Assembly: GCF_020164785.1 (NCBI RefSeq)
Contig: NZ_JAIUGX010000016.1
Location: forward strand, 1-64,000
Direction of reading: 5' to 3'
DNA from: Mesorhizobium sp. ES1-1
GTDB taxonomy: Bacteria > Pseudomonadota > Alphaproteobacteria > Rhizobiales > Rhizobiaceae
Length of the DNA stretch: 64,000 nt
Position numbers and translations under genes: made by a program
Shown here: one piece after another, positions 1 through 64,000 of the stretch
Layout of the letters: every line of letters begins with the position of its first letter
Position numbering within the stretch: the first letter of the stretch is position 1
Notes under the pieces: generated by a model
The model's database searches: none
What the model was told of the DNA's origin: nothing
The model's input: only the letters and a program-made list of their open reading frames with translations

Positions 1-84
1 GGAGCTGACGCCTGCGACCGACGATTGAGAGTGGCCGCCGTTTCTTCGCACTGCTGCGGGAAATTCGAAATGCTGGCGGGACAG

Positions 85-242
85 CACCCCCCTCTGTCCT
101 GCCGGACGTCTCCCCCGCAAGGGGGGAGATTGCCAGCATCGTCGGCTGAACTTTACTTCGGACCTGGGCGATTGGCGAAAGCCAAGGCGACATCCGATCT
201 CCCCCCTTGCGGGGGAGATGTCCGGCAGGACAGAGGGGGGTG
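85..242. repeat. Palindromic intergenic element, inverted pair
   Basis: Two 46-base arms in inverted orientation, at 85-130 and 197-242, match each other at all but about one position. Each arm has a run of C, the core ctgtcctgccgg, and a short internal hairpin ctccccccttgcgggggag. The spacer holds no gene I can support. The same family recurs near 5.2, 17.3, 57.8 and 63.8 kb. The pair lies just upstream of ligD and could form a long stem-loop; whether it acts as a terminator, processing site or mobile MITE-like element is not shown. Confidence 0.85.
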
Positions 243-284
243 GGACGGAACGAGGCGGTTGTTATTTCCATACCGACCTAATCC

Positions 285-2777
285 ATGATCCCGCCCAACC
301 TCCAGCCCTACCGCGCCAAGCGCCGCTTCTCGAACACGCCCGAGCCGGCCGGAGGCCCGGTCACCGACGAAGGCAACCGCTTCGTCGTCCACAAGCATCA
401 TGCCACGGCCGATCACTATGACCTGCGCCTGGAGATCGGCGGCGCGCTGAAGAGCTGGGCGGTGCCGCGCGGGCCCTCGCTCAATCCCGCCGACAAGCGG
501 CTGGCGGTCGAGACCGAGGATCATCCGCTCGACTATATCGACTTCGAAGGCGTCATTCCCGAAGGCGAATATGGCGGCGGGCCGATGATCGTCTGGGACA
601 CGGGCAGCTGGGCGCCGATGGACGATGTCGAGACGAGCCTGCGCACCGGCGCCTTCAAGTTTCGCCTCGCCGGCGAGAAACTGAATGGCGGCTGGATGCT
701 GACGCGGCTGAAGCCCAAGCCCGGCGAAGACCCTGCCAAAAAGAACTGGCTGCTGTTCAAGGAGCGCGACCTCGCCGCTGATGCGAAGCTCGACATCCTC
801 GAAGCCCGTCCGGAAAGCGTGAAGTCCGGCCTGCGCATCGAGGAACTCGCGGCAGCGGCCAAACCGGCAGCCAAGGCGAAATCAAGGCCGGTTTCGCTTA
901 AGCCCGGCGCGCTGCCGGGTGCAGTGAAGGCGCCGGCGCCCGGCAGGATCGAGCCGCAGCTGGCAAGCCAGGTGCCAAGGCCTCCGGGAGGCGAAGGTCC
1001 AGGCGAACATACGAACGAGCCCTGGCTGCATGAGATCAAGTTCGACGGCTACCGGACGATGGCGCATCTTTCCGGCGGCCAGGTGCGGCTTATCACGCGC
1101 GGTGGGCTCGACTGGACGAAGCGCTATGGCGACCTGCCGCATGCGTTTGCAAAACTGCCGTGCCGCGACGCGGTCATCGACGGCGAGATCGTCGTGCTCG
1201 ACGCCAGCGGCATCAGCCGCTTCGCGCTTTTGCAGGACGCGTTGGCGCAGGGCGCCGGCAGCAGGCTGCATTTCTACGCCTTCGACCTGCTGCATCTCGA
1301 CGGCTGGGACCTGACGAAAGCGCCGCTGGTCAGGCGCAAGGCCCTGCTGGCCACGCTGCTTGGCGGTCTCGGCGGCAATTCCGCCATCCAGTTCTCCGAC
1401 CATGTCGAGGGCTCCGGGCGGGGGCTTTATGAGCAGGCGACGGAACTCGGGCTCGAAGGCGTCGTCTCCAAACGCGCCACTGGAACCTATCAGAGCGGCC
1501 GGTCCAAGAGCTGGACCAAGTGCAAGGCGCTGCAGAAAGGCGATTTCGTCATCGCCGGCTACACCATCTCGCAAGCGGCGGAAGGGCTGGCGGCGCTCGG
1601 CCTGGCCGAGTGGCAGGACGGCGAGTTGCATTATCGCGGCAAGGTCGGAACGGGCTTCGATGCAGCAACTGCGGCTGGCTTGCTCGCCCGGCTGGAGCCG
1701 ATGGCGGCGGACGCCACGGCGCCGGAAGGCGCGCCGCGCGAGATCATGCGCGAGATGCACTGGGTAAAGCCGCTCTTGTCGGCGCACATCCACTATGCCA
1801 ACCGAACCGCCGACAATGCGCTGCGCCATGCGGTGTTTCGCGGCCTGCGCGATGTCGGCCTTTCGACACCGGTCGCGCCGAAGCGCAAGCGGCTGATCGC
1901 GGAAGCCGACCTGGCCACCATCTGGGTGACCAATCCGGGGCGGCGCCTGTTCGGCAAGACGGGCCCGACCAAGCTCGACATTGCCGTCTACTACGCGCTG
2001 GTCGGCGATTTCATGCTGCCGCATATTCTGGGCCGGCCGGTGTCGCTGGTGCGCTGCCCGACCGGCCTGCCCAAGGACTGCTTCTTCCAGCGCCACGCCT
2101 TCACAGGGATGCCGCCCTCGGTGGTGACATTCGACACCGCCAATTCCGAGGGCGAGACCAAAACCTACCTCGCGGTCGAAGGCGCCAAGGGCTATCTGGC
2201 GCTGGCGCAGTTCGGCGTCGTCGAATTCCATACATGGGGCACGCATCGGGACCGGCTCGACAGGCCGGACCAGATCGTGCTCGACCTCGACCCCGGAGAG
2301 GGGATTTCGTGGCGCGAGGTGGTCGAGGCCGCCATCCACATCAAGGGCGAGCTGGAAGGGATGGGGCTGGTGCCGTTCGCCAAGACCTCCGGCGGCAGCG
2401 GCATCCACATCACCGTGCCGGTGACGCGCAAACAGAACTGGAAGAAGCTGCATCAGGTGACGAGCGCGATCGCCAGCCGCCTGGCCGCCGCCGCGCCCGA
2501 TAGTTTCACCACCACGATGGGCAAGGACAACCGCAAGAAGCGCATCTTCATCGACTTCCATCGCAACGCGCGCGGCCACACTTCCGCCGCTCCCTATTCG
2601 CTGCGCGCCCGCACCAATCTGCCGGCCTCGACGCCGGTGAGCTGGGGCGATCTCGAGGCGATCGATGCGCCGCAGGACCTGAACTATTCCTCGCTGCCGG
2701 GGCTGCTTGAGACATCGGGGGATCCCTGGGCGGAGATCGACGCGTTTGCCAGGGATCTGCCGGTGATGGAACGCTAG
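285..2777 (+). CDS. ligD: Multidomain ATP-dependent DNA ligase LigD (end-joining)
   Basis: Bacterial non-homologous end-joining ligase of 830 residues, in the domain order phosphoesterase, ligase, polymerase. Residues about 30-180 form the 3'-phosphoesterase (HKHHATADHYDLRLE and the PEGEYGGG turn). A proline/alanine linker follows. The ligase domain has the adenylation motif EIKFDGYR with K252 as the nucleotidyl lysine and ends near residue 530. The C-terminal primase/polymerase domain carries the metal-binding pair D667 and D669 (LDLDP). Length fits three-domain LigD. The ku gene lies 374 bases downstream on the same strand, the usual partnership: Ku binds broken ends, LigD trims, fills and seals them. 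Confidence 0.97.
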   Translation: MIPPNLQPYRAKRRFSNTPEPAGGPVTDEGNRFVVHKHHATADHYDLRLEIGGALKSWAVPRGPSLNPADKRLAVETEDHPLDYIDFEGVIPEGEYGGGPMIVWDTGSWAPMDDVETSLRTGAFKFRLAGEKLNGGWMLTRLKPKPGEDPAKKNWLLFKERDLAADAKLDILEARPESVKSGLRIEELAAAAKPAAKAKSRPVSLKPGALPGAVKAPAPGRIEPQLASQVPRPPGGEGPGEHTNEPWLHEIKFDGYRTMAHLSGGQVRLITRGGLDWTKRYGDLPHAFAKLPCRDAVIDGEIVVLDASGISRFALLQDALAQGAGSRLHFYAFDLLHLDGWDLTKAPLVRRKALLATLLGGLGGNSAIQFSDHVEGSGRGLYEQATELGLEGVVSKRATGTYQSGRSKSWTKCKALQKGDFVIAGYTISQAAEGLAALGLAEWQDGELHYRGKVGTGFDAATAAGLLARLEPMAADATAPEGAPREIMREMHWVKPLLSAHIHYANRTADNALRHAVFRGLRDVGLSTPVAPKRKRLIAEADLATIWVTNPGRRLFGKTGPTKLDIAVYYALVGDFMLPHILGRPVSLVRCPTGLPKDCFFQRHAFTGMPPSVVTFDTANSEGETKTYLAVEGAKGYLALAQFGVVEFHTWGTHRDRLDRPDQIVLDLDPGEGISWREVVEAAIHIKGELEGMGLVPFAKTSGGSGIHITVPVTRKQNWKKLHQVTSAIASRLAAAAPDSFTTTMGKDNRKKRIFIDFHRNARGHTSAAPYSLRARTNLPASTPVSWGDLEAIDAPQDLNYSSLPGLLETSGDPWAEIDAFARDLPVMER

Positions 2778-2939
2778 TTCCTCGCCCCACGAAAGTGGGG
2801 AGAGGTGGCCGCATAGCGGCCGGAGAGGGGGCAGCGCCGGCTTATGCGGTCAAGCGCCGGAAACATTCGGCGCCGCGCCATTCCCCTCTCCGTCTCGGCT
2901 TCGCCGAGCCACCTCTCCCCACTTTCGTGGGGCGAGGAA
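2778..2939. repeat. Inverted repeat between ligD and ku
   Basis: Arms of about 31 bases at 2778-2808 and 2909-2939 are exact reverse complements (core ccccacgaaagtggggagag). They start right after the ligD stop codon. Each arm has its own small hairpin, cccca-cgaaag-tgggg. The segment between ligD and ku (2778-3151) holds no other supported gene. The element may end ligD transcription or separate ligD and ku mRNA levels; that is inference. Confidence 0.85.
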
Positions 2940-3151
2940 AAGGGCCGCGCCATCTCCATCGACGCTTGCTATAATTTGAACTATCCTCCGCGCCAACCCC
3001 GAGAACACTTCGCTAGGAATTCGGCTGTAAGGTCAGGGATCGGTGTAGGATTTCCGCAGCCTAAATCGTCCTCCGGACGAAGCGCTGCAAAGAGCATGGA
3101 CAAGACCATGCTGCAACATAGTGTCAGTGCGTTGCCGCGTAGGAGTATATC

Positions 3152-4066
3152 ATGGCGCCCAGGGCAAGTTGGAAGGGTTACCTCAAGCTCAGCCTCGTCA
3201 GCTGTCCGGTCCGGCTCTATCCGGCGACGACGACCAGCGAGCGCATCTCCTTCAACCAGTTGCACAAGAAGACCCACAACCGCATCAACATGAAGCCGGT
3301 CGATCCGGAGCTTGGCCTCGTCGAGCGTTCGGACCTGATCAAGGGCTACGAATATGAAGACAAGCAGTACATCATCATCGAGGACACCGACCTCGAGGCG
3401 GTGCGGATCGAATCCAACCACACGATGAACATCGAAGCCTTCGTCGACGAGCGCGAGGTCGACGTCATCTACCAGGATGCGCCCTATTACATGGCGCCGG
3501 ATGGGGCCATGGCGGAGGAGACCTTCGCCGTGCTGCGCGAGGCGATGCGCAAATCGGGCAAGGTGGCGATCGCGCGGCTGGTGCTGTCCAGCCGCGAGCG
3601 TGTGGTGACGATCGGGGCGCGCGAGAACGGCATGTTCGTGTGCACGTTGAGGAACCCGAACGAAGTGCGAGGCACCGCTGAGTATTTCGGCAATATCCCG
3701 GCCGGCAATCCCGATCCGGAAATGCTGCAACTGGCCGAGGCGCTGATCAAGCAGAAGGAAACAACCTTCGATCCGAAGAATTACGAGGACCGCTACGAGA
3801 TCGCGCTGATGGCGATGATCCGCGAGAAGCTCAAGGGCCACAAGCCGATCATCGCCGCGGCGCCGGAGCGCGGCAACGTCATCAATTTGATGGATGCGCT
3901 GAAGGCCAGCCTGTCGCAGTCGAAGCCGCCGGCCAAGTCCAAGAGCAAGGCCGACGAAATTGCCAAACCGGCCAAGTCAGCCGGGAAAAAGGCGGCGACG
4001 GGCGGCGCTGCCGAAAATCCGCTGAAGGCCAATCTGCTGAAGGCGGTCGGCAAGAGCAAGAAATGA
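3152..4066 (+). CDS. ku: Ku DNA end-binding protein
   Basis: Bacterial Ku homodimer subunit, 304 residues, which threads onto double-strand break ends and recruits LigD. The N-terminus (ASWKGYLKLSLVSCPVRLY) and the NQLHKKTHNRI segment are hallmark Ku features, followed by the beta-barrel core. The last ~50 residues are rich in lysine and alanine, like the DNA-binding tail of many bacterial Ku proteins. A purine-rich taggag lies about 9 bases before the ATG. The stop codon overlaps the start of the next gene by four bases, so the two are probably translated together. Same strand as ligD. Confidence 0.96.
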   Translation: MAPRASWKGYLKLSLVSCPVRLYPATTTSERISFNQLHKKTHNRINMKPVDPELGLVERSDLIKGYEYEDKQYIIIEDTDLEAVRIESNHTMNIEAFVDEREVDVIYQDAPYYMAPDGAMAEETFAVLREAMRKSGKVAIARLVLSSRERVVTIGARENGMFVCTLRNPNEVRGTAEYFGNIPAGNPDPEMLQLAEALIKQKETTFDPKNYEDRYEIALMAMIREKLKGHKPIIAAAPERGNVINLMDALKASLSQSKPPAKSKSKADEIAKPAKSAGKKAATGGAAENPLKANLLKAVGKSKK

Positions 4067-5181
4067 CGGCGATGGCTGTCGCGGGATCCGTCTTCGGCAC
4101 GATCGGTGCGTTGTCGGCGTTCCCGCTCAGGCTCGCGGCGCGCGAGGTCGAGCGCCAGCACGGCGAGTTGCGACGCGGCGTCGTCAGGCGCACTACGCAT
4201 GTCGTGTTCGGCCGCACGCTGCTTGCAAAGGCCGGGACCGCCAGGAGCAACGATACCGCAATCGAGCGCCGCGTCGCCGCCGAGCGCGCAGCCGGGCGCA
4301 CCCCCGTCAGCGAGAACGGCTTCCTGCGCCTGCTCGGGCTCATGAAGGCGCCGGAAGCATCCTCGCTGTCGCGCCAATCGCTGATCGAGCAGTCGCGCCT
4401 GTCCGGCGCCGATCTCGACCTGCTCTCGCTGTTCGATGCCTTCGAGCATGATGGCGAGCCCTATTCCTTCCGCGACCTCATCCTGGCGCGCAAATATGCC
4501 GGGCTGATTTCCGGCGGGGCGAGCTGGGGCGCGATCGCGCGTTCCGTGCATCGCTCCGGGCCGGTCGCCTCGCTCACCGCCAAATCGCTCAATGTCGGTT
4601 CGGCATTTGGCCGCCCCGATCAGATCTATCTCGAAGGCGGCCAAAGCGAACTCGACGGGCAGTTGCTGTTCGATCTGGGCAGCGCCGCGCATGGCGACGA
4701 CACGCTGGAAGAGCTGTTTGCCGAGGCGGAAGCGGCGGAGGAGGGCGGCGACCATGACGGCGCCGCCGCACTCTATCGCCGCTGTCTCGCCATCGACCCG
4801 AGCGACGCCATCGCCGCCTTCAACCGCGCCAACTGCCTGCGCGCCGGCGGCCATGCCGCAGAGGCTGCGCATGACTATGCGAGGGCGATCAAGCTCGACC
4901 CGGCCTTCGTCGAGGCGTGGTTCAATCTCGCCGGCCTGATGAGCGAGCAAGGCCGCGACGCCTCAGCGCGGCGGCATCTGCAAAGGGCGATCGCGCTCGA
5001 CAAGAGTTATGCCGATCCGGTGTTCAACCTGGCCCGGCTGGAATTCGACGCCGGCAATCTGGCGGAGGCGCGCCGGCTCTGGGTGCGCTATCTCGAGCTC
5101 GACGCGGACTCGGAGTGGGCCGGGGTGGCGGCCAAGGGCGTGCAGTTCGTGGACATGCAGCTGGCGCGGACGGCGGGGTGA
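4063..5181 (+). CDS. BRCT-like / MerR-like HTH / TPR protein coupled to Ku
   Basis: 372 residues, overlapping the ku stop codon (ATGA). By eye there are three parts. Residues about 8-95 resemble a BRCT domain: an early glycine-rich turn, the conserved-looking TTHVVFG strand, and VSENGFLRLLG where the BRCT tryptophan helix would be. Residues about 115-175 (YSFRDLILARKYAGLISGG) resemble a MerR-type helix-turn-helix. Residues about 215-345 contain three TPR units (AIAAFNRANCLRAGGHAAEA, AFVEAWFNLAGLMSEQG, ADPVFNLARLEFDAGN). No signal peptide. Coupling to ku suggests a role in DNA end repair or in controlling it. TPR is confident, BRCT and HTH moderate, function unknown. Confidence 0.85.
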   Translation: MTAMAVAGSVFGTIGALSAFPLRLAAREVERQHGELRRGVVRRTTHVVFGRTLLAKAGTARSNDTAIERRVAAERAAGRTPVSENGFLRLLGLMKAPEASSLSRQSLIEQSRLSGADLDLLSLFDAFEHDGEPYSFRDLILARKYAGLISGGASWGAIARSVHRSGPVASLTAKSLNVGSAFGRPDQIYLEGGQSELDGQLLFDLGSAAHGDDTLEELFAEAEAAEEGGDHDGAAALYRRCLAIDPSDAIAAFNRANCLRAGGHAAEAAHDYARAIKLDPAFVEAWFNLAGLMSEQGRDASARRHLQRAIALDKSYADPVFNLARLEFDAGNLAEARRLWVRYLELDADSEWAGVAAKGVQFVDMQLARTAG

Positions 5182-5212
5182 CCGTGATTGGCGAAGGCCG
5201 CGATGAGAGCCG

Positions 5213-5379
5213 ATCTCCCCCCTTGTGGGGGAGATGTCCGGCAGGACAGAGGGGGGCGCTGTCCCGCCGACGTACCGGCTCATGCTGAAGATCACTTCCT
5301 GGACATATCTGACCGTAGGCTGGCGTTCCGTCACGCCCCCCTCTGCCCTGCCGGGCATCTCCCCCACAAGGGGGGAGAT
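5213..5379. repeat. Palindromic intergenic element, inverted pair
   Basis: Arms at 5213-5258 and 5334-5379 are reverse complements with about two mismatches in 46 bases. They are the same family as the pair at 85-242, with cttgtgggg in place of cttgcgggg in the internal hairpin. The spacer sequence differs from that of the other copies. The right arm ends about 33 bases before the next start codon. Confidence 0.85.
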
Positions 5380-5412
5380 TGGCAGCGTCGCGGTCACGCC
5401 GGATGTCGCCCC

Positions 5413-6051
5413 ATGACCAGCTTCCTCTTCGACGGTCCCGACACCGCACCCGCGACCATCCTGCTGGCGCATGGCGCCGGGGCGCCGATGGATTCGCCCT
5501 CGATGACCGCCGTTGCCAAGGCCCTGGCCGAAGCCGGAATGCGCGTGGCGCGGTTTGAATTCGGCTATATGGCGGCGCGCCGGCACGGTCAGCGCAAGCC
5601 GCCGCCGCGGGCGGAGACGGTCAACCCGGAATATGTCGAGGCGATCGCGGATTTGCGCGCCGGGGGCGTTGCCGGCAAGCTCATCATCGGCGGCAAGTCG
5701 ATGGGTGGGCGCGTGGCCTCGATGGTGGCCGACGAGATGTACGCCGCCGGCGAGATTTCGGGGCTGGTCTGCCTCGGCTACCCCTTTCACCCGCCCGGCA
5801 AGCCCCAGCAACTGCGGACGAAACATCTCGCCGGGCTGAAAACGCCGACGCTGATCTTCCAGGGCACGCGCGACGAGTTCGGCACGCGCGACGAGGTCAG
5901 CGGCTATACGCTGTCGGATGCGATCGAGGTGATCTGGCTGGAGGATGGCGACCACGACCTCAAGCCGCGCAAGAGCCTGTCGGGATTTTCGGCGGCCGAT
6001 CATTTGAAGCGGCTGGCGGAGGCGGTGAAGGGGTGGGTGGAGAGGATTTAG
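5413..6051 (+). CDS. Alpha/beta hydrolase (KANL3/Tex30-like)
   Basis: 212-residue alpha/beta hydrolase of the small dienelactone-hydrolase-like group. An N-terminal strand and oxyanion loop, LLAHGAGAPMDS, is followed by the nucleophile elbow GGKSMGGRVAS (serine in G-K-S-M-G), then FQGTRDEFGT with the likely acid aspartate, and a late DGDHDL with the likely catalytic histidine. Substrate unknown. The open frame extends upstream through the palindromic repeat, but the ATG at 5413, right after the repeat, fits the fold's first strand, so I start there. No export signal; probably cytoplasmic. Confidence 0.85.
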   Translation: MTSFLFDGPDTAPATILLAHGAGAPMDSPSMTAVAKALAEAGMRVARFEFGYMAARRHGQRKPPPRAETVNPEYVEAIADLRAGGVAGKLIIGGKSMGGRVASMVADEMYAAGEISGLVCLGYPFHPPGKPQQLRTKHLAGLKTPTLIFQGTRDEFGTRDEVSGYTLSDAIEVIWLEDGDHDLKPRKSLSGFSAADHLKRLAEAVKGWVERI

Positions 6052-6087
6052 GACGGGCGGTCGAGCATTCATTCGATGTTGGCGCCG

Positions 6088-6208
6088 CCCCTCACCCTTA
6101 CCCTCTGGCCGTGAAGAACGGGGAGAGGGGGGCGGCAGCGTTGAAGCTATTTCCTTCTCTCGGTTCTTATACGGGGAGAAGGTACCGGCAGGCGGATGAG
6201 GGGCAGCC
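6088..6208. repeat. Degenerate palindromic element
   Basis: A second repeat type: 'gcccctcaccctta...gaacggggagaggg' at the left and 'cttatacggggagaaggtaccggcaggcggatgaggggc' at the right, roughly inverted with imperfect arms. Related to the copies at 14257-14429 and 33361-33530. No gene is supported in 6052-6292. Confidence 0.6.
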
Positions 6209-6292
6209 CTGCCATTGGCCATTGGCCCATATCCGGCCGCGGCATTCAACCATTGCTTGCCCATCGCCGCTGCTTCCTGCTTCATGCTTCAA

Positions 6293-7063
6293 ATGAAAAT
6301 CGCCACCTTCAACGTCAACAACATCAACAGCCGGCTGACGAACCTGTTAGCATGGCTGGCGGCCGCGAAACCCGATGTCGTGTGCCTGCAGGAACTCAAG
6401 GCGCGCGACACGCAGTTTCCGCGCTCCGCTTTGGCCGATGCCGGCTATGGCGCGGTATGGAAGGGCCAGCCGACATGGAACGGCGTCGCCATCCTGGCGC
6501 GGGGCGCCGAGCCGGTGCTGACCCGCGACGTCCTGCCCGGCGATGATGCGGACAAGCAGAGCCGCTACATCGAGGCGGCGGTCAGCGGCGTGCTCATCGG
6601 CTGCCTGTATGCGCCGAACGGCAACCCGCAACCGGGGCCGAAATTCGCCTACAAGCTTGCCTGGCACGAGAGGCTGAACGCGCATGCCGAGCAATTGCTC
6701 GGCACCGGCGTGCCGGTTGTGCTGGCGGGCGACTACAATATCGTGCCCGAACCGCGCGACATCTACGCCACCCGCTCCTATGACGACAATGCGCTGGTGC
6801 AGCCGGAAAGCCGCGCCGCCTTCGCCGCGCTCATCGAGCAGGGCTGGCTCGACGCGCTACGCAAGAAACATCCGAAGGAGACGCTCTACACGTTCTGGGA
6901 CTATCGCCGGAACCGCTGGCCGCGCGACGCCGGGCTGCGCCTCGACCACATCCTGCTGTCGAAGAAACTGGTGCGCCGGCTGACCGCCGCCGGCATCGAC
7001 CGCGACGTGCGCGGCCAGGACGGCGCCAGCGACCACGCGCCGGTCTGGGTGGAACTCAAGTGA
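6293..7063 (+). CDS. xth: Exodeoxyribonuclease III (AP endonuclease family)
   Basis: 256-residue member of the Xth/AP endonuclease family, which cuts DNA 5' of abasic sites and removes 3' blocking groups in base excision repair. Visible motifs: MKIATFNVNNINSR with the metal-site asparagine, CLQELKA with the catalytic glutamate, the LYAPNGNP loop, GDYNIVPE with the catalytic aspartate and asparagine, LRLDHIL, and the terminal SDHAPV histidine. An earlier in-frame ATG adds about 26 unrelated residues, so I start at 6293. The next gene overlaps its stop (GTGA). Confidence 0.95.
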   Translation: MKIATFNVNNINSRLTNLLAWLAAAKPDVVCLQELKARDTQFPRSALADAGYGAVWKGQPTWNGVAILARGAEPVLTRDVLPGDDADKQSRYIEAAVSGVLIGCLYAPNGNPQPGPKFAYKLAWHERLNAHAEQLLGTGVPVVLAGDYNIVPEPRDIYATRSYDDNALVQPESRAAFAALIEQGWLDALRKKHPKETLYTFWDYRRNRWPRDAGLRLDHILLSKKLVRRLTAAGIDRDVRGQDGASDHAPVWVELK

Positions 7064-8313
7064 ACGCCGCGTATCTGTGGCTGCCGGTCCTCCTTGCCAC
7101 GGTCGTGCTGCTTGCCGGCATAACCTGGCTGGCGTCACGCGCGCGTGCCCGCCGCAAGGCTGCCCGCCGGGCCGATCCCGGCAATGACTATGCCATCCGC
7201 ACCGACTGGGCGGATGGCGGGGGCATCCTCAATTACTCGTCCTTCGTCTATTTCGACGTCGATCGCGACGGCGAATATGGTGTCGGCGACCGACCGATGG
7301 CCGGGATCATGGTGCGGCTCCAGGACGAGGCGGGCAAGGTGGTCATGGCGACACGGACCAACAATGCCGGTTTCGCCAATTTTCCGATGTCGATGAAAAG
7401 CCGGAAGGCAGTGATCCGCGCAGCAGGCGATTGGCGCTTTTCGGTGTCGGTGCCGCCGGGTTGGCGGGCGACAGGCGCCAATGAGGTCCAGGCACGGCAC
7501 ATCGATCATATGCCGGGCTCGCCGACCGGGCTGGTATCGCGCGAGATGCTGTCGCCGGTCGGCCTGGCGCCGCCCCGCTCTCTTGCCGGGTGGATCAGTG
7601 ATGACGCCCACTCGACCAGGCGCATCAGTGATGACGCCCGACCAGGCGGGCGCATCCGTGATGACGGAACGCCGACGCTGGCGGTGCTGCGCGACGGAGC
7701 GGTCGTCGAGACACGGACGCTGCCGCCGGGCGCCGCCTTTCGCGTCGACCTGCCGGAAGACGCCGACGCGTTCAGTATCACGGGCGGCGGCCTGGACCGC
7801 TGGCTGGCCCTGTCGCCTTATCCCGTCGATCTCGGCCTGCTGTCATCTCGAACCGATCGCCTGGCGAGCGACGCGGTGCTGGAGACGATCGACTTCGACG
7901 ATGTGACGGGGCGCACCTTCAGGAAAATCCCGTCAGGCCATGCCGGGCTGAGTTGGCGCAATCTGAACGCCATGGCGCGCGATTACACCAAGGACAGCCA
8001 GGGCTACGTCAATGGCAATGTATCGGGCGACCATGTGGCCTATACAAGCAGCGGACTGCCGGCCGAGTTCAGCTGCGACCGGCCGTTCGGCTTCCACTCC
8101 GTCATGCTGACGGCTGCCTGGCTGAGTTCGGAAGGCGAGGTGGCGCTGATTGAAAGCTGGCTTGGCGACCAGCTTGTCGCAAGCGACCACTTCGCGCTGT
8201 CGGCGCTGACGCCGGTGCACTACGCCCCGATGCTCAGGGCTGTGACCCGCGTCCGCCTGTCAACGACTCATCGCTGGCAACTGGTCCTGGACGATCTTGT
8301 CCTGGCGCGCTGA
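7060..8313 (+). CDS. Membrane-anchored protein with SdrD-B-like domain
   Basis: 417 residues, GTG start overlapping the xth stop codon by four bases. Residues 5-25 form one membrane segment followed by a basic stretch (RARARRKAARR), so the body probably lies outside the membrane. Residues about 60-110 (YFDVDRDGEYGVGDRPMAGI, then VMATRTNNAGFANF) look like an SdrD-type B domain, a calcium-dependent Ig-like fold. The C-terminal ~130 residues resemble a beta-sandwich. A short internal repeat, ISDDA / ISDDA / IRDDG, lies near residues 180-205. Function unknown; no link to xth beyond coupling. Confidence 0.8.
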   Translation: MNAAYLWLPVLLATVVLLAGITWLASRARARRKAARRADPGNDYAIRTDWADGGGILNYSSFVYFDVDRDGEYGVGDRPMAGIMVRLQDEAGKVVMATRTNNAGFANFPMSMKSRKAVIRAAGDWRFSVSVPPGWRATGANEVQARHIDHMPGSPTGLVSREMLSPVGLAPPRSLAGWISDDAHSTRRISDDARPGGRIRDDGTPTLAVLRDGAVVETRTLPPGAAFRVDLPEDADAFSITGGGLDRWLALSPYPVDLGLLSSRTDRLASDAVLETIDFDDVTGRTFRKIPSGHAGLSWRNLNAMARDYTKDSQGYVNGNVSGDHVAYTSSGLPAEFSCDRPFGFHSVMLTAAWLSSEGEVALIESWLGDQLVASDHFALSALTPVHYAPMLRAVTRVRLSTTHRWQLVLDDLVLAR

Positions 8314-8335
8314 GATCAGCGCGACAGCGCTAAGA

Positions 8336-8431
8336 TCAGTCCGGCAATGGGTTGGAGGCGCCGTTCGCGGCGGTGACCGCCGACAGCTGGCCCTTCTTGA
8401 GAAGCAGCGGCTTTGCGTAGGTCTTCTTCAT
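8336..8431 (-). CDS. Orphan lasso-leader-type RiPP precursor, 31 aa
   Basis: A 31-codon gene on the minus strand. The peptide begins MKKTYAKPLLLKKG and continues QLSAVTAANGASNPLPD. The Y-x-x-P-x-L spacing, the later K-K-G and the LSAVTA segment match the leader of lasso-type RiPP precursors, which are common as isolated genes in Rhizobiales. A good ribosome site (agggggaattggac) precedes the ATG. The putative core would be the last ~10 residues; the usual leader threonine at -2 before glycine is not seen, so lasso formation is doubtful. No cyclase, protease or RRE gene is in this window. Converges on the gene ending at 8313. Confidence 0.72.
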   Translation of the reverse strand: MKKTYAKPLLLKKGQLSAVTAANGASNPLPD

Positions 8432-8457
8432 GTCCAATTCCCCCTGGTTTGCCAGCA

Positions 8458-8486
8458 GATGATGGCAGACCCTGGGCAAGTGTCAA
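8458..8486 (-). promoter_or_regulatory. Possible promoter of the RiPP precursor
   Basis: On the minus strand a perfect TTGACA (8486-8481) is followed 17 bases later by ATCATC (8463-8458), a weak -10, about 25 bases before the start codon. Just upstream is a hairpin agggctc-gattg-gagccct that could end the preceding gene. Support is by eye only. Confidence 0.35.
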
Positions 8487-8552
8487 CAAGGGCTCGATTG
8501 GAGCCCTTCGATGCAGCACAGGCGCGAGAAGCAGTAGACGTTCGAACGCCGC

Positions 8553-8837
8553 TCAGATCTCGTCGAAACGGCCTTCCCGGTCGGGATGCCGGCTGATGGC
8601 GGCTTCTTCCTCATCGTCGGGCAGGGCGTCGTCACTGTCCTGCAGCGCGTTGTCGTCATCCTCTTCGGGCAGGTCGCCATCCTTCTCGATGCCGTAGTTG
8701 ATGCCGTCCGAGTCGATTACCGAATCCGGCAAGATCTCGGCGCCGGCGATGGCATCCCAATCCTGCTGTTCGATCACCGGACCATCGGCCTCGATGCCAT
8801 TTTCGATGTCGGTGCGGGTGGTGTCGCGGGGTGCCAT
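8553..8837 (-). CDS. Small highly acidic hypothetical protein
   Basis: 94 residues, beginning MAPRDTTRTDIENG. About a third of the residues are Asp or Glu, with runs such as LPEEDDDNALQDSDDALPDD and EEEAA near the C-terminus. The first half repeats a pattern (GPVIEQQDWDAIAGAEILPD, then SVIDSDGINYGIEKDG). No membrane segment or known domain is visible. A ggagatc ribosome site lies before the ATG at 8837; the open frame goes further upstream, but that part overlaps the preceding intergenic space. Probably the third gene of a minus-strand set with the DUF982 gene. Function unknown. Confidence 0.75.
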   Translation of the reverse strand: MAPRDTTRTDIENGIEADGPVIEQQDWDAIAGAEILPDSVIDSDGINYGIEKDGDLPEEDDDNALQDSDDALPDDEEEAAISRHPDREGRFDEI

Positions 8838-8928
8838 GCTTGATCTCCAGATTACGAGAAGGATCGAGGGCGAAACTCGGGCGAAAGCTGTTTGTTCCGG
8901 AGGCAAGGCGTCCTTGGACGATAGGCGC

Positions 8929-9249
8929 TTACGCTTCGGTCCTGTCGTGCACGGCCTTCGGCACGAAGAGCGCGGCGATGAAGCTGTCCAGTGCACGCAG
9001 GCTTGGGATGCGCCGCGGCGACCGGATCAGGCCCTGTTCGCGCGCGGCCCTTTCGAAGGCGGCCATTGCGATGGCCGGCCGGCACGCGCCGGCCTGTGCC
9101 GCCGCGATCAATTGCCTTGCGCGAAGATAGCTCGGCGCCTGCTTGTTGCACCACCTGCCGTCAAGGGCGTCGCGGGCCTCGGTGAGCGTCGAGACCGTCA
9201 TCGAACGGGCGTCGATGAAACGAACGGCGAGCGGCGCGAGGCTGTTCAT
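8929..9249 (-). CDS. DUF982 domain protein
   Basis: 106 residues. The layout VRFIDARSMTVSTLTEARDA ... DGRWCNK ... LIAAAQAGACRPAIAMAAFERAA matches the rhizobial DUF982 family of small proteins of unknown role, often present in many copies per genome. The start at 9249 is preceded by taggaac at normal distance. It begins 11 bases after the stop of the small membrane gene upstream, so the two are probably one transcript. No catalytic motif is visible. Confidence 0.85.
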   Translation of the reverse strand: MNSLAPLAVRFIDARSMTVSTLTEARDALDGRWCNKQAPSYLRARQLIAAAQAGACRPAIAMAAFERAAREQGLIRSPRRIPSLRALDSFIAALFVPKAVHDRTEA

Positions 9250-9260
9250 ACCGGATGTTC

Positions 9261-9377
9261 CTACCAACCCATCCACTCGCGCGTGCGCCATGCGAGGCCC
9301 GCAAAAGGTGCGATGAGCGCGATCACCACGAACATCAGTGTGAAAGGGTGTTTGGTAACGGAGGGTCGGCGCGCCAT
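9261..9377 (-). CDS. Small single-pass membrane protein, 38 aa
   Basis: A 38-codon frame on the minus strand: MARRPSVTKHPFT, a hydrophobic stretch LMFVVIALIAPFAGLAW, then RTREWMGW. The basic N-terminus, ~17-residue membrane segment and aromatic C-terminal end are typical of a small inner-membrane protein. A gagg ribosome site lies about 8 bases before the ATG, and its stop codon is within the ribosome-site region of the DUF982 gene. No named family recognised. Confidence 0.6.
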   Translation of the reverse strand: MARRPSVTKHPFTLMFVVIALIAPFAGLAWRTREWMGW

Positions 9378-9536
9378 CGGACATCCTCGCTGAAGAGTTC
9401 CGCTTTAACGTCATGATAGACGGTTGGTTGCACCGGGCATGCCGCAATTTGCTCGGCGCCGCCTGGCGGGGAGGGCAGTCGAGCCTGCTCGAAAGCGCTT
9501 GGGCTGAGGTCGACCTTGCCGTGGTCGTTCGAGGCT

Positions 9537-10673
9537 TCAGCCCGGCAAGGTTATCTCCCGGCTGAGTTTCACCAGCTCGCCGCGCGTGTGGCGGCCGGTT
9601 TTCTCGAACACCCGCAACAAATGGGTTCGCACCGTGCTTGGCGCCACGCCGAGCTTTTCTGCGATGGCGGCCGTCGTCTCGCCTGCCGCGACCAGTTCGA
9701 AGACACGCTGTTCGGCGGGCGTCAGCTCATAGAGGAGGCGCATGGCCTCGGCCGGCATTTCGAGCGGCGTGGCGGGATCCCCGATGAAGACGGCGGCGAC
9801 CGCCCGCCGGTCGAGGCCGCCGCGCAGGGTGCGCTTTTCGAGCGGCATGACCTGCAGCGCCACCGCCGTGCCGTCGCGAGACTTCGCCGCGATGCCGATG
9901 CCGCGCCGTCCGAGCTCCTGCTCGGCGCGCGTCGCGGCCTGTACAGCCGCCTGCAGGCGGTTGGGCACCAGTTCGCGCGGCAAGGTGAGCTTGCCGCGTA
10001 GAGAGGCAATCGGATCTCCATTGGCCAGCATGGTCTTGGCCGCCGCATTGGCATGCACGATCGACATGTCCTGCGCGATCAGCACAACTGCCGAGCGCGT
10101 CGCGTCGAGCGCGGCCTCGAACGTGGAGGCGGCCGATGTCGTCTTGTCGAGCATGCGGCTGATGACCGCCGCCCGCCTCACATGCGGCGCCATAAGGCGC
10201 AGGCCGTTCATCTGGGCGTCGGTCAGCGGCGGCGCGGATTCGTGCAGGCCAAGTCCCACATTGCCGACCATCGTCCGGTCGCGGGCCAGCATGATGCCGA
10301 CCTGATCGACGAGGCCGAGCGGGCGCACCCATTCCTCGTAGAAACGATTGCCTTCCCAGACATCCGGGCCCGTGATCCGCGACTGCAGGATCGGCTCCTC
10401 GAGCGGCATTTCGGCCATGCGCGCCATGCCGCCCCAAAGCTCGATGACGTCGTCATTATAGGCCTCCATGCCGGCGGCATATTCAGGGGGAATGTTGGTG
10501 GAGACCTGCACCATGGCGCTTCCCGTCGGCAGCGAGATCACCGAGATCGCTCCCAGATGAAAGCCGAAATGGCGCCGCATGTCGTCAAGCGCCTTCTGCC
10601 AGAGATCAGGCTCAATGACGGCATCGTAGAATGTGCCGATCATGCCTGAGAGTTCCGCGAATTCATCCGCCAA
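9537..10673 (-). CDS. LuxR-family transcriptional regulator
   Basis: 378-residue regulator. The C-terminal helix-turn-helix is clear: LTPAEQRVFELVAAGETTAA then IAEKLGVAPSTVRTHLLRVF. The N-terminal ~300 residues are a putative sensing region (FYDAVIEPDLWQKALDDMRR...) found in one-component LuxR proteins rather than a receiver domain. I place the start at TTG 10673, because GGGGAG lies six bases before it and the family usually begins just ahead of this point; an ATG at 10643 is the alternative. Divergent from the adhesin gene at 10906, so it is a candidate regulator of that adhesin. Confidence 0.9.
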   Translation of the reverse strand: MADEFAELSGMIGTFYDAVIEPDLWQKALDDMRRHFGFHLGAISVISLPTGSAMVQVSTNIPPEYAAGMEAYNDDVIELWGGMARMAEMPLEEPILQSRITGPDVWEGNRFYEEWVRPLGLVDQVGIMLARDRTMVGNVGLGLHESAPPLTDAQMNGLRLMAPHVRRAAVISRMLDKTTSAASTFEAALDATRSAVVLIAQDMSIVHANAAAKTMLANGDPIASLRGKLTLPRELVPNRLQAAVQAATRAEQELGRRGIGIAAKSRDGTAVALQVMPLEKRTLRGGLDRRAVAAVFIGDPATPLEMPAEAMRLLYELTPAEQRVFELVAAGETTAAIAEKLGVAPSTVRTHLLRVFEKTGRHTRGELVKLSREITLPG

Positions 10674-10905
10674 AATCTGCTCCCCGAAAGCGCCCGCCGC
10701 CGAAATACAGCATAGTGCGGATCTGTTGGCTAGTTTGGACAGTGATGCTGTCCCATGGTGGCTGGAGTAACGTCGATAAACTGATTCAAGCTGGATGTTC
10801 TCCACCAGTTGGTGGATGCCGACCTTCAATCTCGTCGCTAGCCTTCCGATGAATTGCGAATCTGCAATCGGGAATTGGCATTCGATCAGGCGGGGGCGTT
10901 TGGGA

Positions 10906-12063
10906 ATGAAAGAACAGCGTGGCGGGGCGAACAGCCCGTTTGCGGTTGACGGTTCGAAGGGCGACGTGTTTCCCGGAGTCCCGCCGAGGCTACGCGCCTT
11001 GCTCGGCGCTTCATCGCTGGTGCTCGGCCTCATGATTTCATTCGGAAGCTCGGCCCTTGCAGATGACTGCGGTGACGGGACCGGCCTGGACGGCGCCTAC
11101 GCCTGCGGCGCTGGCGCGAATGCATCCGACAGCCCGGCGAACAGCGCATTCGGCAATAATTCCACAGCCTCTAGCGATGGCGGCAATACCGCGGTCGGGG
11201 CGGCTGCTACGGCCGCTCTTGGAGCCAACAACACGGCTCTCGGCTACAATGCAGTCGCGGCTGGCAACAACGCCACCGCACTCGGTCAAGGCGCCAATGC
11301 CAGTTTTGACGGTTCCACCGCCGTGGGCCAGGGCGTTGCCACGACGAGGGATAACCAGGTTGCCATCGGCGGCAGCCAGGCAACCTATACGCTTTCCGGC
11401 CTGCCATCCGCCGCGAGCACCAGCGCCCAGTCCGGCACCACCTATGTCGTGACCACCGACAGCGCTGGCAACCTCGCCGCCTCGACATTCGATTTCGAGG
11501 CCCTGTCGGATACGGTGGCGCAGAACAGTTCAGACATCAGCGCGCTGCAAGGCACGGTGAGCGGCCACACCGCGGAACTCGCCGACCACGAGACGCGCAT
11601 CACCAACAATGAGAGCGATATCGCGCAACACACGACCCAGATCGCATCGCTCGACACGCGGGTAACAACCAACACCGCCGACATTGCTACAAACACCTCC
11701 AACATCGCCATCAACACGGCCGACATCGCGACCAACACCGCCAACATCGCCACCAACACCAACAACATCGCGCTGCTCGACGGTCGTGTCGGCAGCCTGG
11801 AAAGCGGGTTGGACTTCGCCAACAACAGGATCGACAAGGCCTTCGAAGGCACGGCCATGGCGCTGGCGATGGCCGGCAGCGGGCTGCCCGGCGACAAGAA
11901 TTATGCCGTCTCGCTGAACTGGGGCACGTTCGAAGGCGAGAACGCCTTTGCCGGCAGTGCGCAGGCCCGCATCAACGAGAATGTCATCCTCAGCGGCGGC
12001 ATCGGCATGGGCGCCAGCAATCACACCGTAGGCGGCCGCGCCGGCGTGACAGTCGCCTGGTAA
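10906..12063 (+). CDS. Trimeric autotransporter adhesin (YadA-like)
   Basis: 385 residues. An extended N-terminal region ends in a signal peptide (LGASSLVLGLMISFGSSALA). A YadA-type head follows with degenerate GxNxTALG repeats (NTAVGAAATAALGANNTALG, NNATALGQGANA). A coiled-coil stalk (about residues 200-310) includes near-perfect 7-residue repeats of the type TNTADIA. The last ~70 residues form the YadA membrane anchor, ending in aromatic Trp. Such proteins trimerise in the outer membrane and mediate attachment or autoaggregation. The stalk is short for the family. A good ATG with purines upstream sits at 10906; the frame extends further but without homology. Confidence 0.92.
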   Translation: MKEQRGGANSPFAVDGSKGDVFPGVPPRLRALLGASSLVLGLMISFGSSALADDCGDGTGLDGAYACGAGANASDSPANSAFGNNSTASSDGGNTAVGAAATAALGANNTALGYNAVAAGNNATALGQGANASFDGSTAVGQGVATTRDNQVAIGGSQATYTLSGLPSAASTSAQSGTTYVVTTDSAGNLAASTFDFEALSDTVAQNSSDISALQGTVSGHTAELADHETRITNNESDIAQHTTQIASLDTRVTTNTADIATNTSNIAINTADIATNTANIATNTNNIALLDGRVGSLESGLDFANNRIDKAFEGTAMALAMAGSGLPGDKNYAVSLNWGTFEGENAFAGSAQARINENVILSGGIGMGASNHTVGGRAGVTVAW

Positions 12064-12086
12064 AGGCAGCCGATCGGACCTGTCGC

Positions 12087-12710
12087 GTGACCTGCGGCCA
12101 AGCGTCGGCCTCAATATGGCGGGCTGGCTGGAAAGCCGTTGCGCTGCTTCTCGGCCTTGCGACGAGCCTGGTATCTTATCCGGCCGCAGCGCAGACCGGA
12201 AAGGCCTCCGAAAAGGCGCATGCGAAGCCCGCCAATCTCGACCGCAACGGCGTGCTGATCCTGACGCGTGGCACGCTGTTGGCGCTCGACCAGGCCAACA
12301 AGACCGGCAACTACACAGTGCTTCGCGATCTTGGCTCGGCCAGCTTCCAGAACAAGAGCGCGTCCGACCTGGCCGAGATCTTCGCCGCACAGCGCAGGCA
12401 GATGCTGGATTTCAGCGCGGTCGCGGCGCTCGAGCCGCAATTGACGCTGCTGCCGCAGACGGAGCCGAACGGCATGCTGCACATGATGGGCTTCTTTCCT
12501 TCCGCGCCCCTGCAGATCAATTTCGAACTGCTGTTCGAGCCGGTCAATCGCCAGTGGAAGGTTTACGGGCTCGCGGTCAACCTGACGCCGGGAGGCCCGC
12601 AGGCACCTGACAAGCCAGCCGCCGAACCGGCCAAGCCCGTCGATGCCGGGCCGCCCGAACCGCCTTCGACGGCCGTGGGCAAGAAGAAAGCAGCGCTCGC
12701 CAAGCCGTAA
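12087..12710 (+). CDS. Exported hypothetical protein downstream of adhesin
   Basis: 207 residues with a GTG start 24 bases after the adhesin stop. A signal peptide spans about residues 14-36 (AVALLLGLATSLVSYPAAAQ). The central domain (residues ~50-165; RGTLLALDQANKTGNYTVLR ... EPVNRQWKVYGLAVNL) looks like a small alpha+beta NTF2-like or similar fold, and the tail is a Pro/Ala/Lys-rich low-complexity stretch. Probably periplasmic. Position suggests co-transcription with the adhesin and perhaps an accessory role, but I do not recognise a named family. Confidence 0.75.
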   Translation: MTCGQASASIWRAGWKAVALLLGLATSLVSYPAAAQTGKASEKAHAKPANLDRNGVLILTRGTLLALDQANKTGNYTVLRDLGSASFQNKSASDLAEIFAAQRRQMLDFSAVAALEPQLTLLPQTEPNGMLHMMGFFPSAPLQINFELLFEPVNRQWKVYGLAVNLTPGGPQAPDKPAAEPAKPVDAGPPEPPSTAVGKKKAALAKP

Positions 12711-12855
12711 GCTTCCTAAAGGCCGCCCGCCCGGGGGTGGGTCGCGCTCTCCTGGCCCGGTTTTACCTGCAAGGCCCGCGAATAGTCTGGAACCGAGCTT
12801 AAGCCCGTGAGTTTTTAGCCCGGCGGGTTTGTAGATTTACCCAAAGGAGATTGTC

Positions 12856-13182
12856 ATGAAACTTTTTCTCAAGAGCGTGGCCGCAGCGGCCGTCCTGATC
12901 GGCGGCATCGGCGTTGCCATGGCTGAAGACGTTGTCGTCGTGAAGCCAGGCACGAAGGTGGTGGTGGAGCCGCAGCAGGAAACGGTGGTGCGCGAGTATA
13001 TCAAGAAGGAACCGGTGGCCTCGGTGAACCTGTTGGGCGTCGAGTTGAAGCTCGGCTCTTCGGTGCCGGACACCGTCGAACTGCGTGAGGTCCCCAACGT
13101 CAAGTACCGCGTCGCCGTCATCAACGACCAGACCGTGCTGGTCGATCCCGACACACACCAGATCGTCGAAGTCCTGAACTAA
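12856..13182 (+). CDS. DUF1236 exported protein
   Basis: 108 residues: a signal peptide MKLFLKSVAAAAVLIGGI... ending at AMA, then VVREYIKKEPVASVN, VPDTVELREVPN, and a C-terminal KYRVAVINDQTVLVDPDTHQ IVEVLN segment. This is the layout of rhizobial DUF1236 proteins, of unknown periplasmic function. An aaaggaga ribosome site is present. A strong hairpin follows at 13212-13246. Confidence 0.88.
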   Translation: MKLFLKSVAAAAVLIGGIGVAMAEDVVVVKPGTKVVVEPQQETVVREYIKKEPVASVNLLGVELKLGSSVPDTVELREVPNVKYRVAVINDQTVLVDPDTHQIVEVLN

Positions 13183-13211
13183 GCTTGCCAAGAAGATGAA
13201 ACGAAACGTCG

Positions 13212-13246
13212 TTCCCAAGGGAAGCGGGTAACGCTTTCCTTGGGAA
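13212..13246. terminator. Hairpin between two convergent genes
   Basis: A 15-base stem with one mismatch: ttcccaagggaagcg / cgctttccttgggaa, loop ggtaa. It lies between the DUF1236 gene (+) and the convergent GST gene (-). No U tract follows, but the position suits a bidirectional terminator. Confidence 0.6.
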
Positions 13247-13285
13247 TTGCGTGAAGAAGACGTCCGACGCGGTTGGTGAACTCGT

Positions 13286-14158
13286 CTATTCGGCTGCCGG
13301 CGCCAGCTTGTCCTGCGTCTTCGTCTCGAAATCGCTGGCGTCGTGACGTTCGTGGAGTTGCAGGGCCGGTTCGCCGAACGCGCGGTTGACCATACGGCCG
13401 CGCTGGACAGCCGGGCGCGCGTCAATGGCTTGCGCCCAGCGCTGGACGTTCTTGTACTCCTGGACCGACAGGAAGTCGCCCGCATCATTATACATGCGGC
13501 CGAGCGCCAGTCCGCCATACCAGGGCCAGACCGCCATGTCGGCAATGCTGTAGTCGGCGCCGCCGAGATATTCGACCTCGGCCAGACGGCGGTCGAGCAC
13601 ATCCATCTGGCGCTTGACCTCCATCGAGAAGCGATCGATGGCGTATTCGAACTTCTCCGGCGCATAGGCGTAGAAATGGCCGAAGCCGCCGCCGAGATAG
13701 GGCGCAGAGCCCATCTGCCAGAACAGCCAGGACAGGACTTCAGCGCGCGCCGGCTGTTCCTTCGGCAGGAATTCACCGAATTTCTCGGCGAGATAGACGA
13801 GGATCGAGCCGGATTCGAACACCCGGATCGGTGTATCGCCGCTGCGGTCCATCAGGGCCGGTATCTTCGAATTCGGATTGACGGCGACGAAGCCGCTGCC
13901 GAACTGGTCGCCATCGTTGATCTTGATCAGCCAGGCATCGTACTCGGCGCCCTCATGCCCAAGCGCAAGCAGTTCCTCCAGCATGACCGTCACCTTGACG
14001 CCGTTGGGCGTGGCCAGCGAATAGAGCTGCAGCGGGTGCTTGCCGACAGGCAATTCCTTGTCATGCGTCGGACCGGCGATGGGCCGGTTGATGCTGGCGA
14101 ACGTACCGCCATTGGCCTTGTTCCAGGTCCATACTTTGGGCGGGGTGTAGTCGGTCAT
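13286..14158 (-). CDS. yghU: YghU-type glutathione transferase / disulfide-bond oxidoreductase
   Basis: 290 residues, glutathione-S-transferase family of the YghU/YfcG type, which reduces disulfides using two glutathiones. N-terminal extension YTPPKVWTWNKANGG FASINRPIAG is characteristic of YghU. The thioredoxin-like domain follows (LQLYSLATPNGVKVTVMLEE, then NPNSKIPALMD and FESGSILVYLAEK, the glutathione site) and then the all-helical domain with GGADYSIADMAVWPW. Cytoplasmic. Start ATG has a gagg upstream. Confidence 0.92.
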   Translation of the reverse strand: MTDYTPPKVWTWNKANGGTFASINRPIAGPTHDKELPVGKHPLQLYSLATPNGVKVTVMLEELLALGHEGAEYDAWLIKINDGDQFGSGFVAVNPNSKIPALMDRSGDTPIRVFESGSILVYLAEKFGEFLPKEQPARAEVLSWLFWQMGSAPYLGGGFGHFYAYAPEKFEYAIDRFSMEVKRQMDVLDRRLAEVEYLGGADYSIADMAVWPWYGGLALGRMYNDAGDFLSVQEYKNVQRWAQAIDARPAVQRGRMVNRAFGEPALQLHERHDASDFETKTQDKLAPAAE

Positions 14159-14256
14159 TGCGGGGCCTCGGATGGTGGGTTTGGCAGGGGAGATGTGAAG
14201 TTAGGGTTGCGGAGGGGAAAGTTCAACTTGCGTTGAACTATTAGCGACGGTTGCGA

Positions 14257-14429
14257 TGCCCCTCATTGCCCTGCCGGGCATTTCTCCCCGTATAGTGACG
14301 GGGAGAAAGGCGCCGTCATCGGGGATTTCGCCAATCACCAGCGTCGCAAGAAAAGGCGCTGAGGTTGCGGCCAGCTCCCTTCTCCCCGTCACTATACGGG
14401 GAGAAGGTGCCGGCAGGCGGATGAGGGGC
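14257..14429. repeat. Palindromic intergenic element (atacggggagaagg type)
   Basis: Left arm about 14257-14311 contains ctccccgtatagtgacgggg and right arm about 14380-14429 contains ccccgtcactatacgggg, in inverted orientation. Flanks read gcccctcattgccctgccgg and gccggcaggcggatgagggg. It fills most of the 14159-14528 gap, where no gene is supported. Same type as 33361-33530. Confidence 0.8.
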
Positions 14430-14528
14430 GGCGGCGCAGCGCTTCGCAATTGAACTGCTGCCTGCCCTTGCGCCGTTCTCTGCGAGCCATACCTATAGGC
14501 TAAGCATTCGCATTTGCAGGACAAGAGC

Positions 14529-15434
14529 ATGACCATCAATCCCAATCCGCGCTCGGTCGTGGCCGTGCGCGCCACCGTTCCCGACGATGCCTTCACGGCC
14601 GGCGCCCTGGGTACGCTGCGGGAAGGCAGCGGCGTCGTTATCCGTGATGACGGGCTGGTTCTGACCATCGGCTATCTCATCACCGAGGCCGAGGAAGTCT
14701 GGTTGACCAGCCATGACGGCCGGGTCTTTCCGGCACACGCCCTGGCCTACGACCAGGAATCCGGCTTCGGCCTTGTCCAGGCGCTGGCGCCGCTCGGCCT
14801 GCCGGCCGTGGCGCTGGGCGACGCCGGCAAGGCCAAGATCGGCGACGCCGTGGTGCTGGCCGACGGCATCGGCCGCTCGGTGCAGGCCAAGATCGTCACC
14901 AAGCAGGAATTCGCCGGCTATTGGGAATATCTGCTCGACGAGGCGATCTTCATTGCGCCGGCGCATCCCTCCTGGGGTGGCGCAGGGCTGTTCGGCGAGG
15001 ACGGCTCGCTGCTCGGGATCGGCTCGCTGCGCCTGCAGATGAGCCGCAATGGCGAGGTGGCCGACATCAACATGGTGGTGCCGATCGACCTTCTGCCGCC
15101 CATCCTCGACGACCTGCTGACGCGCGGCCAGGTCGCCAAGCCGCCGCGGCCCTGGCTCGGCGCGCTGTCGGCCGAAAGCGACGGCCAGGTGGTGGTGATG
15201 AGCGTGACCGAGGGCGGGCCTGCGGCAAAGGCCGGCCTGCGCCAGGGTGACGTCATCTCCGATATTCGCGACGGCGCCGTCGACGGGCTGGCGGATTTCT
15301 ATCGCAAGCTGTGGGAAAGCGGCTCGGCGGGCGCGGAGATCCCGATGCGCGTCGTGCGCGACGGCCGCGACACCTGGCTGCGCGTCAAGTCGGCGGATCG
15401 CGGCAGCTTCCTGAAAAAGCCGCAGCTGCAGTAG
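14529..15434 (+). CDS. HtrA-like trypsin-fold/PDZ protein lacking the catalytic triad
   Basis: 301 residues in the S1C (HtrA/DegP) arrangement: trypsin-like domain (about 10-200), then one PDZ domain (about 205-295; GPAAKAGLRQGDVISDIRDG). The framework is recognisable, but the triad is lost. The usual N-H-V histidine position reads I-G-Y (Y49), the aspartate of T-D-L-A reads G79, and the serine of G-N-S-G-G reads G150. No signal peptide, so the protein is probably cytoplasmic. It may be a pseudoprotease with a binding or scaffold role. An aggacaagagc ribosome site supports the ATG at 14529. Followed closely by a LysR gene. Confidence 0.85.
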   Translation: MTINPNPRSVVAVRATVPDDAFTAGALGTLREGSGVVIRDDGLVLTIGYLITEAEEVWLTSHDGRVFPAHALAYDQESGFGLVQALAPLGLPAVALGDAGKAKIGDAVVLADGIGRSVQAKIVTKQEFAGYWEYLLDEAIFIAPAHPSWGGAGLFGEDGSLLGIGSLRLQMSRNGEVADINMVVPIDLLPPILDDLLTRGQVAKPPRPWLGALSAESDGQVVVMSVTEGGPAAKAGLRQGDVISDIRDGAVDGLADFYRKLWESGSAGAEIPMRVVRDGRDTWLRVKSADRGSFLKKPQLQ

Positions 15435-15452
15435 GTCCTCGACGCCAGCCGC

Positions 15453-16421
15453 ATGCATCCAAGACTGCTCAAGACATTCCTGGCGGTGGCGGAGACGCGC
15501 AGCGTCACCCGCGCCGCCGAGGCGGTTCATCTCGCGCAGTCGAGCGTCAGCGACCAGATCCAGTCGCTGGAAGCCGAGCTTGGCGCCACGCTGTTCACGC
15601 GCAGCAGGGCCGGCTTGCAACTGACACCGGCAGGGCTGGCGCTCAAGCCTGTCGCCGAGGATCTTTTGCGCCTCGATGGCGAGGCGCGTGCGGCGGTTCA
15701 GGCGGCGGCCGGGCAGGCGCGCGGGCAGCTGACAATCGGCGCGCTGGAGACGATCGCCTCGGCGCGCCTTGCGCCCTGGATGCCGGGTTTCCAGGCCAGC
15801 CATCCCGATATTGCCGTGCGGCTGAAAGTGGCAGGCAGCGGCGCGCTGCTGCGGCTGCTGGAGGCCGGCGAGATCGACGCGGCATTCTGTTTCGACACGC
15901 AGCGGGGCGCCGGCCAGGCCCATCAGCTCCTCAGGCGTACCATCGCGGCCGAACCGCTGGTGCTGGTAGCGGCTCCGGGGCAGGTTGGCGGCGGGGACGA
16001 TCTGGCTGCGCTGGCGACGCGGCGCTTCGTGGCGACGGAGCCCGGATGCATCTACCGTCACATGTTCGACACCGCCTTTGCCGAGGCGGGCTTGCCCGCG
16101 CCGAGCCTCTTGTCGGAGGTCGGCAGCATGGGCGCGATCGTACGGCTGGTGGCGGCCGGCGCGGGGCTTGCTCTGGTGCCGCGCCTGGCCGTCGGCGATG
16201 CGCTGCTGCGGGGTGAGGTCGTGGAATTGCCCTGGCCGGGCCGCCTGCCGGAGGCGCCGCTTGCAGTGATCTGGCGCCGCAGGCGTGTCCAGCCGCCGGC
16301 TCTCGCCAAGCTGCTGTTGGCGTTGCGAGACCCTCTTACGCTGGCGCTGCGGCCCACCAGGCCCGGCTCATCGGTTGAATCGGCTGATGCCGCCAAGCTC
16401 TTGCTTGCAAACGAGTCCTGA
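15453..16421 (+). CDS. LysR-family transcriptional regulator
   Basis: 322 residues. N-terminal winged helix (LLKTFLAVAETRSVTRAAEA, SSVSDQIQSLEAELGATLF TRS) then the periplasmic-binding-like effector domain from about residue 90 (GQLTIGALETIASARLAPWM). Inducer unknown. It starts 18 bases after the HtrA-like gene and ends 14 bases before the stop of the convergent SDR gene, so either neighbour could be its target. Confidence 0.92.
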   Translation: MHPRLLKTFLAVAETRSVTRAAEAVHLAQSSVSDQIQSLEAELGATLFTRSRAGLQLTPAGLALKPVAEDLLRLDGEARAAVQAAAGQARGQLTIGALETIASARLAPWMPGFQASHPDIAVRLKVAGSGALLRLLEAGEIDAAFCFDTQRGAGQAHQLLRRTIAAEPLVLVAAPGQVGGGDDLAALATRRFVATEPGCIYRHMFDTAFAEAGLPAPSLLSEVGSMGAIVRLVAAGAGLALVPRLAVGDALLRGEVVELPWPGRLPEAPLAVIWRRRRVQPPALAKLLLALRDPLTLALRPTRPGSSVESADAAKLLLANES

Positions 16422-16435
16422 CGGCGCGCCATCTG

Positions 16436-17164
16436 CTAGACGAGGCGATGGCCGCCCTCGACATGCAGTGTCGTGCCCGTCGTGAAGCCATTGCAGAGCA
16501 GGAAAAAAATGGCGTCTGCAATGTCTTCGGGCCGGCCGATGCGCCCCACCGGCAGCCGGTCGGCCATCGCGTCCAGCACCTGTTGCTTGCGCTCGCCGGC
16601 AACCTGCGCCCAAATCTCAGTATCGACCCAACCGGGCGAGACGGCGTTGACGCGGATCGGCGCGAGTTCCACCGCCAGCGCCCGTACCAGGCCTTCGAGC
16701 GCCGCATTGACCGCAGCGACGACGGACCCGCGTGGTGCCGGCCGGTAAGCGGCGATGCCGGAGACGAAGGTCATCGAGCCGCCGGCCGCGAGCCGAGGCG
16801 CGCCATGCTTGGCGAGCAACAGCGGGCCGTAGAGCTTGCTCTCGACCACCCTCTGCGCGGCCTCCAGCTCGATTTCCGGCAACAGCCGGTAGGCGCCTTC
16901 GATGTCGGCGGCTGTGCTGACGATGTGGTCGAGCTCGCCGATCTGACCGAACAGTGCTGCGACCTGGTCCTCGCGGGCGATGTCGGCGACGGCAAGCTCC
17001 AGCCCGGCGGGCGTGCCGAGCGCGTCGCGCGCCTGGCGCAGCCTATCCTCGCCGCGTCCGGCGATGACGACCGCGGCGCCGGCATCGATGCACCGCCGCG
17101 CCAACGCCAGCCCCATGCCCGAACCGCCGCCGACGATCAGGATTTTCTGCTTTGCAATGCTCAT
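16436..17164 (-). CDS. SDR-family protein without the Tyr-x-x-x-Lys motif
   Basis: 242 residues, short-chain dehydrogenase/reductase fold. The nucleotide loop is VGGGSGMGLALARRC, followed by a DIAR segment and a serine region FVSGIAAYRPAPRGS. The canonical catalytic Tyr and Lys are not at the expected spacing: before NAALEGL the sequence is SVVAAV. RVNAVSPGWVDTEIW and a C-terminal GGHRLV are typical. This belongs to a divergent SDR subgroup; activity is uncertain. Start ATG 17164; the longer frame upstream runs through a repeat. Confidence 0.87.
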   Translation of the reverse strand: MSIAKQKILIVGGGSGMGLALARRCIDAGAAVVIAGRGEDRLRQARDALGTPAGLELAVADIAREDQVAALFGQIGELDHIVSTAADIEGAYRLLPEIELEAAQRVVESKLYGPLLLAKHGAPRLAAGGSMTFVSGIAAYRPAPRGSVVAAVNAALEGLVRALAVELAPIRVNAVSPGWVDTEIWAQVAGERKQQVLDAMADRLPVGRIGRPEDIADAIFFLLCNGFTTGTTLHVEGGHRLV

Positions 17165-17308
17165 ATCCGCTCTGCCCTGTTTGGATGGACGATGGCAGGG
17201 AATTGGCAGCTTGGTGCGCTGAGGGGAAACGGAAGAAACCGATGGTGGTATCGGAAATGCCGATGGCGGCGTGGTGTGGGATCCAGCTTGGCCAGATCGG
17301 GCCTGGGC

Positions 17309-17356
17309 GCCCCCCTCTGTCCTGCCGGACATCTCCCCCACAAGGGGGGAGATCAG
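17309..17356. repeat. Half palindromic element (single arm)
   Basis: One arm of the element, gcccccctctgtcctgccgg followed by acatctcccccacaagggg gga. No matching inverted arm is visible within several hundred bases. It lies between the SDR start and the next gene, in a 244-base gap with no supported gene. Confidence 0.75.
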
Positions 17357-17408
17357 TCTCGTCGCCGGTTTTGCTGATTGTCAGGGTCTCGAGGCACGCT
17401 TTATCGGC

Positions 17409-18029
17409 CTACTGGGTGCAGGCGGAGAAGGCTTCGCCAGGATTCCAGTCGCGGAACGCGACGGTTCTTCCTGCGACGGAAACGGTCTTGTGCCTGGTGG
17501 TGCCGTCGGGCTGTTTCTTGCTGCTGGTGCCTTTGCCGGTCAGGACGTTCAAGTCGCAGGCGCTGGCGACATTGTCCTGCTGGAAATCCTCGGAATCGTA
17601 AGCGAAGCCGGCGACGATGAAATTCCCATCGCGGTAGGCGATGGTCAGCGTCTGGTTGGTGCGCTCGCTGCCCTGCGGCAGCGCCGGCAGATAGACTTTG
17701 ATCGAGCCTTTCGGCAGCAGGGTCAGCTCCGGCTCGGTGTCCGAATTGCCATAGCCCGGCCGGTCATAGCCGTTCCACTCGGCGTCGACCTGCTCGTGCA
17801 CGATCTCGACGGGCTTGAGATAATTGTGCTCCTTGTCCCGGAGGAAGAAGTGGATGTCCATCGGGTCGGTCGGCTCCGTCTCGACGACCATGACCAAGTC
17901 GGAGGCGCCGTCGCCGTTGAAATCGCCGGTCAGCGCGGTGATGATCTTGCGGGTTTCGATCGGTTCGGCGAAGCCGGTTGCGGGCAGGGCGATCGCGAGC
18001 AGGGCGAGGGCGAGGCGGATACAGATCAT
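17409..18029 (-). CDS. Exported hypothetical protein with FG-GAP-like loop
   Basis: 206 residues. A signal peptide (ICIRLALALLAIALPATGFA) is followed by TGDFNGDGASDLVMVVE, a calcium-loop pattern typical of FG-GAP/VCBS beta-propeller blades. Only one such loop is present, so it is not a full propeller. Two cysteines lie near the C-terminus (ASACDLNV and FSACTQ) and could form a disulfide. Probably periplasmic. No named family recognised. Confidence 0.8.
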   Translation of the reverse strand: MICIRLALALLAIALPATGFAEPIETRKIITALTGDFNGDGASDLVMVVETEPTDPMDIHFFLRDKEHNYLKPVEIVHEQVDAEWNGYDRPGYGNSDTEPELTLLPKGSIKVYLPALPQGSERTNQTLTIAYRDGNFIVAGFAYDSEDFQQDNVASACDLNVLTGKGTSSKKQPDGTTRHKTVSVAGRTVAFRDWNPGEAFSACTQ

Positions 18030-18140
18030 GGGATGGCTTGGCCTCGGCGATGGCGACAGCCTCTTTGGTACAGCACGGCGGGGAAGGGCGCCAGCGCTGC
18101 CGCAACAGCCCCGGCTTGCGCGGGCAAAGCCGATGGCAGT

Positions 18141-18485
18141 CTAGTCCGTCTGCGCGCTCGCCAGCACCACGAGGTTTCCATCGGGGTCGTGCATGCGCAC
18201 GATATGCACATAATCGGCTTGCTCGATCGGACCCGGCTCCAGTCCGGCGTCCGCCAGCCTGCGCCGTTCGGGCACCAGCGGCAGAACGCCCAGCGTCAGC
18301 GTCGAGGTGCCGGCCTTGTCCCTGTCTTCGAACAGCTGCACCTCGGCGCTGTCGGTGAATTGCCATTCGGCCAGGCCCGGCATCGGCCGCCGCAAAGGCG
18401 GCTTGCCGAAGAGCTTGCCGTACCAGACGATGCTGGCTTCGAGGTCGGAACAACTGACATGAGCAAAAATCGTGTGGATTGCCAT
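18141..18485 (-). CDS. VOC / glyoxalase-fold protein
   Basis: 114 residues, one vicinal-oxygen-chelate unit: IFAHVSCSDLEASIVWYGKL at the start, AEWQF and VQLFEDRDKAG in the middle, and a final VHIVRMHDPDGNLVVLA with the usual metal-ligand strand. Likely works as a dimer. Substrate unknown. A gaggtctgcg ribosome site precedes the ATG. Confidence 0.88.
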   Translation of the reverse strand: MAIHTIFAHVSCSDLEASIVWYGKLFGKPPLRRPMPGLAEWQFTDSAEVQLFEDRDKAGTSTLTLGVLPLVPERRRLADAGLEPGPIEQADYVHIVRMHDPDGNLVVLASAQTD

Positions 18486-18675
18486 CGCAGACCTCGTGCA
18501 GGAATGTCTTGTGGCTTTAACGCAGCGGCAGGCTCCGCGTTGCCTTTTCGGATGTGGGCAAGCTTGGCTGCTGACGGAACCTGACAGCGCCGTATGCCAT
18601 TGTGCGGGCTAGCCTCGACTGGGCGATGGTGAGAACAATGGATTGCGTAGTGAAGGACGGGGAGAGGATCGACTG

Positions 18676-19275
18676 ATGGCGCCGGTCAAGGTCGATCCCG
18701 ACAGGGTGCATGAATTTCCCGACGCCGCCAGTTTCCGTGCCTGGCTCAGCCGGCATCATGCCACGGAAAGCGAAGTGTGGATCAAGGTGCACAAGGTGCG
18801 CTCCGGGCTGAAAGCGATCACGCCGAAGGAAGCCATCGATGTCGCGCTGTGCTTCGGCTGGATCGACGCCGTGCGCAAGGGGCTGGACGACAAGAGCTTC
18901 CTGCAACGCTACACGCCGCGCGGCAAGAAGAGCATATGGAGCCGGATCAATGTCGACAATGTCGCGCGGCTGATCGCCGAGGACCGCATGACCGAGCATG
19001 GGCTGAGAGAGGTCGAGGCGGCCAAGGCCGACGGGCGCTGGGCGCGCGCCTATGGCAGCGGCAAGGAGATGAAGATCCCCGACGATCTGCAGGCGGCCAT
19101 CGACGCCGAGCCGGCGGCCAGGGAGATGCTGGGCAAGCTCAGCGCGCAGAACCGCTTCGCGCTCGCCTTCCGCGTCCACAATCTGAAGACCGAGGCCGGC
19201 CGCAAGAAGAAGATCGAGACCTTCGTGGCGATGCTGAAGCGCGGCGACACCATCTATCCCCAAGGCAAAAAATAG
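18676..19275 (+). CDS. YdeI/OmpD-associated family protein
   Basis: 199 residues. FPDAASFRAWLSRHHATESE VWIKVHK, then ITPKEAIDVALCFGWIDAVR, YTPRGKKSIWSRIN and the C-terminal KKIETFVAMLKRGDTIYP match the YdeI family, widespread and of unclear biochemical role (linked in E. coli to peptide resistance). Cytoplasmic. I start at ATG 18676 because it opens just before the conserved region. Confidence 0.9.
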   Translation: MAPVKVDPDRVHEFPDAASFRAWLSRHHATESEVWIKVHKVRSGLKAITPKEAIDVALCFGWIDAVRKGLDDKSFLQRYTPRGKKSIWSRINVDNVARLIAEDRMTEHGLREVEAAKADGRWARAYGSGKEMKIPDDLQAAIDAEPAAREMLGKLSAQNRFALAFRVHNLKTEAGRKKKIETFVAMLKRGDTIYPQGKK

Positions 19276-19323
19276 AGGCCCTTCATGCGCCCGAGTGCGG
19301 ACTAGTGCTTTCCCATGGGGGCG

Positions 19324-19887
19324 CTACAGGCTGGCGCCGGCGAGGATGATGCCGAAGCCGGCGAGGCAGATGGCGCTGGTCCGGCGCAAGGCGCGGCGTC
19401 CGAGCAGGCTTGATCCGGTGCGCCGCACCAACACGCCGACGGCGAGCCAAGCCGCGCCTGCAAGCGCGACCAGCACGGCAATAATGGCCAGCAGGCTGGC
19501 CGTCATGTCATCGGACTGGACCAGCAGGGCGACGATCATCGCCTTGGGGTTGAGCAGCGTGGTCACGAGCACCTGCCTCACCGTGACCAGCCCGGTCTCG
19601 GCGTCGTCGTCATCGTTTGCGCTCCAGACGCGGTAAGCCAGCCATAGCAGCCACACAACAGCACCGGCACGCAAGAGGGAAGGCGGCGCGGCCAGATTGA
19701 AGGCCGGGACAATCGCGGCAAGCCCTGCCATCGCCAGGATCACCGCCATATAGGCGAGCACGACCGCCGTCAGCATGGGCACGGTGCGCCGTGCCCCGGA
19801 CGAGACGGTCGAGAAGGCCAGCATGATGTTGGTCGGCCCCGGCGTCAGCAGCAAACCGCCCAAGGCCAGGAGATCAAGGTCAAGCAT
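19324..19887 (-). CDS. LysE-family membrane exporter
   Basis: 187 residues and about six membrane segments. GGLLLTPGPTNIMLAF near the start is the LysE/RhtB signature, and LLNPKAMIVALL is the second conserved loop. Family members export amino acids or other small molecules; the substrate here is not determined. A gagga ribosome site lies upstream of the ATG. Confidence 0.88.
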   Translation of the reverse strand: MLDLDLLALGGLLLTPGPTNIMLAFSTVSSGARRTVPMLTAVVLAYMAVILAMAGLAAIVPAFNLAAPPSLLRAGAVVWLLWLAYRVWSANDDDDAETGLVTVRQVLVTTLLNPKAMIVALLVQSDDMTASLLAIIAVLVALAGAAWLAVGVLVRRTGSSLLGRRALRRTSAICLAGFGIILAGASL

Positions 19888-20227
19888 GCCGGTCCTCGGT
19901 GGTGTCGATGAGGCAGAGAGTTAGAAAAGGCCAGCGCCGGGCGAAACCCGTCGTCCAACCGGGCGGGTAAGCGCCCCGGCGGAGGCAGGGCGCGCCGCTG
20001 TGGGTTCATAGCGCGATTCGAGAAGCGTCGATAAGTCTCTGGTGTTGCTACGATATCGCGCTTTCTTGGCTGCGGGTCCAGCCATACGGGGAGAGGGCGG
20101 CCCTCGTAGGAACAGTACTGCTGTGGAGGAGATCGGCCCTCTGCGGCGCTGGTGCCTCTTCCTTTGCCGCCGTGCTTCGCGTATGGCGCCGGGCAGATCC
20201 TCTCATCCCAGTTTGGCCGGACACCGC
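19888..20227. other. Gene-free stretch upstream of the ABC-F gene
   Basis: About 340 bases between the start of the LysE gene (-) and the start of the ABC-F gene (+). It must hold both promoters. The ABC-F frame stays open back to 20042 but with no homology. I see several GC-rich short dyads (for example gccggg...ccccggc near 19935-19980) and no recognisable RNA gene. Confidence 0.5.
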
Positions 20228-21850
20228 ATGATCAGACTTGAAAGCATCAGCAAGCAGAACGGCCGCCAGCTCGTGTTCATCGAGGCGTCGGCGGCGCTGC
20301 AGAAGGGCGAGAAGATCGGTCTCGTCGGGCCGAACGGCGCCGGCAAGACGACGCTGTTTCGCATGATCACCGGGCAAGAGCAGCCCGACGAAGGCCAGGT
20401 GCAGGTCGATCGCGGTGTCACCATCGGCTATTTCAGCCAGGATGTCGGCGACATGGAAGGCCATAGCGCTGTCGCCGAAGTCATGAACGGCGCCGGGCCG
20501 GTGAGTGAGGTGGCAGCCGAGATGGCGGAACTGGAAGCGGCGATGGCCGATCCGGATCAAGCCGACCGGATGGATGAGATCATCGAGAAATATGGCGAGG
20601 CCCAGCACCGTTTCGAGGAACTGGACGGCTATGCGCTCGACGGCCGCGCGCGTGAGGTGCTGGACGGCCTCGGCTTCAGCCAGGAGATGATGGACGGCGA
20701 TGTCGGCAAGCTTTCCGGCGGCTGGAAGATGCGCGTGGCGCTGGCCCGGATCCTTCTGATGCGGCCCGACGTGATGCTGCTCGACGAACCTTCCAACCAT
20801 CTCGACCTTGAAAGCCTGATCTGGCTGGAATCCTTCCTCAAGGGCTATGATGGCGCGCTCCTGATGACCTCGCACGACCGCGAGTTCATGAACCGCATCG
20901 TCAACAAGATCGTCGAGATCGACGCCGGGTCGCTGACGGCCTATTCCGGCAATTACGAGTTCTACCAGCAGCAGCGGGCGATCGCCGACAAGCAGCAGCA
21001 GGCGCAGTTCGAGCGCCAGCAGGCTATGCTGGCCAAGGAGATCGCCTTCATCGAGCGGTTCAAGGCGCGCGCCTCGCATGCCGCCCAGGTGCAGAGCCGG
21101 GTCAAGAAGCTCGACAAGATCGACCGCGTCGAGCCGCCGAAGCGCCGGCAGACGGTAAGCTTCGACTTCCAGCCCGCGCCGCGCTGCGGCGAGGATGTCG
21201 TGACGCTGAAGAACGTGCACAAGGGCTATGGCAGCCGCACCATCTATGAGGGGCTGGATTTCCAGGTCCGCCGGCGCGAGCGCTGGTGCATCATGGGCGT
21301 CAACGGCGCCGGCAAGTCGACGCTGCTGAAGCTGGTTGCGGGGGCTTCCGAACCCGATACGGGCACGGTGGCGCGCGGCCCAAGCGTCAAGATGGGCTAT
21401 TTCGCCCAGCATGCGATGGAATTGCTGGAAGGCGAACGCACCGTGTTCCAGACGCTGGAAGACGCTTTCCCCCAGGCGGGGCAGGCGCCGCTGCGGGCCC
21501 TGGCCGGCTGCTTCGGCTTTTCCGGCGACGAAATCGAGAAGCGCTGCCGGGTGTTGTCAGGCGGCGAGAAGGCGCGGCTGGTCATGGCGCTTATGCTGTT
21601 CGACCCACCCAATCTGCTGGTGTTGGACGAGCCGACCAACCACCTCGACATCGCCACCAAGGAGATGCTGATCACGGCGCTTGCGCAGTATGAAGGCACA
21701 ATGCTGTTCGTCTCGCACGACCGCCATTTTCTCGCAGCACTCTCCAACCGCGTACTGGAACTGACGCCCGAGGGGATCCACACCTATGGCGGCGGCTATA
21801 CGGAATATGTCGAGCGGACCGGGCAGGAAGCGCCGGGGCTCAGGAGCTGA
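20228..21850 (+). CDS. ABC-F family ATPase
   Basis: 540 residues with two ABC cassettes and no membrane segments, the ABC-F layout of ribosome-associated factors. Cassette 1: GLVGPNGAGKTT (34-42), LSGGWKMRVALARILL, VMLLDEPSNHLD. A charged linker (QQAMLAKEIAFIERFKARAS) follows. Cassette 2: GVNGAGKSTLLKL, LSGGEKARLVMALML, LLVLDEPTNHLD. The first Walker B neighbour reads PSNH, as in some ABC-F proteins. Likely acts on translation; exact subfamily uncertain. Followed by three tandem hairpins. Confidence 0.93.
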   Translation: MIRLESISKQNGRQLVFIEASAALQKGEKIGLVGPNGAGKTTLFRMITGQEQPDEGQVQVDRGVTIGYFSQDVGDMEGHSAVAEVMNGAGPVSEVAAEMAELEAAMADPDQADRMDEIIEKYGEAQHRFEELDGYALDGRAREVLDGLGFSQEMMDGDVGKLSGGWKMRVALARILLMRPDVMLLDEPSNHLDLESLIWLESFLKGYDGALLMTSHDREFMNRIVNKIVEIDAGSLTAYSGNYEFYQQQRAIADKQQQAQFERQQAMLAKEIAFIERFKARASHAAQVQSRVKKLDKIDRVEPPKRRQTVSFDFQPAPRCGEDVVTLKNVHKGYGSRTIYEGLDFQVRRRERWCIMGVNGAGKSTLLKLVAGASEPDTGTVARGPSVKMGYFAQHAMELLEGERTVFQTLEDAFPQAGQAPLRALAGCFGFSGDEIEKRCRVLSGGEKARLVMALMLFDPPNLLVLDEPTNHLDIATKEMLITALAQYEGTMLFVSHDRHFLAALSNRVLELTPEGIHTYGGGYTEYVERTGQEAPGLRS

Positions 21851-21858
21851 ATGGCAAG

Positions 21859-22013
21859 GGCGATGCCAGCGAAGCCGGCACCGCCCTTTGTCTTTAGCTG
21901 AAGCAACGGCGGCGATGCCAGCGAAGCCGGCACCGCCCTTTGTCTTTAACTGAAATAACGGCGGCGATGCTAGCGGAGCCGGCACCGCCCTTTGTCTTAG
22001 CTCGAATAACGGC
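21859..22013. repeat. Three tandem 52-bp units, terminator-like
   Basis: Units start at 21859, 21911 and 21963, exactly 52 bases apart. Each has an imperfect hairpin ggcgatgcc-agcgaagcc-ggcaccgcc followed by ctttgtctt(t). The third unit has a few changes (gctagcggagcc). The array fills the gap between the ABC-F stop (21850) and the stop of the convergent gene (22015). Probably an expanded terminator. Confidence 0.85.
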
Positions 22014-22014
22014 C

Positions 22015-22454
22015 TTACTCGAACGAGATGGCCATGCCGCTCAAGTCGGCGTTGACCTGCAGACCGACCTGCTTGCCTGACAGTTCGAGTGCGCGCCCTT
22101 GTCGTTGGTCATGAGGATCACCTGGGCGCCCTTGCCGATCGTGCCGCCGCCGCCGGCCGCTCCATAGACGCCGGTCACGTCGCGGGCGCGCCTGATATGG
22201 CGTACCGTGCCGCGGAAATAGGTCTTGGACACGCCGAAGGCGAGGCCGCCGGACACGGCGCCGATCGAGATCGGGTAGCTCTTGCCGTGGAAGGTGAAGG
22301 TGCCCTTGCCGCCGGAGCCGCCCACGAAGAAGGCCGCCTTGTAGACGGCGAAGCGGATCGTGCCGCTGTCGGCATGCGCTGCGCTGGCAAAGCCGATGCC
22401 GGCGGTGGCGATGGCGGCGACCGCGATCTTACGAAATCCCGACGAAATGTTCAT
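22015..22454 (-). pseudogene. Exported protein gene with a frameshift (DUF1134/EipA-like)
   Basis: A signal peptide and beta-rich domain: ADSGTIRFAVYKAAFFVGGS, GTFTFHGKSYPISIGAVSGG, GVYGAAGGGGTIGKGAQVIL MTNDKGA. As read, the frame then goes to HSNCQASRSVCRS and stops at 22041. One missing base near 22091-22095 restores LELSGKQVGLQVNADLSGMA ISFE with a stop at 22015-22017, which fits the rest of the domain. The pattern resembles DUF1134/EipA envelope proteins; that similarity is by eye. Either a recent frameshift mutation or a sequencing error. Confidence 0.75.
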
Positions 22455-22677
22455 GATGATAGCTCCTGGTATCGCCTCTTACCCGGCCGGGCTCGTCAGC
22501 GTCTTACGAAAGTCAAACGCAACAGTCTCGACCGTCAATGGTTCCAGCCTGGCGTGGTCACTCCGGCGTGACCAAAGGCGGCCGACTGTCCTGTTGCCGC
22601 CCGCTGATCGTCGAGTGCCGTGCTTGTGGGCAGGCGAGTTCCGTGTAGTGTCGCATCGTGTTGGGAAAGGCTTCGGC

Positions 22678-23031
22678 ATGAGAATCGCACTATCCGCCGC
22701 AGTGGCGGCGACATTGGCCGGATGCGCGACATCGCCGGTCGACTATGGGACGTCGCTTTCGCAGCAAGACCCGAAATTTGCATCGCCCGAATGCCAGCAC
22801 GCGCGGACCGCGGCTGCCGACTATGCCGCCCGCGAGAAGACGCATCCAGGCTGGGCCTTCGTCGCGCTCGGCCCATACGGGATGGGCATCCTGGCGGCGA
22901 CCAAGGAGGCCGAACAGAAGCAACGCAGACTGTTCGCCCGCGACGTCCATCTGCAATGCTCCAGCCTGCCGCTGCCGAAGCAATTGCAGGGCGATTTGAA
23001 CCCGGCGGGCGCGCAGACGAAATACCCGTAG
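22678..23031 (+). CDS. Small lipoprotein
   Basis: 117 residues. MRIALSAAVAATLAGCATSP has a clear lipobox (L-A-G-C) so the mature protein starts at Cys16. The rest (PECQHARTAAADYAAREKTH, YGMGILAATKEAEQKQRRLF, VHLQCSSLP) is a short helical domain with two further cysteines. Function unknown. The frame extends upstream without a signal peptide, so I start at ATG 22678. Confidence 0.85.
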   Translation: MRIALSAAVAATLAGCATSPVDYGTSLSQQDPKFASPECQHARTAAADYAAREKTHPGWAFVALGPYGMGILAATKEAEQKQRRLFARDVHLQCSSLPLPKQLQGDLNPAGAQTKYP

Positions 23032-23157
23032 CCGACGCGGAGCAAACCCTCGGCCCGCTGGCCGCCCCAAGCCATTGCCAGGATCATGGGTGGCCTCGCG
23101 ACATCATTCTGCCAAGAATTCCCAGGAAGCGTTCATACCTCGGTCGGGGGATGTGTC

Positions 23158-24138
23158 TTGCGAAAAACGATAGCGGTCACGGCTGCGCTGGCGGCGCTTG
23201 TCGTGTTGTCGGCCTCATGGTTCGTTTGGGAGAGAAACGGCGCCTATGGGTTGAACGTCCTTCTGCGGCGCGGCGGAAGTTACTGGATCACGGTCGACCG
23301 CGACGATGCGCGCCTCTCGCCGGCGATGCGGCTCGCCCTGCAGCCCTCCATCCCCGAGGCGACCGCCGGGGCGAGTTCGTGGAGCGAAGTGGAGCCGGGA
23401 TTCGAAGCGGCCGAGATACCGGTAATCGCCGATGCGCGGGAAGTCGACCGCCTCTATCTCTACCGGTTCGATCCGGCGAAATTCCGCTTCGTCGCCCGTA
23501 ACGAGCCCGATGGAGGCAAGGACATCGACCAGTGGGAGCGCGCGCTTCGCCCTGATGACAAGGGAGGCACGGTGCTGATCGTCAATGGCAGCTATTTCGG
23601 CCTCAAGGGTGAGGCGGACACGCCTTTGGTGAGCAATGGGACCCGGCTTGGACCTCGTGACTATGACGCGAAGGCGGGGGCCTGGGCCGCCGATGCGTCC
23701 GGCACCCACGTCGTCGATCTGAGCAATCGCGACTGGCGTCCGTTGCTGGAGCACGCGGACAACGCCATGGTTTCCTATCCGCTACTCGTCGGCGAGGATG
23801 GCCGCAACGCTGTCAGGGCCAAAAGCAAGTGGTTGGCCAATCGCACATTCATCGCAGAGGACCGGCAGGGTCGCATCCTTGTCGGTTCGACCAGGGATGC
23901 GTTCTTCTCGCTGGACAGGCTGGCCGATTTCCTGCTCGCGTCGAAGCTCGACCTCAAGACGGCGTTGAACCTCGATGGCGGGCCGATTGCCTGTCTCAGC
24001 GTGCGAGCGGGCAGCTATAGGCTGAAGCACTATGCGCGCTGGGAAGCGCAAGTCACGGATGACAAGGTGTCTCTGCTGCAGGCACCGCTGGACGTGCCTT
24101 GGGGAATGCCTGTCGTGCTCACCGTGGAACGGAGATAG
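23158..24138 (+). CDS. Phosphodiester glycosidase (NAGPA) domain protein
   Basis: About 326 residues. An N-terminal membrane segment (RKTIAVTAALAALVVLSASW FVW) is followed by a NAGPA-type domain: VLIVNGSYFGLKGEADTPLV, AMVSYPLLVGEDG, NRTFIAEDRQGRILVGSTRD, and DLKTALNLDGGPIACLSV. These enzymes remove sugar phosphodiester caps; bacterial substrates are mostly unknown. Probably membrane-anchored, facing the periplasm. I prefer the TTG at 23158 (ggggg upstream, start right at the signal anchor); an ATG at 23086 would add 24 residues. Confidence 0.85.
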   Translation: MRKTIAVTAALAALVVLSASWFVWERNGAYGLNVLLRRGGSYWITVDRDDARLSPAMRLALQPSIPEATAGASSWSEVEPGFEAAEIPVIADAREVDRLYLYRFDPAKFRFVARNEPDGGKDIDQWERALRPDDKGGTVLIVNGSYFGLKGEADTPLVSNGTRLGPRDYDAKAGAWAADASGTHVVDLSNRDWRPLLEHADNAMVSYPLLVGEDGRNAVRAKSKWLANRTFIAEDRQGRILVGSTRDAFFSLDRLADFLLASKLDLKTALNLDGGPIACLSVRAGSYRLKHYARWEAQVTDDKVSLLQAPLDVPWGMPVVLTVERR

Positions 24139-24190
24139 CGTCCGCACGAATTGAGCACTGATCGGGCATCAAGACGCGAAGCAGCTCCAT

Positions 24191-24907
24191 CTAGCGCAGC
24201 AGCCCATCCGCCTCGAAATTGTCCCAGCCCTCGAGCTTTGGCGGCAGGCCGTCATCCTTTGCCGATTTTCGGGCCGTGCCGGCCTTGCGCTCGCGCTTGC
24301 CTGCCCGCGTCAGCGCCGCCTTGCCGGCGCCGCGCCGCCTGTTCTCGGTGACCTCCAGCGCATCCGCCTCCCGCCAGCTTGTCGCCAGGTCGCGGTCGAG
24401 AATGTCCTCGACATGGCGCGGATCGAAGACGTGGAAGGTGACGGATTTGGATCGCCCGCGCATCTTGACGGTGCGCGTGCCGATGCTTTTGAGGCGACCA
24501 TCGCGCAGCCATTTGTGGCGCTCGCGGGCGGAGATGGTGAGGATGTCCTCCGCCTCACGGGGCAGGATGGCTAGGGTTTCGACACCCTGCAAAATGCGCG
24601 AGATCGTTGCCGAGGCGGCCTCGAACGCGTCCGCGTCGGTCTTCAGCATACGCAGCACGACCCGGCCCGTCTCTGCCTTGGCGAATTTCCTGACCGCCCA
24701 GGGCAGGCGGGCCCGGAGCTCGCGCTCGATCCCCTTCAGGCGCACGGCGGAACCGAGCGTCGCCGATGGCGGCAGCGGCCATTCGGCAACCAGTGTCGTG
24801 GCGCTGCTTTCGCCACTCCCGGTTGCGGGAGCAGGGGCGGGAGCGATTTTCGCGGCCAGCCCGCCCACAAGCTTTCGGAGGGAACCGCGCTTCTTCTTGT
24901 CCGCCAT
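24191..24907 (-). CDS. Hypothetical protein, basic, helical DNA-binding-like
   Basis: 238 residues. Lys/Arg-rich ends flank a middle region of heptad-like helices (RLKGIERELRARLPWAVRKF). Around residues 120-180, AILPREAEDILTISARERHK WLRDGRLKSIGTRTVKMRGR followed by FHVFDPRHVEDIL resembles a winged-helix or excisionase-type reader. No enzyme motif. Start ATG 24907 (MADKKKRG). I do not recognise a named family. Confidence 0.75.
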   Translation of the reverse strand: MADKKKRGSLRKLVGGLAAKIAPAPAPATGSGESSATTLVAEWPLPPSATLGSAVRLKGIERELRARLPWAVRKFAKAETGRVVLRMLKTDADAFEAASATISRILQGVETLAILPREAEDILTISARERHKWLRDGRLKSIGTRTVKMRGRSKSVTFHVFDPRHVEDILDRDLATSWREADALEVTENRRRGAGKAALTRAGKRERKAGTARKSAKDDGLPPKLEGWDNFEADGLLR

Positions 24908-24932
24908 GTTCCTTTTCTCGCCGCGCGCCTGA

Positions 24933-25169
24933 ACAGAGAACCGCGAGCGGGCTCCAACAGTTCCCTGGCATGCGCGGCACGATGGTGAGCTCTTCACCGC
25001 CTACGGCCCGACCGATCAGCAGAGCGAGGATCGGGCGATCCGCACGAAGGCCTTGGCCGGCAAGCATGTCGGCGTCATCGCCTGGAGCAGGGATGCTGAC
25101 CCGGCGCTAGGCGATTATGGCCCGCCCGCGACCCTGTTCCAGAGCGGCGAGGTGCCCGATATGGAATAA
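24933..25169 (+). pseudogene. C-terminal gene remnant without a start
   Basis: An open stretch of 78 codons with no plausible start codon. Its protein, RHDGELFTAYGPTDQQSEDR then AIRTKALAGKHVGVIAWSRD and YGPPATLFQSGEVPDME, has the composition of a real soluble protein and high-GC coding bias, unlike the other frames. It ends in TAA at 25167. It looks like the end of a gene whose 5' part was lost. Family not identified. Confidence 0.4.
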
Positions 25170-25316
25170 GCGCGCCCAGGCAAATCTTGCCAACGAACTG
25201 CTTGAAAGATTCTGGTCCCTTTCTGAACGCTTGGCGTTGAAGTCTCATGTGCTTAGCTCGAATGTCCCCAATGTGGCGAAGCGAATGTTCCTCGGGCTCT
25301 CTACGCCGCCCCGCTG

Positions 25317-26117
25317 CTAGATCAGTGGGAGCGTGTTGATAAAATCGTGCTGCGGGACGCATTCATTTCTTGGATCGTCTTCGAAATTCTTAGGAGGAAG
25401 CAGTTCAAAGCGAAGCTTCTTCGCGCTCCAATTGTAAACGGTTTTTTCTACATCGTTTTGAACGATTAGGACGCCGTGAAAGAACCACCAAAATGAATCT
25501 CTATAACCTGTCCTAGTCGTGTAAAAGGATAGGCCGCGCAAGTTCGCCAGACTGGAAACAGGTTTACGATCCCCGTGCAACGCAATGCAGTATGGCCTAG
25601 CGCTACTCATTGCTCGCGCCGATGCGACAAGCATGCCACCTGCGGCCAGCGACCAAGTTGCAGCGATTGCCGGTATGATCATCAAGGCAATTGTGGACAG
25701 CCCCATGGGAGAATGAATATCGCCACGGCACAGAACAAGGAAAGATGCTAATACTGCTATGGTAAGGGTTGCACCGTGCATAAATACAACGTGTCCGCCT
25801 GCTCCAGAAAGGCCGGCTGCGACCAGGGTCAATAGCAGACCTACTACAAACGTTATATAAGCAAATAGCAGTGCGCTAGTTTTCGTCAGCCGCAGTGGTG
25901 TGAGACGAACCATTGACGCTACTATAGGAAATATAGGCGCGAGTTTGACGCACCATATCAGAATTGAAACTCTAGGCACACCCCCATCTACTGGGGGCCA
26001 ACGCTTAAACCAGGTAATATCGACGTAGCCGAGAGCAATCAGCACCGAGAGAGCCGCGAGGATTGACCAGTGCAAAATGTTTTTTGATGGTGGGACGCGA
26101 TCAATAGACATGCCCAT
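25317..26117 (-). CDS. Low-GC multi-pass membrane protein, unknown
   Basis: About 266 residues. Membrane segments lie near residues 18-34, 60-75, 90-112, 122-140 and 148-168 (LHWSILAALSVLIALGYV, SALLFAYITFVVGLLLTLVA, TLTIAVLASFLVLC and so on), followed by a soluble C-terminal ~90 residues (FYTTRTGYRDSFWWFFHGVL IVQND). Codon use and base composition are clearly more AT-rich than the flanking genes, and remnants lie on both sides, so the gene was probably acquired. ATGs at 26126, 26117 and 26111 are all possible; spacing from an agg favours 26117. Function unknown. Confidence 0.75.
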   Translation of the reverse strand: MGMSIDRVPPSKNILHWSILAALSVLIALGYVDITWFKRWPPVDGGVPRVSILIWCVKLAPIFPIVASMVRLTPLRLTKTSALLFAYITFVVGLLLTLVAAGLSGAGGHVVFMHGATLTIAVLASFLVLCRGDIHSPMGLSTIALMIIPAIAATWSLAAGGMLVASARAMSSARPYCIALHGDRKPVSSLANLRGLSFYTTRTGYRDSFWWFFHGVLIVQNDVEKTVYNWSAKKLRFELLPPKNFEDDPRNECVPQHDFINTLPLI

Positions 26118-26216
26118 ACCTGACATCCTGTTATTGTATGCGCAACGGTTGCTACGCCTACGACGTCAACTTTCTGCAGCGAAACCGTAGCGCAGCTTGT
26201 CCTCGCTTGGCTTTCC

Positions 26217-26415
26217 TTAGGCGCCCTCCGAGCGCAGCATTTCAACCGACAACGAGCCGGCCGGGAGCGGCCGCAGCAGCTCGGCCTCTGACTTCGTCAG
26301 GTTGAGCCAGGCGGCCCAATTCTCTGGCTGAAGAACCACGATGTGCCGGATGTGGACGGCGCGACATCCGGTCCTGGCTCAGTCGTCAGCATCGTGAAGG
26401 TCGGCAGCTTGTTGC
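26217..26415 (-). pseudogene. Remnant of a YedK/SRAP peptidase gene
   Basis: On the minus strand the segment LPTFTMLTTEPGPDVAPSTS G continues, after a one-base shift, as HIVVLQPENWAAWLNLTKSE AELLRPLPAGSLSVEMLRSE and a TAA at 26217-26219. This is the C-terminal third of an SOS-response-associated peptidase (SRAP/YedK), which crosslinks to abasic sites. The N-terminal two thirds with the catalytic Cys2 are missing. Upstream on the same strand no homologous sequence is visible. Confidence 0.6.
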
Positions 26416-26470
26416 CCGCGCTCCCTCTTTCGCCAAATTCTGCGATATCGCGGCCAAGATCGCGCCCCGG

Positions 26471-29104
26471 CTACCCCGCGGCCAGCCATTTGCGCGACCG
26501 CGCGAAGGTCTTGAAGGCGCTGGCCTCCATGGGACGCCCGAAGAAATAGCCCTGCAGGATGTCGCAGCCAAGCTCCTTCAGGATACGCGCATGCTCCATC
26601 GTCTCGACGCCCTCGGCGATGACTTCGATGCCGAGCGATTTGCCGATCTCGATGATCGACAACACCAGATGGCGCTGCGCGCTCGAACCGGTGATGGGTA
26701 TCACCAGTTGGCGGTCGATCTTCAGGCGGCGCGGCTGCAGCTTGAGCAAGGAGACGATCGAGGCATGGCCGGTGCCGAAATCGTCGATCTCGATGTCGAT
26801 GCCGAGCTCCTTGATATGCTCGATGTTCCAGGTGACCAGCTCGTCGTTCTCGTCGAGGAAGATGGACTCGACCAGCTCGAACGACACGGTTCCCTGCTTG
26901 ATGTCGAGCTTGCGCAGCCCTTCGATCAGGCTCTTGTCCTCCAGCCGCCTGGCCGAGACATTGACCGAAACGCGCGGGATCTTGAGATGGGCCTGGTTCC
27001 AGCGGCCGAAATTCTCCAGCGCCTGCTCGAGGATGGTGCGGTCGATCAGCGAGACGACGTTGAGCTCCTCGGCCACTTTGAGGAAGGCGTCGGGGGCAAG
27101 GACCCCGCGTCGCGGGTGGTTCCACCGCGACAGCGCCTCGACGCCGACGATCTCGAGCGTCCTGGCATCGAATTGCGGCTGGTAATAAGCGACGAATTCG
27201 TTGCGCTCCAGTCCGCCCAGGATCTCGTCGGCGACCTGCTTGGTGCGCACGATCTCGTTCTGCAGCTCTTCGTTGAAGAACTCGTAGCGGTTGCGGCCGC
27301 GGCCCTTCGCCCGGTAGAGGGCGAGATCGGCGTTGACGAGCAGCTGCTTGGTCTCGACGCCGCTGTTGGCGGCGATGCCGATGCTCACGCCGAAGCGGCA
27401 GGGATGGCCGCGATAGTCGAGGGGTTGGCGCATCTGTTCGATGATGCGGTCGGCGAGTGCCGCGAGCTCGTCGTCGTCAAGCCCATGGCTCATCACGACG
27501 AATTCGTCGCCGCCGATGCGCGCGACGAAATCGCCAGGGCCGGCATTGGCCTTGATGACCTCGGAGGCATGCACAAGCATGGCGTCGCCGGCGGCATGGC
27601 CGAGCGTGTCGTTGATCTGCTTGAAGCGGTCCAGGTCCAGGTGCAGCAGCGCGGTGGGCTGGTTCGGCCCGGTGTTTTCGGCGAGCAGTTCATCGAGATA
27701 GCGCCGGTTGGGCAGGCCGGTCAAGGAATCGTGCAGCGCTGCATACTCGATTTGCGCCTTGGCGACGTTCAGCTCGGCATTCTTCGATTCGGTCAATTGC
27801 CGCTCGCGCCTGAGGGTCTCGTTGAGGAGCACGTCGCTGGTCACGTCCCACTCGGCGCCGATCAGCTTCGGCGCGCCGTCGATATCCTGGAAGAAGCTGG
27901 CGCGCGCACGCACGTGGCGGACGGCGCCATCGGGACCGAGGAGGCGGTATTGCGAGGAATAGAGGCTCTTGTTGCCGGCGGCCCGATCGAAATCCCGCTG
28001 CGCCCGCGCCCTGTCCTCGGGATGGATTGCCCGCACCCAGTCATCATAGCCGCGCGGCTGGCCGTCGGCGGGTTTGCCGTAGATCTCGTTGACGCGGTCG
28101 TCCCATACCATTCGATCGGTGGCGAGGTCGTGCTCCCAGACGCCGATGCCGGAGGCTTCCAGCGCCAGCTCCAGGCGCCCGGAGAGGCGCCTCAGTTCGG
28201 CATAGTTCTTCTGCCTTTCTCCGAACAGGCGCCCGGCGACCATGATCGGCAGCACGACCAGGGCTCCGGCGAGCAACATCAGCGCCCGCAAGGTCCATTC
28301 GTTCTTCGGAGCCGCCGGCCAGCCGCCCTTGGGGATCGCCGAGATCTGCCAGGAGCCCGACGGCAGCTGCACATTGGCGGTAACCGGATGTCCGTCGATG
28401 ACATTCTGGCCGCCGAAGAAGCGTTCGCCGCCACCGCCCAGCGCATCCTTGCCGGTCAGCGCGACGTCGATGTTGAGCTCGGGATCGGTCAGCCCGCTGG
28501 CGGCGTAGAGCCGGTCGACATCGACCACCGCCGAGACGATGCCCCAGAAGCGGTCGCCGCCGCCCGCTTTCGGCACAAAGACCGGGATGCGGCCGATGAA
28601 GCCGAGCCCGCCCTGGGCAAGCTCGACCGGACCCGCGAAGACCAGCACGCGCTGGTCTCGCGCCTGTATCGCCGCCCTGCGCTGCGTCTCGTTCTTGCGA
28701 TAGTCGACCCCGAGGGCCTTCTCGTTCCCGTTCATCGGGTAAATCAGCGAGATGATGAGGTCGGGCGCGCCGGCAATGTCGCGCAATTGCGATTTCTGCT
28801 GGAACAAGTTGGCCGCGAGCGCGGCAAATCTTTCCTGACCCATGTCAGGCTCTGTGATGATGGTCGCCACCAGGCCCTGAACCAGACGCAGATTGCCCGC
28901 TATGTTGCCTTCGAGCTTGGCGCGGACGATGTTGACCTTGGCCAGCACATCGGCCCGCTCCAACTGGTCGGAGACGATCCGGTTCTGCCTGTCGGCAAGC
29001 AAGGCGCAGGCCAAAAGGACGACAAAAGCTATGGCCGCCGGCAAGTTGGCGGAAGAGAAAACGGCCTGTCTTACGCGACCTATGCTGAAACGCGTTGTGG
29101 CCAA
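26471..29104 (-). CDS. CHASE-PAS-GGDEF-EAL cyclic-di-GMP protein
   Basis: 877 residues, inner-membrane signalling protein. First membrane segment about 20-38, a periplasmic CHASE-type sensor (about 40-270), second membrane segment about 273-291, then PAS (about 305-425), GGDEF (intact, 531-535) and EAL (motif intact, 656-658; later DDFGTGHAS and QGYFFGRP). Both cyclase and phosphodiesterase motifs look functional; the RxxD inhibitory site before GGDEF reads GPGD, so feedback inhibition is probably absent. The start seems to be TTG 29104 with a weak ribosome site. Stand-alone gene. Confidence 0.93.
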   Translation of the reverse strand: MATTRFSIGRVRQAVFSSANLPAAIAFVVLLACALLADRQNRIVSDQLERADVLAKVNIVRAKLEGNIAGNLRLVQGLVATIITEPDMGQERFAALAANLFQQKSQLRDIAGAPDLIISLIYPMNGNEKALGVDYRKNETQRRAAIQARDQRVLVFAGPVELAQGGLGFIGRIPVFVPKAGGGDRFWGIVSAVVDVDRLYAASGLTDPELNIDVALTGKDALGGGGERFFGGQNVIDGHPVTANVQLPSGSWQISAIPKGGWPAAPKNEWTLRALMLLAGALVVLPIMVAGRLFGERQKNYAELRRLSGRLELALEASGIGVWEHDLATDRMVWDDRVNEIYGKPADGQPRGYDDWVRAIHPEDRARAQRDFDRAAGNKSLYSSQYRLLGPDGAVRHVRARASFFQDIDGAPKLIGAEWDVTSDVLLNETLRRERQLTESKNAELNVAKAQIEYAALHDSLTGLPNRRYLDELLAENTGPNQPTALLHLDLDRFKQINDTLGHAAGDAMLVHASEVIKANAGPGDFVARIGGDEFVVMSHGLDDDELAALADRIIEQMRQPLDYRGHPCRFGVSIGIAANSGVETKQLLVNADLALYRAKGRGRNRYEFFNEELQNEIVRTKQVADEILGGLERNEFVAYYQPQFDARTLEIVGVEALSRWNHPRRGVLAPDAFLKVAEELNVVSLIDRTILEQALENFGRWNQAHLKIPRVSVNVSARRLEDKSLIEGLRKLDIKQGTVSFELVESIFLDENDELVTWNIEHIKELGIDIEIDDFGTGHASIVSLLKLQPRRLKIDRQLVIPITGSSAQRHLVLSIIEIGKSLGIEVIAEGVETMEHARILKELGCDILQGYFFGRPMEASAFKTFARSRKWLAAG

Positions 29105-29184
29105 TTTGACCCGAATACCTTTCTGGACAACAGCCTGTCTGTCGACACTAGTACCAAACGTTTAAATTTGCCCTTCCAATATGG

Positions 29185-30078
29185 CTAGAGCTGCGCCTGC
29201 GCGAAGATGCGCGTCGCCCAGTCGAGGAAGACGCGCAAGCGGGGCGAGAGCTGGCGGTTCTGCGGGTAGAGCGCCGACAGCGGCGTCGGCGAGGGCGGGT
29301 AGCCGGCGAGCACTTCGACCAGCGTGCCGTCGGCAAGGTCTTTCTCGAAGCGGTAGCGCGGCGCCTGGATGAGGCCAAGGCCAAGCCGCGCCAGATCGGC
29401 CGCTGTATCGGAATTGTTGGCGGCGACGCGGCCGGGTAGCCGGACCTGGCGGATCCTGCCCTCGACGGTGAATTCGAATGGCAAGGTCTCGCCGGAGCGT
29501 GACGAGACGAACCCAACCGCCTGGTGACCTTCGAGCGCGTCGGGAGAGGCGGGCACGCCGTGGCGTTCGAGATAGGCGGGGCTGGCGCAGGTCATCTCGC
29601 GGATCATGGCGAGCCGCCGCATGATCATGCCGCTATCGGCCGGTTCGCCGACACGGATCACGCAGTCGACGCCTTCGCGCACGAGATCCACCAGGCGGTC
29701 GCCCTGGCCGATCTGCAGATCGATGCGGGGGTAGCGAGCCAGGAACTCCGGCAGGCGCGGCAACAGGAAGGTGCGGGTGAGCAGTGTGGAGGCGTCGATG
29801 CGCAGCAGGCCGAAGGGCTCGGCATCGCGGAAGGCAGCCTCGGCATCCTCGATCTCGGCCAGGATCGACAGGCAGCGCCGATAATAGGCCTCGCCGTCCT
29901 GCGTGGGGTTTACCTGGCGCGTGGTGCGCTCCAGCAGCCGCGCGCCGAGGAATTCCTCGAGCCTCCGGATGGCCTCCGTCGCGGTGGAACGCGGCAGGCC
30001 GAGATCGGCGGCGGCCGCAGTGAAACTGCGCCGCTCCAGCACGCGAACGAAAAGCCGCATCGTATCCAGGCGATCCAT
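29185..30078 (-). CDS. LysR-family regulator of the SDR operon
   Basis: 297 residues. Winged helix: MRLFVRVLERRSFTAAAADL, STATEAIRRLEEFLGARLLE RTTRQV; effector domain from about residue 90. It belongs to the common LysR group with VRVLERRSF. Divergent from the SDR-SDR-tautomerase operon with about 100 bases between, the classic arrangement for a LysR protein and its target. I start at ATG 30078, although an ATG 15 bases upstream is possible. Confidence 0.92.
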   Translation of the reverse strand: MDRLDTMRLFVRVLERRSFTAAAADLGLPRSTATEAIRRLEEFLGARLLERTTRQVNPTQDGEAYYRRCLSILAEIEDAEAAFRDAEPFGLLRIDASTLLTRTFLLPRLPEFLARYPRIDLQIGQGDRLVDLVREGVDCVIRVGEPADSGMIMRRLAMIREMTCASPAYLERHGVPASPDALEGHQAVGFVSSRSGETLPFEFTVEGRIRQVRLPGRVAANNSDTAADLARLGLGLIQAPRYRFEKDLADGTLVEVLAGYPPSPTPLSALYPQNRQLSPRLRVFLDWATRIFAQAQL

Positions 30079-30179
30079 GGCTATTGTTCGCATTATCCGA
30101 ATAGTGATGTCAACGAACGCCCGATTATCCGGAAAATAACTCGGCCTATATCCGTCTCACCAAACACGGAGAGACTTCC
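30079..30179. promoter_or_regulatory. Divergent promoter region, probable LysR operator
   Basis: The gap between the LysR gene and the SDR operon is AT-richer than its surroundings. It contains the octamer attatccg twice, at about 30093 and 30124, 31 bases apart (three helical turns), the second followed by gaaaataac. Direct repeats at that spacing are plausible regulator half-sites; binding is inferred. Confidence 0.4.
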
Positions 30180-30920
30180 ATGATCACTCAGCATCCAAGA
30201 ACGGCAATCGTGACCGGCGCCTCCAAGGGCATCGGGGCCGCGATCGCGCGGCGGCTCGCCGGCGACGGCGTCGCCATCATCATCAATTATGCGCGGGGCC
30301 GGGCCGAGGCCGAAGAGGTTGCAAGGGCAATCGAGGCGGACGGCGGCAAGGCGATCGCCGTGCAGGCCGATATCGCCGATCCCAAAGGCATTGCAGCATT
30401 GTTCGATGCCGGCGAGACGGCGTTCGGCGGCATCGACATACTGGTCAACAATGCCGGCATCATGAAGCTGTCGCCGATCGCCCAGACCGATGACGCCTCG
30501 TTCGATACGCAGGTCGCTACCAATCTCGGCGGCGTGTTCCGCGGCATGCGGGAAGGCGCGCGACGGCTTCGCGACGGCGGCCGCATCGTCAATTTCTCCT
30601 CGAGCGTCGTCGGCCTCTACCAGCCGGGCTACGGCGTCTATGCCGCCACCAAGGCAGCCGTCGAGGCGATGACGCATATTCTGGCCAAGGAGCTTGGCCA
30701 GCGCCGCATCACCGTCAACGCGGTGGCGCCCGGCCCGGTCGAGACCGCGCTGTTCATGGACGGCAAGAGCGAGGCGCAGATCGAGGCCATCGGGAAGATG
30801 ATCCCGCTCGGCCGGCTCGGGCAGCCCGCCGACATTGCCGGCATCGTCTCCTTCCTCGCCGGGCCGGACAGCTTCTGGGTCAACGGCCAGGTCATCCGCG
30901 CCAATGGCGGCGTCGTGTGA
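30180..30920 (+). CDS. SDR oxidoreductase, classical
   Basis: 246-residue classical short-chain dehydrogenase. Cofactor loop TGASKGIG, NNAG motif, serine in FSSSVV, and catalytic YAATK (Y-x-x-x-K) are all intact. Dinucleotide strand residue pattern (NYARGR) suggests NADP preference. FabG-like fold, substrate unknown. First gene of a likely three-gene operon with the next SDR (11 bases apart) and a tautomerase; divergent from a LysR regulator. Confidence 0.93.
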   Translation: MITQHPRTAIVTGASKGIGAAIARRLAGDGVAIIINYARGRAEAEEVARAIEADGGKAIAVQADIADPKGIAALFDAGETAFGGIDILVNNAGIMKLSPIAQTDDASFDTQVATNLGGVFRGMREGARRLRDGGRIVNFSSSVVGLYQPGYGVYAATKAAVEAMTHILAKELGQRRITVNAVAPGPVETALFMDGKSEAQIEAIGKMIPLGRLGQPADIAGIVSFLAGPDSFWVNGQVIRANGGVV

Positions 30921-30930
30921 GGAGGTCACC

Positions 30931-31821
30931 ATGCAAAAAACAATCCTGATCACGGGTGCTTCCTGCGGCTTCGGCGCGATGACGGCGCGGGCGCTGGCAA
31001 GGTCCGGCCACACCGTCTATGCCTCGATGCGCGACCCCTCGGCGCGCGGCGCGGCGGTGGCCGAGATGGAAAAACTGGCGCGCGACGAAGACCTAGCGCT
31101 CATTCCCATCGCGCTCGATGTCACCTCCGACAGTTCGGCCGAGGCCGCGATCGAGCGGATCATCGGCGAGGCTGGCCGGCTCGACGTGCTCGTCCACAAT
31201 GCCGGGCACATGGGGTTCGGACCGGCCGAGGCCTTTACGCCCGAACAGCTGGCGCAACTCTACGATGTCAACGTCGTCGGCACGCAGCGGGTCAACCGCG
31301 CAGCCTTGCCGCATATGCGCCCGCTCGGCCGGGCGCAGATGATCTGGGTCGGCTCGAGCAGCACGCGCGGCGGCACGCCGCCATTCCTGGCGCCCTATTT
31401 CGCCGCCAAGGCCGGCATGGACGCGCTGGCGCAGAGCTATGCGCTTGAACTTGCGCGCTTCGGCATCGAGACGACAATCGTGGTGCCTGGCGCCTTCACC
31501 AAGGGCACGGAGCATTTCACTCACGCGGCGGCGCCGGCCGATGGCGAGCGCGCCGCGCTCTATTGGTCCGGTACCTATGCAGGGGTCGACCAGCAGGCGC
31601 TGAAGGGGCTGGCCTCGCTCGAGCCGGTGGACGCCGATCCGGAGACGGTCGCACGCGCCATCGTCGACCTCGTGGCCATGCCGCATGGCAGCCGTCCGCT
31701 GCGCATCCATATCGATCCCTCCGACGATGGCGCGGCCATCGTCAACGGCGTTGCCGACCGCGTGCGCGCGCAACTCATGGAACGGATCGGCCTTGCCGAC
31801 CTGCTCCACGTCAAAATCTGA
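30931..31821 (+). CDS. SDR oxidoreductase
   Basis: 296 residues. Cofactor loop TGASCGFG, HNAG, serine in VGSSST, and YFAAK as the catalytic pair. The C-terminal extension (about 45 residues beyond the core) is typical of SDRs acting on larger or ketone substrates. A ggaggtcacc ribosome site marks ATG 30931. Second gene of the LysR-linked operon; both SDRs could act on the same compound in sequence, which is inference. Confidence 0.92.
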   Translation: MQKTILITGASCGFGAMTARALARSGHTVYASMRDPSARGAAVAEMEKLARDEDLALIPIALDVTSDSSAEAAIERIIGEAGRLDVLVHNAGHMGFGPAEAFTPEQLAQLYDVNVVGTQRVNRAALPHMRPLGRAQMIWVGSSSTRGGTPPFLAPYFAAKAGMDALAQSYALELARFGIETTIVVPGAFTKGTEHFTHAAAPADGERAALYWSGTYAGVDQQALKGLASLEPVDADPETVARAIVDLVAMPHGSRPLRIHIDPSDDGAAIVNGVADRVRAQLMERIGLADLLHVKI

Positions 31822-31849
31822 AACCCCACTGAAGAGAAGGAACAAGACC

Positions 31850-32062
31850 ATGCCATTCGCCAACATAAAAGTGCCGCAGGCCGCGCTCTCCAAGGCGCAG
31901 AAGGCAGACCTCATCCACCGCACCACAGCCATGTTCGTCGACTTTTTCGGCGAGGGCGTGCGACCCACCACCATGGTGCTGGTGGAAGAAATCGCCGATG
32001 GCGGCTACGGCCGCGCCGACGAGGTGTTCGTGATCCCGGAAGCCTATCGCGCCAGGGAGTAA
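31850..32062 (+). CDS. 4-oxalocrotonate tautomerase-family protein
   Basis: 70 residues. MPFANIKVPQAALSKAQKAD has the hallmark Pro2 (Pro1 after Met removal), the catalytic base of tautomerases. The length is that of a short 4-OT subunit. Third gene of the operon, 28 bases after the second SDR. A keto-enol isomerase next to two dehydrogenases suggests catabolism of a ring-derived or keto compound. Confidence 0.87.
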   Translation: MPFANIKVPQAALSKAQKADLIHRTTAMFVDFFGEGVRPTTMVLVEEIADGGYGRADEVFVIPEAYRARE

Positions 32063-32211
32063 TACCAGCCGGAGCACCGAAGCGCTCGCGTGCCGTCATG
32101 GGCGCGCGAGCGCTCGCGCCTCTGGGTGGGGGCGGCGCAGCCTTGAGTGCCGCCATTGACGGCACAGCTCATCCGGCCGATAGGTCCGCGCGAACAGCCC
32201 GAGACTGCACA

Positions 32212-33357
32212 ATGCCCGACCTCAAAGAAGCAACCGCCACCGCCGATGCCGCCTGGCAGAACGATGTCCGCCAGGGCGTGCGCCATGTGCGCGATCTCGA
32301 GCGCCTGCCGCTGTCGCCGGCCGAGCGGGCGGCGGCTCAGGCCGCTGCCGCCAACCACAAGGTGCGGGCGCCCAAGGCTTACCTCGACCTGATCGACTGG
32401 AACGACCCGGCCGACCCGATCCGCGCGCAGGTGATCCCGTCGCCCGGCGAACTCAAGCAGGCGGAAGGCGAGCTCGACGATCCCATCGCCGACCACGCGT
32501 TCAGCCCGGTGCCGCGCCTGACGCATCGCCATGCCGATCGTGTGCTTCTGTTCCCGACCTATCAATGCGCCGTCTATTGCCGCTTCTGCTTCCGCAAGGA
32601 ATCGCTGACTTCGATCGCCCGCGGCTACACGCGCGAGGCGCTGGAGCCGGCGCTGGCCTATATTTCGGCTCATCCGGAAATCCGCGAGGTGATCCTGACC
32701 GGCGGCGATCCGCTGTCGCTGCCCGACAAGGCGCTGGCCGAAATCGCCGGGCGCATCGAGGCGATCGCGCATGTGCGGCTGCTGCGAATCCACACCCGCG
32801 TGCCGGTGGCGCTGCCGTCGCGCATCACGCCTGGGCTGGTGGCCGCACTGCAAGGGCGGCTGATGGTCACCGTCGTCACGCATTTCAACCACGCGCGCGA
32901 GATCACCGACGCCACCGAAGCGGCCTGCCGGACGTTGCGGCTGGCGGGGTTCGTGCTGCTCAACCAGAGCGTTCTGCTCAAAGGCGTCAACGACAGCGTC
33001 GAGGTGCTGGAAGAGCTCTGCCGCGAGCTGATGTATCGCCTGGGCGTTAAACCCTATTACCTGCACCATGGCGATCTGGCGCGCGGCATGGCGCACCGCC
33101 GCACGACGATTGCCGAAGGCCAGGCGCTGGTGGAAGCGCTGCGCGCCCGCCTGTCGGGCATCTGCAATCCTGTCTATGTGCTCGACCTCCCGGAAGGCGG
33201 CGGCAAGGTGCCGATCGGGCCGTGTCATGTCGAGGTGCGGGACGGGCAGCGCTGGCGGCTGCGCGGGCTGGATGGGAAGGCGCGGGATTATGCGGAGGTG
33301 GTCGGCGAGGGGGAGGGCGCGGCCGTGAGCCGTAGCGACGCAAGTGGCGCAAGTTAG
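32212..33357 (+). CDS. Lysine 2,3-aminomutase-like radical SAM/PLP enzyme
   Basis: 381 residues. The radical-SAM cluster motif CAVYCRFCF (C119, C123, C126), the PLP lysine in GGGKVP (K332), and acidic residues D288 (HHGDLARG) and D325 (LDLPEGG), at the places that bind the side-chain amine of lysine in aminomutase, are all present. It could make beta-lysine or, like EpmB, a beta-lysine for modifying EF-P. No epmA or efp is nearby; instead a Pls-type NRPS and its PPTase lie within 6 kb, on the opposite strand. I start at ATG 32212. Confidence 0.9.
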   Translation: MPDLKEATATADAAWQNDVRQGVRHVRDLERLPLSPAERAAAQAAAANHKVRAPKAYLDLIDWNDPADPIRAQVIPSPGELKQAEGELDDPIADHAFSPVPRLTHRHADRVLLFPTYQCAVYCRFCFRKESLTSIARGYTREALEPALAYISAHPEIREVILTGGDPLSLPDKALAEIAGRIEAIAHVRLLRIHTRVPVALPSRITPGLVAALQGRLMVTVVTHFNHAREITDATEAACRTLRLAGFVLLNQSVLLKGVNDSVEVLEELCRELMYRLGVKPYYLHHGDLARGMAHRRTTIAEGQALVEALRARLSGICNPVYVLDLPEGGGKVPIGPCHVEVRDGQRWRLRGLDGKARDYAEVVGEGEGAAVSRSDASGAS

Positions 33358-33360
33358 CGC

Positions 33361-33530
33361 TGCCCCTCACCTGCCTGCCGGCATCCTCTCCCCGTATAGG
33401 ACGGGGAGAGGGGCGCTGTCATCGGCGATTTCGCCAATCTCCAAGGTTGCGGAAAGATCGTCAGCGTTGCGGCCAGCCCTCTCTCCCCGTCCTATACGGG
33501 GAGAGATGTCCGGCAGGACAGTGAGGGGCA
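33361..33530. repeat. Palindromic intergenic element (atacggggagagg type)
   Basis: Left arm about 33361-33411 (tgcccctcacctgcctgccgg, ctctccccgtataggacgg) and right arm about 33481-33530 (ccgtcctatacggggagag, ccggcaggacagtgagggg) are inverted. It separates the convergent aminomutase and PPTase genes. Same type as 14257-14429. Confidence 0.8.
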
Positions 33531-33586
33531 GCGCCGACGCGGGAGATTGGTGCGTTGCATCAGCGCGGGGCGATAATTGGTCGAGC

Positions 33587-34246
33587 CTAAACCTCAACTC
33601 CGCCGACAAACGCCAGGACGACGATGCGCGGAGCGGTGCAGTAGACAAGGCTGAGCTTGCGGCCGATCCTTGTCGTGGCGCGGCGCGCGTCGAGGTCAAC
33701 GGCGATATCCTCGTAGCCCAGCACCTGTCGGTCGAGCGGATAGACCGCCTTGTAGACAGCCTCCTTGGCGACGAAGAGGAGGCGGCCGGCGAGATGGAGA
33801 TCACTTCTGTCCATGCGGTCCGCGGACGTTGCGACGAGCGCGAAAATATCATCGGGCAAAGGCAGCGCCGGCTCGACGTCGATGCCCAGCGATATGATGT
33901 CTCCGACTTCGGCAAGTGCCGCCACTGCCATGTCGTCGTCATGGGCGAGCGAGCCGGTCATCCCGTCGGGCCAGACCGGCGCTCCCGACGGCGCGCGGGG
34001 GATCGGGTCGTGGATGCCGATATCCGCCAGCAGCCGGTGCGCGATCCACCGCGCGGCGCCGCTGGCTCGCCGCATGGCCGGCTGGCGGGCAGGGAGGGAG
34101 CGCGCCTCCTCCGGCAGCAGATGGGTCTCGTCACCGTCGCGTATCAGCCGGCATCCCGTGCGCACCCCATGTGGGGCGATGGCGGCCAGCGCCCGCGCCA
34201 GCGACATTTCCTCGGGCAAAACGGCCAGCGAAGTGATTGCCGTCAT
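33587..34246 (-). CDS. 4'-phosphopantetheinyl transferase (EntD/Sfp-like)
   Basis: 219 residues. Motifs of the superfamily: SLAHDDDMAVAALAE, LGIDVEP (metal aspartate and glutamate) and LLFVAKEAVYKAVYPL (conserved Lys-Glu-x-x-x-Lys). It loads the phosphopantetheine arm onto carrier proteins. It ends 82 bases... in effect directly downstream of the NRPS gene on the same strand, so NRPS and PPTase are likely one transcript and the PPTase probably activates that carrier domain. The ATG at 34246 has gggag upstream; ATG 34288 is possible. Confidence 0.9.
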   Translation of the reverse strand: MTAITSLAVLPEEMSLARALAAIAPHGVRTGCRLIRDGDETHLLPEEARSLPARQPAMRRASGAARWIAHRLLADIGIHDPIPRAPSGAPVWPDGMTGSLAHDDDMAVAALAEVGDIISLGIDVEPALPLPDDIFALVATSADRMDRSDLHLAGRLLFVAKEAVYKAVYPLDRQVLGYEDIAVDLDARRATTRIGRKLSLVYCTAPRIVVLAFVGGVEV

Positions 34247-34328
34247 GGTTCGGCTCCCGACGCCGGGCGGGACAAGATCGGCAATCATCTCTTCGCTCTC
34301 GTCCGGTCTTGATCGAGGGTCAATGGCG

Positions 34329-37300
34329 TCAGGACGACGCCCTGGAACCGTCGTCCATGATCGCCTCGACGAACCGATGCAGCTTGGCCGGGTTACCGCG
34401 CCAGATCGTGTCGGGCTCCAGGGTCTCGCCCTTCATGACGAAGGAATCGGCATCGACCATCGATCCCTTGCCCATGGTGACGCCGTAATGGACGAAGGCG
34501 GAGGGCCCTAGCGTACAGCCGTCGCCGATGCTGATATAATCCGACTTGAAGGCGCCTTCCTCCAGCGAATGGGCCTGGATGACGCAGCCCTCGTTGAGTG
34601 TGACATCGTCGCCGATCTCGACCAGCGAGCGCTCGGTCAAATTGGCGCCGCCGTCATAGACTCGTTTGCCGACCTTCACGCCGAGCAGGCGCAGGATCAT
34701 CGGCCGGAAGGGCGTGCCGCCAAACAGCCGCACGATGGGCGAGTCGGCGAGCTTCCAGTGGCGCTCATGGCGCCAGAAATCGACGTCGTAGATCGTCGTC
34801 ACCTGAGGCTTCAGCCTTCCGAAGCCGAGGCTTGCCCGCTCGACGAAGATGTAGAACGGGATGGTGATCGCCGACGTCAACAACACGGCGACGAAGAGGG
34901 CGATCTCGGCCCATTCGGTGTAATAGTTCAGCGCGCGGTCCCAGATCGCCAGGGTGGCGAACAGCATGATCCATTGCGTGGCCACGAACAGGAGGATCGT
35001 CACCAGATTGTGGCGGTTCTTGAACGGGATGCGCTTGCGCCGGTCGGCCTCGGCAACGCCCGCGATCAGCTCTTTATCGCGGTTCACCATGCGCGGGATT
35101 TCGAAGGAAGGCGACCCGAGCAGGCCGACATTCTCGCGCAGCGGCCCGTCGACCGGGATCATCACCTTTGTGCCGAGCAGGACGTTGTCGCCCGTGCGGC
35201 CATCCGGCGGGTAATAGATGTTGTTGCCGAGATAGTTGCGCTCGCCGATGCGGGTCGGCTCAAGCCTGAAGGCGGTGGCTGACTTGTGCATGTTGATCAT
35301 GAACAGCCCGTCCGACACCATGGTCTCGGTGCCGATCTCGCACAGCAGCGGGTTTTCGTGCTGCTGGTTGGAGCCGAAATTGGAGCCCGTCTGCACGACC
35401 TTGTTGAGGTTCCAGCCGATGGCCCGCATATAGTGGACAATGGCTGAGCTGTCGCCGAACAGCAGTCCCAGCATGCGGGAATTGCTGGAGAATTCGGACA
35501 CGGACTGCAGCCAGTAGCGGAAGCCGTAGAGCGTGTAGGTGCGGCCGGGTTTCAGGATCAGGCTGAACAGGCGCGGCACCAGGGTTGCGGCGAGGAAGGT
35601 CGCGCCGATGTAGCCGAAAAGCGTGACCGTGGTGCCGATGGCCACGAGGCCGATCGTCTCCTGGTAGTCGTCGCCGAGATTTTCCCAATAGGAGTGGAAC
35701 AGCAGCGGCAGCGGCGTGATGACCGCGAACAGCAGCAACAGCTGAACGGCTTCATAGAGGATGCGCCTGATCTCGTAGGGGTTTTCATTGCGCACCTTGC
35801 AATAGTCCGCCGTGGTCGGCACGGCCGGCGAGCCATGCCAGTGTTCGCCGTCCGGGATGCTTTGCCCGCGCTGCAGCGAGGATGAATGACCGAGCTGGCC
35901 GCCGTCGCCGATGGAGATGTCGATGTCGAGCGTGGAGCCGACGCCGACAAAGACATCGCGACCGATGGTCAGCGGCCCTGTGTGGATATAGCCGGCCTGC
36001 GCGCGATAGCCCAGGATCATGGATTCCTTGCGCAGGATGGTGTTGGCGCCGATCGAAATAAGATCGGTGCAGACGGGGATGGAACGCGACTCGATGACGG
36101 CGTTGTGGCCGAGCCTGGTGCCGAGCAGTCTGAGATAGAGGCTGTAGAGCGGGCTGCCCCGGAACAGAACGACGGGCGCGGTGCGGATCAGGGTCTTGAC
36201 GACCCAGAAGCGGTAGTAGCGCGGGCCCCAGATGGGGAAGGTCTCGGCCTTCCAGCGGCCGATGAGCACCCATTTGGCAAGGACGGCGAAGCCGGTCATG
36301 CCGAAGAAGACGCCGGCCGAGAGCGCGACGCACCTGAAGTAGAGCTGCAGCGGATCGTCGAGCGCCTCATACATCCAGTTGAGTCCGATGTTGAAGGCCC
36401 ACAGGCCGAGATAGCTGTAGACGCCGTAGAAGAGCAGCTGCGCGAGGCCGCAGGTCCAATAGGCGAAATCCGAGGCGCGGCGGGTGAGGACGGGCTCGTA
36501 GGTGGCCGTCGTCATGGCATCGGCGGTGCCCAGATGCGCGGCCAGGCGCGCCACGGTCGGGAAGAGGTAGATGTCGCGCATCGACGTCGTCGCCCATTCC
36601 TCACGGGTTCGCACCCGCGCGCAGAAATGAGCCATGAGAAGCGAGTTGGCGCCGAGATCGTCGAAGAAATTGTCCTCGACCGACACCTCCTCGAATTTCA
36701 GCACCTCGGCCAGCGCGCCGGCCAGGAAGCGCTCGTCATCGGTGCGGGGCACCACCATGGCGCGGTCGCCCGAAAGCCGGACGCTGGTCGGCTTTGGCAA
36801 TTGCCGAAGGTCGACCTTGTTGGAGACCGTCATTGGGATGCCGGGCAGTTCCTCCAGATAGGAAGGGACCATGTAGTCGGGCAGGCGCCGCTTCATCACC
36901 TTGGCGATTTCGGCGCGCGCGATCGCCGGCTGGCCTGATTTGGCGGCGTAATAGGCGACTAGTTCGACGCGGCCGGGCTCGATCTCCCAGGTGGTGACAG
37001 CGGCCTGCGCGATTTCGGGCTGGTCGAGCAGCACCGCCTCGATCTCGCCAAGCTCGATGCGATAGCCGCGGATCTTCACCTGCGTGTCGATGCGCCCGGC
37101 ATATTCGATCTCGCCGCTTTCGTTGATGCGGCCAAGGTCGCCGGTGCGGTAGATGCGCTTCGACGGATTGTTGGGCAGGCCGATGAAATCGGCGATGAAT
37201 TTCTGTTCCGTCAGGTCGGGCCGGTTGAGGTAGCCGACGGCCAGGCCGATGCCGGCAATGCCGATCTCGCCCAGTTCGCCGGGCGCGGCAAGCTGCGGCA

Positions 37301-38480
37301 GCGACGGGTCGAGAATGACGATGGAATAGGTGGGCAGCGGCGCGCCGATGGTCACCGGCCGGTCGGGCGACAGTTCGCCCATGGTTGCCGTAACCGTGGC
37401 TTCGGTCGGGCCATAGGTGTTGAGGATCTTGCGGCCGGGTCTCGACCAGCGCACGACCAGATTGTGCGGGCAGGCCTCGCCGCCGACCAGCAGCGTGCGC
37501 AGGCTGGGCACGTCCGACGTCATCGATGACAGCAGGGTCGGACTGCAGGCCATGCAGGTGATGGCGTGCTGGCGCAGGAAATCCGCGAGCTCCTCGCCGA
37601 CGAGGGGGAGTTGGCCGGGCGCCGGCACCACGGTCGCGCCGGCCACGAACGGCACCCAGATCTCCTCGGAGGAAAAGTCGAAGGCGATGGTCATGCCCTG
37701 GTAGACGCGATCGCAGGGTTGGTAGCCGTAGGAGGCGGCGGCGACCCGGATGAAGTTGACGAAGCTCTGGTGGCGGACGGCGACGCCCTTCGGCCTGCCC
37801 GTCGTGCCCGAGGTGTAGAGGATGTAGCAGATGTCGTCGGCGGCGCCCGGCGCCTTGTGCGGCTTGAGCGGCGCGTCTGACTGGGCGGAAATCTCGGCAG
37901 CGGCGCTGTCGATGAGCAGATGCGGCACCGCCAGCTGGCCGGCGCGCGAGGCGTAGGCGGCGATGGTGACGATCATGCTGACGCCGGCGTCGTCGATGAT
38001 CAGCTCCATGCGCTCGCGCGGGAAGGCGGTGGCCAGCGGCACGAAGGCAGCGCCCGCCTTGATGACGCCGAGAAGGGCGACATAGGTTTCCGCCGAACGG
38101 TCGAGGATGAGCCCGACGCAGTGGCCCGGCCGCACGCCGCGCTTGCCGAGCAGGCGGGCGAACTGGTTGGCGCGCCTGTCGAGCTCCTGATAGGTCCAGG
38201 CGCGCCCCTCGGAAATCACCGCGGGAAGAGCGGCAAATGTGTGGGCGAGCTGTTCGAAGACCTTGTCGAGCCGTTCCTCGGGCCGGCCGGCGCGGGGGAA
38301 GTCTGCCCCGGTCAGCACCTGGCCCTGCGCGGCGAGCGAACGCCGGGCGCTTTTCATGAGCGTGTCCACACCCGGCAAACCATTTGCGACCAGGCCATTT
38401 CCTCCCAGCCCGGTTTCGGGCTCTGCGCTCGGCCCTGCCGTGTCCCGCTCGAGTGCGGCGATATCGACACCGTGATCCAT
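34329..38480 (-). CDS. Pls/PosA-type membrane NRPS
   Basis: 1383 residues. An adenylation domain (about 50-560: YILYTSGTTGRPKGVA, FDFSSEEIW, NTYGPTEATV, YRTGDLGRI, and the A10 lysine in SNKVDL) is followed by a carrier domain with LGANSLLM (phosphopantetheine serine S613). Then about six membrane segments alternate with two left-handed beta-helix/hexapeptide-repeat regions, the terminal domain of Pls-like enzymes. Such proteins (for example epsilon-poly-lysine synthetase) condense one activated amino acid without a classical condensation or thioesterase domain. Membrane-bound. The substrate here cannot be read reliably. I prefer ATG 38480 over TTG 38486. Confidence 0.93.
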   Translation of the reverse strand: MDHGVDIAALERDTAGPSAEPETGLGGNGLVANGLPGVDTLMKSARRSLAAQGQVLTGADFPRAGRPEERLDKVFEQLAHTFAALPAVISEGRAWTYQELDRRANQFARLLGKRGVRPGHCVGLILDRSAETYVALLGVIKAGAAFVPLATAFPRERMELIIDDAGVSMIVTIAAYASRAGQLAVPHLLIDSAAAEISAQSDAPLKPHKAPGAADDICYILYTSGTTGRPKGVAVRHQSFVNFIRVAAASYGYQPCDRVYQGMTIAFDFSSEEIWVPFVAGATVVPAPGQLPLVGEELADFLRQHAITCMACSPTLLSSMTSDVPSLRTLLVGGEACPHNLVVRWSRPGRKILNTYGPTEATVTATMGELSPDRPVTIGAPLPTYSIVILDPSLPQLAAPGELGEIGIAGIGLAVGYLNRPDLTEQKFIADFIGLPNNPSKRIYRTGDLGRINESGEIEYAGRIDTQVKIRGYRIELGEIEAVLLDQPEIAQAAVTTWEIEPGRVELVAYYAAKSGQPAIARAEIAKVMKRRLPDYMVPSYLEELPGIPMTVSNKVDLRQLPKPTSVRLSGDRAMVVPRTDDERFLAGALAEVLKFEEVSVEDNFFDDLGANSLLMAHFCARVRTREEWATTSMRDIYLFPTVARLAAHLGTADAMTTATYEPVLTRRASDFAYWTCGLAQLLFYGVYSYLGLWAFNIGLNWMYEALDDPLQLYFRCVALSAGVFFGMTGFAVLAKWVLIGRWKAETFPIWGPRYYRFWVVKTLIRTAPVVLFRGSPLYSLYLRLLGTRLGHNAVIESRSIPVCTDLISIGANTILRKESMILGYRAQAGYIHTGPLTIGRDVFVGVGSTLDIDISIGDGGQLGHSSSLQRGQSIPDGEHWHGSPAVPTTADYCKVRNENPYEIRRILYEAVQLLLLFAVITPLPLLFHSYWENLGDDYQETIGLVAIGTTVTLFGYIGATFLAATLVPRLFSLILKPGRTYTLYGFRYWLQSVSEFSSNSRMLGLLFGDSSAIVHYMRAIGWNLNKVVQTGSNFGSNQQHENPLLCEIGTETMVSDGLFMINMHKSATAFRLEPTRIGERNYLGNNIYYPPDGRTGDNVLLGTKVMIPVDGPLRENVGLLGSPSFEIPRMVNRDKELIAGVAEADRRKRIPFKNRHNLVTILLFVATQWIMLFATLAIWDRALNYYTEWAEIALFVAVLLTSAITIPFYIFVERASLGFGRLKPQVTTIYDVDFWRHERHWKLADSPIVRLFGGTPFRPMILRLLGVKVGKRVYDGGANLTERSLVEIGDDVTLNEGCVIQAHSLEEGAFKSDYISIGDGCTLGPSAFVHYGVTMGKGSMVDADSFVMKGETLEPDTIWRGNPAKLHRFVEAIMDDGSRASS

Positions 38481-38486
38481 GTGCAA

Positions 38487-38794
38487 ACTTTCCGGTCCTG
38501 CGAAGCCTTGAACGGCACGCCGCCGCCCGGCCTGGTTGCCCGGGCCGGGTCGCGCTGTCCGGATGGGTATGCCATCCGATCTTTTCGCCAGTTTTTCTCA
38601 ACTGTTGAATCTTGTTTCTGAACTGTGTCTGGAGGCGGCAAAGGCGCCGGTTTCGCCGGTCCCGGCGCAGCGGTCCGGCGCCTCGCAAAAAATCTGCCGG
38701 CCGCCGGGAATAAAGGGCGGCCTTTCCGGGTCTTCACTACAGCGGGGCCAAACCGGCCCGCGACACGAAGAAAACGAAACAAGGATCTTTAGGA
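38487..38794. other. Intergenic region between the NRPS and DUF680 genes
   Basis: About 308 bases with divergent genes on both sides, so it holds both promoters. AT-rich patch 38578-38630 (ttttcgccagtttttctcaa) is the likeliest promoter core for the NRPS side. No small gene or RNA is recognised. Confidence 0.45.
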
Positions 38795-39037
38795 ATGACC
38801 AAGCTCGCTCTCAGCGTGGCTGCGATGTTGCTTGCCTCGAGTGCCGCCTTTGCCGGCAGCGACCATTACGGCGCCGACAATGCCAACCAGCCCGCCGTCG
38901 ACGCCAATGCGACGGCCTCGATCCCCTATGCCGGCCGGAAGGACGGCGTCGACGCCAAGGTGACGACCGGACCGAGCCAGGGCTCGGTGCAGGACATCAT
39001 CGATCGGCACAATCGCGACGGCAATTGGGGCCGCTAA
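38795..39037 (+). CDS. DUF680 exported protein, copy 1
   Basis: 80 residues. Signal peptide MTKLALSVAAMLLASSAAFA, then GSDHYGADNANQPAVD and a TASIPY segment. The mature start GSDHxG and the conserved TASI are the DUF680 pattern, a family concentrated in Mesorhizobium. Probably periplasmic, role unknown. Paired with a second copy 47 bases downstream. Confidence 0.87.
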   Translation: MTKLALSVAAMLLASSAAFAGSDHYGADNANQPAVDANATASIPYAGRKDGVDAKVTTGPSQGSVQDIIDRHNRDGNWGR

Positions 39038-39084
39038 CCGCTTCCGATCTTCACGCAAGCCTTCAACAAACAGGAACCATCGAC

Positions 39085-39306
39085 ATGAAAAACATCGCTC
39101 TCACCGCCGCCGCCATCCTGCTCGCCACCACCGGCGCCTTTGCCGGCAGCGACCATTTCGGCCAGACCTCCGCCAGGCCGGCGGCAGCCACGGTCGACAC
39201 CATCCGCACCGCATCCATCCGCAAGGCGGACATGGCCGCGCACGACATGAAGGCGACGACGAAATCCGACGCGGACGAACCAGGCCAGGGCATCTGGGGC
39301 AACTGA
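39085..39306 (+). CDS. DUF680 exported protein, copy 2
   Basis: 73 residues. Signal peptide MKNIALTAAAILLATTGAFA, then GSDHFGQTSARPAAATVDTI and RTASIRKADM. Same family as the gene just upstream but only partly similar in the mature region, so the pair is an old tandem duplication or separate gain. A good terminator follows at 39361. Confidence 0.87.
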   Translation: MKNIALTAAAILLATTGAFAGSDHFGQTSARPAAATVDTIRTASIRKADMAAHDMKATTKSDADEPGQGIWGN

Positions 39307-39360
39307 GTTCGCGGGCGCCGGCGCCGCATCCCGACGGCGCCGAGCCCGACCGCGTCGGGA

Positions 39361-39396
39361 CGGAGGGCCAGGGCTTCGGCCCTCCGTTATCTCTTT
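39361..39396 (+). terminator. Rho-independent-type terminator of the DUF680 pair
   Basis: Perfect 9-base stem cggagggcc / ggccctccg with loop agggcttc (39361-39386), followed by ttatctcttt. Confidence 0.7.
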
Positions 39397-39477
39397 CCCG
39401 GCTGCCGGCGTGATGTCCCGCCGCCGGGACCTGACTTTTCCGCGCCTCTAGCCAACCCAACCCATGAGGAGACCACC

Positions 39478-40449
39478 ATGTTCAGCATGACACGCCGCAC
39501 AGTGCTTCAATCTGCGGCGGCCGCCGCCGCCCTCGGCCTTGCCGGCAAGCTTGAATTCACCCGGCCCGCTTTCGCGCAGACGCCGCTCGAACCGTCCGTC
39601 GGCTTCTACAAGTACACAGTCGGCGACATCGAGGTGACCGCCATCTATGACGGCATCTGGAAGAAGCCGCACGACCCGGCCTTCATCGCCAACGCCTCGG
39701 TCGAGGACACCAAGGCGGCACTCGCCAAGGCGGGGCTGACCACCGACTTCATGCCGATCCCGCTCACCGTTGTCGTGCTCAAGATGAACGGCAAGCTGAT
39801 CATGATGGATGCCGGCTCGGGCGTCGGCCAGTGGCAGACCAACGCCACGCACCTGCCGGCCAATATGGCCGCCGCCGGCATCGACTACAAGGCGATCGAC
39901 ACCATCATGATCTCCCATTTCCACCCCGACCATGTCTGGGGCCTGATGGAAAAGGGGAGCAACGCGCCGGTGTTCCCCAATGCCGAGCTGATCGTCAACG
40001 CGACCGAGTATAAATGGTGGACCGATCCCGGCCGGCTGGCCAAGCTGCCGGAAGGCCGCAAGCCGGCGGGCAAGCGCATCGCCGACAATTTCCCCAAATG
40101 GAAGAACTGGAAACTGGTGCAGGACGGCGACGAGGTGGCGCCCGGCATGCAGATCATCGCGGCGCCCGGCCACACGCCAGGCCATTCCGTGTACCTCGCC
40201 AATTCCGGCAAGGAACAGCTGATGATCTCGGCAGACACCATGTATGTGCCGGCGTTGCTGGCGCCGCATCCGGAATGGCGGGGCAGCTACGACCAGGATG
40301 GGCCGACGGCGATCGCCACGCGCCACAAGATCATCGACCGGGTGATCGCCGACAATATCCGCATTTCCGGATCGCACTTCCCGTTCCCGGGCACCGGCGT
40401 CTTCGTCAAAGACGGCAATGCCTACGGCTTCACACCAGTTCAGATTTGA
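39478..40449 (+). CDS. Tat-exported MBL-fold metallo-hydrolase
   Basis: 323 residues. Twin-arginine signal MTRRTVLQSAAAAAALGLAG, cleavage near AFAQT. Metallo-beta-lactamase fold with HFHPDH (147-152), the GHTPGH histidine, and late SADT and SGSHFPFP ligands for a binuclear metal site. Similar to lactonase/quorum-quenching or glyoxalase II-like MBL proteins; the substrate is not determined. Periplasmic. It sits on its own after the DUF680 terminator. Confidence 0.9.
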   Translation: MFSMTRRTVLQSAAAAAALGLAGKLEFTRPAFAQTPLEPSVGFYKYTVGDIEVTAIYDGIWKKPHDPAFIANASVEDTKAALAKAGLTTDFMPIPLTVVVLKMNGKLIMMDAGSGVGQWQTNATHLPANMAAAGIDYKAIDTIMISHFHPDHVWGLMEKGSNAPVFPNAELIVNATEYKWWTDPGRLAKLPEGRKPAGKRIADNFPKWKNWKLVQDGDEVAPGMQIIAAPGHTPGHSVYLANSGKEQLMISADTMYVPALLAPHPEWRGSYDQDGPTAIATRHKIIDRVIADNIRISGSHFPFPGTGVFVKDGNAYGFTPVQI

Positions 40450-40607
40450 GACCGTTTGGAAACTCTACTCTGGCGGCCATCTGAAGGCGTTTCTGCGCTT
40501 CCGGTGCTCACGGACCCGAACGTCCGCTGCGCTCCGGTTCTCGAAATCACCTCCATATGACTCCCCAGAGCGAATTTCGAAACGGTCTCTCAACGCTAGC
40601 GCTCAAA
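40447..40607. repeat. Structured intergenic element with inverted ends
   Basis: The ends gagaccgttt (about 40448) and aaacggtctc (about 40592) are exact inverted repeats. Between them is a long conserved-looking block (tctggcggccatctgaaggc, cttccggtgctcac, an internal cggac-ccgaac-gtccg hairpin, and gctccggttctcgaaatcac). I recall similar blocks as common in Mesorhizobium-type genomes, but I cannot check that here. It begins at the stop codon of the MBL gene. Confidence 0.5.
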
Positions 40608-40623
40608 CCAACCGAGAAAGACA

Positions 40624-41103
40624 ATGAAACAATCCTATCTGGGCAAGCACGCCCTTTACGCCCTGCTCGGCGCCGTCGCCGTTCTGACGGTCGTTCCCGT
40701 CGCCACCATCATGCCGGCCTATGCGGTCGACGATATAGAGGGTGCGGATGCGCCCGACCTCACCGCGGTCCAGGCCAAGATCGCCGCCAAGGACTACAAG
40801 GGCGCGCTGGCCGACCTGCGGGATCTCGCGCAGGACAACCAGCAGCCGGATGTCTACAACCTGCTCGGCTTCACGCTGCGCAAGACAGGCGACTTCGCCA
40901 CTGCGCTGACCTACTACAACAAGGCGCTGGAGCTGAAGCCCGACCACAAGGCAGCCCGCGAATATCTGGGCGAGCTCTATGTCGAGACCGGCGACATGGC
41001 CAAGGCCAATGAGCAGCTTGCATCGCTGCAAAAACTCTGCCCCGCCGGCTGCGAGGAGCTCGCCGACCTACAAAAGGCGATCGACACAAAGGTCACGCAG
41101 TAA
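40624..41103 (+). CDS. Exported TPR protein
   Basis: 159 residues. Signal peptide about 10-34 (ALYALLGAVAVLTVVPVATI MPAYA). Then about two to three TPR units: ALADLRDLAQDNQQPDVYNL LGFTLRKTGDFATALTYYNK and AAREYLGELYVETGDMAKAN. Two cysteines (LCPAGCEEL) near the end could form a disulfide. Probably periplasmic adaptor or scaffold. An aaga/gaga ribosome site is present. Confidence 0.85.
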   Translation: MKQSYLGKHALYALLGAVAVLTVVPVATIMPAYAVDDIEGADAPDLTAVQAKIAAKDYKGALADLRDLAQDNQQPDVYNLLGFTLRKTGDFATALTYYNKALELKPDHKAAREYLGELYVETGDMAKANEQLASLQKLCPAGCEELADLQKAIDTKVTQ

Positions 41104-41159
41104 GGTCGCCCTCACCCGGATTGCCGAGACCGAATTGCGGAATGCAATTCGGGGCAATC

Positions 41160-41254
41160 CGACCTCTCCCCGAGGGGAGAGGAGGGAGCCGGCACCGGGC
41201 ACGCCTTCCTCTTCTCCCCTTGGGGAGAAGGTGGCCCGCAGGGCCGGATGAGGG
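41160..41254. repeat. Palindromic element (ctctccccgaggggag type)
   Basis: Two hairpins in a row: ctccccgaggggag near 41164 and ttctccccttggggagaa near 41212, then ggtggcccgcagggccgg and atgagggg. It lies in a 326-base gap (41104-41429) in which no gene is supported. Confidence 0.65.
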
Positions 41255-41429
41255 GCCTTCGCACTGACTATCCCATCATGATTCACCAGTTTGGGCGACG
41301 CCACTTTCGCCCATTGCCGGGGCCGGCTTCTCTCCCTCGCGCCGGCTCCGGCTCTTTCGACACATCTGGCAGCGCTTCCGCGGGCGTCCGACCGGGCGCT
41401 TTTGCCTGCCTGCAAATTGGAGCTCGACC

Positions 41430-41954
41430 ATGAACCCGACCGTCCTCGCCGCGACGCTGCATGCGCTCGCCTCCAGGCTGTGCATCAGGGACGCAGCCCT
41501 GCTCGCCGGCCGGCTGCTGCTGTCCTTCCTCTTCCTGCATGAAGGCGCCACGCTCGCCACCCATTTCGACGCCGCCGCCAGGGCGATGGCGGCGCTCGGC
41601 GTCGGCCTGCCGCTGTTCGTCGCCACGCTCGCGCTGCAGCTCGGGGCGGGGCTCGCCATCGCGACCGGACTGCTGACGCGGCTTGGCGCCATCGGGCTAG
41701 GCCTGTTCTGCCTGGCGACGGCGATGCTGTTCCACACCAATTTCGCCAGCCAGAACGAGTTGCTGCATTTCGAGAAGGACCTCGCCATAGCCGGCGGCAT
41801 GTTCGTGCTCGCCGCCACGGGCGCGGGCAGGCTTTCGCTGGACCGGTTGATGGTCGCCTATCTGCAACGGCGCCGGCGCGACAGGGAGATGATGGCGGCG
41901 CTGCAGGCGGTGGAAAGCCATGGCTGGCTGGGCGAGGTGAAGCTGCCGGTCTGA
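41430..41954 (+). CDS. DoxX-family membrane protein
   Basis: 174 residues with four hydrophobic segments. RDAALLAGRLLLSFLFLHEG near the start, then ALGVGLPLFVATLALQLGAG and AIGLGLFCLATAMLFHTNF match the DoxX fold. Family members have been tied to thiol oxidation and quinol metabolism, but most are uncharacterised. A 40-residue cytoplasmic tail (RRRRDREMMAALQAV) is unusual in length. Stand-alone. Confidence 0.85.
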   Translation: MNPTVLAATLHALASRLCIRDAALLAGRLLLSFLFLHEGATLATHFDAAARAMAALGVGLPLFVATLALQLGAGLAIATGLLTRLGAIGLGLFCLATAMLFHTNFASQNELLHFEKDLAIAGGMFVLAATGAGRLSLDRLMVAYLQRRRRDREMMAALQAVESHGWLGEVKLPV

Positions 41955-42070
41955 GTTGTGGCGGCCGTGCATCACAAGGCCGGCCACAGTCCAGCTGGCG
42001 TGGAACCAGCGCTCGCGCTCTGCATTCTATGACGCAGATGACTGTGACCCAGACGGGTCGGGAGTGCGGG

Positions 42071-42709
42071 ATGAAAACGTTTTTTGAGATGCTCGGTAGC
42101 CTGGTGATCAGCCTGTCGATGCTGGCTGTCGCTGTATTACTTGCGTCGTGGCTGGTAGCTCCCGTGCCGGCCAAGTCCGAGGCGCGTGCCGCCAGCGTCG
42201 CCGACCTTTGGACCCGGGAGCCGCAGAAGGTGGACAGGGCGTCGCTGACGCTGGAACGCGTGCCGGCCGCCCCGCAGGCTGCGCCCGATGCCGCGGCGCT
42301 GGCCCGCATGCCGGCCACCGAGCCCCGGATGGTCGCCCAGACGGAACCCGCCGTCGAGGCACAGCCGGCGCTTCCCGCGGAGCATGTCAGCTGGTGTGCC
42401 GAGCGCTACCGCTCCTACAACCCCGACGACAACAGCTACCGCTCCTATAGCGGACAGCAGCGCCCGTGCGTTTCGCCCTATCTCGCGGCCAATGACAATG
42501 GCGATATCCTTCGCGCCGACACGGAAGTCCAGTCGGCCACGGAGGTCGGCTATGTCGAGACCGCCTCGGCGGAAACGGACAGCATGATGGCGGCCACCAA
42601 CCTGTCCGCCGGCCATATCGAATCCTGTCTCGGCCGCTACCGTTCCTACAGGCCGGAGGACAATACGTACCAGCCTTATTCCGGCGGGCCGCGTCGCCAG
42701 TGCGAATAG
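42071..42709 (+). CDS. BA14K-type protein with two lectin-like repeats
   Basis: 212 residues. One N-terminal membrane or signal segment (SLVISLSMLAVAVLLASWLV). Two copies of the BA14K motif follow: HVSWCAERYRSYNPDDNSYR SYSGQQRPC and HIESCLGRYRSYRPEDNTYQ PYSGGPRRQC, each with two cysteines at the same spacing. BA14K proteins (first described as an immunoreactive Brucella protein) have lectin-like activity. Most have one copy, so the duplication is notable. ATG 42071 has ggag at the right distance. Confidence 0.88.
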   Translation: MKTFFEMLGSLVISLSMLAVAVLLASWLVAPVPAKSEARAASVADLWTREPQKVDRASLTLERVPAAPQAAPDAAALARMPATEPRMVAQTEPAVEAQPALPAEHVSWCAERYRSYNPDDNSYRSYSGQQRPCVSPYLAANDNGDILRADTEVQSATEVGYVETASAETDSMMAATNLSAGHIESCLGRYRSYRPEDNTYQPYSGGPRRQCE

Positions 42710-42796
42710 GGCCTGGCCGCTGAACAGGGCCAATACGACGCAGCAGCGCCGGGCCATGATCCCATAGGCGCGGCAGGCAGCGGCGCTTGATTCTTG

Positions 42797-43213
42797 CTAG
42801 TCGATGATGAAGGCGGTGCCTTGCGCCTTCATGCGGGCGAGGCCCTCCTTCATCTGTTGAAGCTGTTCGGCTGCATGGCCCTGCCACCCCGTCACTTCCG
42901 CGAGAATTCGCAGCGCATCGCGCGAGCGATAGGACATGGACGGATTGCCGGGGAATTTCTTGTCGGTCAGGTTCGGGTCGTCGACATAGGGGCCAGTCGG
43001 CTCGACGACATAGATCCGGCCGGGCCGGTCGCCTGCGGCAAGCTCGGCGCCCCAGATCGCGGCATCCAGCGTGCTGGTGAAATAGATGAAGGATAGCGGC
43101 TTGCCGCTGTCGAAGTTCGAGGCATGACCGACGACCAGCAGGTCGCCGGGCTTCAGATCGGCCCGCGTACCATGGAAGAACGATTGCGTGAACATGCTTG
43201 CGGCAGCTGACAT
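42797..43213 (-). CDS. arr: Rifampin ADP-ribosyltransferase
   Basis: 138 residues, standard Arr length. SFFHGTRADLKPGDLLVVG, SNFDSGKPLSFIYFTSTLDA AIWGAELA and YVVEPTGPYVDDPNLTDKKF PGNP are hallmark Arr sequences. By spacing, H14, Y44 and D79 match the catalytic His, Tyr and Asp of the mycobacterial enzyme. It inactivates rifampicin by ADP-ribosylating it from NAD. Base composition matches its neighbours and there is no integron or mobile context, so it looks like an intrinsic chromosomal gene. Confidence 0.93.
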   Translation of the reverse strand: MSAAASMFTQSFFHGTRADLKPGDLLVVGHASNFDSGKPLSFIYFTSTLDAAIWGAELAAGDRPGRIYVVEPTGPYVDDPNLTDKKFPGNPSMSYRSRDALRILAEVTGWQGHAAEQLQQMKEGLARMKAQGTAFIID

Positions 43214-43474
43214 CGGAAGGTCCCTGTTTGTGGCTCGAAGGCCAGAGGGATGACACGAACACCCCGGCTTGACGCAAGCCCCACCTCGCCATAGACCATG
43301 GCAATGGGAAAGCCGGCGCGCCTCCCATTCCCCCAAACCCGAACGCATCGTGAGCGTAACCGCCGCTTGAGCGATGCTTACTGCCGACCTGCTGTCAGCA
43401 GACTTGGCTGCTCTGTCTCGATCTCCCTTCGGCACGACGCTAATGTGAAGCGAAGCCATCGAGGGAGCGAGGAC

Positions 43475-43795
43475 ATGATCTGCAGGGTTTGGCGCGGTTG
43501 GACGAGCAGGGGCAATGCCGATGCCTATCAGCGCATCGTGCATGGCCAGGTCATTCCCGACATCGAGGCGCGGCGCATTCCAGGGTTCCGGCAGATCGAC
43601 CTGATGCGGCGCGAGCTCGAAGACGAGGTGGAGTTCACGACCTTCATGTGGTTCGACAGCACCGACGCGGTGCGCGACTTCATGGGCGAGGATTATACGG
43701 TGAGCCATGTGCCGGCGGCGGCGCGGGCGGTGCTCAGCCGTTTCGACAGCCATGCCGTTCACCATGACGTCGTCGACCGGCGGCCACAGGTCTAG
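43475..43795 (+). CDS. Antibiotic-biosynthesis-monooxygenase-like protein
   Basis: 106 residues, ferredoxin-like dimeric alpha/beta barrel. MICRVWRGWTSRGNADAYQR, IVHGQVIPDIEARRIPGFRQ and EVEFTTFMWFDSTDAVRDFM match the ABM family layout. Substrate unknown. A gagggagcgaggac ribosome site supports ATG 43475. Confidence 0.83.
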   Translation: MICRVWRGWTSRGNADAYQRIVHGQVIPDIEARRIPGFRQIDLMRRELEDEVEFTTFMWFDSTDAVRDFMGEDYTVSHVPAAARAVLSRFDSHAVHHDVVDRRPQV

Positions 43796-43898
43796 AACCG
43801 CCCCATGCGGCCGGCGGCGCTACCGCCGATCACGGAAATTTTTTGGATCATTCGCCAGCGATCGGCGTTCATGCCTCACCCCAACAGAGGACGTGACA

Positions 43899-44222
43899 AT
43901 GACCGACGACCGCAACGACAGGATCCGTGAGCGCGCCTATGAAATGTGGCAGCGCGAGGGCGGCGCACATGGCAGCGACGAGCGCCACTGGCACCAGGCC
44001 GCGATGGAGATCGACCGGGAATCGGCGCTGCCGCTGACGGCGGACGACGCCCTGCCGCAGACCGGCGAGATCGCCGCCTCCGACGTGCAGTCGGTCGAGG
44101 CTCTGGCCATGCGCACCGGCATATCGGGCGACGAGGCGCAGGAGATGGTCGACAAGCTCGGCAGCGACCGCGTCGCCACCGAGCAGGCCGCGCGCGGCCT
44201 GAAGTCCAGGCGCAGATCCTGA
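43899..44222 (+). CDS. DUF2934-type small protein
   Basis: 107 residues. The N-terminus RIRERAYEMWQREGGAHGSD then ERHWHQAAMEID is a DUF2934 motif. The second half (ALAMRTGISGDEAQEMVDKL GSDRVATEQAARGL) looks like a DUF3606-type helix pair. Cytoplasmic; role unknown. agagg ribosome site. Confidence 0.83.
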   Translation: MTDDRNDRIRERAYEMWQREGGAHGSDERHWHQAAMEIDRESALPLTADDALPQTGEIAASDVQSVEALAMRTGISGDEAQEMVDKLGSDRVATEQAARGLKSRRRS

Positions 44223-44292
44223 CCCCAAGATCGTAATTATTGCCCTGACGGCAGGGCCAACAAGAGGACCAGGCTGACGACAGGAGAGCGAG

Positions 44293-44442
44293 ATGATCCG
44301 CAAACTCAAGGACAGCAAATACCGGCTCTATTCGCGCAAGAAGGACGAGACGACAGGGAAACGCAGGAATCTCGGCACGTTCGACAATCGCGAGGCGGCC
44401 GAGAAGCATGAGAAGGACGTGCAGTATTTCAAGCGGCATTGA
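44293..44442 (+). CDS. Conserved-looking small basic protein, 49 aa
   Basis: MIRKLKDSKYRLYSRKKDET then TGKRRNLGTFDNREAAEKHE KDVQYFKRH. Strongly basic with a beta-beta-helix pattern, like the N-terminal arm-binding domain of integrases but much shorter. A caggagagcgag ribosome site precedes the ATG. I believe close relatives are common in rhizobia; that is from memory. Confidence 0.7.
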   Translation: MIRKLKDSKYRLYSRKKDETTGKRRNLGTFDNREAAEKHEKDVQYFKRH

Positions 44443-44518
44443 CCGGTCTGCCCCGGCTTATCGCCTCGCGGAGCGATTGCGGCTGGATTCTTTCGCCGCG
44501 ATGATGTCGTTGTAGGGC

Positions 44519-45850
44519 ATGAACCTTCCTCCGGCCCTGGCGCCCGATCCCTACACACTGATCCTGCTCGGCGCGGGGTTCCTCATCGCCCTTGTGGCGT
44601 GGCTGCCGCTTGCGCTGAAGCGGCTGCCGCTGTCGCTGCCGATCGTGTGCATCGGGCTCGGCATGGCGATCTTCTCGCTGCCGCAGGTGACGCTCAGCCC
44701 GCTACCGATGGCCTATCCCGAAGTCGCCGAGCGTTTCTCGGAATTCGTGGTCATCATCGCGCTGATGGGAGCTGGGCTGAAGATCGACCGCGTGTTCGGC
44801 TTTCGCAGCTGGGGGGTGACCTGGCGGCTGATCGCCATCACCATGCCGCTCAGCATTTTCGCCATCACCGCGCTCGGCGGCTGGTGGATCGGCCTGTCCT
44901 GGGCAACGGCGCTGCTGCTCGGCGCGGCGCTGGCGCCGACCGACCCGGTGCTGGCCGCCGACGTCCAGGTCGGGCCGCCGCAATCGGGCCAGGAGGACGA
45001 GGTCCGCTTCGGCCTGACCTCGGAGGCAGGGCTCAATGACGGCTTTGCCTTTCCCTTCGTGCATCTGGCCATCCTGCTGTCGGCGGTAGCGGCCACTGGC
45101 GAACCGTGGCTGGCGCATTGGCTGTCCTACAATGTCGTGTGGGAGATCGCCGCCGGCGTCGCCGGGGGCTATCTGGTCGGGCGCGCCTTCGGCTGGCTGA
45201 CCTTCCACGTGCCGGCCCGGACCAAGCTCGCCAAGACCGGCGACGGGCTGATTGCCGTGTCCGCCACCTTTGTCTCCTACGGGCTGACCGAGATCGTCCA
45301 TTCCTATGGCTTCCTGGCGGTGTTCGTGACCGCGCTGACCTTTCGCCACGCGCATCGCGACCATGATTTCCAGCTCGACATGCACCAGCTGACCGAGCAG
45401 ATAGAGCGCATCGCCATGATGGTGCTGCTGATCCTGCTCGGCGGCTCGATCGTCGAGGGGCTGCTCGCCTCGCTGAGCTGGGCCGACTGCGCCGCCGTGG
45501 CGGCCATCCTGCTGGTGATCCGGCCGATGGCCGGCCTGATCGGGCTGATCGGCCACCGCACCAATCTGCGCGAGCGCCTGATCCTGTCCTTCTTCGGCAT
45601 ACGCGGCGTCGGCTCGATCTACTATCTCGCCTATGGGCTGAACCACATGAAGGCCGATCCCGGCGCCGAGCGCCTGTGGGCGGTGGTCGGCCTGACCATC
45701 CTGCTGTCGATCCTGATGCATGGCCTGACCGTCACCCCGATCATGCGCCGGCTCGACCGCAGCCAGGGTCGCGACCCCGATCAAGACGAGGCGGAGGAGC
45801 AGAAGGAAAAGGAAGAGAAGGAGGACGAGGGCGTTGGCGAGCGCGGGTGA
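44519..45850 (+). CDS. Cation:proton antiporter (CPA1/NhaP-like)
   Basis: 443 residues and about 12 membrane segments. LSWATALLLGAALAPTDPVL is the core motif with the transport aspartate (APTDPVLA), and LTSEAGLNDGFAFPFV is the second signature (EAGLNDG). It exchanges Na+ or K+ for H+. The C-terminal ~40 residues are a cytoplasmic tail very rich in Glu/Asp/Lys (EAEEQKEKEEKEDEGVG), perhaps a regulatory element. Stand-alone gene. Confidence 0.92.
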   Translation: MNLPPALAPDPYTLILLGAGFLIALVAWLPLALKRLPLSLPIVCIGLGMAIFSLPQVTLSPLPMAYPEVAERFSEFVVIIALMGAGLKIDRVFGFRSWGVTWRLIAITMPLSIFAITALGGWWIGLSWATALLLGAALAPTDPVLAADVQVGPPQSGQEDEVRFGLTSEAGLNDGFAFPFVHLAILLSAVAATGEPWLAHWLSYNVVWEIAAGVAGGYLVGRAFGWLTFHVPARTKLAKTGDGLIAVSATFVSYGLTEIVHSYGFLAVFVTALTFRHAHRDHDFQLDMHQLTEQIERIAMMVLLILLGGSIVEGLLASLSWADCAAVAAILLVIRPMAGLIGLIGHRTNLRERLILSFFGIRGVGSIYYLAYGLNHMKADPGAERLWAVVGLTILLSILMHGLTVTPIMRRLDRSQGRDPDQDEAEEQKEKEEKEDEGVGERG

Positions 45851-45957
45851 AGCGGGCTGTCGGATAGGCCGCCCCGTTGGAGACCTGCGGGGACGCGGCT
45901 CCTGATGCCGGCGCCGATCGGCCTCGTCACCCTGTCAGGACCGAAGCCGGGCGATAT

Positions 45958-46044
45958 ATGTCCGGTTTCAACCCGATGGAGGACATCGCCGCCATGATCA
46001 ACGCCCTGCCTTCAGCCGAGGAGGTGCCGCATGAGCGCGCCTAA
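45958..46044 (+). CDS. Possible short upstream frame, 28 aa
   Basis: MSGFNPMEDIAAMINALPSA EEVPHERA, overlapping the start of the HD gene by 14 bases. The amino acid pattern is protein-like, but there is no clear ribosome site. It could be a leader frame for the HD gene or chance. Confidence 0.25.
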   Translation: MSGFNPMEDIAAMINALPSAEEVPHERA

Positions 46045-46603
46045 AGTCACGCCGCGCGATGTAAGGCGGATCGCGCAGGCCGCGCTGTTTGCCGCCCATG
46101 CCCACAAGGACCAGATGCGCGAGGATATGGGCGATCCCTACCTCGTCCACCTCGCCGAAGTGGCGGCGCTGTGCGCCGGCATCAAGCCGCTGGACCCGGT
46201 GCTGTTGGCTGCCGCCTGGCTGCACGATACGCTCGAAGACACCGATACTGACGAGGCTACCCTGCGCGGAGAGTTCGGCGAGGCGGTGGCGGCGCTTGTC
46301 GCCGATGTCAGCGACCCGCCCGGGCTCAAGGGCAAGGCGCGCCGCCAGCGCCAGGTCGACCACACCGCCAGGGCGGGCCTGCGCACCAAGCGGCTCAAGC
46401 TGGCGGACCGGACCTCGAATGTCGACGAGGAGCTGAACGCTCCCGACGAGCGCTTCAGGGCCAAGAGTGCCGCCCGCTACCTGAAATGGTCGCACCGCGT
46501 GGTCGATGTCTGCCGTGGCGCGGCCCCGGAGCTGGAAGCGCGGTTCGACAAGTCGGCGGCGGCGCTGAAGGCGCGGATCGAGAAGGGCGGCGGCGCGGTC
46601 TAG
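46031..46603 (+). CDS. HD-domain phosphohydrolase (RelA/SpoT-hydrolase-like)
   Basis: 190 residues. The HD motif AWLHDTLEDTDTD (H65, D66, then ED) and an earlier histidine (LVHLAEVAAL) match the metal-dependent hydrolase domain of the SpoT type. No synthetase domain is present, so it may be a small alarmone hydrolase or another nucleotide hydrolase. A degraded copy of its C-terminal two thirds lies at 50104-50437. An aggagg ribosome site precedes ATG 46031. Confidence 0.87.
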   Translation: MSAPKVTPRDVRRIAQAALFAAHAHKDQMREDMGDPYLVHLAEVAALCAGIKPLDPVLLAAAWLHDTLEDTDTDEATLRGEFGEAVAALVADVSDPPGLKGKARRQRQVDHTARAGLRTKRLKLADRTSNVDEELNAPDERFRAKSAARYLKWSHRVVDVCRGAAPELEARFDKSAAALKARIEKGGGAV

Positions 46604-46805
46604 GCGAGGGGGGTTGGATTTGCCCGCCCAGCACTATCCCGATCTGCCCAGCGCCCTCAAGACAGACGCGGTCCTGATCGGGCCGAGGGCAGGGCGATCG
46701 CAGATCCACGCCAGCACGACACCGGAACGGCGTATTTACCGAACGCGTAGACGGCTGGATTATACAGGACAAATCTTGCTAGGCTGCCGGTCCGGGGGGA
46801 GCGCG

Positions 46806-47711
46806 ATGGACGAGGTTGCAACGCTGGAGGTCGACATCGTCGCGACGGGGCTCGGCTGGCCCGAAGGTCCGACGGTGCTTCCCGATGGGCGCGTCGTCAT
46901 CGTCGAAAGCTATCGCAGCCAGCTGACCGCCATCGATGGCGACGGAACCGCCCGGCAGTTCGCTTATGTCGCGGGAGCGCCCAATGCGTGCGTCCTGGGC
47001 TCCGATGGCCTGCTCTATGTCTGCCAGAATGGCGGCACGACCGGACCCTGGCGGGCCGCCGAGATGACGACGCCATCGATCCAGCGCGTTGCCGAGGGCG
47101 GCAAGCCGGAGATCCTGCTGACCGAGATTGCGGGCATCCGGCTCAATGGTCCGAACGATCTCGTCTTTGCGCCCGGCGGCCGGCTGATCTTCAGCGATCC
47201 CGGAACGTACAATCCCGGCAATCCGGATCCCAGCTACATCTTTGCCGTCAACCCCGATGGCAGTGCGCAGATTGCCGTCGGCTTCGACGAGCCGACCTTC
47301 CCCAATGGCGTGGCGATCGAGGCCGACGGCTCGATCGTCTGGGGCGAGTCCTATACGGGCCGCGTCAAGCGGCAACGGCCGGATGGCAGCGTCGAAGACC
47401 TTGGCCGCTTGCCCGGGGCCAATCCGATCCCGGACGGGCTGAAGGTTGGGGCCGATGGCCGCCTCTATGTCACGGATATTGCCGCCAACGGCATCCACGT
47501 GCTGAAGCCCGACGGCGCGGCGGAAGGGTTCTTCCTCTGCGGCAAGGCAACGACCAACTGCGTCTTTTCGGGCGATATCCTCTGGGTGACGAATGCCGGC
47601 GTGCTGGCGACCGGCAGCGACCCCTCCTTCGGAGGCACGCTGTGCTGCGTGCATGTTCCCGGCGGCGGAGGTCCGACGCATTACGGCCGCATCGACGGTA
47701 GGAAATCGTGA
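46806..47711 (+). CDS. SMP-30/gluconolactonase-like protein
   Basis: 301 residues, six-bladed beta-propeller hydrolase. GLGWPEGPTVLPDGRVVIVE (metal Glu), RLNGPNDLVFAPGGRLIFSD (metal Asn), FPNGVAIEADGSIVWGES and DGLKVGADGRLYVTDIA (metal Asp) are the conserved blade motifs. It would open a sugar lactone. First gene of a coupled operon: its stop overlaps the next start (GTGA). ccgggggga lies before ATG 46806. Confidence 0.9.
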   Translation: MDEVATLEVDIVATGLGWPEGPTVLPDGRVVIVESYRSQLTAIDGDGTARQFAYVAGAPNACVLGSDGLLYVCQNGGTTGPWRAAEMTTPSIQRVAEGGKPEILLTEIAGIRLNGPNDLVFAPGGRLIFSDPGTYNPGNPDPSYIFAVNPDGSAQIAVGFDEPTFPNGVAIEADGSIVWGESYTGRVKRQRPDGSVEDLGRLPGANPIPDGLKVGADGRLYVTDIAANGIHVLKPDGAAEGFFLCGKATTNCVFSGDILWVTNAGVLATGSDPSFGGTLCCVHVPGGGGPTHYGRIDGRKS

Positions 47712-48901
47712 GCAACTCCTCGACCGCTCCGGCCGCGCTGAAGCGCCTGTACAGCGTGGCCGCGGTGCGCGACGCGGCGCGGCGGATTCTGCCGCGCCCG
47801 GTGTTCGACTTCGCCGATGGCGGCGCCGAGGACGAGCGGACGCTGCACCGCAACGAGGCGGCGTTCAACGATGTTGCTCTCCTGCCGCGACCCCTCAACG
47901 GCGCGGCGACGCGCGATCTCTCGCTCGATCTCTTCGGCGCCAGGCTTTCCATGCCGCTCGGCATTGCGCCGACAGGACTAGCCGGGCTGTTCTGGCCCGA
48001 CGGCGAGCGCGCGGCGGCACGAGCCGCGGCAGCCGCCGGCACCTTCTACTGCGCCAGCCACGGCTCCGTCTGCACGCTGGAGGACATAGCGCAAACCGGG
48101 GCAGGCCCGCGCTGGATGCAGGTTTTCGTCTATACGGATCGCGGCTTCACCCGGGACATGGTGGAGCGGGCGCGCGCCGCGGGATACGGCGCGCTGGTGC
48201 TTACCATCGACAACCAGCTGCTCGGCAACCGGGAACGCGACATAAGCAACGGGTTTTCCATCCCGCCGCGCTTCGGCGTGGCAGGGACCCTGGCGGCCGC
48301 TACAAAGGCGGCGTGGCTGCTGCGCATGCGCACCCGGCTGCCGAAACTGACCTTCGGCAATTATCTGCGTCCCGGCGAGACGGCGACGGTCGGCGCGCTA
48401 GCGGGCCGCATGGCCGGACTGCTCGACCCCGGCCTGTCCTGGGCCGATGTCGACTGGCTGCGCACCGTCTGGTCCGGACCGTTGCTGCTCAAGGGCATCC
48501 TGCATCCCGGCGAAGCCGCCGAGGCCGTGGCGCGCGGCATCGACGGCGTCATCGTCTCCAACCATGGGGGACGCCAGCTCGACGGCGCCGCCGCGTCGCT
48601 GGACGCGCTGCCGGCCGTCGCCGCTTCTGTGGCCGGGCGCATTCCGGTGCTGGTCGATGGCGGCATCAGGCGCGGTTCCGACGTGGTGAAGGCGCTGGCG
48701 CTCGGGGCGTCCTGCTGCCTGATCGGCCGGCCGCAGCTCTGGGGGCTCGCGGTCGCCGGCGAAGATGGGGTGCGGCACGTGCTCGATCTCTACCGCAAGG
48801 AGATCGACCGGGTGATGGGGCTGATGGGGGCGCGCAGCCTTGGCGAGCTCGGTCCAGACTGTCTTTCCTCCGTTCAAGCCAAGAGGCTGCCCCATGATTG
48901 A
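47708..48901 (+). CDS. FMN-dependent alpha-hydroxy-acid oxidase/dehydrogenase
   Basis: 397 residues, LldD/glycolate oxidase family. VFDFADGGAEDERTLHRNEA near the start, the LTIDNQ strand, GILHPGEAAEAVARGIDGVI with the FMN lysine, and the catalytic SNHGGRQLDGA histidine are present, then DGGIRRGSDVVKALALGA. It would oxidise a 2-hydroxy acid to a 2-oxo acid. Second gene of the operon, GTG start. Confidence 0.92.
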   Translation: MSNSSTAPAALKRLYSVAAVRDAARRILPRPVFDFADGGAEDERTLHRNEAAFNDVALLPRPLNGAATRDLSLDLFGARLSMPLGIAPTGLAGLFWPDGERAAARAAAAAGTFYCASHGSVCTLEDIAQTGAGPRWMQVFVYTDRGFTRDMVERARAAGYGALVLTIDNQLLGNRERDISNGFSIPPRFGVAGTLAAATKAAWLLRMRTRLPKLTFGNYLRPGETATVGALAGRMAGLLDPGLSWADVDWLRTVWSGPLLLKGILHPGEAAEAVARGIDGVIVSNHGGRQLDGAAASLDALPAVAASVAGRIPVLVDGGIRRGSDVVKALALGASCCLIGRPQLWGLAVAGEDGVRHVLDLYRKEIDRVMGLMGARSLGELGPDCLSSVQAKRLPHD

Positions 48902-49583
48902 AGACCCGCCGCTGCTGACCATCAGGCGCCGTTTCGAACGGCCCGCGGCAGACCTCGTCAGCGCCTTCGCCGGCGTGCCCGTCAGCCAAATCGTCGACGC
49001 CATGGGCGGCCGCGGCGCCTTGCACCATGCGATCAAGCCGCTATCTCAGGCTGCCGCCACGCTGGTCGGCGTCGCCCTGACCTGTCAGTGCGGCCCCTCC
49101 GACAATCTCGCGCTGTTCGGGGCGCTGGAGGTTGCCGCAAATGGCGATGTCATCATTGCGGCCACCGACAGCTTTGCCGGGGCGGCGGTCACCGGGGATC
49201 TCGTGCTCGGCATGGCGCGCAACAAGGGGGTGGCCGGCTTCGTCACCGACGGCCTGGTGCGCGATGTCGTCGGCATCGAGGCGGTCGGCTTGCCGGTCTA
49301 TTGCGCCGGGGTGATCGCGAACTCGCCGGCCCGCAATGGCCCGGGCACGGTCGGCTTTCCGGTGGTGCTGGGCGGCGTGACCATCTCGCCGGGCGACATA
49401 CTGGTCGGCGACCGCGACGGCGTCGCCGTGGTGCCCCGCCTGGAGGCCGGCACGGTTCTGGCACGGCTCGACGCCATCAAGGCGGCCGAGCAGGATCTCG
49501 AGACCAGGGTGCGCCAGGGCCTGACGATGCCCGAATTCGCCAGCGCCGTCCTCAAATCAGACAGGACGCGCTTCGTCGACTGA
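48894..49583 (+). CDS. RraA/HMG-aldolase-like protein
   Basis: 229 residues. The family motifs GFVTDGLVRDVVGI (Arg and Asp of the active site) and DGVAVVP are clear. In this fold, members cleave 4-hydroxy-4-methyl-2-oxoglutarate-type acids or decarboxylate oxaloacetate; RNase E-inhibitor forms are shorter. Its start overlaps the previous stop by eight bases. The set lactonase, hydroxy-acid oxidase, aldolase suggests stepwise breakdown of a sugar acid. Confidence 0.88.
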   Translation: MIEDPPLLTIRRRFERPAADLVSAFAGVPVSQIVDAMGGRGALHHAIKPLSQAAATLVGVALTCQCGPSDNLALFGALEVAANGDVIIAATDSFAGAAVTGDLVLGMARNKGVAGFVTDGLVRDVVGIEAVGLPVYCAGVIANSPARNGPGTVGFPVVLGGVTISPGDILVGDRDGVAVVPRLEAGTVLARLDAIKAAEQDLETRVRQGLTMPEFASAVLKSDRTRFVD

Positions 49584-49679
49584 AACGGAGCGCCGAAGTG
49601 CAAAAGCGATTTCAGGACGACAGGAGCCGATGAGGCGGCGCCGGTTGCAGGGCGGAGCCTCAGCCCGGCAAGACGCAGC

Positions 49680-49913
49680 CTAGGCGGCGCGCCGGTGCGG
49701 CAGCTGAAGGCCCGGGCGGGCGCGACGCGGGTCGACCGCGGTCACGATGCTGTGGTGATGATCGCAGTAGACGCGGTCAGCCGACGTCGGCGCTGCACAA
49801 AAACGGTGGCCGCCGGGGACCGACCGGTCTTCGCTAACGGGGTAGCGGCACTGGTAGACGCCGAGCTGGATGAGGGGGACGTCTCTCGAGATGGGTCTGA
49901 TGTTTGCAGGCAT
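49680..49913 (-). CDS. GcrA-like zinc-binding stub protein
   Basis: 77 residues. YQCRYPVSEDRSVPGGHRFC then SADRVYCDHHHSIV has the cysteine-histidine pattern of the C-terminal part of GcrA cell-cycle regulators (CRxP ... FC ... YC..H). The N-terminal DNA-binding helix-turn-helix of GcrA is missing. An aaaggaacc ribosome site makes it a credible gene. It may bind GcrA partners or be a reduced derivative. Confidence 0.65.
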   Translation of the reverse strand: MPANIRPISRDVPLIQLGVYQCRYPVSEDRSVPGGHRFCAAPTSADRVYCDHHHSIVTAVDPRRARPGLQLPHRRAA

Positions 49914-50103
49914 GATGGTTCCTTTCGTTCATAGCCACGGCCGGCTGACGGCCGCGGTGCGACGTCGGGCGAGCTTCTCTCGTTTTGAGGGCTTTGGATG
50001 AGCATATGGGGGTTGCCGGGGCGTGAATGAAGGGCGACGCCCCGCTTCTGAGGGCGATCGTTTGCGACTTAAGGACACATCTGTGAGGCTAATCGCTCCG
50101 AGC

Positions 50104-50437
50104 GCGCTGCGCGAGCAGTTCGGCGAGCCGGTGGCGACGCTCGTCGCCGATGTCAGCAACTCGCGCGGGCTTAACGGCAAGCGCCAGCGCTAGGTCCACA
50201 ACACCGCGAAGGCCGGCATCTGAACCGAGAGGCTCAAGCTGGCGCACGAACCTCGAATTTCGAGGAGATGCTGAACGGCCCGATGAGCGGTTCAGCGCGG
50301 CGAGGTACCTGAAATGGTCACGCCGCGTGGTTGATGTCTGCCGTGGTGCGGCGCCGGAGTTGGAAGTGCGATTTGACGAGGCGGCGGCTGGGCTGCAGGC
50401 GCGGCTGGAGGAGGTTGGAGTGGGGAGTAGGGAGTAG
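50104..50437 (+). pseudogene. Degraded copy of the HD-domain gene
   Basis: The sequence matches residues about 78-185 of the HD protein at 46031: LREQFGEPVATLVADVSNSR GLNGKRQR, then RLKLAHE, ARYLKWSRRVVDVCRGAAPE LEVRFDEAAAGLQARLEEVG. It has an in-frame TAG at 50191, a TGA at 50221 and a frameshift near 50255. The 5' part with the HD motif is gone. It sits at the left edge of the low-GC island. Confidence 0.85.
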
Positions 50438-50443
50438 GGAGTA
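50414..50443. repeat. Short tandem heptamer gggagta
   Basis: About three to four imperfect copies of gggagta, just after the HD remnant and at the border to lower-GC DNA. The following stretch (50444-50704) holds no supported gene apart from a possible promoter (ttgtaattctatatag near 50620). Confidence 0.6.
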
Positions 50444-50704
50444 GGTGAGGAATGCTCATTTCCTCAAGCCGGCGCCGAGCCACAGCGCTGGAGCTGGAGC
50501 TGTGGACGCGATGCACCCAAGCACTCGGGCTCGGAAGGCGCCATGCCCCACAGCGACGCCCTCTTGTGACCCCCCGTGACGACGCCGTACCATATGGCTT
50601 GCCGTGCTGTCGGCGGGTAATTGTAATTCTATATAGGGTGGGAGCGCGGTCTGGCTCCTAAGAACGAATTGGAATCGAAGCAAACCAAGTGAATCAGGCG
50701 GTGT

Positions 50705-51124
50705 ATGATTGATCGAATATCAAAAGAGCGCCGAAGCGCAAATATGGCGCGCATACGCTCCAAGAACACCGAGCCAGAGATGCGTGTTAGACAGGTCGCG
50801 CATCGATTTGGTTACCGTTTCCGCCTTCACCGGAAGGATCTCCCCGGCAAACCTGACCTGGTTTTTCCAGCACGTCGTAAAGTTATCTTTGTTCACGGGT
50901 GCTTTTGGCATAGGCACGACGGCTGTATCGATTGTTCGGTGCCGAAGTCACGCCAGGATTATTGGGAACCAAAATTCGAGAGAACGAAGGCCAGAGACAA
51001 AGAGTCGCTGCAATTGCTCAATGAGGCTGGGTGGTCAGCGATGATAATATGGGATTGTGAAACTAAGACAGAAGCTGAGCTGTTAGCTGCGATATCTGAC
51101 TTTCTCGGGCCACCGAACAAGTGA
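50705..51124 (+). CDS. vsr: Very short patch repair endonuclease
   Basis: 139 residues, standard Vsr length. D51 (GKPDLVF) is at the exact position of the catalytic Asp of the E. coli enzyme. The metal/zinc segment FVHGCFWHRHDGCIDC and the N-terminal RSANMARIRSKNTEPEM are typical. Vsr nicks T:G mismatches left by deamination of 5-methylcytosine. It fits with the C5 methylase nearby. AT-richer than the flanking chromosome. First gene of a probable operon with the ATPase. Confidence 0.95.
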   Translation: MIDRISKERRSANMARIRSKNTEPEMRVRQVAHRFGYRFRLHRKDLPGKPDLVFPARRKVIFVHGCFWHRHDGCIDCSVPKSRQDYWEPKFERTKARDKESLQLLNEAGWSAMIIWDCETKTEAELLAAISDFLGPPNK

Positions 51125-51227
51125 TGCTATCAAAAATGCACGGCTGTTTATAGACAGTTTGCTTTCTCGAGCGGATGCTGCTTGCGCTGACACGAACAGA
51201 TCAGTAACGTGGTCTCGGGGGCAATTA

Positions 51228-53213
51228 GTGGCTGAAGCAGTAGTTATCGAAAAAGGTGAAGATTTGTCCAACTGGTTGGCCAATCCGGTCAACGAGGGTC
51301 AAATTGCGCAGACTAGGCTTGCGGCGAGTGACAGAGTAATAGCACGGGTAACGGACGGAATTTATCGTCAGCCGGCATCGGCTTTACGCGAGCTAATATC
51401 CAACGCGTGGGACGCAGACGCGTCCACTGTGACAATTCTCACCGATGCGCCTCGGTTCTCCAGAATATATGTTCGTGACGATGGCGCGGGTATGTCGCAT
51501 GAGACACTTACGCGCTTACTAAAGAACATTGGCGGTAGTGCAAAAAGGCGAGAGGAGGGAAAGACCCTTGGAGTGGTAAACGCTCAAGACGTCGATTGTA
51601 CTCCGGGTGGACGACCACTTATTGGCAAAATTGGAATTGGCCTTTTCTCGATAAGCCAGCTGTCGCGACGGTTCCAGATTAGTACGAAGGCAAGAGGTGA
51701 AAATTATCGCTTGCTCGCTGAGATTAGGCTCCGTGCGTACGCAGAGGACCGTAGCGATATCGAGGCAGACGAGGGTGAGGACTACATTGCAGGCGATGTC
51801 CTGATCCGCCGAGAGCGAACCGAGGATCTGGATGCCCATGGAACAGACATCATCCTTGATGATGTGAAACCTCGCGTCCGAGACATCTTACGCAGCGCGG
51901 ACCGTTGGGAAAACGTCGCTGATCGCGAGGCAGCCTTCAATCGCGGTGATCTCGATACTTGGGCCAGTATGCGGGTCGAACCTCCGACCTATCATTCCGG
52001 ATACATCGGAAAACTGTCCGAGCCTGCTGGTGGTCCGGTGCTTTTGGCCATCAAGCCGAAACTCCCTTGGACCAGCGAGGATCCGGCCGAAGTTCGCATG
52101 TCAAAGTTGATGGATGCCGTGGAAGGCGAGTTCGATCGTCTTGACCGCCCCGAGCTGGCGACCACGTTGGATACCTACTTGGAAATGATCTGGACATTGG
52201 GCCTCGCGGCGCCCGTGGCCTACGTCGATCGGCATCCATTTGACCTTACGCAGGACGGCCACCTCCAGCTCTATTGGATCACTAGAGAGCGGGGGCGTGG
52301 CCAAGAAGTCAGACTGGACCCTGGCGTAACTGTTCGCGAGGCAGTGAAAGCTCGAATAAAGGGTGCACCGGAGCTGACCGATGGACTAGATCCTGTAGGC
52401 GGCTTTCGCGTCGTGATGGACGGAGTCGAGCTTAAGCGGCCGATTAGGTTTAAGCACTATCCCACCTCACAACGCGGGCTAAATACCTCGGTGTTGTTTG
52501 TAGGTCGTTTCGAGCCTGACCTAGCCAGGGTTGCGCCTAGCCAGCGCGGTGGTGATCTATCGCTCGAAGCATATCTCTTCTGGACGGGGCGCGTTGTTCC
52601 CAAAGAGAATAATGGGGTTCTGGTCCGCATACGGGGCGCAAGCGGTTCAAATTTCGATCCAAACTTCTTCAAGTATCAAGTATCGGAGCAGACGCGTCTT
52701 AGACAAATTACGTCAGAACTCTTCGTTCAACGTGGGTTAGATGCCGCTCTGAATATTGATCGCGAGAGTTTTAACTACTCTCATCCCCACCTGCAATTGG
52801 TGACGCTATGGTTGCATGGGGCTATACGGCAGCTCACGAACCGCCTGAAAGACGAAGCAGATAAGTTAAGGTCAATGCGGAAAGAAAGCGAAGCTCAGGC
52901 TGGGCGGGATTTTCTTAGCACGACCACGTCTCAAGTATGGCGAGATAGACGAGGAGACGAGCCAGCACCCGACGTTGTGATAGCAAACACTGTCGCTGAG
53001 GCTCAGGAGGCGCGCAAAGCCGGCTCGATTGCGATTCTTCGGTCAGCAGTACCTCAACCCGCGAGGCCTCAAGAAAGAGAGATTGCCGATGGCCAAGCTG
53101 CGGCTCTCATACAGGTTCTATCCGCCTATGATGTTCTGGAAGGGCGCACGTATGAAGAACAACAGACGTTGATTGCAGCCATACTGGCCATTTTCCGAGG
53201 GGGAAAACTTTGA
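51228..53213 (+). CDS. MutL/MORC-like GHKL ATPase
   Basis: 661 residues from the GTG at 51228 (684 from TTG 51159). The N-terminal GHKL fold is clear: ALRELISNAWDADAS (N box Glu/Asn), VRDDGAGM (G1 box), and PLIGKIGIGLFSISQL (G2 region). The middle and C-terminal parts (VDRHPFDLTQDGHLQLYWIT, SVLFVGRFEPDL, VVPKENNGVLVRIRGASG) continue a MutL-S5-like layout. Related ATPases have been described in restriction-modification operons with Vsr and methylases. Likely an ATP-driven DNA clamp. ggggg lies six bases before the GTG. Low GC. Confidence 0.88.
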   Translation: MAEAVVIEKGEDLSNWLANPVNEGQIAQTRLAASDRVIARVTDGIYRQPASALRELISNAWDADASTVTILTDAPRFSRIYVRDDGAGMSHETLTRLLKNIGGSAKRREEGKTLGVVNAQDVDCTPGGRPLIGKIGIGLFSISQLSRRFQISTKARGENYRLLAEIRLRAYAEDRSDIEADEGEDYIAGDVLIRRERTEDLDAHGTDIILDDVKPRVRDILRSADRWENVADREAAFNRGDLDTWASMRVEPPTYHSGYIGKLSEPAGGPVLLAIKPKLPWTSEDPAEVRMSKLMDAVEGEFDRLDRPELATTLDTYLEMIWTLGLAAPVAYVDRHPFDLTQDGHLQLYWITRERGRGQEVRLDPGVTVREAVKARIKGAPELTDGLDPVGGFRVVMDGVELKRPIRFKHYPTSQRGLNTSVLFVGRFEPDLARVAPSQRGGDLSLEAYLFWTGRVVPKENNGVLVRIRGASGSNFDPNFFKYQVSEQTRLRQITSELFVQRGLDAALNIDRESFNYSHPHLQLVTLWLHGAIRQLTNRLKDEADKLRSMRKESEAQAGRDFLSTTTSQVWRDRRGDEPAPDVVIANTVAEAQEARKAGSIAILRSAVPQPARPQEREIADGQAAALIQVLSAYDVLEGRTYEEQQTLIAAILAIFRGGKL

Positions 53214-54493
53214 ACGGCGCGAAGTTCGGCACGGCTGACAATATAGAATTCGGAGAGCCTGCCGAAGGCGTTGGGGACGAGCAATACATAGATGCTGTTT
53301 TCGGGACTGATGCAGAGCAGGAGACGGTTCTTGGGGTGTCACTCGCGCCCCGTAGAAGCTTCGCTCCATGGCATCATCCAATTAAGCAGGTTGTTCGCCT
53401 CTACCAATGGGCTCAGCATGTAAAGCGCTTGGTCGAGGAACACCGTCCCACGAAGCACTTAGAAACGCTTCGATATTTTACGCTACCCGGATCCGATCTC
53501 CTCGACGTACGAGTGCTAGCAGACGCGCTCGCCGTTAGCGGAACACGTATCGAGTACTTTGGCTTTGACTCAGGCTACCATGGTACCGAGTCCGGAGATG
53601 CCACATCTGACTCAAACGGGATATACTTGGCTACTGAATCAGCGCTTCGCCAAGCTGGCCGGATTTCGGATGGTGCGGAAGTACTTGCTGATCGACTTGA
53701 GGATATTGCGGTCAAAGGCAGTCAAGCTGCCAATCGCTTGCGTCAGAAGGGCGTTTTTGATGTTGTGAACATCGACGCCTGCGATCATTTAGGGTATGTG
53801 CCGAAGAACCGGACGCAATCAGTATTTGACGCTCTGGAGGCCATGCTCGCACATCAGCTTCCTGCGGTGGACCCATGGCTACTCTTCATAACTACACGAG
53901 CCAGTCCTGAGTTACTTGGTGCCCCGGCGACAAAACTCCAAGGCGCGATTTACAAGAATTTAGATCAGCATTCGTCGGCCTTCGGTGATCCATTGGCAAT
54001 TTGCCTCGGAGGCGATCCGCTAAATTTGGCGGGCGAGCTTGCCAACCATTGGTCTACGCAGAGTTTCTCCTTTCTGAAGCTCTTCTCAATAGGTCTTGGA
54101 AAATACCTTCTACAGTATTATCACGCTCAACAGAATCTTCCCGCTAAAGTTGAACTTGTGAGCGCGTTTGCGTATAAGGTCTCCAAAGACCAACCGGATA
54201 TGCTCTCTCTGGCATTTCGCATAACACCGGATGGTATCAAAGTTCAGCCTGGTAGCGCTGGAGGCGCTGCTGTTATCCCTCCGTTAGAACTGCAACATGC
54301 TATTGCAGTAGTAGAAAAGGCGGCACGGCTTTGGTATCTCGATGATGCGATTGCGAATGACGAAAAACTCCGGAAGGAAGCAGTACTCAGCACCGAGGCT
54401 CTGCTCGAATCAGCGCACTACGACATCCCGTTCTGGCGCAAGTGGCTAGCCGAACTTCCTATCCGGCCGATGCAATTGGACACCGCAGCTTGA
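53210..54493 (+). CDS. Unknown protein in the vsr/methylase cassette
   Basis: 427 residues, TTG start overlapping the ATPase stop by four bases, so made with it. About residues 85-205 look Rossmann-like (LETLRYFTLPGSDLLDVRVL, RIEYFGFDSGY, FDVVNIDACDHLG) and may be a methyltransferase-type or nuclease-partner fold; motifs are too weak to call. The rest is helical. No membrane segment. It converges with, and overlaps by 48 bases, the methylase gene. Function unknown; probably effector or specificity partner. Confidence 0.8.
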   Translation: MNGAKFGTADNIEFGEPAEGVGDEQYIDAVFGTDAEQETVLGVSLAPRRSFAPWHHPIKQVVRLYQWAQHVKRLVEEHRPTKHLETLRYFTLPGSDLLDVRVLADALAVSGTRIEYFGFDSGYHGTESGDATSDSNGIYLATESALRQAGRISDGAEVLADRLEDIAVKGSQAANRLRQKGVFDVVNIDACDHLGYVPKNRTQSVFDALEAMLAHQLPAVDPWLLFITTRASPELLGAPATKLQGAIYKNLDQHSSAFGDPLAICLGGDPLNLAGELANHWSTQSFSFLKLFSIGLGKYLLQYYHAQQNLPAKVELVSAFAYKVSKDQPDMLSLAFRITPDGIKVQPGSAGGAAVIPPLELQHAIAVVEKAARLWYLDDAIANDEKLRKEAVLSTEALLESAHYDIPFWRKWLAELPIRPMQLDTAA

Positions 54494-55489
54494 CCCCTCT
54501 ACTGCGACCAACTGATCTTTAACAGATTTTGCTACGGCTCTTGCCAGCGGAACTGGTACTGCCTCACTTATCTGGCGTATTTGTGAAGACATGGTGCCAT
54601 GTAGCCGATAGTTGTGCGGCATCCCCTGTAGCTGCATAGCCTCATAAACGCTAAGTCTACGTTTGCCGCTTGGATGAATATGTACCTCTCTGTGGCCATA
54701 CGCGACGGCAATGCTAGGTCGCTCCCAAGAAAGTGTTTTGAAGCTACGGCTTTTTACATTGCCTTCAGCAAGCGCACCCGGCCGGTCGAATTTTGGAGAT
54801 CGAGGCTGCATGCACCAGTGGTTCGGATGGTGTGGAAACTGACTGGCGTCGGCACCCTTCTGAAAGTACATAGGCTCGGGGAGACCACCAATGGCATCGC
54901 GGACCGTACGTACCGGTGTTACAAGAGGGGCGGGCGGCAACCACTCAAGCCCATCGAAACGGCCTCGGTTAAACCCCACAAGAAATAGACGTTGCCGCGA
55001 CTGGGGTGCGCCGTAGAACTGTGCATCCAGAATAGTCTGAACCACTTCGAAGCCCGCCGCATCGAAGGCTTCCTTCGTCTTCCGAAGCGTATCTCGGTGT
55101 CGAGAAAGTGTGAGGCCGACAACGTTTTCGAGGACGAAGAAATCGACGGGGCTCCGCTCGTTAAGTTCTTGTGTGAGCCTGGCAAAAACGAGCGGCATCA
55201 GATGGCGAGGATCATCGTCCTGCTGCCTTACGTTCGCCTGACTAAAACTCTGACACGGCGGACCACCTATAATTCCAGTTGGGTTAAATTGCTCGCCATA
55301 GGTCTGATCCAGCGTGCGGGCTGTCACCTCGGACAGGTCAGCAACATGCCCAGCGGACGGCCCGGGTCGATTCTCGTTGTAGGACAATACGCTGTCGCGG
55401 TTTCGATCAAAGGCCAATCCGACTTTGAATCCGGTCTCTTCGAACCCCAAATCGAGGCCGCCGGCGCCGCAAAAAAGACTCAGCAGCAC
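54446..55489 (-). CDS. C5 cytosine DNA methyltransferase
   Basis: 347 residues. All core motifs are present: LFCGAGGLDLGFE (AdoMet site), GGPPCQSFS (catalytic C79), LENVVGL (Glu121), APQSRQRLFLVG (QxRxR), and the C-terminal RRLSVYEAMQLQGMP. The target-recognition region lies about residues 190-275. Makes 5-methylcytosine at an unknown site. A gtg start at 55489 has an ideal ggagg upstream. Opposite strand to vsr and the ATPase and convergent with them. Confidence 0.96.
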   Translation of the reverse strand: MLLSLFCGAGGLDLGFEETGFKVGLAFDRNRDSVLSYNENRPGPSAGHVADLSEVTARTLDQTYGEQFNPTGIIGGPPCQSFSQANVRQQDDDPRHLMPLVFARLTQELNERSPVDFFVLENVVGLTLSRHRDTLRKTKEAFDAAGFEVVQTILDAQFYGAPQSRQRLFLVGFNRGRFDGLEWLPPAPLVTPVRTVRDAIGGLPEPMYFQKGADASQFPHHPNHWCMQPRSPKFDRPGALAEGNVKSRSFKTLSWERPSIAVAYGHREVHIHPSGKRRLSVYEAMQLQGMPHNYRLHGTMSSQIRQISEAVPVPLARAVAKSVKDQLVAVEGSSCGVQLHRPDRKFG

Positions 55490-55678
55490 CTAGTTACCTC
55501 CATCGTTACAGTAATCCGGTAGATACACGATTCGTAGAACCATACTCCAACAATCTGCATTTGGATGCGGATGCGCTGGAAATGGCACTTAGGGGCATGC
55601 CGTGGCCTCTAACGCAAGAATATCGGAGATGTGGTGCGGAGGCCATTACAACAGGACCCCTAGCACTTCCACTCCCCA

Positions 55679-55693
55679 TTAACCATTCGTTAA
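55679..55693 (+). promoter_or_regulatory. CtrA-type box upstream of minC
   Basis: A perfect full site ttaa-ccattcg-ttaa (TTAA-N7-TTAA), 46 bases before the minC start. CtrA is the alphaproteobacterial cell-cycle regulator that is known to control min genes in a rhizobium. Here binding is inferred from sequence. Confidence 0.7.
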
Positions 55694-55738
55694 CCATCTC
55701 GCCGCTAGCGTTTACCTCTCAGTAAGGATTCGCCAGCC

Positions 55739-56593
55739 GTGACTTTTGCCGCTCCCCTCGAGGCTAAATCCATTCGCTTTCGCGCCCGCTCTTTCGTCGC
55801 CTTCACGCTGACGCCGGAGGCGCCTTTGGCAGCCTGGCTGGAGGGGCTGGATCACTGGATCGGCAACTCGCCGGGCTATTTTTCCGGGCGGCCGGTGCTG
55901 CTCGATCTCAACGCTTTGAAGCCTTCGCCGGGCGAGATCGGTTCGCTGGTGGCGGCGCTTCTGGCGCGCGGCATCCGCATCTATGCCATCGAGCTGGAAG
56001 GCGCTTCGCTCGGGCCCGATCTCCCGCCGGTGCTGGTCGGCGCCAAGGAGGCGACGACCGATGGGCTGCTGCCGGGCCGCAAGGCCGAGGGCAGGGCGTC
56101 TGACGGCAGCGCTGGCCGCGACGGCAAGGCCAAGGCGGCCGAGGCTAAGGCGGCCGAGGCCAAGGCTGGCGAAGGCAAGGCCGATGCCGGCAAGGCGGAT
56201 GCTGGCAAGCCCGACTCCGTCAAAAATGGCAAGGGCGAGGCCCGCGCGGTGCAGCCGGAAACGCCTGGCACGCTGATGATCAAGGCGCCGATCCGCTCCG
56301 GCCAGGCGATCGTGCATCCGCATGGCGATGTCATCGTGCTCGGCTCGGTCGCGTCGGGGTCGGAGATCATCGCGGCGGGCTCCATCCATGTCTACGGCAC
56401 TTTGCGCGGGCGCGCTTCGGCAGGCGCGCTGGGCGACAAGGATGCGCGCATCTTCTGCCGCCGCAACGAGGCCGAGCTTCTGGCCATCGACGGCTGGTAC
56501 GTCACCGCAGAGGAGATGGAAGGCGTTTCGCGCGGCAAGCCGGTGCAGGCCTTCCTCGACGGCGATGGCTTGCGCGTTTCGCCGCTGAACTGA
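55739..56593 (+). CDS. minC: Septum-site determining protein MinC
   Basis: 284 residues, GTG start. N-terminal domain about 1-100, a low-complexity Ala/Lys/Glu linker with repeats (AKAAEAKAAEAKAGEGKADA about 125-155), then the C-terminal beta-helix domain (IRSGQAIVHPHGDVIVLGSV, HVYGTLRGRASAGALGD). MinC blocks FtsZ rings away from mid-cell. The linker is long for the family. First gene of minCDE under the CtrA-type box. Confidence 0.95.
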   Translation: MTFAAPLEAKSIRFRARSFVAFTLTPEAPLAAWLEGLDHWIGNSPGYFSGRPVLLDLNALKPSPGEIGSLVAALLARGIRIYAIELEGASLGPDLPPVLVGAKEATTDGLLPGRKAEGRASDGSAGRDGKAKAAEAKAAEAKAGEGKADAGKADAGKPDSVKNGKGEARAVQPETPGTLMIKAPIRSGQAIVHPHGDVIVLGSVASGSEIIAAGSIHVYGTLRGRASAGALGDKDARIFCRRNEAELLAIDGWYVTAEEMEGVSRGKPVQAFLDGDGLRVSPLN

Positions 56594-56672
56594 CGCACGA
56601 TCCGATCGATATTCCGGGTCGGCAAGGCGCCGCCCGGCAACAAGACAAGGCAACGACAATGGAGGCTTTTCA

Positions 56673-57488
56673 ATGGGCAAGGTAGTGGTGGTCACCTCGG
56701 GCAAGGGGGGCGTCGGAAAGACCACCTCGACGGCCGCACTCGGCGCGGCAGTCGCCAAGACCGGCAAGAAGGTGGCGCTGGTCGATTTCGACGTCGGCCT
56801 CAGGAATCTCGACCTGATCATGGGCGCCGAGCGGCGCGTCGTGTTCGACCTCGTCAACGTCATCCAGGGCCAGGCCAAGCTGTCGCAGGCGCTGATCCGC
56901 GACAAGCGGGTCGACACGCTGTTCCTGCTGCCGGCCTCGCAGACGCGCGACAAGGACGCGCTGACGGAGGAGGGCGTCGGCGAAGTCATCGACAAGCTGC
57001 GCTCGGTGTTCGACTATGTGTTCTGCGACAGCCCGGCCGGCATCGAGCGCGGCGCGCAGCTCGCCATGCGCTTTGCCGACGAGGCGGTCATCGTCACCAA
57101 TCCGGAGGTGAGCTCGGTTCGCGATTCGGACCGCATCATCGGCCTGCTCGACGCCCGCACCATGCGCGCCGAACAGGGCGAGCAGATCGCCAAGCATGTG
57201 CTGGTGACGCGCTATGACGCGGCGCGCGCCTCGCGCGGCGAGATGCTGTCGATCGACGACGTGCTGGAGATCCTGTCGGTGCCGCTGCTGGGCATCATCC
57301 CCGAGAGCCAGGATGTGCTGCGCGCCTCGAACCTCGGTTCGCCGGTGACGCTGAGCGAGCCGCTCAACACCGCTGCCAAGGCTTATATCGACGCGGCCCG
57401 GCGGCTCGAAGGCGAGCAACTGCCCGTCGTCGTGCCCTTCGAGCGCAAGGGCTTCCTCGACCGGCTTCTGGGAAGGAGGGCGGCATGA
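56673..57488 (+). CDS. minD: Septum-site determining ATPase MinD
   Basis: 271 residues. Deviant Walker [28 protein letters not shown], and a C-terminal amphipathic membrane helix (FLDRLLGRR). MinD binds the membrane with ATP and recruits MinC. Overlaps minE by four bases. ggaggct ribosome site. Confidence 0.97.
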
Positions 57489-57757
57489 GCCTGCTCGACA
57501 TCTTCAAGCGGCGCTCCAGCGCGCCGGTGGCACGCGAAAGGCTGCAGGTGCTGCTCGCCTATGAGCGCCGCAACCGCGGCCAGCCGGACCTCGTCTCCAT
57601 CCTGCGCGAGGAGATCATGGCCGTCATCGCCAGGCATGTGCAGATCGACCAGGACTATCTGCAGGTGTCGATGGACCGCGGCGCCACCATGTCGACGCTG
57701 GAAATCGACATCCAGATCCCCAACAAGAGCGCCATGCCGCTGGCCATGGCGGGGTAG
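57485..57757 (+). CDS. minE: Cell division topological specificity factor MinE
   Basis: 90 residues. [29 protein letters not shown] is the membrane-targeting and anti-MinCD helix, then [20 protein letters not shown] and a beta-strand dimer region with [16 protein letters not shown]-like sequence ([16 protein letters not shown]). It drives the Min oscillation. Last gene of the operon; a strong hairpin follows. Confidence 0.96.
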
Positions 57758-57778
57758 GCAGGAAGGTCGCGATCCTTC

Positions 57779-57819
57779 GCGCCCCCCTCTGGCCTGGCCG
57801 GCAGGCCAGAGGGGGGCGC
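57779..57819. terminator. 17-bp perfect hairpin after minE
   Basis: gcgcccccctctggcct (57779-57795) and aggccagaggggggcgc (57803-57819) are perfect inverted repeats around ggccggc. The arms are the outer part of the palindromic intergenic family seen at 85, 5213 and 63788, with the centre deleted. It can serve as the minCDE terminator. Confidence 0.75.
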
Positions 57820-58002
57820 TGCCCCGCCGGCGTTTCCTTATTCACGCCTTCCGCACAGGTTGCGCTTTGATGATCGACGTGTCGATCCAGGCGAGGTGAC
57901 GGCCGCGCGCTGTTGCGTCATGGCGGCGGGCGAGGCAGAAGGCGCGCTACGATGCCCCGGGTGCATCGCGCTCGGGATCATCGGCAAGGCGGCGGAGGTC
58001 AG

Positions 58003-58902
58003 ATGAGATTGCGGAAGCGGAGCTGGGAGCAGCGGCGCGAGGCCAGGATCCGCTGGCTCAGGCGGCGCAGCGCCATCCTGCTCTGGTGGCATGGCCCGCT
58101 ACGCCCGAACCCGCAGGCGCGGATCGTGCTGACCGTGCGCTATGCCGTGCATTTCAATGGCGGCGCCGAGGGGTGGATCATCAAGCGCAAGATGACGGAG
58201 GAGGAGCATCTCGCCTGGCTCTTCGACGAGGCCCGGCTGGCCGAGCGGCTGCAATTCTTCACCGGCATCCTGTTGCCGTCGCTGCTGAGCCAGGACATGC
58301 CGATGCAGCGCGGACGGCGCGACCTGGTGGTCTATGTCTCGGAGGGCGTGCCGGCTGGCCATCTCGCCGCGCTGCAAGCCGCGCTTGCCGGTCATGACTG
58401 GGCGCGGATCGTGCCGGTGCCGATGGGCGCAATGGAATATCCCGATGTCGGCCCCAGGGAGGAGCATGCGCATCTGCGCATCGATGATGACGACGCGCTG
58501 TCGCGCGATTTTCTGAGCCGCCTGTCGGCCTTTGTCAGGCCGGCGTTCCACGGCCATATCATCACCCATCCCGACGGTTATTTCGCCGGGTTCGACGAGG
58601 CGGGGAAGCTGATCCTCAGACCGGTCTCCATCCCGATGGTCGCCATGGGCATCGCCTATATTGTCGGGCCGAGGAGCAAGTTCCGCTCGATCTACGCGGT
58701 TGGCCCGCATTACGATGCCTATCGCGACGCCCCAACCATCATCGCGGATGCCAGGCCCGCCTATATCCGCACTGTTCATCCCGGCCAATCGATGTATCCG
58801 CTGACCAAGTTCGAGGGCGACCCGGCGACGACGCTCGATGTGGTGAGGCGTAGCATCGAGTTCGATCCGGAAGCGTTGCGGACATCGGCTACGCCGGCCT
58901 GA
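58003..58902 (+). CDS. Rhamnosyltransferase-like glycosyltransferase
   Basis: 299 residues. RLQFFTGILLPSLLSQDMPM, LVVYVSEGVPAGHLAAL and HLRIDDDDALSRDFLSRLSA FVRP match the putative rhamnosyltransferase family, with DDDD as the nucleotide-sugar/metal acidic motif. No signal peptide. It may modify a surface polysaccharide. ggaggtcag ribosome site for ATG 58003. Confidence 0.83.
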   Translation: MRLRKRSWEQRREARIRWLRRRSAILLWWHGPLRPNPQARIVLTVRYAVHFNGGAEGWIIKRKMTEEEHLAWLFDEARLAERLQFFTGILLPSLLSQDMPMQRGRRDLVVYVSEGVPAGHLAALQAALAGHDWARIVPVPMGAMEYPDVGPREEHAHLRIDDDDALSRDFLSRLSAFVRPAFHGHIITHPDGYFAGFDEAGKLILRPVSIPMVAMGIAYIVGPRSKFRSIYAVGPHYDAYRDAPTIIADARPAYIRTVHPGQSMYPLTKFEGDPATTLDVVRRSIEFDPEALRTSATPA

Positions 58903-59039
58903 AGCGGTTTTCGGCGCCCAGCCAGTCCGCCCGGGCTTTCAGGCGGCAGCCTTCGCGGGCTGCGTTGCGCGTCGATTTGGGCTGGGAACCATTGAAAACT
59001 CCATCCGTTACAGTGGCCACAGTGCGAGAAGGGGATCCC

Positions 59040-60527
59040 GTGGAGAGAGACGATGCGTCACCAGTGGCATCAGGCGTCGAAGGCCTCGACTACGTCCTCA
59101 GGGGCGGCTACGCCAAGTTCCGATCTCATCTCGTCGAGGGCAGGCCCGGCTCCGGCAAGACGACGCTTGGACTGCAATTCCTGATCGAGGGCGCCCGTAA
59201 CGGCGAGACCTGCCTTTACATCACGCTGTCCGAAAGCCGGCGCGAACTGCTGTCCGTGGCCGGCCGCCATGGCTGGGACCTCAGTGGCATCGAGATCCTG
59301 GAGCTGGTTCCACCGGAGCTCAGCCTCGATCCCTCGCAGCTGCAGACATTGGTGCATTCCTCCGACCTGGAACTCGGCGAGACGGTGCATGCGGCGCTGG
59401 CCGAGATCGAACGCATCAAGCCCGACCGGGTGGTGTTCGACTCGCTGTCGGAGATCCGGCTCTTGTCGCAGGGGTCTCTGCGCTACCGCCGGCAGGTGCT
59501 GGCGCTGAAGAGTTTCTTCCTTCTCAACAACGCCACCGTGCTGTTGCTCGACGATCTGACCGCCGAGCATGACGACCTCAATTTGCATTCGATCAGCCAT
59601 GGCGTGATCCGCATGGAGCAGCTGTCGCCGGTCTATGGCGGCGAGCGGCGGCGGCTCAGGGTCATCAAGATGCGCGGCGTGCAGATCCGCGGCGGCTTCC
59701 ATGATTTCGTCATCCGTCCGGGGGGCGTCGTGGTATTTCCACGGCTCGTCGCCGGCGAGCATGAGATGGGCGAGCACGGCACCTCGGCCACGAGCGACAG
59801 CTCCCTGGACGATCTCCTCGGCGGCGGTCTCGCGCGCGGTACCAGCACGCTGCTGATGGGCCCCTCCGGCGTCGGCAAGTCGACCGTCGCGTGCACCTAT
59901 TGCCATGCGGCGCTGGCCCGCGGCGAGAAAGTACAGATCCTGCTGTTCGACGAGACCAAGCGCATCTTCCTGGCCCGGGCCGCTGGGCTCGGCATGGATT
60001 TCGAGGCCTATGTCGCCAATGGCTCGCTGCTCTTGGAACAGATCAACCCGGCCGAACTGTCGCCGGGGGAATTGTCGACGCGCATCCAGAGCGGCGTCGA
60101 CAAGAGCGATGTCCGCATCGTCGTCATCGACAGCCTGACGGGCTATCTCAATGCCATGTCCGAAGAGCAGCATCTTGTGCTGCAGATGCACGAGATCCTG
60201 ACCTATCTGAACCAGAAGGGCGTCGTCACTATCCTGCTCCTGGCCAATCATGGGCTGATCGGCCGGATGTCGACACCCATCGACATGACCTATCTCTGCG
60301 ATTCCGTGATGCTGCTGCGCTTCTTCGAAAGCAGTGGACGCCTGCGCCGGGCGATTTCGGTAATCAAGAAACGCGTCGGCCCGCATGAGGATACGATCCG
60401 CGAGTTCAGGATCAGCGGCAGCGGCATAGCGGTCGGCGAGCCGCTGGAGGAGTTTCGCGGGATCATGACCGGCGTGCCGTCCTACGAGGGCAAGGAGTCC
60501 GATCTCCTCAGGGATGTGGAATCATAA
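59040..60527 (+). CDS. Double KaiC-like RecA-fold ATPase
   Basis: 495 residues from GTG 59040. Two RecA/KaiC cassettes: GRPGSGKTT (34-42) with VVFDSLSEIRLL, and GPSGVGKST (274-282) with VVIDSLTGYLNAMSEEQH. These are the KaiC halves; the family includes non-clock ATPases in many bacteria. No kaiA or kaiB gene is visible. Its TAA overlaps the next ATG (TAATG), so it is coupled to an HWE kinase. aagggg lies before the GTG; an upstream TTG (58965) is possible. Confidence 0.93.
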   Translation: MERDDASPVASGVEGLDYVLRGGYAKFRSHLVEGRPGSGKTTLGLQFLIEGARNGETCLYITLSESRRELLSVAGRHGWDLSGIEILELVPPELSLDPSQLQTLVHSSDLELGETVHAALAEIERIKPDRVVFDSLSEIRLLSQGSLRYRRQVLALKSFFLLNNATVLLLDDLTAEHDDLNLHSISHGVIRMEQLSPVYGGERRRLRVIKMRGVQIRGGFHDFVIRPGGVVVFPRLVAGEHEMGEHGTSATSDSSLDDLLGGGLARGTSTLLMGPSGVGKSTVACTYCHAALARGEKVQILLFDETKRIFLARAAGLGMDFEAYVANGSLLLEQINPAELSPGELSTRIQSGVDKSDVRIVVIDSLTGYLNAMSEEQHLVLQMHEILTYLNQKGVVTILLLANHGLIGRMSTPIDMTYLCDSVMLLRFFESSGRLRRAISVIKKRVGPHEDTIREFRISGSGIAVGEPLEEFRGIMTGVPSYEGKESDLLRDVES

Positions 60528-61567
60528 TGCCCGCACAACCCCTCGTGCTTGTGCTGACCCCGGTCGGGCGGGACGCCAGGATCGCCGAGTCGATCCTGGC
60601 CAACAGCCAGATCGCGACCCGCACATGCGCCACGCTCGAGGAAACACTGCCCTTGCTCGACGAGGCGCAGTGCCTGGTCGTCGCAGAGGAGGCGCTGACC
60701 AGCGCCGATCGAAGCGGACTTGCGGCTTGGCTGGAGAACCAGCCGGCATGGTCGGATTTTCCGATCGTGCTGCTGGTGATGCGCGGCACCGAATTCGACA
60801 AGCGGCTGGCGTTCCTCGACCGCTACCTCATCGTGCTGGAGCGGCCCTTCCTGGCGTCGAGCCTGTCCAATTCCGTGCGTTCGGCGCTGCGCGCGCGCGC
60901 CCGGCAGCTCGAGGTCAAATCCTATATCGAACAGACGCGGGTGGTCGCCGACCGCCAGAAGCTGCTGATCCGCGAGCTTCATCATCGCGTCAAGAACACG
61001 CTGGCCAATGTGCGCGCGATGATGGGCGCCACCGCCAGGTCGAGCGGCACCATCGAGGATTTCATGACGGATTTCTCGGCCCGTCTCGTCTCGCTTGCCG
61101 ATACGCATTCCATGCTGACCGACGATTACTGGCAGACAGCCTCGTTGAAGAAATTGCTGGCGGGGGAGCTTAGCCATTACGAGACCCGCGACACGCCGCG
61201 CATCGCGCTCGACGGACCGGATGTCGCCCTGGTCGCCGACATCGCCATCCCGGTCGGCATGGCGTTCCATGAACTCGCTTCCAATTCGTCGAAGTTCGGC
61301 TCGCTGTCGCTGCCCAAGGGCAGGCTCGACGTCAGCTGGTCGGTGGGCAGCGACGGCGACGCGCGCATCGTCAATCTCGACTGGCGCGAACGCGACGGGC
61401 CGCTGGTCGAGCCGCCGAAGCGGCGCGGGTTCGGCACGACTTTGCTGGAGAAGGTGGTGACCGTGCAGTGCGACGCGAAGGTCGCGCTCAACTATCACCG
61501 CGAAGGCCTGCACTTCAACATGGCGCTGCCCTTGCGCGACACCAGGCTGGTGCCGGCGTATTCCTGA
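60527..61567 (+). CDS. Histidine kinase, HWE type, with receiver-like domain
   Basis: 346 residues. Residues about 5-120 look like a receiver fold, but the phosphoacceptor Asp of the usual motif is not seen (VVAEEALTS). Then the kinase: IRELHHRVKNTLANVRAMMG (phospho-His H153), AFHELASNSSKFGSLS and the HWE-type LDWRERDGPLVEPPKRRGFG. Cytoplasmic. Coupled to the KaiC-like gene upstream, so the two likely work as one signalling unit. Confidence 0.9.
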   Translation: MPAQPLVLVLTPVGRDARIAESILANSQIATRTCATLEETLPLLDEAQCLVVAEEALTSADRSGLAAWLENQPAWSDFPIVLLVMRGTEFDKRLAFLDRYLIVLERPFLASSLSNSVRSALRARARQLEVKSYIEQTRVVADRQKLLIRELHHRVKNTLANVRAMMGATARSSGTIEDFMTDFSARLVSLADTHSMLTDDYWQTASLKKLLAGELSHYETRDTPRIALDGPDVALVADIAIPVGMAFHELASNSSKFGSLSLPKGRLDVSWSVGSDGDARIVNLDWRERDGPLVEPPKRRGFGTTLLEKVVTVQCDAKVALNYHREGLHFNMALPLRDTRLVPAYS

Positions 61568-61671
61568 CGGCTGCAGTGCGGCGCGTGAAAATGTCGCCTG
61601 GCGCATTGGGCATGGCGAGAGCCCCGCATCGCTGTTATTGAAGGCGTTCACGAAGTCCGGACGCGCAACAG

Positions 61672-62754
61672 ATGACATCCAATCCAGATCAGGCCGAAAC
61701 AGTCGGACACTTGCTCGATACGCCCGATCTGGCCAGCGCGCTGGAAAGCGAGCAGTTCAAGAAGTTCCTCGACCAGGTGCCGATCGCCATCGCCGTGTCG
61801 GACCTCAGCGCGCAGGAGCGCGTGGTCTACGCCAATCCGGAATTCGAGAAACTGTCTGGCCTGGGGGCGGCGAAGCTCGCGCAGAAGGACTGGGCGATCC
61901 TTTCCGGCACCGGCCTGCACGCGCAGAAGGACCGGCCGCTGTCCGAGGCGGTGGTCGAAGATGCCGATTTCGTCGGCACGTTCCGGCTCGAGCGGGTGGA
62001 AGACAAGCCCGCCATCGTCGACGTCTATTCCAACGCCATCGAGGATGATGGCGGCAGGGTCTGCTTCCGCCTGGTGGCGCTGGTCGACGTCTCTGCCCAT
62101 GGCGATGCCGATGAGGCGGTCTCGACCGAGGAACGCGTGCGCGAGAAGGACACGCTGCTGCGCGAATTGCAGCACCGGGTGAAGAACAATCTGCAGATGA
62201 TTACCGCGCTGATCCGGCTGGAGACACGCAACGCGGCCGAGCCGGACCGCAAGCGCTTCGAGCGGCTGGCGGGACGCGTCGACGCGCTTGCGATCCTCTA
62301 CCAGACGCTGTCGGGCGACGATCACAGGGACGAGGTCGATCTCGGCGTCTATCTCAGCCAGATCGCCTCGGCGGTGATGACCTCGCATGCCGTCGAAGGC
62401 ATCCGGCTGGACATGAAGGTCGACACCTATCCGGTGTCGATCAATGTCGCCATGCCGACCGGGCTGGTGGTGAACGAACTGCTGACCAACGCACTCAAGC
62501 ACGCCTTCCAGGGGCGCGAGGGCGGCACCATCACGCTGCACAGCATCGTCGATGGCGATGGCTGCCGCATCGTCGTGGCCGATGATGGCGTCGGCCTGCC
62601 GGAAGGCCAGACCTGGCCCAAGCCCGGCAAGCTCGGCGCACTGATCGCCCGCTCGCTAACCGAGAACGCCAAGGCGGAGTTCGACGTCAACTCCAGCATC
62701 GGCGAGGGGACGCGCGTGACCATCGTCTTCAAGCGCTCGGCCGCCGCCGCTTAA
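61672..62754 (+). CDS. PAS-HisKA_2 sensor histidine kinase
   Basis: 360 residues. PAS domain about 30-140 (FLDQVPIAIAVSDLSAQERV VYANPEFEKLSG), then HisKA_2 with LRELQHRVKNNLQMITALIR (H168) and an ATP domain (NELLTNALKHAFQGREGG, VADDGVGLPEG). No membrane segment. Its partner response regulator is not next to it; the upstream KaiC/HWE pair is 104 bases away and may or may not share a transcript. Confidence 0.92.
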   Translation: MTSNPDQAETVGHLLDTPDLASALESEQFKKFLDQVPIAIAVSDLSAQERVVYANPEFEKLSGLGAAKLAQKDWAILSGTGLHAQKDRPLSEAVVEDADFVGTFRLERVEDKPAIVDVYSNAIEDDGGRVCFRLVALVDVSAHGDADEAVSTEERVREKDTLLRELQHRVKNNLQMITALIRLETRNAAEPDRKRFERLAGRVDALAILYQTLSGDDHRDEVDLGVYLSQIASAVMTSHAVEGIRLDMKVDTYPVSINVAMPTGLVVNELLTNALKHAFQGREGGTITLHSIVDGDGCRIVVADDGVGLPEGQTWPKPGKLGALIARSLTENAKAEFDVNSSIGEGTRVTIVFKRSAAAA

Positions 62755-62903
62755 ACAAGGCACGGCGTCCGATCCGGCGCGATGGCGGCTTGCCCCAGCC
62801 GACAGCCAGCCGTGCCTCACGACAAGCCTAGCCTAGCAGTGCAGAGCTGCCGGCCAAGCCGCCGGTCGAAGCGGCTGCACGCAGCGGCATGGGAGGATAT
62901 CAA

Positions 62904-63785
62904 GTGACAGCGACGCCAATTGCCCGGCGCGAAGCGGCGCCCTTGCCCATATTCGCCCTGCTGGGCGCCATGGTGTCGATCCAGATCGGCGCCACCTTCG
63001 CCAAGGGCCTGTTTCCGGTGATCGGCGCGCAAGGGACGACGACGGTCCGGCTGGTCATCGGCGCACTGATGCTGATCGCCGTGCTGCGGCCCTGGCAGGC
63101 GCTGCCGTCTCGCACCACATGGCCTTGGCTCATCGGCTACGGGATGACGCTGTGCGTGCTCAACCTGCTGTTCTATGCCGCGCTCGCCACCATCCCGTTG
63201 GGCGTTGCGGTGGCGCTGGAATTCTCCGGCCCGCTTTTGGTGGCGACGCTGAGCTCGCGACGCGCCACGGACTTCGCCTGGATCGTGCTGGCGCTGGCCG
63301 GCATCGTGCTGTTGTCGCCCTTCATCCGTTCGGCCGTGCCGCTCGACCCGACAGGGGTCATGCTGGCGCTGGCGGCGGGCGCATGCTGGGCGCTCTATAT
63401 CGTGCTTGCGCCGAGGGCCGCGGCCGAACTCGGCACCCGCACGACCGCCTATGGCATGTCGATCGCCGCCCTGCTGGTGCTGCCCTTCGGGGCGGCGCAG
63501 GCCGGGGCGGTGCTGCTGACGCCAACGATCCTGGTCAGCGCGCTGTTGGTGGGCCTGTTCTCCAGCGCGCTGCCCTTCTTCCTGGAGATGGTCGCCCTGA
63601 CCCGCATGCCGGCCCGCATCTATGGCACGCTGACCTGCCTGGAGCCGGCGCTGGGCGCGCTGATGGGCTTCCTGTTCCTGCATGAGAACCTGAGCGCGCC
63701 GCAGCTGGCCGGCATCGGCGCCGTCATCGTGGCGGCCGCCGGCACCGCGCTGACATCGAAGCCGCCGGTGCCTTCGCCGGAGTAG
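62904..63785 (+). CDS. EamA/RhtA-type exporter
   Basis: 293 residues and about ten membrane segments in two EamA halves (ALLGAMVSIQIGATFAKGLF, LALAAGACWALYIVLAPRAA, YGTLTCLEPALGALMGFLFL HENL). Similar to RhtA threonine/homoserine exporters. A ggaggatatcaa site supports the GTG at 62904 over the ATG at 62889. Substrate not determined. Confidence 0.9.
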   Translation: MTATPIARREAAPLPIFALLGAMVSIQIGATFAKGLFPVIGAQGTTTVRLVIGALMLIAVLRPWQALPSRTTWPWLIGYGMTLCVLNLLFYAALATIPLGVAVALEFSGPLLVATLSSRRATDFAWIVLALAGIVLLSPFIRSAVPLDPTGVMLALAAGACWALYIVLAPRAAAELGTRTTAYGMSIAALLVLPFGAAQAGAVLLTPTILVSALLVGLFSSALPFFLEMVALTRMPARIYGTLTCLEPALGALMGFLFLHENLSAPQLAGIGAVIVAAAGTALTSKPPVPSPE

Positions 63786-63787
63786 CT

Positions 63788-63970
63788 GATCTCCCCCCTT
63801 GCGGGGGAGATGTCCGGCAGGATAGAGGGGGGTGCTGTCCCGCCGACATCCCCGCCGCTGAAAATCGAATTTTTAAAGGATCTCGGTTCGGGAACGGATC
63901 GAACCCGAACGTCGCGTTTCTTCACACCCCCCTCTGGCCTGCCGGCCATCTCCCCCGCAAGGGGGGAGAT
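63788..63970. repeat. Palindromic intergenic element, inverted pair
   Basis: Arms at about 63788-63834 and 63925-63970 are inverted with about three mismatches. The spacer (cccgccgctgaaaatcgaat, aaaggatctcggttcgggaa) contains a gttcggg/cccgaac dyad and differs from other copies. Starts two bases after the exporter's stop codon. The last 30 bases of the window may hold the end of a minus-strand gene, too short to call. Confidence 0.85.
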
Positions 63971-64000
63971 TGGCAGCTTCACCCTCAGATCAGCTTCTCC

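Follow-up and report, generated by a model that had tools for sequence, protein, structure and literature searches.

The locus considered here raises a simple question: does an NRPS that lies beside a radical SAM aminomutase draw its monomer from that neighbour? The two genes occur in Mesorhizobium sp. ES1-1 (source genome of 5.25 Mb in 23 contigs), in the 64,000-nucleotide stretch of contig NZ_JAIUGX010000016.1 that was analysed as a whole and is called the window below. The original prediction had joined them in one pathway leading to poly-lysine, poly-beta-lysine or a related polymer, with service to EF-P as an alternative role of the aminomutase. Polymers of the cationic homo-poly(amino acid) type are antimicrobial and, according to the available text of PMC10522769 (2023), had been identified in bacteria only from Actinomycetes before PosA. 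Our reading, to which we give a probability of roughly 0.68, is that two unrelated functions stand side by side: the NRPS and its 4'-phosphopantetheinyl transferase (PPTase) would form an accessory cationic homo-poly(amino acid) synthetase, most likely for diaminobutyrate, and the radical SAM enzyme would be the EpmB counterpart acting on EF-P. Domain architecture, pocket residues, synteny, trees and co-occurrence were the observations used, and the substrate, the product, the role of an associated acetyltransferase and the EF-P modification are predicted from them.

The NRPS gene (34329–38486, minus strand; ORF calling and profile search) codes for a 1385 amino acid protein. AMP-binding, AMP-binding_C and PP-binding matches delimit a single adenylation domain (residues 78–557) and a single carrier domain (587–652, with LGANSL at 611), and these are followed by a membrane/beta-helix polymerising domain (678–1367) over which TIGR02353 (NRPS_term_dom, 'Pls/PosA family') scores 934.1 bits against a cut-off of 423.1. 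Hexapeptide repeats were found at the end of the protein by profile search and, among solved sequences matching the polymerising-domain profile, the best 60 of 99 cover hexapeptide-repeat parts. Members of the Pls/PosA family are expected to have six transmembrane helices in three pairs; hydropathy alone gave six strong segments in the C-terminal portion, of which two overlap. The PPTase gene (33587–34288, minus strand; 4PPT_N and ACPS matches) comes next on the same strand, and its product presumably serves the carrier domain of the NRPS; each of the 20 Mesorhizobium loci fetched has a PPTase homologue after its NRPS. The ORFs and profiles thus bear out what had been described from the letters, a membrane NRPS with one adenylation and one carrier domain and a PPTase directly after it, and we judge the assignment, a homopolymer NRPS of Pls type accompanied by a dedicated PPTase, to be right.

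The residues lining the adenylation pocket were read at the motif positions of GrsA-PheA, which we take to be the equivalent positions in this domain, and are D F E A L G T V T, together with the Lys of SNKVD. The procedure was checked by reproducing published codes: it returned DLEDIGTVVK for a Rhizobium enzyme (L119), in keeping with the code DLEDIGTV[TVI]K that PMC10522769 gives for rhizobia, and for the NRPS of genome G038, discussed below, it gave DGESVSVVN, one residue off the published poly-beta-lysine code DGESISVVNK. The Asp and Glu at positions 1 and 3, whose roles in diamino acid recognition are taken from the available text of PMC10522769, are both present. The same text ties position 2 to the length of the substrate, with Ala in lysine enzymes, Met in the ornithine enzyme PosA (DMEHNGTVSK) and Phe in the PDAP synthetase, and gives Gly at this position for the beta-Lys enzymes (DGESISVVNK). 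The window NRPS has Phe there, neither the Ala of the Lys type nor the Gly of the beta-Lys type. Its code, DFEALGTVT, recurs unchanged in 19 of the 20 other Mesorhizobium genomes examined that have the NRPS (in the twentieth, G005, the NRPS frame is broken in or after the adenylation domain and the code was not read), and across the wider rhizobial clade the pattern, in those loci that could be read, is DFEA[LM]G[TS]VT. From this code and from relatives linked to 2,4-diaminobutyrate (DAB) transaminase genes, the NRPS is predicted to activate a short diamino acid, most likely DAB, and not lysine; ornithine or 2,3-diaminopropionate is a possible substrate. Lysine or beta-lysine as the monomer, as first proposed, loses its support at this point; a pocket matching a non-lysine substrate had been named beforehand as an outcome that would count against it.

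The linked transaminases come from a comparison of 89 related loci: the best 80 of a capped genome scan, together with 9 out of the 1063 plasmid records that matched. Some loci end at contig ends, and at least three, L122, L127 and L128, represent genomes also counted as G018, G014 and G022. In this best-first set, 11 of the 89 loci have a homologue of DAB transaminase (DAT) within about 1.3 kb of the NRPS, counting the Skermanella gene itself and homologues 38–63% identical to it, and leaving out two 26% matches. All nine that were scanned of the 11 pass TIGR00709, whereas one of the 26% matches (L135) falls below its cut-off; G054 also has a DAT homologue beside its NRPS, interrupted by a contig end. 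In a tree of 31 NRPS rows (quick method, with a long-branch warning on the outgroup), DAT-linked enzymes occur both as sister to the rhizobial clade and outside that pair. A DAB transaminase gene would be expected, if not strictly required, for poly-DAB; profile search of the source genome found none over the cut-off (best 260 bits against 401.6). Across Mesorhizobium, a DAT over the cut-off is present in 11 of 21 genomes with the NRPS and in 10 of 16 without it, so that the two do not track each other.

Could ornithine be the monomer instead? SbnB is likewise absent over the cut-off from the source genome (best 129 bits against 326.9), and a PosA-like enzyme polymerising the cell's normal ornithine would explain why a dedicated monomer gene is lacking. 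Residues 301 and 322 of the NRPS are moreover Gly and Thr, as in PosA, where the DAT-linked enzymes have S,V or S,A, and Thr takes the place of Ser at 331. We nevertheless consider poly-ornithine unlikely, given Phe and not Met at position 2 and the fact that the nearest relatives outside the clade are DAT-linked. Poly-2,3-diaminopropionate appears somewhat less probable again. It would suit the Phe at position 2, stated for the PDAP synthetase in the available text of PMC10522769, and ornithine-cyclodeaminase-like matches below the cut-off are present in the source genome. However, an SbnB homologue was found in 21 of the 89 related loci, and there the window NRPS matches the terminal part only, which marks a differently built branch; none was seen in the rhizobial-clade loci fetched. 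DAB accordingly remains our first choice among the three monomers.

The junction between NRPS and PPTase (34250–34330, minus strand) is the site at which relatives carry a GNAT acetyltransferase gene of about 440 bp. All 20 other NRPS-bearing Mesorhizobium genomes examined have, adjoining the NRPS, a GNAT gene that shares at least 63% identity with the copy in G022; no match was found in the 16 Mesorhizobium genomes that lack the NRPS, nor in the source genome, where the NRPS and PPTase frames are 40 bases apart. An apparent 3' tail of the gene (EEMIADLV) seems to have been left behind: the PPTase frame opens with some 14 codons (MIADLVPPGVGSR) that resemble the end of the GNAT (MIADLVLPAGGR in G022), and so the true PPTase start is probably a downstream ATG. 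In a shuffle test the remnant by itself was marginal (score 15 against a maximum of 14 in 300 shuffled sequences), and the case for it is made by its position and by a similar tail in the 6 genomes compared. On this reading the source strain seems to have lost the GNAT by deletion, although a fault in the assembly may be the cause instead. Among the 39 loci whose NRPS is at least 55% identical to that of the window, 31 have the GNAT, 35 the PPTase and 27 both; the eight without the GNAT are from Shinella, Rhizobium and Xaviernesmea, so its absence is not unique to the source strain in the wider clade. By profile search these proteins are of the GNAT fold and have no closer family. Identity with the DAB acetyltransferase EctA is not claimed, the best of six scoring 26.5 bits against a cut-off of 120.6. 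It is conceivable, and we put it forward only tentatively, that the NRPS-GNAT-PPTase module of Mesorhizobium and its relatives (Brucella-group, Aureimonas and a Phyllobacterium) makes a short poly-diamino acid N-acetylated at the monomer or chain stage, a polymer not yet described, in which case the source strain would make the unacetylated form.

The radical SAM gene (32098–33357, plus strand) is convergent with the PPTase gene across a gap of 229 bases. It encodes an EpmB-like aminomutase of the KamA family (hereafter kamA) that, judging by profiles, alignment, tree and synteny, would stand outside the polymer pathway. Family membership follows from TIGR00238 (277.7 bits, cut-off 199.2). The best-scoring model is TIGR03822, at 355.6 bits and under its cut-off of 396.25; the scores are also below the cut-offs for EpmB (TIGR03821, 273.3 against 369.3 bits) and for the AblA-type lysine 2,3-aminomutase (LAM; TIGR03820, 310.2 against 525.4 bits). 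In an alignment with the LAM sequence 2A5H, the Cx3Cx2C motif is conserved together with the residues matching Arg134, Asp293, Asp330 and Lys337, which we take to be those binding PLP and substrate. An opposite-strand radical SAM enzyme with lysine-binding residues, reported in the original prediction at a distance of 230 bases, is therefore confirmed. A truncated C-terminus relative to LAM was considered as an EpmB hallmark and dropped, as it did not discriminate on a set of frames.

For its function, the genomic company of the gene is informative. The source genome has two efp genes with PGKG loops, one of them divergent from an epmA whose product passes TIGR00462 (384.9 against 286.9 bits); epmA and efp are encoded away from the aminomutase, of which the search turned up no second copy. 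An EpmB would be anticipated to accompany EpmA and an EF-P of the PGKG type, as this enzyme does in the source genome. In the class, too, KamA and EpmA tend to occur together: among 190 genomes, KamA was found in 65, EpmA in 68 (88 less 20 with lysyl-tRNA-synthetase-like matches only) and both in 59 (Fisher P about 3e-32, kinship ignored), and 20 KamA loci are within 1.5 kb of epmA. Three genomes with EpmA (G006, G013 and G024) gave no KamA match. In the aminomutase tree (67 rows, careful method), a branch (100/98) has the 21 epmA-adjacent rows all on one side, 11 Mesorhizobium rows join the epmA-adjacent clade (98/94) with E. coli EpmB next, and 15 LAM-like rows are set apart (99/85). The source enzyme thus groups with EpmA-linked homologues and apart from LAM, with the caution that its branch is long, as are those of G038 and G004b, and that of E. 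coli EpmB very long. The split fits the one between YjeK and LAM in the available text of PMC2821294.

A lysine-catabolism LAM of the AblA type, unrelated to both EF-P and the NRPS, would be compatible with the conserved active-site residues and with an AblA score higher than that for EpmB (310 against 273 bits). We regard it as improbable: both scores are below cut-off, the best model, TIGR03822, is passed by both epmA-adjacent genes that were scanned, and the tree places the enzyme with epmA-linked homologues. Most likely the aminomutase serves EF-P beta-lysylation as the counterpart of EpmB, and the alternative role in EF-P modification, along with the caution over convergent orientation, proves to have been well placed. 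Grouping with EpmB as the sole copy in the genome had been named in advance as the outcome that would speak against an aminomutase-NRPS link, and this is essentially what the tree and the copy number give. Of the further suggestion that epmA and efp might lie elsewhere together with another aminomutase, the first part held and the second copy did not appear.

The proximity of kamA to the NRPS still calls for an explanation. Of the 21 Mesorhizobium genomes examined that have the NRPS, 12, the source among them, have the two genes side by side, and 8 have kamA elsewhere. In 11 of the 20 others the distance from kamA to the PPTase is no more than about 2 kb, the NRPS being 84–88% identical to that of the window, and this repetition argues that the adjacency is not due to chance. 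The remaining genome, G005, yielded neither kamA nor epmA and has the frame-broken NRPS, which makes it weak evidence for independence of the two. The presence of kamA does not track the NRPS (20 of 21 genomes with it, 13 of 16 without; Fisher P = 0.30). The flanks of the kamA site are a conserved gene at 20042–21850 (plus strand), used as synteny marker on one side, and on the other a gene of the metallo-beta-lactamase fold at 39478–40449 (plus strand; AidB-lactonase-like, under that family's cut-off). G035, which has no NRPS, keeps the first marker, kamA, the lactonase-like gene and the following genes in the same order, and G016 and G020 likewise keep the flanks without an NRPS, with fewer markers. 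Since the flanks persist without the NRPS and the presence of kamA is independent of it, it was the NRPS module that was gained, lost or moved, next to a kamA already in place; the link between aminomutase and NRPS is positional.

These data bear directly on the pathway first envisaged, a synthesis of poly-beta-lysine or epsilon-poly-lysine in which the NRPS would receive beta-lysine from the aminomutase or use lysine as such. The 229-base spacing, the conserved lysine-binding residues and the 12 of 21 adjacent cases, which can be read as linkage, speak for it. Yet position 2 of the pocket is Phe, the kamA flanks are kept without the NRPS, and kamA accompanies the NRPS in 8 of the 89 related loci, all titled Mesorhizobium, with no match in the other 81 (best-first set, some loci ending at contig ends). 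The aminomutase also groups away from LAM and from the NRPS-adjacent aminomutase of G038. On pocket, synteny, tree and distribution we reject this pathway, and consider it very improbable. A better candidate for poly-beta-lysine is the locus of G038, from another family of the same order. There the NRPS with code DGESVSVVN is divergent from an aminomutase 35% identical to that of the window, whose frame overlaps the PPTase frame and which falls, on a long branch, on the LAM-like side of the tree, with an AblA score below the cut-off (266.8 against 525.4 bits).

For the source locus, the PPTase would arm the carrier domain, the adenylation domain would activate a short diamino acid (most likely DAB, possibly ornithine or 2,3-diaminopropionate), and the membrane domain would polymerise it through side-chain isopeptide bonds, by analogy with work on Pls and PosA; the GNAT that many relatives have in the same module may acetylate monomer or product. 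Separately, the KamA-family enzyme, widespread in Mesorhizobium, would make beta-lysine for EF-P with the EpmA encoded elsewhere. Two points are of wider interest. A pathway suggested by nothing more than neighbouring genes may fail to hold up against synteny and trees, and the same comparison points to a better poly-beta-lysine candidate within the order. The conserved rhizobial branch, with its own code, a PPTase and often an acetyltransferase, would be a source of such polymers in plant-associated bacteria; the literature matches listed (open-licence papers) included none for a rhizobial product, and the available text of PMC10522769 mentions rhizobial codes.

Among known systems, the delta-poly-L-ornithine synthetase PosA of Acinetobacter baumannii (available text of PMC10522769) shares with this NRPS the A-T-membrane layout, the Asp/Glu pair, Gly301 and Thr322, but differs at position 2 (Phe here for Met) and at 278/299 (Ala-Leu for His-Asn); posA is described there as a single-gene operon, whereas the NRPS here has an adjoining PPTase gene. 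With the actinomycete PDAP and poly-DAB synthetases the comparison concerns position 2 only, where Phe is reported for the PDAP enzyme in the same text. Clade neighbours of the rhizobial NRPS carry DAB transaminase genes; no monomer-synthesis gene was seen beside the rhizobial NRPS itself. Pls, the epsilon-poly-L-lysine synthetase, has the family and domain layout (TIGR02353) in common with it and a different specificity code, lysine enzymes having Ala at position 2. EpmB (YjeK) and the alphaproteobacterial TIGR03822 aminomutases agree with the radical SAM enzyme in family, catalytic residues, tree position and co-occurrence with EpmA; the enzyme differs from them in scoring below the curated cut-offs and in lying away from epmA and efp in the source genome. 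The LAM of Clostridium subterminale (2A5H) has the radical SAM, PLP and substrate residues in common with it and belongs to a separate branch of the tree. Set against these systems, the NRPS adds a new member to an established enzyme family; its predicted substrate is one other than lysine, and its neighbour is an aminomutase predicted to be of the EF-P type.

A GNAT gene adjoins the NRPS in all 20 of the other NRPS-bearing genomes of the genus that were examined. It has apparently been deleted from the window at 34250-34330, where a short tail of the gene seems to be left. The NRPS of another Mesorhizobium genome (G005; locus L091, 8379-12364) has a broken frame, the A domain being separated from the remainder of the protein, which reflects either gene decay or a sequencing error. 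Three genomes of the genus (G006, G013 and G024) contain EpmA and lack a KamA match; possibly EF-P is lysylated there without an aminomutase, or else the assemblies have gaps.

Among the 89 related loci (9 of 1063 matching plasmid records plus the best 80 of the genome scan), 21 carry an SbnB homologue, 19 of them from Streptomyces and 2 from Pseudonocardia. At L238 (G047, contig C96, 9101-13641) an NRPS terminal-domain protein without an A domain adjoins an SbnB-type gene scoring above the cut-off; this locus is a candidate diaminopropionate system. In Rhizobium lusitanum (L135) and Rhizobium sp. ASV8 (L138), a class-III aminotransferase gene (about 5426-6643) immediately precedes the NRPS gene and shares its strand; the aminotransferase, a possible alternative supplier of monomer, falls under the DAB transaminase cut-off in L135.

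Finally, a locus from another family of the order (L240; G038, contig C279, 6348-12912) combines an NRPS with a KamA-family gene, which is divergent from the NRPS and overlaps a PPTase gene. It is a candidate alphaproteobacterial poly-beta-lysine locus, and its NRPS has the specificity code DGESVSVVN, resembling the published poly-beta-lysine code.
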